From Rikenellaceae bacterium (GTDB lineage: Bacteria > Bacteroidota > Bacteroidia > Bacteroidales > Rikenellaceae), in NCBI GenBank assembly GCA_031262465.1, contig JAISHQ010000064.1, positions 1 through 32,685 of the forward strand: a stretch of 32,685 nucleotides of DNA, given 5' to 3'. This document shows positions 1 to 32,685 of the stretch, in pieces. The number at the start of each line of letters is the position of its first letter. Positions within the stretch are counted from its first letter, which is position 1. The translations under genes and the position numbers were made by a program. A model generated the notes under the pieces. That model was not told the DNA's origin and did no database searches. It was given only the letters and a program-made list of their open reading frames with translations.

Positions 1-239
1 ACCGGATTCCACCCCCGCAGTGCCGCGTAAACCGCCAGGCTACCAAACAATTGGATCGACAGCAAAAGGAGGTGCAGGCGCGAAAAAGTCACCTCTCTCG
101 GAGCGATGCGCGCAAACGAAAACAACAGCATGAAAAACAAGAGCCACGGCATCAAAAAAGCCGCCTCCGCCATCCACGAACGCTCCAATGCCCCAACTAT
201 CATCGCCACCGGCAACATATAATTCTTAAATCTCTGCAT
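1..239 (-). CDS. Partial membrane protein, possibly SBF/bile acid:sodium symporter-like
   Basis: An open frame starts at the ATG complementary to 237-239 and runs off the window edge, giving 79 codons without a stop. It begins MQRFKNYMLPVAMIVGALE and is strongly hydrophobic, with likely membrane segments at about residues 8-20, 24-44 and 55-75. The order 'short basic N-terminus, LPxAM helix, then MPWLLFFMLLFSF, basic turn, third helix' resembles the first helices of bile acid:sodium symporter (SBF/BASS) family proteins. That family call is by eye only; another multi-pass transporter is possible. The start is preceded by a purine-rich AAAAAGAAG. It lies downstream of a large palindromic repeat on the same strand as the arginine operon, and its own promoter would fall inside or next to that repeat. 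Confidence 0.55.
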   Translation of the reverse strand, partial: MQRFKNYMLPVAMIVGALERSWMAEAAFLMPWLLFFMLLFSFARIAPREVTFSRLHLLLLSIQLFGSLAVYAALRGWNP

Positions 240-270
240 CTTCTTTTTAACCTTTAACTGTTCTCGCTCT

Positions 271-794
271 GCCTCTGACTGCGACTTTTTAGAAAAGTCG
301 CCCAAAATCGTCGCCTTTTGAAAAAGGCGACACCGAAAACTTTTGTGCTTGTGTTGGCAGGTCGAAAATTCCCTGTGGGAACAATCCACTTATCCGGGAC
401 ACCCCTTTGCTTTCAAGCGAGCTTGAGCAGGGGTGTCTCGGACAAATGGCATTCAGCTCCTGCGGAGTGAATGTTTTCGCCCTGAAAATCACCAGCTATT
501 CCGTTTTGTCTGCGTCTTCAGATAAATAGAGAAGCGAAATTGTTTGCCCCAATTTGTAGAAAATTTGAATCCCTAATACACTGTTGCAGAATGTGTTCTC
601 AGGGCGATCACATTCGCCTGCGGGCGAATGCGTCTTGTTTTTCATGTCCCGCCCCAAGCTCGCTTGAAGGGCTGGGGACATGGAAAATAAGACGAAGTTC
701 CACAGGAATGATTGCCCTGCAAAGACAAGCAGAAAAGTTTTTGGGGCGCCTTTTTTCAAAAAGGCGCGATGGTTCTCTAAGAACAGTTGGAGGC
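271..794. repeat. Large palindromic repeat element, copy 1 (about 524 bp)
   Basis: A non-coding element bounded by imperfect inverted ends (GCCTCTGACTG on the left; the right end is the complement of GCCTCCAACTG). It consists of two inverted arms around a central spacer. Left arm hairpins: 281-301 (GCGACTTTT/AAAAGTCGC), 310-331 (GTCGCC-tract), 394-441 (stem CCGGGACACCCC with tip CAAGC-GA-GCTTG) and 450-473. Right arm hairpins in mirror order: 611-630 (CATTCGCC/GGCGAATG), 643-682 (stem CATGTCCC with tip CAAGC-TC-GCTTG), 746-767 (GCGCCTTTTTT/AAAAAGGCGC) and 772-784 (GTTCT/AGAAC). A second copy lies at 16177-16706. The right-hand part from about 716 to 787 is identical in both copies, while hairpin stems elsewhere differ in a compensatory way. 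It ends 7 bp beyond the stop of the rRNA methyltransferase gene. The short ORFs inside are not conserved between copies. Confidence 0.85.
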
Positions 795-801
795 TGAAAA
801 A

Positions 802-1992
802 TTACTCGACGTAAAGCACCAGCCCTTTGAGGTATTCGCCTTCGGGGTGGAAGATGTTGATCGGGTGGTCGGCGGGTTGGGTCAGTTGGTGGAGGATGCG
901 CACGTTGCGGCCGGCGACGACCGCCGCCGAGAAGACGGCTTGGCGAAAATGTTCGCGGGTGACGGCTTGCGAACAGCTGAAGGTAAAGAGAATCCCGCCC
1001 GGGGCTATCTTCATCATGGCCTGCGCGTTGAGCCGCTGATACCCTTTGAGCGCGTTGCCCAACACTTTGTGGTGTTTGGCAAAAGCGGGCGGGTCGAGGA
1101 TTATCAGGTTGTATGCTCCGTTGTCGACCCCTTTTAGGAACTCAAAGGTGTCGCTGGCGATCGCCCGGTGGGGTGCCTGTGCCCCGAAATTAAGTTCGAC
1201 ATTCTCCCGCGCTAACTCCACGGCCCGCTGGGAGCTGTCGACCGAGTCGACACTCGTCGCGCCGCCTTGCAGGGCATAGACAGAGAAGCCGCCGGTGTAA
1301 CTGAACGTGTTGAGCACCCGCCGCCCATGTGCGTAACGCCCCACTAAGGCGCGATTTTCCCGCTGGTCGATGAAAAAACCGGTCTTTTGACCCCGCTCCC
1401 AATTGACATGAAAGCGGTTGCCGTTTTCCATGACCGGCTCGTCGGACGGGGTGCCGTAGAGGTATCCGTCGACCGCGTCGATCCCCGCGTTATGGGGCAG
1501 GGTGCCGCTGCTCTTGTCAAAAATGGCGCGGATGCGGTCGCCGTAGAGCGCACGAATCGCCCGCACGATGGCCTCGCGGCTGTTGTACATCCCCACCGAA
1601 TGCGCCTGCATGACCGCCGTCGTCCCGTAAATATCGACCACTAAGCCCGGCAACGAGTCACCCTCGCCGTGGATCAAGCGGTAACAGGTAGTCTCCGTGC
1701 TGTCGCCTAAGCCCAACGCTTGACGCAGAGTATAAGCCTGTTGCAGGCGGCTGTTCCACCAACTATCTTCGATCACCTCGTCGCGAAACGACAAGACCCG
1801 CACGGCAATCGCCCCGACCTGACAGTGCCCCAGCGCAATAAATTGGTGGCGGCTGTCGTAAACCCGCACCAAATCGCCCTCATTCGGCTCACCGACAACA
1901 GATTCGATCGCCCCGGAAAATACCCAGGGGTGGAAGCGGAGCAGGGACTCTTCTTTGCCCCGTTTGAGGATAATTTCGGCCGGTTGCGTCAT
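802..1992 (-). CDS. rlmI: RlmI-like class I SAM-dependent 23S rRNA (cytosine-C5) methyltransferase
   Basis: A 396-residue protein matching the RlmI/RlmK family in length and layout: an N-terminal PUA-like RNA-binding domain (about residues 1-75), a central EEHYG-like region, and a Rossmann methyltransferase domain with NTFSYTGGFS (228-237, SAM-binding loop), DPPAF (300-304) and FSCSQ, where C340 is the likely catalytic cysteine. The family methylates C5 of a cytosine in 23S rRNA (C1962 in E. coli); the exact target here is inferred. The start at 1992 (MTQPAEIILKRGKEES) was chosen because the longer frame upstream overlaps the preceding exonuclease gene and lacks PUA-like sequence. It lies 14 bp downstream of the exonuclease stop, so the two are probably co-transcribed. 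A large palindromic repeat begins 7 bp after its stop. Confidence 0.9.
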   Translation of the reverse strand: MTQPAEIILKRGKEESLLRFHPWVFSGAIESVVGEPNEGDLVRVYDSRHQFIALGHCQVGAIAVRVLSFRDEVIEDSWWNSRLQQAYTLRQALGLGDSTETTCYRLIHGEGDSLPGLVVDIYGTTAVMQAHSVGMYNSREAIVRAIRALYGDRIRAIFDKSSGTLPHNAGIDAVDGYLYGTPSDEPVMENGNRFHVNWERGQKTGFFIDQRENRALVGRYAHGRRVLNTFSYTGGFSVYALQGGATSVDSVDSSQRAVELARENVELNFGAQAPHRAIASDTFEFLKGVDNGAYNLIILDPPAFAKHHKVLGNALKGYQRLNAQAMMKIAPGGILFTFSCSQAVTREHFRQAVFSAAVVAGRNVRILHQLTQPADHPINIFHPEGEYLKGLVLYVE

Positions 1993-2006
1993 ACGATGGG
2001 GGTAAA

Positions 2007-2588
2007 TTATCGGTGTATTTCGGTCAGTTTCAGGTAGATTTCGCGGCAGGCCCACGCATCGGTGGCCGCATAGAGCTGTTGGGCGGGGGTGAGCACCTGC
2101 GCCTCCCAATTGCTCAGCCGCTGGGCTTTGGAGATGCGGACACCCAACACAATGGCCGAGACCTTGCGCACGCTCAAATCGCGGATACCGTACTGACCCA
2201 CAATGGATTGGATGTCGACAAATCCGCCGGGGGTGAAGGGGGTCTGCTTCTGAATGCCCTTGATGTCGTCGCGGATCGAAGCACCCACCTTGACGATGCG
2301 CTCGTCGCCTAAAATCGCAAGCATCTCCGAAGAAAGCGGCAATTTATTGATTCTGAACAGGAAAGCTGTATCATCCGAAGAGAGTTGCACCAACGCCATT
2401 TGATTGACCTTCCCCTTTTGGAACGCGGGACGGGTCTCGGTGTCGAAGCCAATGACCCCGCACCGGCTCAGGGCTTGGGCGGCCTGTTCCATGGTCGGCA
2501 GGTCGTCGACCACAACAATCCGCCCATTGAACGCACCGCCGGGCAGGGCGCTGATCTCCTCGTTGGATATGCTTTCGGCGTAGGTCAT
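2007..2588 (-). CDS. 3'-5' exonuclease, DEDDy (RNase D/WRN-like)
   Basis: A 193-residue single-domain exonuclease. The DEDDy residues are visible: D49 and E51 in GFDTET, D107/D108 in ASIRDDIKG, and Y173/D177 in YAATDAW. The family removes nucleotides from 3' ends of RNA or DNA with two metal ions; there is no HRDC domain, so this is the short stand-alone form common in Bacteroidota rather than full RNase D. The substrate is unknown. It is followed after 14 bp by the rlmI-like gene, which suggests an RNA-related pair. A 100-bp AT-rich palindromic repeat separates it from argB upstream, so it may be read through from the arginine operon or start from a promoter in that gap. Confidence 0.9.
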   Translation of the reverse strand: MTYAESISNEEISALPGGAFNGRIVVVDDLPTMEQAAQALSRCGVIGFDTETRPAFQKGKVNQMALVQLSSDDTAFLFRINKLPLSSEMLAILGDERIVKVGASIRDDIKGIQKQTPFTPGGFVDIQSIVGQYGIRDLSVRKVSAIVLGVRISKAQRLSNWEAQVLTPAQQLYAATDAWACREIYLKLTEIHR

Positions 2589-2590
2589 TT

Positions 2591-2693
2591 TGAATTATGA
2601 GTTATGAATTATGAATTATGAATTGGGGCTTCGCCGCACAAAAAAGCAAGGCCGAGTAAAAACCAATAATTCATAATTTATAATTCATAATTA
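2591..2693. repeat. MITE-like repeat, copy 1: AATTATGAATT ends with a GC-rich core
   Basis: Tandem units of AATTATGA on the left and AATTCATAA on the right form inverted ends around a core at 2625-2656 (GGGGCTTCGCCGC, an A-run, then AAGGCCGAG). The same core, with two differences, occurs in the opposite orientation at 14010-14042. The right end supplies the stop codon region of argB: its TAA at 2691-2693 lies within the terminal AATTATGA sequence. No coding capacity is seen. It is probably a non-autonomous mobile element or a short structured repeat. Confidence 0.75.
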
Positions 2694-3470
2694 CTTGTTT
2701 CTTAGCGTCGTTCCGCCGTAGCCGGGTTGGGAGAGCATTTCGGCGTTGCAGATGACGACGGAGCGGACTCCTCCGGCGATCGCTTTGAAGGCGTTTTCGA
2801 GCTTGGGGATCATCCCTTCGGAGACGATGCCCTGGGCCTTCAGTTCGGCGAAATAGGCCGGGGTAATCTCGGGCAGGACAGAGGTTTCGTCGTTGACATC
2901 CAACAGCACGCCCGCTTTTTCAAAGCAGTAAACCAATTCGACCTCGTCGATCGCCGACATCCCCAGCGCGATGGTCTGCGCCACCGTGTCGGCATTGGTG
3001 TTGAGCAGGTCGCCCGCTTCGGAGGCGGTGATTGGCGCGACAACGAGGGTAAACCCGCCCTCGATCAGCGTTTGGGCTGTTCTGATGCCGAATTTTTCGG
3101 GAATCGGGTCGCCCACAAAGCCGTAATCGACCGGGCTGGCGGCGCGCTTTTGGGAGACAATCAGCCGACCGTCGGCCCCGCTCAGCCCCAGCGCGTTGCA
3201 CCCCAAAGTTTGCAGGCGGTTGACGATCGACTTGTTGATCCACCCGGCATAGACCATCGTAACCACCTGAAGCGTAGGGGCATCCGTCACCCGGCGGCCG
3301 TCGATCATTTGCGTCTCAATGCCGAGCGATTTCGAAATGGCCGTGGCGATCTTTCCGCCGCCGTGAACCAATATTTTATCGCCCTCCAACGCCGCGAAAT
3401 CGGAGAGAAAACGGGAGAGCTTCTCCGGGTTATCGACAACGTTTCCTCCGATTTTTATGACCTTTATCAT
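2691..3470 (-). CDS. argB: Acetylglutamate kinase (ArgB)
   Basis: A 259-residue amino-acid kinase family protein catalysing phosphorylation of N-acyl-glutamate, the second step of arginine synthesis. Visible features are KIGGN (6-10), the glycine-rich HGGGK (36-40), LSGADGRL in the middle and NADTVAQTIA near the C-terminal half. Length fits the short ArgB form (about 260). The ATG overlaps the argD stop by 4 bases (3467-3470), so the two are translationally coupled. Some Bacteroides use N-succinyl rather than N-acetyl intermediates; the transcarbamylase that would decide this is not in the window, so the acyl group is left open. The TAA stop lies inside the adjacent AT-rich repeat. Confidence 0.95.
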   Translation of the reverse strand: MIKVIKIGGNVVDNPEKLSRFLSDFAALEGDKILVHGGGKIATAISKSLGIETQMIDGRRVTDAPTLQVVTMVYAGWINKSIVNRLQTLGCNALGLSGADGRLIVSQKRAASPVDYGFVGDPIPEKFGIRTAQTLIEGGFTLVVAPITASEAGDLLNTNADTVAQTIALGMSAIDEVELVYCFEKAGVLLDVNDETSVLPEITPAYFAELKAQGIVSEGMIPKLENAFKAIAGGVRSVVICNAEMLSQPGYGGTTLRNK

Positions 3471-4612
3471 AGCTCAGAATCAGCTAATTGCTTTCGGAAT
3501 GACGTAAGGAAAATATCCGCCTGCTCGCGAGTCAAGTTGAGCGGAGGCAGGATGCGCACCGTGTTTTTGTTGCCCGAACCGCTGACGAAAACGTGCTCGT
3601 CGAAGAGCATCCGTTTGCGCAGGGAGGCCGTGTCGAAGGGCAGTTCGATCCCGATCATCATCCCCCGACCACGTACCTCTTTGACTTCCGGTATTTTACG
3701 CAGTTCGTCGATCAGGTACTGCCCCAACAGGGCGGCATTTTCCATCAGGTTTTCTTCGCAGATCACGTCGGTCACGGCAATGGCGGCGGCACACGCTAAG
3801 TGGTTGCCCCCGAACGTGGTGCCCAACATTCCGTACTTCGGGGCGATGTGCGGGGCGATAGAGATAGCACCGATCGGGAAGCCGTTGGCGATCCCTTTGG
3901 CCATCGAATAGATGTCGGCGTTGACCCCCGCCCAATCGTGTGAATAGTATTTGCCCGTTCGTCCGCACCCGCACTGCACCGCGTCGGCGATGTAAACCGC
4001 GCCATAACGGTCACACAGGCTCCGGATCGCGCGCAGAAATTCCGAAGTGGCCGGAACGATGCCCGCCACGCCCTGAATGCCCTCGACGATAACGCCCGCG
4101 ATTTCGTCGGGGTGTTGCTCAAAAACCTTTTCGAGTGCCTCCACGTCGTTCATCGGCGAGAAAATCACGTGATCGGTCTCGTTGACCGGCGCGACGATTT
4201 TCGGGTTGTCGGTGGCGGCAACGGCCAGCGAGGTACGCCCGTGGAACGCCCCGGTGAAAGCGATGATTTTCGAGCGGCCGGTATGGAACGAGGCCAGCTT
4301 CATCGCATTTTCGTTGGCCTCCGCGCCCGAGTTGCAGAGGAAAAGCTGGTAATCGGTTTTTCCGGAAAGCTCGCCCAATTTCTCGGCCAGCGTGTGTTGC
4401 AGGCCGATAATCACCGAGTTGGAGTAAAAACCGATGCGGCTGAGTTGTTCGCTGATCGTCTTTACATAATGGGGGTGGGTATGGCCGATCGAAATCACGG
4501 CATGGCCGCCGTACATATCGAGGTATTTGTTCCCCTCCGTGTCCCACAACCAAGCCCCCTCGGCCCGTTGCAGGTCGATGTCGTAGACGGGGTAAACGTC
4601 GAATAGTTTCAT
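3467..4612 (-). CDS. argD: Acetylornithine (or succinylornithine) aminotransferase (ArgD)
   Basis: A 381-residue class III PLP aminotransferase converting N-acyl-glutamate semialdehyde to N-acyl-ornithine. NSGAEANENAMKLA (94-107) is the phosphate-binding segment, D210 lies in the ADAVQCGCGRTG motif, and K239 in YSMAKGIANGFPIGA is the PLP Schiff-base lysine. Length is normal for ArgD. The start at 4612 gives MKLFDVYPVYDI, typical of Bacteroidota ArgD. It sits 11 bp after argC and overlaps argB by 4 bp, in one operon. Confidence 0.95.
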   Translation of the reverse strand: MKLFDVYPVYDIDLQRAEGAWLWDTEGNKYLDMYGGHAVISIGHTHPHYVKTISEQLSRIGFYSNSVIIGLQHTLAEKLGELSGKTDYQLFLCNSGAEANENAMKLASFHTGRSKIIAFTGAFHGRTSLAVAATDNPKIVAPVNETDHVIFSPMNDVEALEKVFEQHPDEIAGVIVEGIQGVAGIVPATSEFLRAIRSLCDRYGAVYIADAVQCGCGRTGKYYSHDWAGVNADIYSMAKGIANGFPIGAISIAPHIAPKYGMLGTTFGGNHLACAAAIAVTDVICEENLMENAALLGQYLIDELRKIPEVKEVRGRGMMIGIELPFDTASLRKRMLFDEHVFVSGSGNKNTVRILPPLNLTREQADIFLTSFRKQLADSEL

Positions 4613-4623
4613 TTCTCTTTGTT

Positions 4624-5607
4624 TTAAAAAGCGGAGGCCTTTAGCCGTAAACCGGAGTCCTCTGGCAAATCGAACAGCAGATTCAGGTTTTGTACGGCCT
4701 GACCGCTTGCGCCTTTGAGCAGATTGTCTATCGTGCTGGTTATCAGCAGTTTATCGCCGTGTTTTTCGAGCGCGACGAGGCATTTGTTGGTGTTGACCAC
4801 CTGTTTCAGGTTGATCGGGCCGTCGCTCACGTGGGTAAACGCGGCCTCGCGGTAATAGGCCTTGTAGAGGTCGAGGGCCTCGGAGAGGCTTCCGGCAAAA
4901 TCGGTGTAGATCGAGGCAAAAATGCCCCGCGTAAAGTCGCCCCGGTAGGGGATAAAGCGGATCGAAGCGTCGAAGCCGGGTTGCAGGGTGTGCAAGGTCT
5001 CGCCGATCTCGTTCAGGTGCTGATGCTCAAAGGCTTTGTAGATCGAAACGTTGTTGGCTCGCCACGTAAAATGGGTGGTCGCCGAGAGTGCCTGCCCGGC
5101 ACCGGTCGAACCGGTCGTGGCCGAAATATGTACATCGCTCTTCAACAGTCCGGCGGCGGCCAACGGCAACAGCCCCAATTGCAGGCAGGTGGCAAAACAG
5201 CCGGGGTTGGCGATGGCCTGCGCCCCACGGATCGCCTCGCGGTTCACCTCCGGCAGACCGTAGACAAAGCGGTGATTCGCGCTTTGGGTGCGGGTGTGCA
5301 GGCGGAAATCTTGACTCAGGTCGATCACCTTTACGTGAGCGGGCACCTCGTTGCGCTCCATGAACTTCACAGCGGCTCCGTGGCCGACGCACAGGATCAG
5401 CACATCGACATCGTAAGACAAGGTGTCGGTGAATTTCATCTCGGTATCGCCCAACAGGTCGGTATGAACCTGATAGAGCGGGTTGCCGGCGTTGCTTTCG
5501 CTGTGGACATAAGCCAATTGCACCTGCGGGTGGTTAAGCAGAAGCCGGATGGCCTCGCCCCCCGTGTAACCGGCACCGCCGATGATGGCCGCTTGGATGG
5601 TTTTCAT
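4624..5607 (-). CDS. argC: N-acetyl-gamma-glutamyl-phosphate reductase (ArgC)
   Basis: A 327-residue NAD(P)H-dependent reductase that turns N-acyl-glutamyl phosphate into the semialdehyde. The nucleotide-binding motif IIGGAGYTGGE is at 8-18 and the active-site cysteine C137 is in NPGCFAT; STGAG in the middle and HRHQ-like residues in EHQHLNEI are also family features. Length fits the short type. Its ATG (5605-5607) is three bases after the argG stop, so it is in the same transcript. Confidence 0.95.
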   Translation of the reverse strand: MKTIQAAIIGGAGYTGGEAIRLLLNHPQVQLAYVHSESNAGNPLYQVHTDLLGDTEMKFTDTLSYDVDVLILCVGHGAAVKFMERNEVPAHVKVIDLSQDFRLHTRTQSANHRFVYGLPEVNREAIRGAQAIANPGCFATCLQLGLLPLAAAGLLKSDVHISATTGSTGAGQALSATTHFTWRANNVSIYKAFEHQHLNEIGETLHTLQPGFDASIRFIPYRGDFTRGIFASIYTDFAGSLSEALDLYKAYYREAAFTHVSDGPINLKQVVNTNKCLVALEKHGDKLLITSTIDNLLKGASGQAVQNLNLLFDLPEDSGLRLKASAF

Positions 5608-5610
5608 GGA

Positions 5611-6798
5611 TTATTCCTCATTTATTTTCCGGTACATAGACACCTGATTCCCAAAAATTTTGGAGAACCCTTTCACGTCTTCACCCGTCCAATTGGCCAT
5701 GGTTTCGCCATAAGCTCCGAACTTGTTCGACATCAGGTCGTGCGTGCTCTCGATGCCGATCACATCGAAGCGATAGGGCGCGAGGTCGACAAAGACATCG
5801 CCCGAAACCTGTTTCTGACTGCTTTCGAGCATCGCCTCCATGTCGCGCATCACCGGGTCAAAATATTGACCCTCGTGGAGGTAGTTGCCGTAAAAGGCCG
5901 AAATTTGGTCTTTCCAGAACAATTGCCACTTGGTCAGCGTGTGTTTTTCGAGCAGGTGGTGCGATTTGATGATAATCATTGGCGCGGCCGCCTCGAAGCC
6001 CACGCGCCCTTTGATGCCGATGATCGTGTCGCCCACGTGCATCCCGCGACCGACCGCATAGGGTGCCGCGATTTTTTGCAACCCGCGGATGCCCTCGATC
6101 CGGTCGTCGTAGCGTGTGCCGTCGATAGCGACCAATTCGCCCTGCTCAAAGGTCAGCGTGACGCGCCGGGGTTCGGTGGCCGTGAGTTGGCTCGGATAGG
6201 CCGCTTCGGGCAAGGTTTCGGAGGAGGTCAATGTTTCCCGACCGCCGACCGAGGTGCCCCAAACGCCTTGATTGATCGAGTATTCGGCCTTTTTGAAGTC
6301 GAAGTCGACCCCGTGCGAGCGCAGGTATTCGATCTCCTGCTCGCGGCTCAAGCGCATTTCGCGGATCAGCGCGATCACCTCGATTTCGGGTGCAACGATG
6401 CCGAAAATCAGGTCGAAACGCACTTGGTCGTTACCCGCGCCAGTCGAACCGTGGCAGATGTAATCGGCACCGATCGCTTTGGCGTACTCGGCCACAGCCG
6501 TCGCCTGCACAATGCGTTCGGAGCTGACCGAAATGGGGTAGGTGCCGTTTTTGAGGACGTTGCCGAAGATCATGTACTTGATCGTGTCGTTGTAATATTG
6601 TTGCGAAACGTCTAAGCGCACGTAGTTTTTCACGCCCAACGCCCGGGCGCGGCTCTCAATTTTCTGAAGTTCTTCCGGCGAAAATCCGCCCGTATCGGCC
6701 AGGGCCGCATACACTTCCAACCCCATATCCTGAGCAAGGTAAATCGCACAAAACGAGGTATCTAATCCACCGCTAAAGGCTAAAACCACTTTTTTCAT
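5611..6798 (-). CDS. argG: Argininosuccinate synthase (ArgG)
   Basis: A 395-residue enzyme condensing citrulline and aspartate with ATP to argininosuccinate. The ATP-pyrophosphatase P-loop SGGLDTS is at 9-15; STGAGNDQVRF carries the aspartate/citrulline-binding residues. Length is standard (about 400). It follows the GNAT gene by 32 bp and precedes argC by 3 bp. The transcript order GNAT-argG-argC-argD resembles the arginine cluster of Bacteroides as I recall it. Confidence 0.97.
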   Translation of the reverse strand: MKKVVLAFSGGLDTSFCAIYLAQDMGLEVYAALADTGGFSPEELQKIESRARALGVKNYVRLDVSQQYYNDTIKYMIFGNVLKNGTYPISVSSERIVQATAVAEYAKAIGADYICHGSTGAGNDQVRFDLIFGIVAPEIEVIALIREMRLSREQEIEYLRSHGVDFDFKKAEYSINQGVWGTSVGGRETLTSSETLPEAAYPSQLTATEPRRVTLTFEQGELVAIDGTRYDDRIEGIRGLQKIAAPYAVGRGMHVGDTIIGIKGRVGFEAAAPMIIIKSHHLLEKHTLTKWQLFWKDQISAFYGNYLHEGQYFDPVMRDMEAMLESSQKQVSGDVFVDLAPYRFDVIGIESTHDLMSNKFGAYGETMANWTGEDVKGFSKIFGNQVSMYRKINEE

Positions 6799-6830
6799 CT
6801 TCGGCTATTTTTTTATTATTTACGTTTCAT

Positions 6831-7418
6831 TTATTGCAAATCAGGATCGTCAGGTTTTTGTACCTTTTCTTTATCCACCGCCGGGTCGAACAACATGGCC
6901 GTGCAGAGGCAGTTTTTCCGATCCTTGCTCTGGAGGATCGGGTAGTTGACACAGCTCTCGCACCCCTTCCAAAAGTTGTCGTCGTCCGTCAGCTCGGAGT
7001 AGATCACCGGACGGTAACCCAGGTCGCTGTTGATCTTCATCACCGGCAGACCGGTCGTCAGCCCGAAGAGCTTAGCCCCCGGGAACTTCTTGAGCGACAG
7101 GAAGAACGTCTTGGTCTTGATGGCGCGCGCCAAGCCGATGCGCCGGTACTCGGGGTTGATGATAAGCCCCGAATTGACCACATACAGCCCGTGACCCCAG
7201 GTCTCGATGTAGCTGAACCCGGCCCAAGAGCCGTCCTCTTTTTTCAGGGCGATCACCGCCTTGCCCTCGCGCATCTTCATGGCCACATATTCCGGCGAAC
7301 GGCGGGCGATGCCCGTTCCGCGCGCCCGAGCCGAACTGGCCATCTCGGCACAAATCTCTTCGGCGTACTTTACGTGCGATTCGTTGGCTACGAGTACATC
7401 AAAATCGTTGATTGTCAT
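6831..7418 (-). CDS. GNAT N-acetyltransferase, first structural gene of the arginine operon (ArgA-like)
   Basis: A 195-residue GNAT-fold protein. The acetyl-CoA-binding region is around NPEYRRIGLARAIKTK (88-103). The C-terminal part holds four cysteines, C153, C156, C170 and C172 (CESC and CLC), which could bind a metal; this is unusual for simple GNATs but, as I recall, is conserved in Bacteroidota relatives. Its position at the head of the operon suggests that it acylates glutamate (acetyl or succinyl) as the committed step, because no classical argA or argJ is seen here; that role is inferred. The start at 7418 is about 120 bp downstream of an arginine-rich leader peptide. No Shine-Dalgarno site is evident. 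Confidence 0.8.
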   Translation of the reverse strand: MTINDFDVLVANESHVKYAEEICAEMASSARARGTGIARRSPEYVAMKMREGKAVIALKKEDGSWAGFSYIETWGHGLYVVNSGLIINPEYRRIGLARAIKTKTFFLSLKKFPGAKLFGLTTGLPVMKINSDLGYRPVIYSELTDDDNFWKGCESCVNYPILQSKDRKNCLCTAMLFDPAVDKEKVQKPDDPDLQ

Positions 7419-7463
7419 TGTACTTGCTGGTAAAAATAAAAAGAATTGACGACAAATAAAAAT

Positions 7464-7536
7464 TGGAGTTTCTCGGGGGCGGCAGCTTTCCGCCTGCCCG
7501 GGGTGTAGATGGGTGCTCCGGCCCGGAGCCGGGCGG
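7464..7536 (-). promoter_or_regulatory. Candidate attenuator: competing hairpins after the Arg leader peptide
   Basis: On the minus-strand RNA, right after the leader-peptide stop, CCGCCCGG (7529-7536) can pair with CCGGGCAGG (7493-7501), with one bulge. The latter also forms the 5' arm of a strong hairpin at 7474-7500 (CGGG-GGCGG paired with CCGCC-CCCG, CA bulge, loop AAAGCUG). These pairings exclude each other, as in antiterminator/terminator switches. CCGCCCGG can also fold locally, as GCCCGG/CCGGGC, or a neighbouring GCTCC/GGAGC hairpin (7515-7529) can form. A U-rich stretch (AATTTTTATTTG, 7453-7464) follows the 3' hairpin by about 10 nt, longer than in a textbook terminator, so the terminator role is inferred. 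Confidence 0.55.
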
Positions 7537-7537
7537 T

Positions 7538-7633
7538 CTATCGTCGTCGTCGTTCGGTGGAGAACATGGCCAAAGCGGCGCTGTCGTCAGACAGTGCCCT
7601 ATTGAGCGGGAGGATGGAAAGGAAATACGCCAT
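7538..7633 (-). CDS. Putative arginine-operon leader peptide ending in four Arg codons
   Basis: A 31-codon ORF in the leader of the arginine operon. It starts MAYFLSILPL and ends STERRRR before TAG; the last four sense codons are CGA-CGA-CGA-CGA (7541-7552), and one more Arg (AGG) occurs earlier. The start is about 17 nt downstream of the predicted transcription start and about 120 nt before the GNAT gene. There is no similarity to a protein family. Its position, size, terminal run of codons for the pathway's end product and the hairpins directly after the stop together match leader peptides that sense charged tRNA by ribosome stalling. No ArgR-type repressor gene is visible in the window. 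Confidence 0.75.
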   Translation of the reverse strand: MAYFLSILPLNRALSDDSAALAMFSTERRRR

Positions 7634-7655
7634 TGTTTTGTTCTCTATGAGGGGA

Positions 7656-7663
7656 CAAAAGTA
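7656..7663 (-). promoter_or_regulatory. -7 box of the arginine operon (TACTTTTG)
   Basis: A perfect match to the Bacteroides -7 consensus TAnnTTTG on the minus strand, 22 bp upstream of the leader-peptide ATG. No convincing TTTG -33 box is seen at the usual 19-21 bp spacing. Transcription would start near 7650. Confidence 0.6.
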
Positions 7664-7702
7664 CAAATAATTCCGGGAATCTGTTATTCTCCCCCCTGTT
7701 TT

Positions 7703-8269
7703 TTAAAAGATAATCTCATCGAGTGGCCGTTTCGGGACAAAGTGCGTTCCGGCCTCGTCGCGGTAATATTTAATGTCGCCCGCCTGAACTTCGGTCAGCT
7801 CGACCCTTTCTTTGGGCACGCCAAGCGCCAGCACCAAGACCGGAACAAGGTTTTCCGGCAGGCCAAGCAGGTCGCTCAGCTCTTTTTTGGCAAAAGCACC
7901 GACGATGCACCCGCCGTATCCCGCCTCAACGGCACCCAACAGGATGGTCTGGGCACAGATGCCCTGATCCCATTTGCTCTCGGCGGCCAGCGCCGTGTCA
8001 TTACACATAACGATGTAAGCCGCAGGCCGTTCGCCCTCCTCGGGGCCGTCCCAATCGGTCAGGTATCCCGCCCAAGCCAACAGCGGAAAGAGCTTCGCGC
8101 ACTCCGCCGGATCGTTGGCCAACTTGTACTTCAGCGGTTGCATATTGCGCCCCGAGGGGGTCAGGCGCGCCTGATCGACCAACTCGCGCAAAATGTCCGT
8201 CCCAATGACCTGATTTTGAAAAAACCGCCGGTAAGAGCGGTTTTTTCTTAGGATTTCTTTCAGTATCAT
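7703..8269 (-). CDS. Nitroreductase family protein (FMN-dependent)
   Basis: A 188-residue single-domain nitroreductase. The N-terminal NRSYRRF followed by ARLTPSGRNMQPLKY is the conserved FMN-binding start of the family, and GAVEAGYGGCIVGAF is the central segment. The family uses FMN and NAD(P)H to reduce quinones, nitro compounds or flavins; the physiological substrate is unknown. The ATG at 8269 was chosen over 8296 because the longer form overlaps ilvE and adds nothing family-like. It starts 5 bp after the ilvE stop, so it is co-transcribed with ilvE. An 11-bp terminator-like hairpin lies inside its first 20 codons (8218-8247). Confidence 0.88.
   Translation of the reverse strand: MILKEILRKNRSYRRFFQNQVIGTDILRELVDQARLTPSGRNMQPLKYKLANDPAECAKLFPLLAWAGYLTDWDGPEEGERPAAYIVMCNDTALAAESKWDQGICAQTILLGAVEAGYGGCIVGAFAKKELSDLLGLPENLVPVLVLALGVPKERVELTEVQAGDIKYYRDEAGTHFVPKRPLDEIIF
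8218..8247. terminator. Terminator-like hairpin inside the nitroreductase gene, just after ilvE
   Basis: A perfect 11-bp stem, GAAAAAACCGC / GCGGTTTTTTC, with an 8-nt loop, located 28-57 bp downstream of the ilvE stop. It has the A-tract/U-tract form of a bidirectional intrinsic terminator but lies in codons that encode the conserved NRSYRRFF segment. It may attenuate read-through from ilvE into the nitroreductase. Confidence 0.5.
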
Positions 8270-8274
8270 CGCGG

Positions 8275-9294
8275 TTATCCGATAATTAGGTTCCAATCGT
8301 GGGTGTCGGGCAAATCGCCGTTCTGAATCCCGACCAACTGTTGGTAAAGGCGAACCGTGTTCGGCCCCGGCTGACCGTTTTTGGCAATGGTGTAAACCGT
8401 TTCGTGGTCGATGTCCACAATCTTATTAATCGGCGTAATCACCGCCGCCGTACCGCAGGCACCGGCCTCCTCAAAGGTCACCATCTCGTCGAAAGCCACC
8501 GGTCGAGCTTCGACCTTCATCCCCAAATCGGCCGCAATCACCTGCAAACTCTTGTTGGTGATCGAGGGCAGGATCGAGTGCGAATTGGGCGTAATGTAGG
8601 TATTGTCCCGCACGGCAAAGAAGTTGGCCGCCCCACATTCGTCGATGTATTTTTTCTCTTTGGCGTCGAGGTAAAGCACAATATTATAGCCGTGATCGTG
8701 CCCCCAGGCCGACGATTCCATGCTGGCGGCGTAGTTGCCCCCCACCTTGATGTGGCCCGTACCGCGCGGTGCCGCCCGGTCGTGGAGGCGGTCGACGATC
8801 ACGTCGATCGGCTTGAAACCGTCTTTGTAATAGGGGCCGACCGGTGTAACGAAGATCATAAACAGGTATTCGCTGGAGGGGTGAACCCCCACCTGAGCGC
8901 CCGTCCCGATCAACAGCGGGCGGATGTAGAGCGACGCCCCCGTGCCATAAGGCGGGACGTATTTGGCGTTGAGTTCAACGACTTTTTTCACCGCCGCCAA
9001 GTAAAAATCCTCGTCCGGGCACTGCATACAGACGTAATCGGCCGTGGCCTTCATCCGTTTGGCGTTTTCCTCGGGGCGGAAGAGGCGGATTTTGCCGTCC
9101 TTGCCCCGGAAGGCCTTCAGCCCCTCAAAGGCTTCCTGCCCATAGTGCAGGCAGGTGGCGGCCATCGGCAGGGTGATCGTCTCCTCGGTGTGTACCTCGA
9201 GATCGCCCCATTTCCCGTCGCGGAAATAGCTCCGCACATTGTAATCCGTCTTAACGTAGCCAAATCCCAAGCTACCCCAATCTATCGTTTCCAT
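8275..9294 (-). CDS. ilvE: Branched-chain amino acid aminotransferase (IlvE, class IV)
   Basis: A 339-residue type II BCAT, interconverting Val/Leu/Ile and their 2-oxo acids with PLP and glutamate. The N-terminus METIDWGSLGFGYVKTDY is typical; FEGLKAFRG (57-64) and YIRPLLIGTG (123-132) are substrate and fold motifs, and K183 in GHIKVGGNYAAS is the PLP lysine. The start at 9294 was selected because the long upstream extension is not family-like and crosses the terminator of tyrS. A TATCTTTG -7 box lies 22 bp upstream, so the leader is very short, with no room for an attenuator. The nitroreductase follows. Confidence 0.95.
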   Translation of the reverse strand: METIDWGSLGFGYVKTDYNVRSYFRDGKWGDLEVHTEETITLPMAATCLHYGQEAFEGLKAFRGKDGKIRLFRPEENAKRMKATADYVCMQCPDEDFYLAAVKKVVELNAKYVPPYGTGASLYIRPLLIGTGAQVGVHPSSEYLFMIFVTPVGPYYKDGFKPIDVIVDRLHDRAAPRGTGHIKVGGNYAASMESSAWGHDHGYNIVLYLDAKEKKYIDECGAANFFAVRDNTYITPNSHSILPSITNKSLQVIAADLGMKVEARPVAFDEMVTFEEAGACGTAAVITPINKIVDIDHETVYTIAKNGQPGPNTVRLYQQLVGIQNGDLPDTHDWNLIIG

Positions 9295-9315
9295 AATTAA
9301 AAAAATGTTATGGGA

Positions 9316-9323
9316 CAAAGATA
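9316..9323 (-). promoter_or_regulatory. -7 box of ilvE (TATCTTTG)
   Basis: An exact TAnnTTTG match 22 bp upstream of the ilvE ATG and downstream of the tyrS terminator. The -33 element is not clear. Confidence 0.6.
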
Positions 9324-9350
9324 GCGGTTTTTTCTGTCGTTGAACATCGG

Positions 9351-9379
9351 AAAAAGCGCAAATTTTCATTTGCGCTTTT
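9351..9379 (-). terminator. Intrinsic terminator after tyrS
   Basis: Stem AAAAGCGCAAAT / ATTTGCGCTTTT with a 4-nt loop, followed on the minus strand by a T-run. It begins 7 bp after the tyrS stop and separates tyrS from the ilvE promoter. Confidence 0.8.
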
Positions 9380-9386
9380 CTATATT

Positions 9387-10676
9387 TTATTTCGCGACGA
9401 TCAGGTAATAATTTTTCTTGCCTTTTTGTACTAAGAGGTATTTTCCGGCGATCAGTTCGGAGGGGGTGACGGTTGCCTCCATGTCGGTGACTTTGGCCCG
9501 GTTGAGCGAGATGCCACCGCCGGCGATCAGTCGGCGCAGCTCCCCTTTCGAGGCAAAAATGGCCGCCTGTTCGGTACACAGCGTCCCGAACGGGATGCCC
9601 GCTTCGATTTCGGCTTTCGACACCTCGAAGCGCGGAACTCCCTCGAAGACATCGAGAAAGGTTGCTTCGTCCAGGTGTTTGAGCGCCTCGGCTGTCCCAC
9701 TGCCGAAGAGGATCATCGACGCTTCGACTGCCCGGTTGTACTCCTCAGCAGAATGAACCATGGTGGTGACCTGCTTGGCCAGCTCCTTTTGCAGGATGCG
9801 CAAGTGGGGTTCCTGTCGGTGTTGTTCGATCAGCTCGTCGATCGTGGCGCGATCTAACATGGTGAATATCTTGATGTAGCTTTCGGCATCCTGGTCGCTC
9901 ACGTTGACCCAAAATTGGTAAAAACGGTACGGGGAGGTGTACTCGGGCGAAAGCCAAACGTTGCCCTGCTCGGTTTTGCCAAATTTGACCCCGTCGGCCT
10001 TTTTAATCAGCGGGCAAACCAAGCCGAAAGCCTCGCCACCTAACTTACGGCGTATCAGCTCAGTACCCGTGGTGATATTGCCCCACTGGTCGGAACCGCC
10101 CAACTGCAATTTGCAGTCCATGGTCTCGTAAAGGTGCAGAAAATCATAGCCCTGAACCAGCTGGTAGGTGAACTCGGTGAACGACATCCCCTCGCCCTCG
10201 CCGCTGAAGCGTTTTTTTACGGAGTCCTTGGCCATCATGTAGTTGACGGTGATCAACTTGCCGATGTCGCGGATAAAATCGAGGAACGAAAAATCCTTCA
10301 TCCAATCGTAATTGTTGACCATCTCCGCCGCGTTTTTCGCCGACGAATCGAAGTCGACAATCTTGCGCAGTTGGTTTTTGATCGCCTCCTGATTGCGGCG
10401 CAAAGTGCTTTCGTCCAATAGGTTACGCTCCAGCGATTTGCCGGACGGGTCACCGATCATCCCGGTCGCACCCCCGACCAAAAAGACGGGTCGGTGGCCA
10501 CAGGCCTGAAAATGTTTGAGGATCATCACGCTCACCAAGTGGCCGATGTGCAACGAGTCCGCCGTCGGGTCGATCCCCACGTAACCGGTGGTCATCTCTT
10601 TTTGGAGCTGTTCCTCCGTTCCCGGCATGATGTCCTGGATCATGCCCCTCCAAGTCAGTTCTTCAACAAAATTCAT
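9387..10676 (-). CDS. tyrS: Tyrosyl-tRNA synthetase (TyrS)
   Basis: A 429-residue class I synthetase that charges tRNA-Tyr. LHIGHLVS contains the HIGH motif (43-46); KFGKT (231-235) is the KMSKS-equivalent; GSDQWGNI (194-201) is the tyrosine-binding loop; the C-terminal about 65 residues ([15 protein letters not shown]) are an S4-like RNA-binding domain. Length is normal. The start at 10676 ([12 protein letters not shown]) matches the family; the upstream extension MGYLCPHK lies in the promoter. It has a good promoter of its own and a terminator, and no T-box is expected or seen in its roughly 30-nt leader. Confidence 0.97.
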
Positions 10677-10710
10677 CGAAATGAAGATAAGTAGAATAAT
10701 TTTATGCGGG

Positions 10711-10743
10711 CAAAGATAGCCCAAAACTCCGGCAGAAACAAAA
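10711..10743 (-). promoter_or_regulatory. tyrS promoter (-33 TTTTG, -7 TATCTTTG)
   Basis: On the minus strand TTTTG (10739-10743) and TATCTTTG (10711-10718) are separated by 20 bp, a good match to the Bacteroides sigma-ABfr promoter TTTG-N19-21-TAnnTTTG. The start site would be near 10705, giving a leader of about 30 nt. Confidence 0.75.
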
Positions 10744-10772
10744 TTACCTGTTTTTGATATTCAAAAAAAATG

Positions 10773-10780
10773 TATCTTTA
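10773..10780 (+). promoter_or_regulatory. Probable -7 box of the small lipoprotein gene (TATCTTTA)
   Basis: One mismatch to TAnnTTTG, 25 bp upstream of the lipoprotein ATG, with TTTTTG about 17 bp further upstream. It is divergent from the tyrS promoter. Confidence 0.45.
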
Positions 10781-10805
10781 ACTCCTAAAAAACGAGCCAC
10801 GCGGT

Positions 10806-11192
10806 ATGAAAAAAGGATTTTTGCTCTTCGTCTGTCTGTTGTTTCTGTGGGGTTGCCAGTCCGGCGACAACGCCCCGGAGCGGGTGGCCTCCCGCTTTTT
10901 GGAGGCCTATTACACCCACCGATTCGAGAAGGCGATCCACTATGCCGACCCCGAGACGGCTCGCGAGTTGCAAACTCAGCTGAACCAAATGGAGGCGCAG
11001 GGCATCAGTGCCGCCGATTGGGAATCGCTGGCCGACCAAGAAGTTATCGTCGAAATACAGGGCATCGTCGCCAACGACGGCTATCAAGCCCTCTGCGCCT
11101 ACAAGATCAAAACCAGCCCGGACGATGCCAACGCCCTAATCGAAACCCTCCTCCTGACCCAAACCGATCGAGGCTGGAAAGTTTCGTTTTAA
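10806..11192 (+). CDS. Small lipoprotein, DUF4878-like/NTF2-like
   Basis: A 128-residue lipoprotein: basic N-terminus, hydrophobic helix and lipobox LWGC with C17 as the lipidated residue. The mature part (VASRFLEAYYTHRFEKAIHYADPETARELQ) has the helix-rich start and later beta strands seen in DUF4878/NTF2-like lipoproteins, which are small secreted domains of unknown role. There are no catalytic residues to name. It is likely anchored in a membrane facing the periplasm. Its last codons (WKVSF, stop) are nearly duplicated about 1.16 kb downstream after the Fic gene, suggesting that the Fic gene was inserted next to its 3' end. Confidence 0.8.
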   Translation: MKKGFLLFVCLLFLWGCQSGDNAPERVASRFLEAYYTHRFEKAIHYADPETARELQTQLNQMEAQGISAADWESLADQEVIVEIQGIVANDGYQALCAYKIKTSPDDANALIETLLLTQTDRGWKVSF

Positions 11193-11194
11193 GA
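11176..11194. repeat. Direct repeat, left flank of the Fic gene
   Basis: GGAAAGTTTCGTTTTAAGA, covering the last codons and stop of the small lipoprotein gene. A copy with two differences (GGAACTTTTCGTTTTAAGA) lies at 12341-12359 just after the Fic gene. The pair may be an insertion scar or attachment-site-like duplication. Confidence 0.55.
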
Positions 11195-11201
11195 GCAACA
11201 C

Positions 11202-11207
11202 AGGAGG
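11202..11207 (+). promoter_or_regulatory. Strong Shine-Dalgarno site of the Fic gene (AGGAGG)
   Basis: A full AGGAGG 7 bp before the ATG at 11215. Other genes in the window generally lack such sites, as usual for Bacteroidota, so this marks the gene as different from its neighbours. Confidence 0.7.
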
Positions 11208-11214
11208 ACGAACA

Positions 11215-12330
11215 ATGAACGAGTTTGACCAATACATCCGGCAAGGCGAACCCGACAAGCGAGAAAAGGGTTATGCGTGGCAAACCGCAATAGGATTGCA
11301 GGCGGTCGATGGTTTGAAGCCATCGGAATACCTGATAGAGACGGCTCGCAAACACATCGAGGGTGATATAACCATAGACCAAGCGCAACAGCTCATCAAG
11401 AGTTATTACCAATCGAAGAGTGTCCGCGCCAGAGATGCCGACAGCACGGAGGAGGCCGACAAAGTTTCGGCCAACATAGCCCGCCTGCTCAGCGAGCGTT
11501 CCTTTGCTTTTACCGTTGCAGGGTTTACCGCCGTTCATCGCCGTATTTTCGACGGGGTGTTTAAGTTTGCAGGCAAGATACGCGACTACAACATCACCAA
11601 AAAGGAGTGGGTGCTTGGTGGCGATACGGTGCTGTATGTCTCTGCGCCCGATGTGCGCAAAGCACTGGAATATGACATAGAACAAGAGAAGAGTTTTGAT
11701 TATACGGGGCTGGCTATGGCGCAAGTTGTCGGCCACGTCACCAAGTTTGTATCGGGTGTGTGGCAGATTCATCCCTTTGGTGAGGGCAACACGCGCACAA
11801 CCGCTGTATTTACCATTCAATACCTGCGTTCCATGGGATTTGCCGTGGAAAACGACCTGTTTGCCAACCACTCGTGGTATTTCCGCAACGCATTGGTAAG
11901 AGCCAACTATCAGAATGTGCAGAAAGGCATCAAGCGTAACGCAGAATACTTGGAACGCTTCTTCCGGAATCTGCTTATGGGCGAAAATAACGAATTGAAA
12001 AACCGATACCTGCTTGTCCAAGCCCCCGATGAATGGGCGGAAAGTGCGCCGTCGAGCGAAGATAACCGAACAAGTACCGAACAACCTACCGAACAAGTTC
12101 CCGAACAACTTCGTGTGCTCTTGTTGGCCATAGCGCACGAAAAGTTGTCGTTAAAGGCACTCATGGAGAGAATGGGATTGAAGCATCGCCCCACATTCTT
12201 AGCGAATTACATCAATCCCGCGATGAGTGAGGGATTGGTTAAGCTACTCTACCCCGATAACCCCAACCATCCCCGACAAAAATATCTATTGACGGCCAAA
12301 GGAGCGGTCTTGTATGACAGTTTGAAATAG
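11215..12330 (+). CDS. Fic domain protein (predicted AMPylase)
   Basis: A 371-residue Fic/DOC family protein. The core motif is HPFGEGNTRT (186-195), close to HxFx(D/E)GNxR, with H186 as catalytic base. FAGKIRDYNITKKEW (118-132) and the flap region before it are typical of this Fic subgroup. The C-terminal part (about 280-371) looks like a winged-helix segment ending in TAKGAVLYDSLK. Fic proteins transfer AMP or related groups to target proteins; the target is unknown. No clear inhibitory (S/T)xxxE(G/N) motif or separate antitoxin gene was found. It has a strong Shine-Dalgarno AGGAGG (11202-11207), rare in this window, and is flanked by 19-bp direct repeats, both suggesting acquisition. Confidence 0.92.
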   Translation: MNEFDQYIRQGEPDKREKGYAWQTAIGLQAVDGLKPSEYLIETARKHIEGDITIDQAQQLIKSYYQSKSVRARDADSTEEADKVSANIARLLSERSFAFTVAGFTAVHRRIFDGVFKFAGKIRDYNITKKEWVLGGDTVLYVSAPDVRKALEYDIEQEKSFDYTGLAMAQVVGHVTKFVSGVWQIHPFGEGNTRTTAVFTIQYLRSMGFAVENDLFANHSWYFRNALVRANYQNVQKGIKRNAEYLERFFRNLLMGENNELKNRYLLVQAPDEWAESAPSSEDNRTSTEQPTEQVPEQLRVLLLAIAHEKLSLKALMERMGLKHRPTFLANYINPAMSEGLVKLLYPDNPNHPRQKYLLTAKGAVLYDSLK

Positions 12331-12340
12331 GAGCCTGTTT

Positions 12341-12359
12341 GGAACTTTTCGTTTTAAGA
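12341..12359. repeat. Direct repeat, right flank of the Fic gene
   Basis: A 17-of-19 match to the end of the lipoprotein gene at 11176-11194, including the TTTTAA stop context. It merges with the palindromic repeat starting at 12358. Confidence 0.55.
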
Positions 12360-12472
12360 TTATTCAAAAGCGCAAAGAGATGCAAGGCGTCGCCGGGAGG
12401 AATAAAACGCGGGTGTATGACCAAGCCGCCGAGGGGCGACAACGCCGCAGGTCACAGCGATTTTGGATAATC
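12358..12472. repeat. Palindromic repeat abutting the speA stop codon
   Basis: A 115-bp non-coding element with 16-bp imperfect inverted ends (GATTATTCAAAAGCGC at 12358-12373 against the complement of 12457-12472). The interior carries GCAAGGC, AAAACGCGGGTGTA, GGCGAC and AACGCCGCAG. The same order of motifs, with different end sequence, appears in the element at 24018-24137. It lies between the converging Fic and speA genes and its last base directly precedes the speA stop codon, so it may serve as a bidirectional terminator. Confidence 0.65.
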
Positions 12473-13864
12473 TCAGTACCCTAAAATCCGCATCATGGAG
12501 CGGTAGCTCTGTTCCTTGGCGAAGAGGCGGGTGTAATAGTCGTCGGGGCCGTCGCGGTCGATGATGATGTGCTTCGGGGCGGGGATCAGGCAGTGTTGGA
12601 TGCCGCCGAAGCCGCCCAGCGACTCCTGATAGGCTCCGGTGTGGAACATTCCGATGTATTGGGTCTCACCCTCGACCAACTTGGGCAGGTAAATAGCGTT
12701 GGCGTGCGCCTCGGAGTTGTAATAATCCTCGCTGTCGCAGGTCAGGCCGCCGAGAAACACCCGCTGATACTCCCGATCCCAATGGTTGATCGGTAGCATG
12801 ATGTACTTCTGTTTGATCCCCCACGTGTCGGGCAGGGTGGTGATGAAGGAGCTGTCGATCATGTACCAAAGCTCCCGGTCGTTCTGCTGTTTTTGGTTGG
12901 TGATCGAGTAAAGAGTCGCCCCGCTTTCGCCGACGGTGAACGATCCGAACTCGGTAAAGATGTTCGGCTCCTCCACATCATTCTGGTTACATACGTTCTT
13001 GATCTGGGCAATGATCTCCTCGGTCATGTAGGCATAGTCGTAATTGAACTCCAGCGAGTTCTTGATCGGGAAGCCACCCCCGATGTTCAGCGAGTCGAGT
13101 TCGGGGCATATCTTCTTGAGCTGACAATAGACGTTGAGGCACTTGCTTAGCTCGTTCCAATAGTAGGCCGTATCCTTGATGCCGGTGTTGATGAAGAAAT
13201 GCAACATCTTGAACTCGAACTTCTTATTGGGCTTGATGACCTTTTTGTAAAATTCGATGATGTCGTAATAGCGAATCCCGAGGCGCGAGGTGTAAAACTC
13301 GAATTTGGGTTCCTCCTCCGAGGCGATCCGGATGCCGATTTTGCACCGTTTTTCCAGCGCATCGTCCAGCAGAGCCACCTCCTCCTTGTTGTCGAGGATC
13401 GGAATCACGTTCTGAAACCCGAGGTTGGCCAGCCCGGCGATGTTGTCCAAATACTGCGGCCGCTTGAAGCCGTTGCATATAATATAGGTATGCTTGTCGA
13501 TCAGGCCGCCGTCGTAGAGCGAGGTGATGATCGGAATGTCGTAAGCCGAGGAGGTTTCGAGGTGGATGTCGTTTTTCAGGGCCTCTTCCAAAACAAACTG
13601 AAAATGAGAGCTTTTCGTACAATAACAGTAGTTGTAATTCCCCTTGTAATCGACCTTGGCCATGGCCACATTGAACATTCGCTTGGCGCGCTGAATCTGC
13701 GAAGTGATCTTGGGCAGGTAATGAATCTTCAGCGGCGTACCGTATTGCTTGATGATGTCCATCAGGTAAACGTCGTTAAAGATCAGCTCGTTGTCCTCTA
13801 CACGGAACTCCTCCTGCGGGAAGTCGAACGTCTGTTCGATCAGGTCGATATACTTGTTTTTCAT
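12473..13864 (-). CDS. speA: Arginine decarboxylase, short alanine-racemase-fold type
   Basis: A 463-residue PLP enzyme of the group IV decarboxylase family, making agmatine from arginine for polyamine synthesis. K84 in CYCTKSSHF is the PLP lysine; the glycine-rich SLNIGGGFPI binds phosphate, and the catalytic cysteine lies in GGLTCDSEDYY (about residue 380). At about 460 residues it is shorter than the roughly 630-residue E. coli SpeA and resembles the Bacteroidota form annotated as arginine decarboxylase; substrate choice is inferred from that resemblance. The start at 13864 (MKNKYIDLIEQTFDFPQEEF) was preferred over 13888 because the extra residues MNKNRRSD are not family-like. Its leader can form alternative hairpins and holds a tiny ORF. 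Confidence 0.88.
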   Translation of the reverse strand: MKNKYIDLIEQTFDFPQEEFRVEDNELIFNDVYLMDIIKQYGTPLKIHYLPKITSQIQRAKRMFNVAMAKVDYKGNYNYCYCTKSSHFQFVLEEALKNDIHLETSSAYDIPIITSLYDGGLIDKHTYIICNGFKRPQYLDNIAGLANLGFQNVIPILDNKEEVALLDDALEKRCKIGIRIASEEEPKFEFYTSRLGIRYYDIIEFYKKVIKPNKKFEFKMLHFFINTGIKDTAYYWNELSKCLNVYCQLKKICPELDSLNIGGGFPIKNSLEFNYDYAYMTEEIIAQIKNVCNQNDVEEPNIFTEFGSFTVGESGATLYSITNQKQQNDRELWYMIDSSFITTLPDTWGIKQKYIMLPINHWDREYQRVFLGGLTCDSEDYYNSEAHANAIYLPKLVEGETQYIGMFHTGAYQESLGGFGGIQHCLIPAPKHIIIDRDGPDDYYTRLFAKEQSYRSMMRILGY

Positions 13865-13893
13865 GTCGCTTCTTCTGTTTTTATTCAATCCGT

Positions 13894-13938
13894 CTCGGCT
13901 ACTTGCCCCGAGGCCCGCCCATGTAGCCGAGCTACATC
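13894..13938 (-). promoter_or_regulatory. speA mRNA leader with mutually exclusive hairpins
   Basis: On the minus strand, GATGTAGC-TCG-GCTACATG (13920-13938) forms a local hairpin, while CTCGGCTAC (13923-13931) is a perfect 9-bp complement of GTAGCCGAG (13894-13902), and CTCGG/CCGAG (13894-13912) forms a third option. The first and second foldings exclude each other. The structures lie between the predicted promoter and the start codon. Confidence 0.5.
13899..13922 (-). CDS. Possible uORF in the speA leader (7 codons)
   Basis: ATG at 13920-13922 encodes MGGPRGK followed by TAG. It contains one Arg codon and its stop lies inside the GTAGCCGAG arm of the alternative hairpin, so a translating ribosome would change the folding. 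It is so short that it may be fortuitous. Confidence 0.3.
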   Translation of the reverse strand: MGGPRGK

Positions 13939-13951
13939 AGCAAACCGGGTG

Positions 13952-13959
13952 CAAATATA
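13952..13959 (-). promoter_or_regulatory. -7 box of speA (TATATTTG)
   Basis: An exact TAnnTTTG match on the minus strand, 87 bp upstream of the speA ATG and directly downstream of an AT-rich repeat that would cover its -33 region. Confidence 0.6.
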
Positions 13960-13972
13960 ATGAACGTTATTC

Positions 13973-14067
13973 AATTATGAATTATGAATTATGAATTATT
14001 TGTCGTTGCTCGGCCTTACTTTTTTGCGCGGCGAAGCCCCCAATTCATAACTCATAATTCATAATTA
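13973..14067. repeat. MITE-like repeat, copy 2 (inverted relative to copy 1)
   Basis: Same structure as the repeat at 2591-2693 but in the opposite orientation: AATTATGA units on the left, a core at 14010-14042 (CTCGGCCTT, T-run, GCGGCGAAGCCCC) and AATTCATAA-type units on the right. It lies 7 bp beyond the histidine kinase stop and upstream of the speA promoter. Confidence 0.75.
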
Positions 14068-14074
14068 GATTAAC

Positions 14075-15433
14075 CTATTCTGCCCGATTGAGGCGGATGG
14101 TGACTTTTGTACCTTCGTCGATTTTCGATTCGATGTCGAGGCGGCCGTTGTGGAGTTCGACGATGCGTTTGGCCAGTGCCAGCCCGATCCCGGTGCCTTT
14201 GTAGCCGGAGGTGTTGATGCCCCGGTAGAACGGCTGGGCGATGTGGCGCAATTCGCCGTGGGGGATGCCGATCCCGTGGTCGACGATCTCGATCTCGATC
14301 CGCCCGTTGCGGGTAAAGTGAAGGCGAACCTGCACCGGTTTGCCGTCGGAGAATTTCACGGCATTGCCCATCAGGTTGAGCAGGGCCAAGCGCAGGATGG
14401 AGAGCGCGCCGGTGGTTTCAAACACGCGGGGGGTCTCTTCGGGGACGATCTCGATCTGTGCCTCGGGGTAGACTCGCTGAAGCTCTTCGGCGATCTCGCG
14501 CAGGAGCGGAATCAGGGCGATCGTCTCCCGGCGAACCCGCGAAAAGTCGAAGTCGGTCTGCGCCAGCATGAGCAGGTCGCGCATCATGAAGTTGAGCCGC
14601 TCGCTCTCTTCGAGGATCGTATTCAAGGTCTCGACATACTCCTGCTGACTGCGCGGCTTGTTGAGTGCCAGCTCGGTCTCGCCGAGGATGGCGGCCAGCG
14701 GGTTGCGCAACTCGTGGGAGGCGTTGCGGATGAACGAGTTCTGCATATCGAAAGCCGTCCGCAGGCGTTCGATCATCTGGTTAAATGTCCGCGAAAGTTC
14801 GGACAGCTCGTCGTTGCCTCGCTCCTCGCGCAGACTGCGTTTGAGGTTGCTGGCCGTGATGCTCTTCACGTTGTCAATGATCCGGCGCACCGGCTCCATC
14901 ACCCGTTTGGCATAGACCCGTCCGGTAAAAAAGACTATCAACGTGCTGAGAATCAGTATAATTATCAGTAGCTCCCGCAAGTTTCGCATATTTTCGGTCC
15001 CTTGCTCGTCGTAGGCCGAAACGATCACAATGTGGTTGCGGGTGCCGGGGTAATAGATGGCAACAGCCTGATGGCCATCGCGTTCAAATTCAATGCGCTG
15101 TTTGCCGGCCATCAGCTGACGGACATCGCGCTCGTGGGGGAGGATGGTTCGCAATGAGTCGGCCAGCCGAGGAAGCGTCATTTCAAAAATGTAGCTTTTC
15201 TCCTCGTGCATCGACGACTGATAGTTGTCCAACAGGTGGCGGTAGACCACCTCGGAGACCGCGCTTCGGCTGAAATTGACCTGAGCAATGAGGATAGCAC
15301 GCTCCCACAACTGGTCGTAAAACGAGGAATAAGAGCGGGTGCTGGTAATCAGGTAAACCAACGTGAAGGTAATCAACAACACAAAAAAGGTGAGTTGAGT
15401 AAACATCAGCGCGATTTTGTTCCTGATTCTCAC
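14075..15433 (-). CDS. Sensor histidine kinase of a two-component system
   Basis: A 452-residue membrane kinase. Transmembrane helices are at about 9-30 and 155-173 with a periplasmic sensor segment of about 120 residues between them, then a HAMP domain (about 174-226), a HisKA dimerisation domain with the phospho-accepting H240 in NASHELRNPLAAI, and a HATPase_c domain with N box LLNLMGNAVKFS, G1 VDHGIGIP and G2 GTGIGLALAK. The signal sensed is unknown. It follows the response regulator by 4 bp and is translated with it. Overall layout resembles CusS/ArlS-type kinases, but metal sensing cannot be concluded. Confidence 0.95.
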   Translation of the reverse strand: MRIRNKIALMFTQLTFFVLLITFTLVYLITSTRSYSSFYDQLWERAILIAQVNFSRSAVSEVVYRHLLDNYQSSMHEEKSYIFEMTLPRLADSLRTILPHERDVRQLMAGKQRIEFERDGHQAVAIYYPGTRNHIVIVSAYDEQGTENMRNLRELLIIILILSTLIVFFTGRVYAKRVMEPVRRIIDNVKSITASNLKRSLREERGNDELSELSRTFNQMIERLRTAFDMQNSFIRNASHELRNPLAAILGETELALNKPRSQQEYVETLNTILEESERLNFMMRDLLMLAQTDFDFSRVRRETIALIPLLREIAEELQRVYPEAQIEIVPEETPRVFETTGALSILRLALLNLMGNAVKFSDGKPVQVRLHFTRNGRIEIEIVDHGIGIPHGELRHIAQPFYRGINTSGYKGTGIGLALAKRIVELHNGRLDIESKIDEGTKVTIRLNRAE

Positions 15434-15437
15434 GAGA

Positions 15438-16121
<684 letters not shown>

Positions 16122-16137
16122 CGTCCAGAGTTTGCCC

Positions 16138-16145
16138 CAAAGATA
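16138..16145 (-). promoter_or_regulatory. -7 box of the two-component operon (TATCTTTG)
   Basis: An exact TAnnTTTG match on the minus strand, 16 bp upstream of the first ATG. A clear -33 box was not found. Confidence 0.6.
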
Positions 16146-16176
16146 GTCAATTTAGAAGATTTTTAAAAACCCGCCC

Positions 16177-16706
16177 GCCTTTGACTGCGACTTTTAGAAA
16201 GTCGCCCAAATCGTCGCCTTTTGTAAAAGGCGACACCGAAAACTTTTCTGCTTTGGCTTGCAGGGCGAAAATTCCCTGTGGGAATAACCCTCTTATTTAG
16301 GATGCCCCCTTGCCCTCAAGCGAGCTTGAGCAGGGGCATCCCAAACAAGTGGCATTCACCTCCTGCGGAGTGAATGTTTTCGCCCTGAAAATCCACCTGC
16401 ATTTTCGTTTTATCAGTTTTTTGGATAAAAATGGAAACGAAATAGGCCTCCTTGAGACCATATTTTGCAGAAAGTTTGAAGTCTTAATACGCTGTTGCAG
16501 AATGTTTTTTCAGGACGATCACATTCGCCTATCGGGCGAATGCGTTTTGTGCTGTATTCCCCGGCTCAAGCTCGCTTGAAAGCCGTGGGGAATACAGCAT
16601 GAAGCGAAGTCCTGAAGGGATGGTCGCCCTGCAAAGACAAGCAGAAAAGTTTTTGGGGCGCCTTTTTTCAAAAAGGCGCGATGGTTCTCTAAGAACAGTT
16701 AAAGGC
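16177..16706. repeat. Large palindromic repeat element, copy 2 (about 530 bp)
   Basis: Same orientation and organisation as 271-794. Hairpins: 16187-16205, 16213-16234, 16300-16341 (stem GGATGCCCC/GGGGCATCC, tip CAAGC-GA-GCTTG), one around 16352-16375, 16522-16542, 16550-16599 (stem TGCTGTATTCCCC/GGGGAATACAGCA, tip CAAGC-TC-GCTTG), 16658-16679 and 16684-16696. Relative to copy 1, stems change on both sides so that pairing is kept, while hairpin tips and the right-hand 70-80 bp are identical. It starts upstream of the response-regulator promoter and ends 12 bp past the stop of the following minus-strand gene. No plausible gene lies inside. Confidence 0.85.
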
Positions 16707-16718
16707 TGAAAAGCAGAT

Positions 16719-18125
16719 TTAAAACTCCCTAACCCGTTCGGCGAACGATTCGGGGATCACTTGCCAATGGGCTTCCCACTCCTTATGGAAAGGGTTTTTG
16801 GTCAGATAGCGGATGAGCAATAGGCGGTAATCGTCTTGGCTTTCCCACACCAAGCGGTCGGCGATCTGCTCGGGGGTCAATCCGCAGGCACGAGCGAGGT
16901 ATCCGCTCTCTATGCGGTGGGAGTTGAGCGCCACGGTATAATAGGGTGTAGCCTGAGCGTCGGGCATCGACAGGATTCGGATGCGTTGCCCGGCGGGGCG
17001 GCTGACATCGACCTCGTACCGGAGGCCGCCCGCCTCGTCGAGGTTGTAGGGGGCCGAGCGCAGTTGCAGGGTGCCGTCGGCGGTGCGCCTCAGGCGCAAC
17101 AGGTTGTCACTGCTCCGGCGTACCGTGTTGTAACGCAGGCCGTAAGCGTGTTCCAGGTATCGCCGAATCTCCTCCCGGGTGAGCCGTACCACACAGAGGG
17201 TGTTGTCGTAACGAAAACGCCTCAACACGTCGGCGAAGGTCAACGCCCCCGCCGGAATGGAATCGTGAGCCAGCGGCGGAGCAAAAAAGGAGATGTCGGC
17301 CCCGGAAGCCTCGCGCTGAAAGCGGTGAAACAGCGCCATGTAAGGGGTCGGTTTCAGCAAATAGCCCTCCTGCGAGAGGGTTTGGGGCACGGTGGCGATC
17401 GACTTGTCGTAAAACGCCCGCAAGCTGTCGGTCAACGCCTCGAAACGCATCTCGTATTCGGCCTCGACCGGAAAACCGGAAATATCGACCCACCGCACGG
17501 TAAAATCGGTCGCCGAACGAATGTCTGCCACCCCGATATATCGACCCGAGAGGCCGGTATTGAGCACGGTCACCGTATCGCCCAGCGAGCGGATCACCCG
17601 GTAAACTTCCGGGTCATTGCCCTGAGCAATCACCGCCAGATGAAGCCGCCCGGCTCCGGCAATCGCCTGCTCTGCCGAGGGAGCGGAGGCGAAGAGGCCG
17701 ATGTGGAAGTCGGCGGGGGCATTCGCGGGTTCCGCCGCACCGGAATCCCATTCTGCCACCTGAAAAGTCAGCCCGGCGCGGTGAAAGCGCGACAGGGCTT
17801 CGTACCCGGCAACTGCCTCTACGCGCGCCCGCATATCTTCGGGATAGAGACGGTAGATGGCCGACGGCTCGCGACCGGTGTTGATGAGCGCAAAATGATC
17901 CTCGCCCACGGCGCGGCGATGCGAGCGGATGTAGGTCAGCGCGCGGGAGAGCGAGCTGTCCGACCAGCTGTGCCAAACGGGGTCGTAACCGAAGAGATGC
18001 TGCTGGTAATGGGTCGTAAAAATCAGGCGGATGGGCGTTTGCTCCGAGGCGCGCACAGGGGCTTCCTGCGCTCGAACAAAGAGGCAGAGTGTTGATAAAA
18101 AGGTAATAAAAATCGCCCGGCGCAT
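16719..18125 (-). CDS. Secreted degenerate 5'-nucleotidase (UshA/CpdB)-like protein
   Basis: A 468-residue exported protein with an N-terminal signal peptide ending near VRAQEA (about residue 20). The C-terminal half (about 245-440: FFAPPLAHDSIPAGALTFAD, RLTREEIRRYLEHAYG) matches the substrate-binding domain of 5'-nucleotidases. The N-terminal half has the place but not the residues of the metallophosphatase domain: the usual TTDIHG is TTHYQQH, the GD metal motif reads INTGREP, and no GNHE or GHxH motif is visible. It therefore looks like a catalytically dead, perhaps binding-only paralogue. It diverges from plsC; the -7 box is almost against its ATG. Confidence 0.7.
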   Translation of the reverse strand: MRRAIFITFLSTLCLFVRAQEAPVRASEQTPIRLIFTTHYQQHLFGYDPVWHSWSDSSLSRALTYIRSHRRAVGEDHFALINTGREPSAIYRLYPEDMRARVEAVAGYEALSRFHRAGLTFQVAEWDSGAAEPANAPADFHIGLFASAPSAEQAIAGAGRLHLAVIAQGNDPEVYRVIRSLGDTVTVLNTGLSGRYIGVADIRSATDFTVRWVDISGFPVEAEYEMRFEALTDSLRAFYDKSIATVPQTLSQEGYLLKPTPYMALFHRFQREASGADISFFAPPLAHDSIPAGALTFADVLRRFRYDNTLCVVRLTREEIRRYLEHAYGLRYNTVRRSSDNLLRLRRTADGTLQLRSAPYNLDEAGGLRYEVDVSRPAGQRIRILSMPDAQATPYYTVALNSHRIESGYLARACGLTPEQIADRLVWESQDDYRLLLIRYLTKNPFHKEWEAHWQVIPESFAERVREF

Positions 18126-18129
18126 CGTT

Positions 18130-18137
18130 CAAATGTA
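18130..18137 (-). promoter_or_regulatory. -7 box very close to the 5'-nucleotidase-like gene (TACATTTG)
   Basis: An exact TAnnTTTG match ending only 4 bp before the ATG at 18125. If used, transcription would start at or near the start codon and the mRNA would be leaderless. Confidence 0.4.
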
Positions 18138-18179
18138 GTTATTTTTCACTAAATTCGCCCGTTAATATCAGAAGATACT

Positions 18180-18911
18180 ATGATTATTTCGATCCTATAT
18201 TACGTGGCCTTGATCCTTTTCCTGATCGTTTACGCGGTGTTGATCTCGCTGGCGTGGGCGTTGACGGTGTGGTGGGATCGGAAACGGGCGGTCATTTCGG
18301 CCATGACCTATATCCATGCCATGATGCTCTTTTGGCTCGCGCCGGGGTGGAAGGTTCGGGTACAGGGCGAGGAACATTTCGACCGGGCGAAACCATATGT
18401 CATCATCTGCAACCACAGGGGGATGTTCGACATTCCGCTGATGTACGCCATTCGCCCCAACATCCGGTGGGTGGCCAAGCGGGAGTTGCTGAAAGCCCCC
18501 TTTGTCAACCACGCGCTGTTGGTGCATGGCGATATTCTGCTTCGGCGGGGTGACCCGCTGAGTGCCCGGCAGATGTTTGAGCGGGGCAAGGAGTTTTTGC
18601 GCCGAGGGGTCAGCGTGGCTATTTTTCCCGAAGGCACCCGCCTGAAGAGCGGCGAGATGAACCGCTTCAAGGAGGGGGCGTTCAAGTTGGCTCAAATGGC
18701 CGGGGTGGCGATTCTGCCGGTCGCTATCGACGGAACGGGCAATCCTCTCGTGGGGTGGAAGTTGCGGAGGCCGCACACCTTCCGCTTGCACGTCTTGCCG
18801 CCCCTATCCGCCGAAACGGTTGCTGAAAACGATGCACAAACCCTCGCGACAATGGCCCGGGAGCGTATCGAATCCGAACTTCGCACCATGAAGCCGGGCG
18901 AAAACCTTTAA
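18180..18911 (+). CDS. plsC: 1-acyl-sn-glycerol-3-phosphate acyltransferase (PlsC family)
   Basis: A 243-residue membrane-bound acyltransferase making phosphatidic acid from lysophosphatidic acid. It has an N-terminal membrane helix (about 3-30), the catalytic NHRGMFD (H79 and D84, HX4D) and the substrate motif FPEGTR (149-154), with the usual spacing. The exact acyl acceptor is inferred from family. It lies 12 bp upstream of parE, probably in one transcript. A weak TAnnTTTG-like TAAATTCG lies about 30 bp upstream. Confidence 0.9.
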   Translation: MIISILYYVALILFLIVYAVLISLAWALTVWWDRKRAVISAMTYIHAMMLFWLAPGWKVRVQGEEHFDRAKPYVIICNHRGMFDIPLMYAIRPNIRWVAKRELLKAPFVNHALLVHGDILLRRGDPLSARQMFERGKEFLRRGVSVAIFPEGTRLKSGEMNRFKEGAFKLAQMAGVAILPVAIDGTGNPLVGWKLRRPHTFRLHVLPPLSAETVAENDAQTLATMARERIESELRTMKPGENL

Positions 18912-18923
18912 AAAAATAGTTTC

Positions 18924-20792
18924 ATGAGCGATAATACAATGGACAACACCGTCCAATACAACGAAGAGGACATCCGGACACTCGACTGGAAAGAGCACAT
19001 CCGCCGCCGTCCGGGGATGTACATCGGCAAACTCGGCGACGGGGCCTCAGCCGACGACGGCATCTACATCCTCATCAAAGAGGTGTTGGACAACGCCGTC
19101 GACGAATACATGATGGGCTTCGGCAAACACGTCGACCTGACGATCGACGAGCACACGGTCACCGTGCGCGACTATGGCCGGGGCATTCCGCTGGCCAAGC
19201 TCTCCGATGTGGCCTCGAAAATGAACACCGGGGCGAAATACGACTCCAAGGCGTTTAAAAAATCGGTCGGGCTGAACGGCGTGGGGATCAAGGCGGTCAA
19301 CGCCCTCTCTTCGCAGTTTACGATCCGGAGTGTGCGCGAGGGCGAGGCTCGCACCGTGGTCTTTGAAAAGGGCGAAGAGATGAGCGACCGCCAAGAGAGC
19401 GGCCTGTCGGACAAAAACGGCACGAGTGTCACTTTTACCCCCGACCGCGCCGTTTTCGGGGCGTACTCGTTCCATTTCGAGTACGTCGAGACCATGATCC
19501 GGAACTACACCTACCTCAACGCGGGGATGGTCATCCGCTTCAACGGCGTGCCCTTTGTCTCGAAAAACGGCCTGCTCGACCTGCTCAACGAAAACATCGG
19601 CGAGGAGCCGATCTACCCGCCGATTCACCTCTCGGGGCCGGACATCGAGGTGGCGCTGACCCACGGGGCGGGCTACAACGAGACCTATTATTCGTTTGTC
19701 AACGGGCAATTTACCCCGCAGGGAGGGTATCATCAGGCGGCTTTCCGCGAGGCGATCGTCAAAACCGTGCGGGAGTTTTACAAAAAAGATTACGACGCGG
19801 CGGATATTCGTTCGTCGATTGTGGCGGCGATCAGCATCAAGGTCGAGGAGCCGATGTTCGAGTCGCAGACCAAAACCAAGTTAGGGTCGAAGGAGATGGG
19901 GCCTAACGGGCCGACGATCCGGCAGTATGTAACTGATTTTCTGAAAGAGAACCTCGACAACTACCTCCACAAACACCCGGACACGGCGGAAATCCTCCAC
20001 AAAAAGATACAGGAGGCCGAAAAGGAGCGCAAGGCGATCTCCGGCATCCAAAAAAAGGCGCGCGAATTTGCCAAAAAGGCGAGCCTCCACAACCGCAAAC
20101 TGCGCGACTGCCGCATCCACCTGAACGACAGCAAAAACCCCCGCGCCGAGGAGTCGATGATCTTCCTGACCGAGGGCGATTCGGCCAGCGGGTCGATCAC
20201 CAAATCGCGCGATGTGAACACCCAGGCCGTCTTCAGCCTGCGCGGTAAGCCGCTCAATACCTACGGGTTGACCAAAAAGGTAATTTACGAAAACGAGGAG
20301 TTCAACCTGTTGCAGGCCGCCCTCGACATCGAAGACGGAATGGACAACCTGCGGTACAACAAGGTGATTATCGCCACCGATGCCGATGTGGACGGGATGC
20401 ACATCCGCCTGCTGTTGATTACCTTTTTCCTGCTGTTTTTCCCCGACCTGATCCGGCAGGATCACCTCTTTATCCTCCAAACCCCGCTCTTTCGCGTGCG
20501 CAACAAGAAAGAGACCCGCTATTGTTATTCGGAGGAGGAACGCCAGCGGGCGATCGACAAGTTGGGGGCCTCGGCCGAGATCACGCGGTTCAAAGGGCTG
20601 GGCGAAATTTCGCCGGACGAGTTCAAAGGGTTTATCAACGAGAGCATTCGGCTGGAGAAGGTGCGCATCACCAAAGAGGACCCGATCCACGAATTGCTGG
20701 AATTTTACATGGGCAAAAACACGCCCGAACGGCAGGATTTTATCATCGACAACCTGAAGATCGAGGAAGACTTGGTGGAACAGGCATCCTGA
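18924..20792 (+). CDS. parE: DNA topoisomerase IV subunit B (ParE/GyrB family)
   Basis: A 622-residue type IIA topoisomerase ATPase subunit. The GHKL ATPase domain starts with RRRPGMYIG and LDNAVDE, followed by GRGIP and GLNGVG; the TOPRIM domain has E417 in [10 protein letters not shown] and D486/D488 in DADVDGMH, which bind Mg2+. The C-terminal RFKGLGEIS is typical. About 620 residues, without the GyrB insert, and pairing with a GyrA-like partner downstream support topoisomerase IV rather than gyrase. It is separated from parC by an acetyltransferase gene. Confidence 0.93.
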
Positions 20793-20800
20793 GGGGGTAT

Positions 20801-21313
20801 ATGATCGGCGACAACCACAAAATCGAGCTTCGAGTGCTCCGGGACGAAGACATTCCGTTGCTGAACGAGTGGTTGGGCAAGGAGTATATCAAAAAATGGT
20901 TCGGCGAAAAAGAGCAATGGTTGAACGAGATTGAGCAACGAAATGGAAGTTACGATTTTATAACGCATTTTATTGTTTACTGCAACGACCGGAAAATTGG
21001 ATATGGCCTCCACGCCGATTGTTTTTACGTAAAAGACATGAAGGACGGCGATCACGATTTCAGCGAGTTGTATGGCGAAGTTACCGAGGCGAACCATACC
21101 TTTGAGATCGGTTACCTGATCGGCGAAGAAGAATACCTCGCCAAAGGGATCGGCAAGAGGATGATTCGGTTGCTGGAAGAGAAAATAATCGAACTCGGAG
21201 GAAAAGAGATCGCCGCAGACCCTTTGGAAGAGAACCTGATCTCGATCAAAACGCTGTTGAGCAACGGGTTCAAAAAGAAAAAAGACGGAGACTACCGTAA
21301 AACACTGGATTAA
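20801..21313 (+). CDS. GNAT acetyltransferase resembling aminoglycoside 6'-N-acetyltransferases
   Basis: A 170-residue GNAT protein, beginning 8 bp after parE and ending 15 bp before parC. It shows the order LRVLRDEDIPLLNEWLG, then IKKWFGEKEQ, YLAKGIGKRMIRLLEE (acetyl-CoA loop) and ADPLEENLISIKTLLSNGF, which follows the layout of AAC(6') enzymes (EWL, W-G, GKGLGT, TDPSPSN, YEKAGF). Resistance function is not established; ribosomal-protein or polyamine acetylation are alternatives. The start at 20801 was chosen because the longer frame overlaps parE. It is lower in GC than parE and parC by eye, suggesting that it was inserted into the operon. Confidence 0.8.
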   Translation: MIGDNHKIELRVLRDEDIPLLNEWLGKEYIKKWFGEKEQWLNEIEQRNGSYDFITHFIVYCNDRKIGYGLHADCFYVKDMKDGDHDFSELYGEVTEANHTFEIGYLIGEEEYLAKGIGKRMIRLLEEKIIELGGKEIAADPLEENLISIKTLLSNGFKKKKDGDYRKTLD

Positions 21314-21328
21314 AAAGCATTAACATAC

Positions 21329-24016
<2,688 letters not shown>

Positions 24017-24017
24017 C

Positions 24018-24137
24018 GGAACCATTTAAAGACCAAAATACTGCGTTACGCTCCCTCGCCAAAATGCTCGAGTACGTTTAGTACACTGCGCTTTTGTCTC
24101 GGTCGCAAGCCTTGTCTTTTGGCCTTTAAATGATTCC
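24018..24137. repeat. Palindromic repeat abutting the parC stop codon
   Basis: About 120 bp with inverted ends (GGAACCATTTAAAGACCAAAA against the complement of GGAATCATTTAAAGGCCAAAA, cut here to the shared pairing). The centre has GTAC-GTTTA-GTAC, and CAAGGC, AAAAGCGC, GGCGAG and AACGCAG motifs are in the same order, on the opposite strand, as in the element at 12358-12472. It lies between parC and aroK and may act as a terminator or a mobile repeat. Confidence 0.65.
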
Positions 24138-24156
24138 TTAAAAATATGTAATAAGG

Positions 24157-24687
24157 ATGCGAATCTTTTTGATTGGATTTATGGGGAGTGGTAAGACCAC
24201 CGTGGGTCGACCGCTGGCCGGGGCACTCGGCTTGCACTTTGTCGATATGGATCACTACCTCGCTGAAACCCAACACAAAACGATCGGCGAAATCTTCGAG
24301 GCAATCGGCGAAAGCGGTTTCCGCGCGCTCGAACGGCAGACGCTCGCCGAACTCTCTCTCGCCGAAAATACCCTTGTGGCCACCGGCGGCGGAGCGCCCT
24401 GTTTTTCCGACAACATCCAAACCATGAACCGGGCGGGCACGACGATCTACCTCCAACTCTCGCCCGAGGGCCTTGCCGCCCGCCTCCAGCACGGCCGGGA
24501 CAAACGCCCCCTGCTCCGGGGGCTGAACGACGAGGAACTCCTATCCTACATCCGCACCACCCTCGCCCAACGCGAACCCTTCTACGGGCAAGCCCGCATC
24601 ATCGTCGACTGCGACGGCTACTCCGACGCCCAAATCGTCGAAAAATGCAAAAAAGCAGTAGAATTTATGCCAAGAAATACCAAATAA
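24157..24687 (+). CDS. aroK: Shikimate kinase (AroK)
   Basis: A 176-residue P-loop kinase phosphorylating shikimate in the chorismate pathway. Walker A GFMGSGKTT (7-15), the DMD shikimate-binding motif (FVDMDHYL, about 28-35), the GGG motif in VATGGGAP and the LID arginine in RDKRPLL are all present. Length is standard. A short AAGGA-type site precedes the ATG. It stands downstream of parC past a palindromic repeat. Confidence 0.96.
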   Translation: MRIFLIGFMGSGKTTVGRPLAGALGLHFVDMDHYLAETQHKTIGEIFEAIGESGFRALERQTLAELSLAENTLVATGGGAPCFSDNIQTMNRAGTTIYLQLSPEGLAARLQHGRDKRPLLRGLNDEELLSYIRTTLAQREPFYGQARIIVDCDGYSDAQIVEKCKKAVEFMPRNTK

Positions 24688-24693
24688 AATCTT

Positions 24694-24701
24694 TATATTT
24701 G
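24694..24701 (+). promoter_or_regulatory. -7 box after aroK (TATATTTG), probably for the LRR lipoprotein
   Basis: An exact TAnnTTTG match 7 bp after the aroK stop and about 280 bp before the next ATG. If used, it gives a long leader containing the large inverted repeat at 24793-24909. Confidence 0.45.
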
Positions 24702-24792
24702 CGTATGAATCCCTAAACCGTTTTGCCTATGAAGCACTAACTGAGAAAAAAAACATTTTTACAAAATAGATAAAGCGTTTAGCTTTTATTCT

Positions 24793-24909
24793 TGCTTTTA
24801 GAAACCTTGACAATTTCATAAAGCACAACAAGAGTAAAGTGAACGCCCACGTTCGCGTGGGCTTTACTCGAATTTGTTGTGCAAAGGTAGTCAAGGACCT
24901 CTAAAAGCA
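24793..24909. repeat. 117-bp near-perfect inverted repeat upstream of the LRR lipoprotein
   Basis: Nested inverted pairs: TGCTTTTAGAAACCTTGAC / its partner ending CTAAAAGCA; GCACAACAA / TTGTTGTGC; GAGTAAAG / CTTTACTC; and an inner GCCCACG-TTCG-CGTGGGC hairpin. The rest of the 24688-24980 gap has only very short ORFs. It is probably a MITE-like insertion or a large RNA hairpin in the leader. Confidence 0.75.
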
Positions 24910-24980
24910 GATGAGCAGTACTGTCCACGCTTTTTTTGTGCCTGTATTGAAAATAACAACCCGTAAAACAACAAACCAAC

Positions 24981-27308
24981 ATGAAGCATTTTTTACCTTT
25001 AACATTGGTCGCCATGCTGATGCTTGGCGCAATGAGTTCCTGTAAAAAGGAAGAGAGCGAGCCGAAAAAGGCCATTGAAATGAAATCGGGTCAGCAGACG
25101 ACCCAAACCGTCTATGCCGATGAAAAACAGGCCGTGAGCACGGTCTCCTTTACCACGGCTGGCGCGTGGACTTCCTCGATCAGCGAGGGCACGACCAAAA
25201 CCCGCACCGAAGAGGCCGAAACCCGCGCGGCAGGTGATTGGATTAGCATTAGCCCCTCCAGCGGCGATGCGGCGGGCGATTATACGATCAGTATCACGCT
25301 CGAACCGAACTACACAGGCCTCGACCGCTCGGCGACCATTCTCATCACCTCGGGCGGTGAGAGCATCCCGATCACCGTCACCCAAAAAGCCGTGACCGAA
25401 TCGGGCGAAAAACCGGTTGACCCCGACCAACCCGGTGAACCCGAAATAGACGACTTACTTTCTTCGACCTACATCCCTGACCCGGCGTTCCTCGCCTACT
25501 GCCGAAATGCAATGACCACACAGCAATTCGTTAATGTAGGATCTCACCCGGCTTGGGACACAAACAGCGACGGCAAACTCTCCCCTGCCGAGGCAGCGGC
25601 AGTGACAGAGATTGTTATTAGGCACCACGATGTCTATGATTATAATACTGAGACATCCCTTAGTCTTGCATCGTTAGCCGGGATCGAATATTTTACCGGT
25701 TTGACACAATTGGACATAAACTATACATTACTCACTTCGCTGGATGTGTCGGGATGTACCGCGTTGACCACCTTGTCCTGCGAAGAAAATCAACTCACCT
25801 CGCTGGATGTTTCGGGGTGTACCGCGTTGACCAGTTTGGATGTCAGCTACAATCAACTCACCGCGTTGGATGTCTCGAAGAATACTGCGTTGACCTATTT
25901 GAGAGTCGATTTCAATCAACTCACCACGCTCGATGTGTCGAATAACACGGCACTGACAACTTTGACCGTCAGAAACAATCAACTCACCGCACTGGATGTG
26001 TCGAAGAATACCGCGTTGACAGGATTAGAATGCTTCAACAACCAACTCACCTCGCTGGATCTGTCGAACAATACCGCGTTGACAGTATTGCACGTTGGTG
26101 ATCTATTCTCTTCGTTGGACTTGTCGGCGTATTATAACACATTGACATATTTAGGATTAAATACTCAACTCGCCTCTTTGGACTTATCTATGTTTACCGC
26201 TTTGACAGGGTTGTATATTGAATCTGCTCCTAACCTCGCCTCGCTGGATGTGTCGAACAATACTGCGTTGACAACCTTGAGTCTCTATAATACTGCTCTC
26301 ACTTCGCTGGACTTGTCGAACAATACTGCGTTGACCTCTTTGTTCTGCTTCGACAATCAACTTACCTCGCTGGATATGTCGGGTTGTACCGCATTGACTT
26401 TTTCGTATGTCCAAAACAATCATCAACTCACAACGTTGGATGTGTCAGGATGTACCGCATTGACCTCTTTGTACTGCGACTCCAATCAACTCACCTCGCT
26501 GGATGTTTCGGGATGTACCGCGTTGACCTCTTTGGACTGCTACGACAATCAACTCACCTCGCTGGATTTGTCAGAGAATAGAGCATTGCGATGGTTGGAT
26601 GTCAGCGACAATCAACTCACCTCACTGGATGTGTCAGAAAACTACTTCTTAATGAATTTTGACTGCACATATAACCCCGGTGATGGCGTATCGAAGTTCC
26701 CGGTAAAGACTTGGGATTGGTTCGACAACGGCTCAATTCCGATAAATTTTCAAACAGAGAGTTGGGAATGGAACGGCAAGACGATCACGGTGGATTATTA
26801 CGGCGGCTACACTCCGCCCGAACCCGATCAGCCTGAAGAACCGATTAAACTCCAGGTGGCGGAGCAGGATTTCGAGACCGATGATGCTACCAATTACATG
26901 GCCTGGAACCAAGCAGTTCTGAGTTATACCGCCAACGGCGGAGGAGCTGGTGGAACAGGTCGCGCAGTGAAGATCACCAATCCGGCGGTTCAGAATAACG
27001 GCTGGGAGTCTAATTTTATCGTATTTTGGACTCCTTCAATGAGGAAAGGTAGCATCTATGAATTTAGCATCGACATCCGTGCCGATGTGCCCACTACGAT
27101 TTCTACCCAAGCTCATGGTTCTCCGGGTTTATATATGTCCACGATGAACGATCTGAATATCACGACCGAATGGAAAACCTTCACGTTCGCCGACATTTTC
27201 CCCAACGGGAATGCGGTTGAGGGCATGGGGACAATCGCCTTCTGCCTCGGACTGACAGCCACCAACTTCTATTTTGACAACTTCAAGTTGGTAGAGGTGG
27301 TGCAGTAA
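24981..27308 (+). CDS. Surface lipoprotein with BACON domain, leucine-rich repeats and C-terminal CBM-like domain
   Basis: A 775-residue lipoprotein. The signal peptide ends at C21; the following KKEES fits the Bacteroidota export signal for surface display. Regions: BACON-like beta domain (about 40-137, ending ITVTQKAV); an EF-hand/dockerin-like loop DTNSDGKLSPAE (193-204); about 15 leucine-rich repeats of 21 residues (about 240-566, unit LTSLDVSGCTALTSLDCYDNQ cut by variants); then a beta-rich C-terminal domain (about 630-775, from EQDFETDDATNYM) resembling carbohydrate-binding modules. Such proteins probably bind host or glycan ligands; the ligand is unknown. The repeat DNA is highly similar from unit to unit and could vary in number. 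A strong terminator follows. Confidence 0.85.
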   Translation: MKHFLPLTLVAMLMLGAMSSCKKEESEPKKAIEMKSGQQTTQTVYADEKQAVSTVSFTTAGAWTSSISEGTTKTRTEEAETRAAGDWISISPSSGDAAGDYTISITLEPNYTGLDRSATILITSGGESIPITVTQKAVTESGEKPVDPDQPGEPEIDDLLSSTYIPDPAFLAYCRNAMTTQQFVNVGSHPAWDTNSDGKLSPAEAAAVTEIVIRHHDVYDYNTETSLSLASLAGIEYFTGLTQLDINYTLLTSLDVSGCTALTTLSCEENQLTSLDVSGCTALTSLDVSYNQLTALDVSKNTALTYLRVDFNQLTTLDVSNNTALTTLTVRNNQLTALDVSKNTALTGLECFNNQLTSLDLSNNTALTVLHVGDLFSSLDLSAYYNTLTYLGLNTQLASLDLSMFTALTGLYIESAPNLASLDVSNNTALTTLSLYNTALTSLDLSNNTALTSLFCFDNQLTSLDMSGCTALTFSYVQNNHQLTTLDVSGCTALTSLYCDSNQLTSLDVSGCTALTSLDCYDNQLTSLDLSENRALRWLDVSDNQLTSLDVSENYFLMNFDCTYNPGDGVSKFPVKTWDWFDNGSIPINFQTESWEWNGKTITVDYYGGYTPPEPDQPEEPIKLQVAEQDFETDDATNYMAWNQAVLSYTANGGGAGGTGRAVKITNPAVQNNGWESNFIVFWTPSMRKGSIYEFSIDIRADVPTTISTQAHGSPGLYMSTMNDLNITTEWKTFTFADIFPNGNAVEGMGTIAFCLGLTATNFYFDNFKLVEVVQ
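25731..26676 (+). repeat. Tandem 63-bp coding repeats (leucine-rich repeats)
   Basis: About 15 units, most with the DNA core CTCACCTCGCTGGATGT and TACCGCGTTGAC, encode the leucine-rich repeats. Units are near-identical in places and degenerate in the middle (units 6-9), consistent with duplication and slippage. Confidence 0.8.
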
Positions 27309-27330
27309 CCGACCTATCCTCCCGAATAGC

Positions 27331-27370
27331 AAAAATCGGCTCTCTCCCCCTCGGAGAGAGCCGATTTTTT
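27331..27370. terminator. Strong bidirectional terminator after the LRR lipoprotein
   Basis: Stem AAAAATCGGCTCTCTCC / GGAGAGAGCCGATTTTT with a short loop, followed by a T-run on the plus strand, 22 bp after the stop at 27308. Confidence 0.9.
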
Positions 27371-27417
27371 GTCCGCATTTTCCGGGAAGTGAGCGGCAAA
27401 TAAAGGCGCAAATTTGC

Positions 27418-27425
27418 TATTTTTG
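27418..27425 (+). promoter_or_regulatory. -7 box of gcvP (TATTTTTG)
   Basis: An exact TAnnTTTG match 22 bp upstream of the gcvP ATG. The leader is too short for a glycine riboswitch. Confidence 0.6.
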
Positions 27426-27447
27426 TATCAAAAGAAAAATAACCGCC

Positions 27448-30294
27448 ATGTCACAAGAACGTTTTGCCGATCGTCACATCGGCCCGTCTCGGGAAGAGAC
27501 CCAAGAGATGCTCCGGGTGATCGGAGTGGAGAGTATCAGCGAGTTAGTCGACCAAATCGTGCCCGCCGACATCCGCCTGCCCCAGCCGCTCGACCTGCCA
27601 CAGGCCATGAGCGAGTTCCAATTTGGAGAGCACATCCGCCAGCTGGCCGCCCGGAACAAGCCCCTGCGCACCTTCATCGGCATGGGCTATTACCCCACGA
27701 CCTGCCCGGCGGCGATCGTGCGCAACGTTTTTGAGAACCCGGCGTGGTACACCTCCTACACCCCCTATCAGGCCGAAATTTCGCAGGGGCGACTGGAGGC
27801 ACTGCTGAATTTTCAGACAGCGATCACCAGCCTGACGGGCATGGAGATCAGCAACTGCTCCCTGCTTGACGAGGCCTCGGCGGCGGCTGAGGCGATGGCG
27901 CTGATGTTTAACCAACGCTCGCGCGGGGCGATTGGCGAGGGGCGAAATGTGCTTTTTGTTGACGAAAATATCTTTCCGCAAACGCTCGATCTGCTCCTGA
28001 CCCGCTCCGAACCGCTCGGGATCGAGATCACCTGCGACGACTTGGCCACCTACCAATGGACGGGGCGGGAGTTCGGGGCCATCCTGCAATACCCCGGCGC
28101 GAACGGGGCGATTCCGGATTGCGCCGCCTTTACCGCCGAGGCTCACCGGCGCGAGGTGTTAGTGACGGCGGTGGCCGACATCCTGAGCTTGGCTCTGATT
28201 CAGTCGCCGGGCGAATGGGGGGCCGATGTGGTGGTCGGGTCGACCCAACGCTTAGGAACGCCAATGGGTTACGGCGGTGCCCATGCCGCCTATTTGGCTA
28301 CCCGTGAGGCTTTCAAACGCCAAATGCCGGGGCGGATCATCGGCGTTTCGATCGACCGGCTCGGAAATCGCGCCCTGCGCATGGCACTCCAAACGCGCGA
28401 ACAGCACATCAAACGCGAACGCGCCACCTCGAACATCTGCACGGCGCAGGCTCTGCTCGCCTCGATGGCCGGTTTTTTTGCCGTCTACCACGGGGCGGAG
28501 GGGCTGAAGCGCATCGCCCTCAACGCCCACCGGGCGACCTCAGCGGTCGCTCGCGCGGCCGGGGCGTTGGGCTATCGGCTGGTGGCTGAGGACTTTTTCG
28601 ACACGGTGGAAATGGCCGCCGATGCCGACCGGATGCGGATCATCGCCGAAGCCCACGGGCTGAATTTTTACTATCCGGACGAAGAGACCGTGCACCTGAG
28701 CTTCGACGAGGTGACAACGCCCGACGAAATCCGCGCTGTGATCGCCGTGCTGGCCGAAGCCGCCGGGAGGCCGGAGGTCGATTTAGAATTAGACGAGAGC
28801 GACGAAACCGGTTCGTTCAACCCGAAATTTGCCCGCCAAACGCCTTTTTTGACCGAGCCGATTTTTCGTAAATACCAGAGCGAAACGGAGCTGATGCGCT
28901 ACATCAAGCAGTTGGAATTGCGCGATATTTCGCTGGCCAATAGCATGATACCGCTCGGATCGTGTACCATGAAACTCAATTCGGCGGCCTCGATGATGCC
29001 GCTTTCGCTGGCCGAATTTGGCAACATCCACCCCTTTGTCCCGCGCTGGCAGGCCGAGGGCTACGACGAGCTGATCGAGAGCCTGAGCCGCTATTTGGCC
29101 GTCATCACGGGGCTGGCGGCGGTCTCTCTGCAACCCAACTCGGGCGCGCACGGCGAGTTTACCGGGCTGATGGTGATCCGCGCCTACCACGCCAGCCGGG
29201 GCGATTTCGAGCGCGACATCGCCCTGATTCCCGCCTCGGCTCACGGCACCAACCCGGCCTCGGCGGTCATGGCCGGGATGCGGGTCGTGGTCGTGGCCAC
29301 CGACGAGCGCGGAAATATCGACATCGACGACCTGCGCGCCAAAGCCGTCGAACACCGCGACCGGCTGAGTTGCCTGATTGTCACCTACCCCTCGACCCAC
29401 GGCGTTTTCGAGAGCGGGATTCGGGAGATGGTTGCCATTGTTCACGAAAACGGCGGGCAGGTCTACATGGACGGGGCCAACATGAATGCGCAGGTGGGTC
29501 TCACCAATCCGGGCTACATCGGCGCGGACGTGTGCCACCTGAATCTCCACAAAACCTTTGCCTCGCCCCACGGCGGCGGCGGGCCGGGCGTGGGGCCGAT
29601 CGGGGTGGCCAAACACTTGGTTCAATTTCTGCCGACCCACCCGATTGTCCAAACCGGTGGGCAGGAGGGCATTACGGCGGTGGCGGCGGCTCCGTGGGGG
29701 AGTGCCAGCCTGTTGCCGATCACCTATGCTTACATCCGGATGCTCGGCGGCGAGGGGCTGAAGCGCGCCACGGAGATGGCACTTGTCAACGCCAACTACT
29801 TGGCCTCTACGCTAAAAGCCGAGTACGGCATCCTCTACACCGGCCAAACCGGGCGTGTGGCACACGAAATGATCCTCGACACGCGCCATTTCAAAAAAGA
29901 GTACGGCGTGGAGACCGCCGACCTCGCCCGGCGGCTGATGGACTATGGCTTCCATGCCCCGACGGTGTCGTTCCCCGTGCACGAGACGCTGATGGTCGAA
30001 CCCACCGAGAGCGAATCGAAGGCCGAAATGGATCGTTTTGTCGAGGCTTTGGTGGCTATCAAACGGGAGTGCGAGGCGATTCGCGACGGGCAGGCGGATG
30101 CCACAGATAACGTGGTGAACATGGCTCCGCACACGGCTTTCGAGGCCACGGGCGACGGGTGGACACACCCCTACCCCCGGCACAAGGCGGTTTACCCGTT
30201 GGCGTGGGTGGCCGACAAGAAGTTCTGGCCCGCCGTGAGCCGCATCGACAGCGGATACGGCGACCGAAATCTCGTCTGCCGCACAGAAGAATAG
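27448..30294 (+). CDS. gcvP: Glycine dehydrogenase (decarboxylating), P protein
   Basis: A 948-residue single-chain P protein of the glycine cleavage system. It decarboxylates glycine with PLP and passes the aminomethyl group to the H protein. K702 in NLHKTFASPHGGGGPG is the PLP lysine, followed by the glycine-rich loop; the N-terminal half is the inactive paralogous domain (GMGYYPTTCP, PYQAEISQGRLE) usual in fused P proteins. No T or H gene is adjacent in the window. It is monocistronic: its own promoter lies at 27418 and a terminator at about 30319-30352. Confidence 0.97.
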   Translation: MSQERFADRHIGPSREETQEMLRVIGVESISELVDQIVPADIRLPQPLDLPQAMSEFQFGEHIRQLAARNKPLRTFIGMGYYPTTCPAAIVRNVFENPAWYTSYTPYQAEISQGRLEALLNFQTAITSLTGMEISNCSLLDEASAAAEAMALMFNQRSRGAIGEGRNVLFVDENIFPQTLDLLLTRSEPLGIEITCDDLATYQWTGREFGAILQYPGANGAIPDCAAFTAEAHRREVLVTAVADILSLALIQSPGEWGADVVVGSTQRLGTPMGYGGAHAAYLATREAFKRQMPGRIIGVSIDRLGNRALRMALQTREQHIKRERATSNICTAQALLASMAGFFAVYHGAEGLKRIALNAHRATSAVARAAGALGYRLVAEDFFDTVEMAADADRMRIIAEAHGLNFYYPDEETVHLSFDEVTTPDEIRAVIAVLAEAAGRPEVDLELDESDETGSFNPKFARQTPFLTEPIFRKYQSETELMRYIKQLELRDISLANSMIPLGSCTMKLNSAASMMPLSLAEFGNIHPFVPRWQAEGYDELIESLSRYLAVITGLAAVSLQPNSGAHGEFTGLMVIRAYHASRGDFERDIALIPASAHGTNPASAVMAGMRVVVVATDERGNIDIDDLRAKAVEHRDRLSCLIVTYPSTHGVFESGIREMVAIVHENGGQVYMDGANMNAQVGLTNPGYIGADVCHLNLHKTFASPHGGGGPGVGPIGVAKHLVQFLPTHPIVQTGGQEGITAVAAAPWGSASLLPITYAYIRMLGGEGLKRATEMALVNANYLASTLKAEYGILYTGQTGRVAHEMILDTRHFKKEYGVETADLARRLMDYGFHAPTVSFPVHETLMVEPTESESKAEMDRFVEALVAIKRECEAIRDGQADATDNVVNMAPHTAFEATGDGWTHPYPRHKAVYPLAWVADKKFWPAVSRIDSGYGDRNLVCRTEE

Positions 30295-30318
30295 CAGAGG
30301 CGCACATATCATTTCATC

Positions 30319-30357
30319 AACAGGGGATAGCTTTAACGGCTATTCCCTGTTTGATTT
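30319..30357 (+). terminator. gcvP terminator, overlapping the 3' end of the next gene
   Basis: Stem AACAGGGGATAGC / GGCTATTCCCTGTT (30319-30352) followed by TTGATTTT. The opposite-strand gene ends inside it, with its stop codon at 30333-30335 in the loop side of the stem. Confidence 0.75.
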
Positions 30358-32270
30358 TCACCGGGAGAGACAATCATAATCGGTGCCCTCTTAACCTGAG
30401 TGGCAGTTAATATATATTGCCGGTAACTCGCACCCATATCAAATATCTCTTTTAATGTTATTATTTTGCGAGCTGATTCTGCTTTCAAGTTTACCACATG
30501 TATCGCCTCTTTGCTATTGACTATTTGATTCCGCAATAATTTATCTTTAATATCTAATAGATATTCATAGTGAATAGTGTCGGATAGGTTCTTATTAATC
30601 AGCCCGTAACCGATCGTATCCATTCGAACGTTATTATCGAATATTTTAAATTTAACAAGAGCAACACTATCCAACGTTATATTCCACCATTTATTATCCA
30701 ATTTTACAACCCATAAGCTATCCGGATTAGATTTATCATACAACACTCCTGACTCTATGTAGACCTTAAATTTATTCCTTTTTTCTGTATCTCCATCTGT
30801 CTTAGGCACACTCTTTATGTCTCCTCTGGATAGTGCCTCTGTGATAATTGCAGTGTCACTTCTCACTTCTATTTTTTCCCACCACTCCTTGTTTGCAACA
30901 ATAATATCCCGTGGGAGGGGATACTCCAAATGATGAACAAACCAACTGTGTGTGGTGCCTGTGGTGGGCATAAATTGTTTTAAATATTCGGAAGAGCTAA
31001 TAAAACCCACACTATTAGGGTGTCTTTCAAGGTACTGCATCATATCGCTCTTTTGCATATAAAGCACCTTTATAGAATTATTCAAGGTATTGATCCCATG
31101 TTCGAGAAGATACATTTTAGGTACAATATGTGTCGACCCCGATTCTTCGATTTCATTTAAACAGACTGTAATCTCACCCTTTTTAATGCCGCAAAGTATG
31201 TCTTCTATCGTCACTCCATCTTTAAAGCCCTTTCTATTGGCAATTAACCACGATTTATAAATATCAGTATAACCCTCTTTCATGTACCCGATAATCTTGA
31301 TTGAGGCGTTTTTTCCCGTCATATTCGAAGGAATATCATTTAAAGCGCACAGATAACTGGACAAAAAAGCAATATCGGTATCACCGTCTCTAACATCGTC
31401 TAAAACCTCTTGGTAATTTTGCGCAGGATTAACCTTGACATCAAATTTAAAGGGAGGAATAAGAGCGTCTAATTCCCACATCGATTCGTTGGCATAATCA
31501 ATGAGATTTTGTTCAAGCATTTCCTCTAAAGAAGCCTCATTGTTGACATCATAAGGTGCTATTCCTATCTTGACTTTTTGGGGAGAGAATATAGCAAATA
31601 GAAGCACTAAAATAAATAGCGTAATTATTGAGACCAAAAACCAAGACTTTCTATCCTCTCTCTTCTCTTCTGCTGTTTTATCAGCATCAAAATCCCAAGG
31701 GAATTGTGTTTTTATAGCATTTTCAGATTCAATATTATTGAACAAAGTATAATCTATCTTCTGTCCTACTTTTTCTTCAATTTTTTTCTCTGTTTCTTCT
31801 GTTCGCTTGACCAATGAACATATTTTTATTTCTGATTTTTCAGTATCCCTTCCCTCATTAATTTTATTTATTTCTATTTTTATGTCTTCTAAAAGAGCCA
31901 GCTCTTCGTCTTTACATTCCTTTCCTAAAATGACTAAAATCTTATGGGGTACTGTTTCTTCTAAACTTATTCCATTTTTGATTGATTTTTTTGTATTCGT
32001 TGTAATAATTCCTATTTCTTTACAGTTGTTGAACTCATTTCTCATTAGTTTGGCCACGCCACCTCCGTTCCAGCGAAATCCCCAAATAAGAGTTGGTTCA
32101 AATCCAACTTCTTTGAAATATTTGACAGTCTCTTTCGCTTTTTTGCGACAGGTCTTTAACGATACCTTTTTTAAACGTTGTTCTTTATACCATTCTATGA
32201 CAAAATGAGCTACAACGGTTGCTAATAGAGTAGCTATTATTGGAATACCCCAAGACGATAATAAATTCAT
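30333..32270 (-). CDS. Orphan membrane protein: PRTase-like domain, TM, PhnD-like binding domain
   Basis: A 645-residue protein, clearly AT-richer than its neighbours. A helix (about 7-27) followed by basic residues suggests N-out insertion. A cytoplasmic stretch (about 30-208) resembles a type I phosphoribosyltransferase fold: FEPTLIWGFRWNGGGVAKLM in place of the usual IxxGxxRGG and FPWDFD near the end. The PRPP-binding DDxxxTG motif is missing (VILGKECKDEE), so it may be inactive. A second helix (209-229) leads to an outer segment (about 233-460) like PhnD-type periplasmic binding proteins (KIGIAPYD, DIAFLSS, ESGSTHIVPKMYLL, VGFISSSEYL). Residues 460-645 are unassigned. A sensor role is inferred. 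It sits alone next to the rRNA operon. Confidence 0.6.
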   Translation of the reverse strand: MNLLSSWGIPIIATLLATVVAHFVIEWYKEQRLKKVSLKTCRKKAKETVKYFKEVGFEPTLIWGFRWNGGGVAKLMRNEFNNCKEIGIITTNTKKSIKNGISLEETVPHKILVILGKECKDEELALLEDIKIEINKINEGRDTEKSEIKICSLVKRTEETEKKIEEKVGQKIDYTLFNNIESENAIKTQFPWDFDADKTAEEKREDRKSWFLVSIITLFILVLLFAIFSPQKVKIGIAPYDVNNEASLEEMLEQNLIDYANESMWELDALIPPFKFDVKVNPAQNYQEVLDDVRDGDTDIAFLSSYLCALNDIPSNMTGKNASIKIIGYMKEGYTDIYKSWLIANRKGFKDGVTIEDILCGIKKGEITVCLNEIEESGSTHIVPKMYLLEHGINTLNNSIKVLYMQKSDMMQYLERHPNSVGFISSSEYLKQFMPTTGTTHSWFVHHLEYPLPRDIIVANKEWWEKIEVRSDTAIITEALSRGDIKSVPKTDGDTEKRNKFKVYIESGVLYDKSNPDSLWVVKLDNKWWNITLDSVALVKFKIFDNNVRMDTIGYGLINKNLSDTIHYEYLLDIKDKLLRNQIVNSKEAIHVVNLKAESARKIITLKEIFDMGASYRQYILTATQVKRAPIMIVSPGENQTGNSR

Positions 32271-32545
32271 AATTGAATGATTTTAAAGTTGAGGGACTTC
32301 TAAAAAAGCGTTTTTGGCGATTGTTTTTGCTGGTAGAACCCGAAGCCCGTTAAGGTTCGCTTTAAAAACTTGCATAAAATAAATAAAACATTTTGAGATT
32401 ACCAAATATCTTAGAAGTCAGGGCAAAAAGCAGGTAGGAATATTAAATCAAACAAGCAAGGCAACGCCCTGTTTTGAACGCCTCTCCAAACCCCACAAAA
32501 GCCCTGTAAGGGCGATCTATTTTAGTTACGCCAAAGACCTAACAA
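32271..32545. other. Intergenic region between the orphan gene and the rRNA operon
   Basis: AT-rich, without a credible ORF. It contains a 9-bp inverted pair GACTTCTAA (32295-32303) and TTAGAAGTC (32411-32419), and a small GCCCT-GTA-AGGGC hairpin (32501-32513) of a type often found in dispersed Bacteroidota repeats. It could hold remnants of an insertion sequence; no transposase is visible. I see no good promoter for the orphan gene. Confidence 0.4.
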
Positions 32546-32579
32546 CAAAAAGCGGCTCATCTTTACAGATGAGCCGCTT
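32546..32579 (-). terminator. Terminator of the rRNA operon
   Basis: Stem AAGCGGCTCATC / GATGAGCCGCTT with a 6-nt loop followed on the minus strand by a T-run (TTTTTGTTGTT), immediately downstream of 5S rRNA. Confidence 0.9.
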
Positions 32580-32582
32580 GAA

Positions 32583-32685
32583 GTGGCGGTGACCTACTCT
32601 CCCACACTTGTGATGCAGTACCATCGGCGCGATTGGGCTTAACTACTCTGTTCGGGATGGGAAGAGGTGGAACCCCAATGCTATA
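32583..32685 (-). rRNA. rrf: 5S ribosomal RNA (partial at the window edge)
   Basis: The complementary strand reads TATAGCATTGGGGTTCCACC, CCCATCCCGAACAGAG, AGTTAAGCCC, CGCCGATGGTACTGC and GTGGGAGAGTAGGTCACCGCC, the conserved 5S landmarks in order. Only about the first ten bases are missing at the window edge. It marks the 3' end of an rRNA operon transcribed leftwards, with its 16S and 23S genes presumably outside the window. Confidence 0.97.

What the first reader, a model, noticed from the sequence alone, without database searches (positions are those of the whole stretch)
7464..7663. Arginine attenuator: leader peptide with four consecutive CGA codons before the arg operon
Seen: a TAnnTTTG box, then a 31-codon ORF ending in four CGA Arg codons and a stop, then overlapping GC-rich pairings that exclude each other (CCGCCCGG with CCGGGCAGG, against the 7474-7500 hairpin), a U-rich stretch, and then the arginine operon. 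Known: trp, his and leu leaders of enterobacteria use this logic. Inference: arginine starvation stalls ribosomes on the CGA run and favours the antiterminator. As I recall, Bacteroides arg clusters carry an argR gene in this area; none is seen here, so regulation may have switched type. Weak point: the U-tract is about 10 nt after the stem.
Basis: partly seen in the sequence, partly recalled or inferred. Interest (0 to 1): 0.88.

Follow-up and report, generated by a model that had tools for sequence, protein, structure and literature searches.

The report
Arginine leader peptide replacing ArgR repressor
In gut bacteria of the family Rikenellaceae, which have mostly lost the usual arginine repressor, a tiny gene ending in four arginine codons sits between the promoter and the arginine-making genes and very probably acts as an arginine sensor read by the ribosome.

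Summary
Minus-strand ORF 7633-7538 (MAYFLSILPLNRALSDDSAALAMFSTERRRR*) starts 22 nt after a TAnnTTTG box and precedes the GNAT-argG-argC-argD-argB operon. Twenty Rikenellaceae species in eight genera carry such a leader here: N-termini unrelated, all ending in four Arg codons and a stop (73 of 80 codons CGA, a rare codon), followed by paired RNA. Shuffles give 0.01 such ORFs per 30 loci; 12 were seen. ArgR is absent from this genome and 20 of 22 genera sampled. In 41 of 60 GNAT loci of other Bacteroidales families argR sits directly upstream; of the 19 without it six have another Arg-rich leader, of the 41 none (p=0.0005). Arginine-codon, ribosome-position control is well supported. Conserved are codon run, stop and a hairpin 4-5 nt after it; in the closest relatives the run is also complementary to a segment 18-30 nt before the GNAT start. 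Genus g7 shows a classical-looking antiterminator. No universal intrinsic terminator was found, so the output step (termination or translation) is unproven. A new variant of leader-peptide attenuation.

The parts
7656..7663 (-). TAnnTTTG (-7 type) promoter box TACTTTTG, 22 nt before the leader start codon
   Evidence: sequence; same box in 18 of 20 leaders (one of the others is cut at a contig end), and none between leader stop and GNAT in 20 of 20, whereas 16 of 17 leaderless relatives have it directly before GNAT
7538..7633 (-). leader peptide ORF, 31 codons, MAYFLSILPLNRALSDDSAALAMFSTERRRR*
   Evidence: conserved C-terminus in 13 species of the same leader type; changes seen inside the Arg run are all synonymous
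7541..7552 (-). run of four CGA arginine codons (regulatory codons), directly before the UAG stop
   Evidence: 73 of 80 run codons in 20 leaders are CGA, against 23 of 371 Arg codons in the window's genes; no tRNA-Arg(UCG) among the four tRNA-Arg found, so CGA is presumably read by the ICG tRNA (the lowest-scoring tRNA matches were not typed)
7518..7532 (-). conserved post-stop hairpin CCGGC-UCCGG-GCCGG, 5 nt after the stop
   Evidence: invariant position (4-5 nt after stop) in 13 species; on the 11 aligned, 96% of cells paired and changes on both sides at two pairs
7448..7456 (-). segment UUUGUCGUC complementary to the Arg-codon run (GACGACGA / GACGAUAGA), 28 nt before the GNAT start
   Evidence: duplex p=0.007 against shuffles; the same complementarity at the same place in the sister species and in genus g6
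7430..7442 (-). U-rich tract UUUUUAUUUUUAC after that segment (candidate termination site or start-region U/A tract)
   Evidence: sequence; role inferred
7476..7498 (-).
   Evidence: folds but absent in the sister species
6831..7418 (-). GNAT acetyltransferase gene, first gene of the arg operon
   Evidence: GNAT followed by argG in all 30 family loci
2691..6798 (-). argG, argC, argD, argB
   Evidence: NCBIfam matches

Best explanation
An arginine-sensing leader peptide controls the arg operon in cis. Shown by comparison: the ORF's Arg run, the stop and the post-stop hairpin are under selection, the promoter box lies before the ORF, and ArgR is gone. Inferred: when charged tRNA-Arg is scarce, the ribosome stalls on the rare CGA run just before the stop. 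The post-stop hairpin can then form, and the run is physically masked. When arginine is plentiful the ribosome reaches the stop, at first covers the hairpin's 5' arm, and then leaves. In the window's own lineage (genera g1 and g6) the freed codon run pairs with UUUGUCGUC 28 nt before the GNAT start, making an outer stem followed by a U-tract that lowers expression, most likely by terminating transcription. In g7 the same sensing is coupled to a classical-looking post-stop 2:3 antiterminator. Expression of the arg operon is thus raised by arginine starvation.
For: Leader in 20 species of 8 genera at the same place, with unrelated N-termini but an RRRR-stop C-terminus. 12 of 30 loci against 0.01 by shuffles. 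Only synonymous changes inside the Arg run; ALSL codons vary synonymously in g7. CGA 73/80 in runs against 6% background. Promoter box before the leader, never between it and GNAT. Hairpin with compensatory changes. Run:downstream complementarity p=0.007, 0.02, 0.007, 0.003 in L001, L002, L005, L006, and 0.004 over all 13, with an A-U to G-C double change at one pair. g7 2:3 pairing, summed energy below all 300 shuffles, kept by a changed partner in L174. ArgR absent here and in 20/22 genera; argR directly before GNAT in 41/60 loci elsewhere in the order; Arg-rich leaders only where argR is missing, 6/19 against 0/41, p=0.0005.
Against: No expression data. No terminator conserved across this leader type: 3:4 hairpins with U-tracts are no better than shuffles. 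The run:downstream pairing is not significant in g9, g20, g21 and most of g11, and its covariation rests on five sequences (49 of 500 shuffles reach the score). Predicted accessibility of the GNAT start region does not change between states in the window. Several family genera have neither leader nor ArgR.
Confidence: 0.72

Rival explanations
1. Classical intrinsic-terminator attenuator: post-stop CCGCCCGG pairs with CCGGGCAGG (antiterminator) against the 7474-7500 terminator hairpin.
For: The segments exist and fold stably in the window; the g7 leaders do show a conserved 2:3 pairing directly after the stop and, in some species, 3:4 hairpins with U-tracts.
Against: The GC-rich segments are absent in the sister species and in all other leaders of this type; the U-tract is about 12 nt from the stem; 3:4 terminators do not exceed shuffles (for g7 p=0.07).
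Confidence: 0.2
2. Control of translation rather than transcription: the leader RNA fold, set by the stalled ribosome, limits 30S access to the GNAT start, as proposed for the actinobacterial LEU element, where the Leu-codon run pairs with the Shine-Dalgarno box.
For: The segment best matching the codon run lies 18-30 nt before the GNAT start in all six species of genera g1, g5, g6 and g20 (not significant in g20, p=0.06 in g5); LEU element precedent (PMC1262725); g7 has a conserved hairpin AUCUUG-NANA-CAAGAU over the start codon.
Against: In the window the segment ends 28 nt before the AUG, and predicted unpairedness of the start region is 0.60 free and 0.61 with a stalled ribosome.
Confidence: 0.25
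3. Rho-dependent or mRNA-decay control gated by leader translation, as in Salmonella speF orf34, where paused ribosomes on Arg codons let a downstream-of-stop hairpin form.
For: Same two features, consecutive Arg codons and a hairpin just after the stop (PMC6386406); no universal intrinsic terminator; more C than G after the hairpin (277 C, 208 G).
Against: The C excess is modest and no shared motif follows the hairpin.
Confidence: 0.2
4. Not regulatory: a chance ORF or a small functional protein.
For: N-termini vary freely, with mostly non-synonymous differences in g11, as in any unselected sequence.
Against: Conserved RRRR-stop end, start position after the promoter box, fixed location and shuffle expectation of 0.01.
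Confidence: 0.03

Closest known systems
Leader-peptide transcription attenuators (trp, his, leu, ilv; Proteobacteria, Actinobacteria, some Firmicutes)
   Same: Short ORF with a run of codons for the pathway's product, between promoter and biosynthetic operon, followed by alternative RNA pairings.
   Different: Arginine as the sensed residue for an arginine operon, in Bacteroidota; run at the very end of the ORF; no conserved terminator in this leader type; no sequence relation.
Actinobacterial LEU element (leuA leader; PMC1262725)
   Same: The codon run itself forms a base stem with a segment near the start of the first structural gene, enclosing further helices.
   Different: Arg instead of Leu, Bacteroidota, partner is not a Shine-Dalgarno box; only some genera show it; in the LEU case experiments cited by the authors speak against leader-codon control.
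Salmonella speF orf34 (speFL; PMC6386406)
   Same: Consecutive Arg codons as arginine sensor and a hairpin just downstream of the leader stop that forms when ribosomes pause on them.
   Different: Controls putrescine synthesis, with Rho and RNase G; Arg codons at positions 12 and 13 of 34; unrelated sequence.
S. aureus rbfL (PMC13009471)
   Same: Short ORF with rare Arg codons senses arginine limitation.
   Different: Represses a biofilm regulator by covering its ribosome-binding site; opposite sign; no RNA switch.
ArgR repressor of Bacteroidales (argR-GNAT-argG locus)
   Same: Same operon, same presumed signal.
   Different: Protein repressor; absent here, its place before GNAT taken by the leader.

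Membership tests
Leader-peptide attenuator of an amino-acid operon | Leader ORF with a run of codons for the end product, between promoter and operon | tested here: met
Leader-peptide attenuator of an amino-acid operon | Leader is translated | not testable with these tools
   Only indirect: all changes in the Arg run are synonymous and the ALSL codons of g7 vary synonymously
Leader-peptide attenuator of an amino-acid operon | RNA pairing just after the stop that the ribosome position can allow or prevent | tested here: met
   hairpin with compensatory changes; g7 2:3 pairing; that the ribosome does gate it is inferred from the spacing
Leader-peptide attenuator of an amino-acid operon | Mutually exclusive intrinsic terminator with U-tract | tested here: inconclusive
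   not above shuffles in this leader type; seen in some g7 species such as L172, summed 3:4 p=0.07
Leader-peptide attenuator of an amino-acid operon | Expression rises on starvation for the amino acid | not testable with these tools
   no expression data
LEU-like element (codon run pairs with gene start region) | Codon run complementary to a segment shortly before the first gene | tested here: met
   L001, L002, L005, L006 p 0.003-0.02 at 27-30 nt before AUG; not in g9, g21 and most of g11
LEU-like element (codon run pairs with gene start region) | Partner is the ribosome-binding site | tested here: not met
   segment ends 28 nt before AUG; start region accessibility unchanged
Known Rfam RNA family | Covariance-model match | tested here: not met
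   no match in 7400-7700 at E up to 1
ArgR-controlled arg operon | ArgR encoded in the genome | tested here: not met
   no PF01316 match in the 93% complete assembly; absent in 20 of 22 genera

The most novel reading that the evidence does not exclude
Loss of the ArgR repressor in Bacteroidales has repeatedly been followed by independent evolution of arginine-codon leader peptides at the vacated site. In the window's lineage this takes a form in which the arginine codons themselves are one arm of the inhibitory RNA helix, so the stalled ribosome switches the operon on by sitting on that arm.
Probability: 0.4. Interest if true: 0.78.

Novelty: new variant of a known kind. Interest (0 to 1): 0.64.

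Why it matters
I know of no arginine attenuator on a bacterial arginine biosynthetic operon (the Pseudomonas carAB leader, tied to pyrimidines, is the nearest case recalled), and the full-text searches made here found none. The locus offers a natural before/after series, argR-GNAT-argG in most Bacteroidales families examined and leader-GNAT-argG in some where argR is gone. Replacement of a protein repressor by a ribosome-read RNA can thus be followed step by step, in gut bacteria.

Tried and rejected
1) Rfam search: nothing for the leader. 2) A conserved 3:4 terminator overlapping the hairpin's 3' arm in this leader type: summed score reached by 19% of shuffles. 4) Sequestration of the GNAT start region: no change of predicted accessibility in the window. 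5) Stop-codon readthrough into an in-frame ORF that ends on the GNAT ATG: open in the window, closed at codon 8 in L002, and the 1-nt shift of the hairpin in L001 and L003 speaks against coding. 6) Further copies of the element in the genome: one strong model hit only. 7) Elements outside Rikenellaceae by DNA pattern: the other hits are scattered over mostly GC-rich, unrelated organisms and were taken as chance; of those only L068, L114, L133 and L136 were read.

Full report
Observation. The minus strand carries TACTTTTG (7663-7656), then 22 nt later ATG at 7633 and a 31-codon ORF that ends GAA CGA CGA CGA CGA TAG at 7538. The next gene is a GNAT acetyltransferase (7418-6831), followed by argG, argC, argD and argB.

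Conservation. GNAT was found in 45 of 61 genomes searched, the window's own included, and is followed by argG in all 30 loci examined. Thirteen of those 30 have four Arg codons plus TAG upstream of GNAT; one is cut at a contig end before its start codon. With searches by covariance model, DNA pattern over named genomes and genus g7, twenty species in eight genera carry the leader. The named ones are Rikenellaceae, uncultured Alistipes and Candidatus Avirikenella. A scan for an ORF ending in RRRR-stop finds it in 12 of 30 loci; shuffled sequence gives 0.01 and the reverse strand 0. On the GNAT tree the leader label needs two changes, and one origin is not ruled out.

Two leader types. Type A (13 species, the window included) ends in (I/V)ERRRR* or close variants. 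A hairpin follows 4-5 nt after the stop; on 11 aligned species 96% of cells pair and two pairs show double changes. Type B (g7, seven species) starts with GTG and reads V(N/K)xxALSLRRRR*. Its LSL codons vary only synonymously, and UUCCCCUGC lies directly after the stop (three nt later in L174). That segment is complementary to ACAGAGGAAC 49 nt or more downstream. The summed 2:3 energy is below all 300 shuffles, and L174 keeps the pairing with a changed partner, GCAGCGGGAAC; in three of the seven another downstream segment pairs slightly better with it. In several g7 species the ACAGAGG segment can also pair further downstream before a U-run, for example AGAGGGAGCCGCUCCUCU-UUUUUU in L172. This resembles the classical design, but the 3:4 part is only suggestive (p=0.07).

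Coding and codon choice. All departures inside the Arg run are synonymous (CGG, CGT, AGA). CGA makes 73 of 80 run codons against 23 of 371 Arg codons in the window's genes. Among the 30 tRNA loci typed, the tRNA-Arg anticodons are CCU, CCG, ACG and UCU, with no UCG. CGA is therefore presumably read by the inosine wobble, a slow pairing by general knowledge. The N-terminal part changes freely, as expected of a leader whose end alone matters.

Promoter. TAnnTTTG lies before the leader in 18 of 20 cases and never between leader and GNAT. In 16 of 17 leaderless relatives it lies directly before GNAT.

ArgR. PF01316 has no match in this genome (93% complete) and is missing from 20 of 22 genera. Of 60 GNAT loci in other Bacteroidales families, 41 have argR directly upstream. 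Six of the 19 without argR have another Arg-rich leader right after a TAnnTTTG box, such as SLNRRESRR*, LVRRCR* or SYRRPFGA*; none of the 41 do (Fisher p=0.0005; expectation below 0.15 in all). Three of the six come from one family, so the independent cases number about four, and the criterion was set after the first such leaders had been seen by eye.

How it works. A ribosome stalled in the run leaves the post-stop hairpin free, and one at the stop covers its 5' arm; in the model of the window the hairpin region has 7.5 pairs with the ribosome on Arg2 and 0 at the stop (this follows from the assumed footprint). In g1 and g6 the run is complementary to a segment 27-30 nt before the GNAT start. 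Shuffle p values are 0.007, 0.02, 0.007 and 0.003, and 0.004 over all 13. The segment is an island of conservation between the two g6 species; in the two g1 species the same GUCGUC occurs at the same distance from the start, although the automatic alignment does not line them up. One pair changes A-U to G-C, but with five sequences, aligned by hand in this register, the covariation score is reached by 49 of 500 shuffles. In the window this stem is followed by AAUUC-UUUUUAUUUUU. I therefore favour masking of the codon run as the switch here, with termination as the likelier output. The start region's predicted accessibility does not change, which weakens a purely translational reading. A conserved intrinsic terminator was looked for and not found, so the output step remains open.

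Compared with what is known. It works like an amino-acid attenuator. Its closest mechanistic parallels are the LEU element and speF orf34 with its downstream-of-stop hairpin. It matches no Rfam family. Leader-like short ORFs have been noted in Bacteroides and Flavobacterium transcriptomes, but no arginine leader on an arg operon was found in the literature searched; most subscription papers are not in that library.

Noticed in passing
L185-L187, L179, L199, L221, L233, L193, L195 (other Bacteroidales families): Further Arg-rich leader ORFs before GNAT where argR is missing (SLNRRESRR*, HVRRYA*, LVRRCR*, SYRRPFGA*, SPRPGRG*, IRVRRG...), most with a hairpin soon after the stop.
   Followed up: partly
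L005, L006, L008 against L193, L195, L233: Post-stop hairpins of different families share a pentaloop UACGU or UACGC closed by a U-A pair; type A loops in general are UNCG or CACG plus one base.
   Followed up: no
L004, L007, L170-L174, last 25 nt before GNAT: In genus g7 an inverted repeat AUCUUG-NANA-CAAGAU(G) covers the GNAT start codon in all seven species.
   Followed up: no
window 7537-7415 (-): After the leader stop the frame stays open for 40 codons to a TGA that overlaps the GNAT ATG; not conserved in the sister species.
   Followed up: partly
L186 and L187, about 10 nt after the leader stop: Hairpin with a compensatory change (UGCCC-CACUA-GGGCA against UUGUCC-CACUA-GGACAA).
   Followed up: no
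window 32581-32685 (-): 5S rRNA at the window's end.
   Followed up: no
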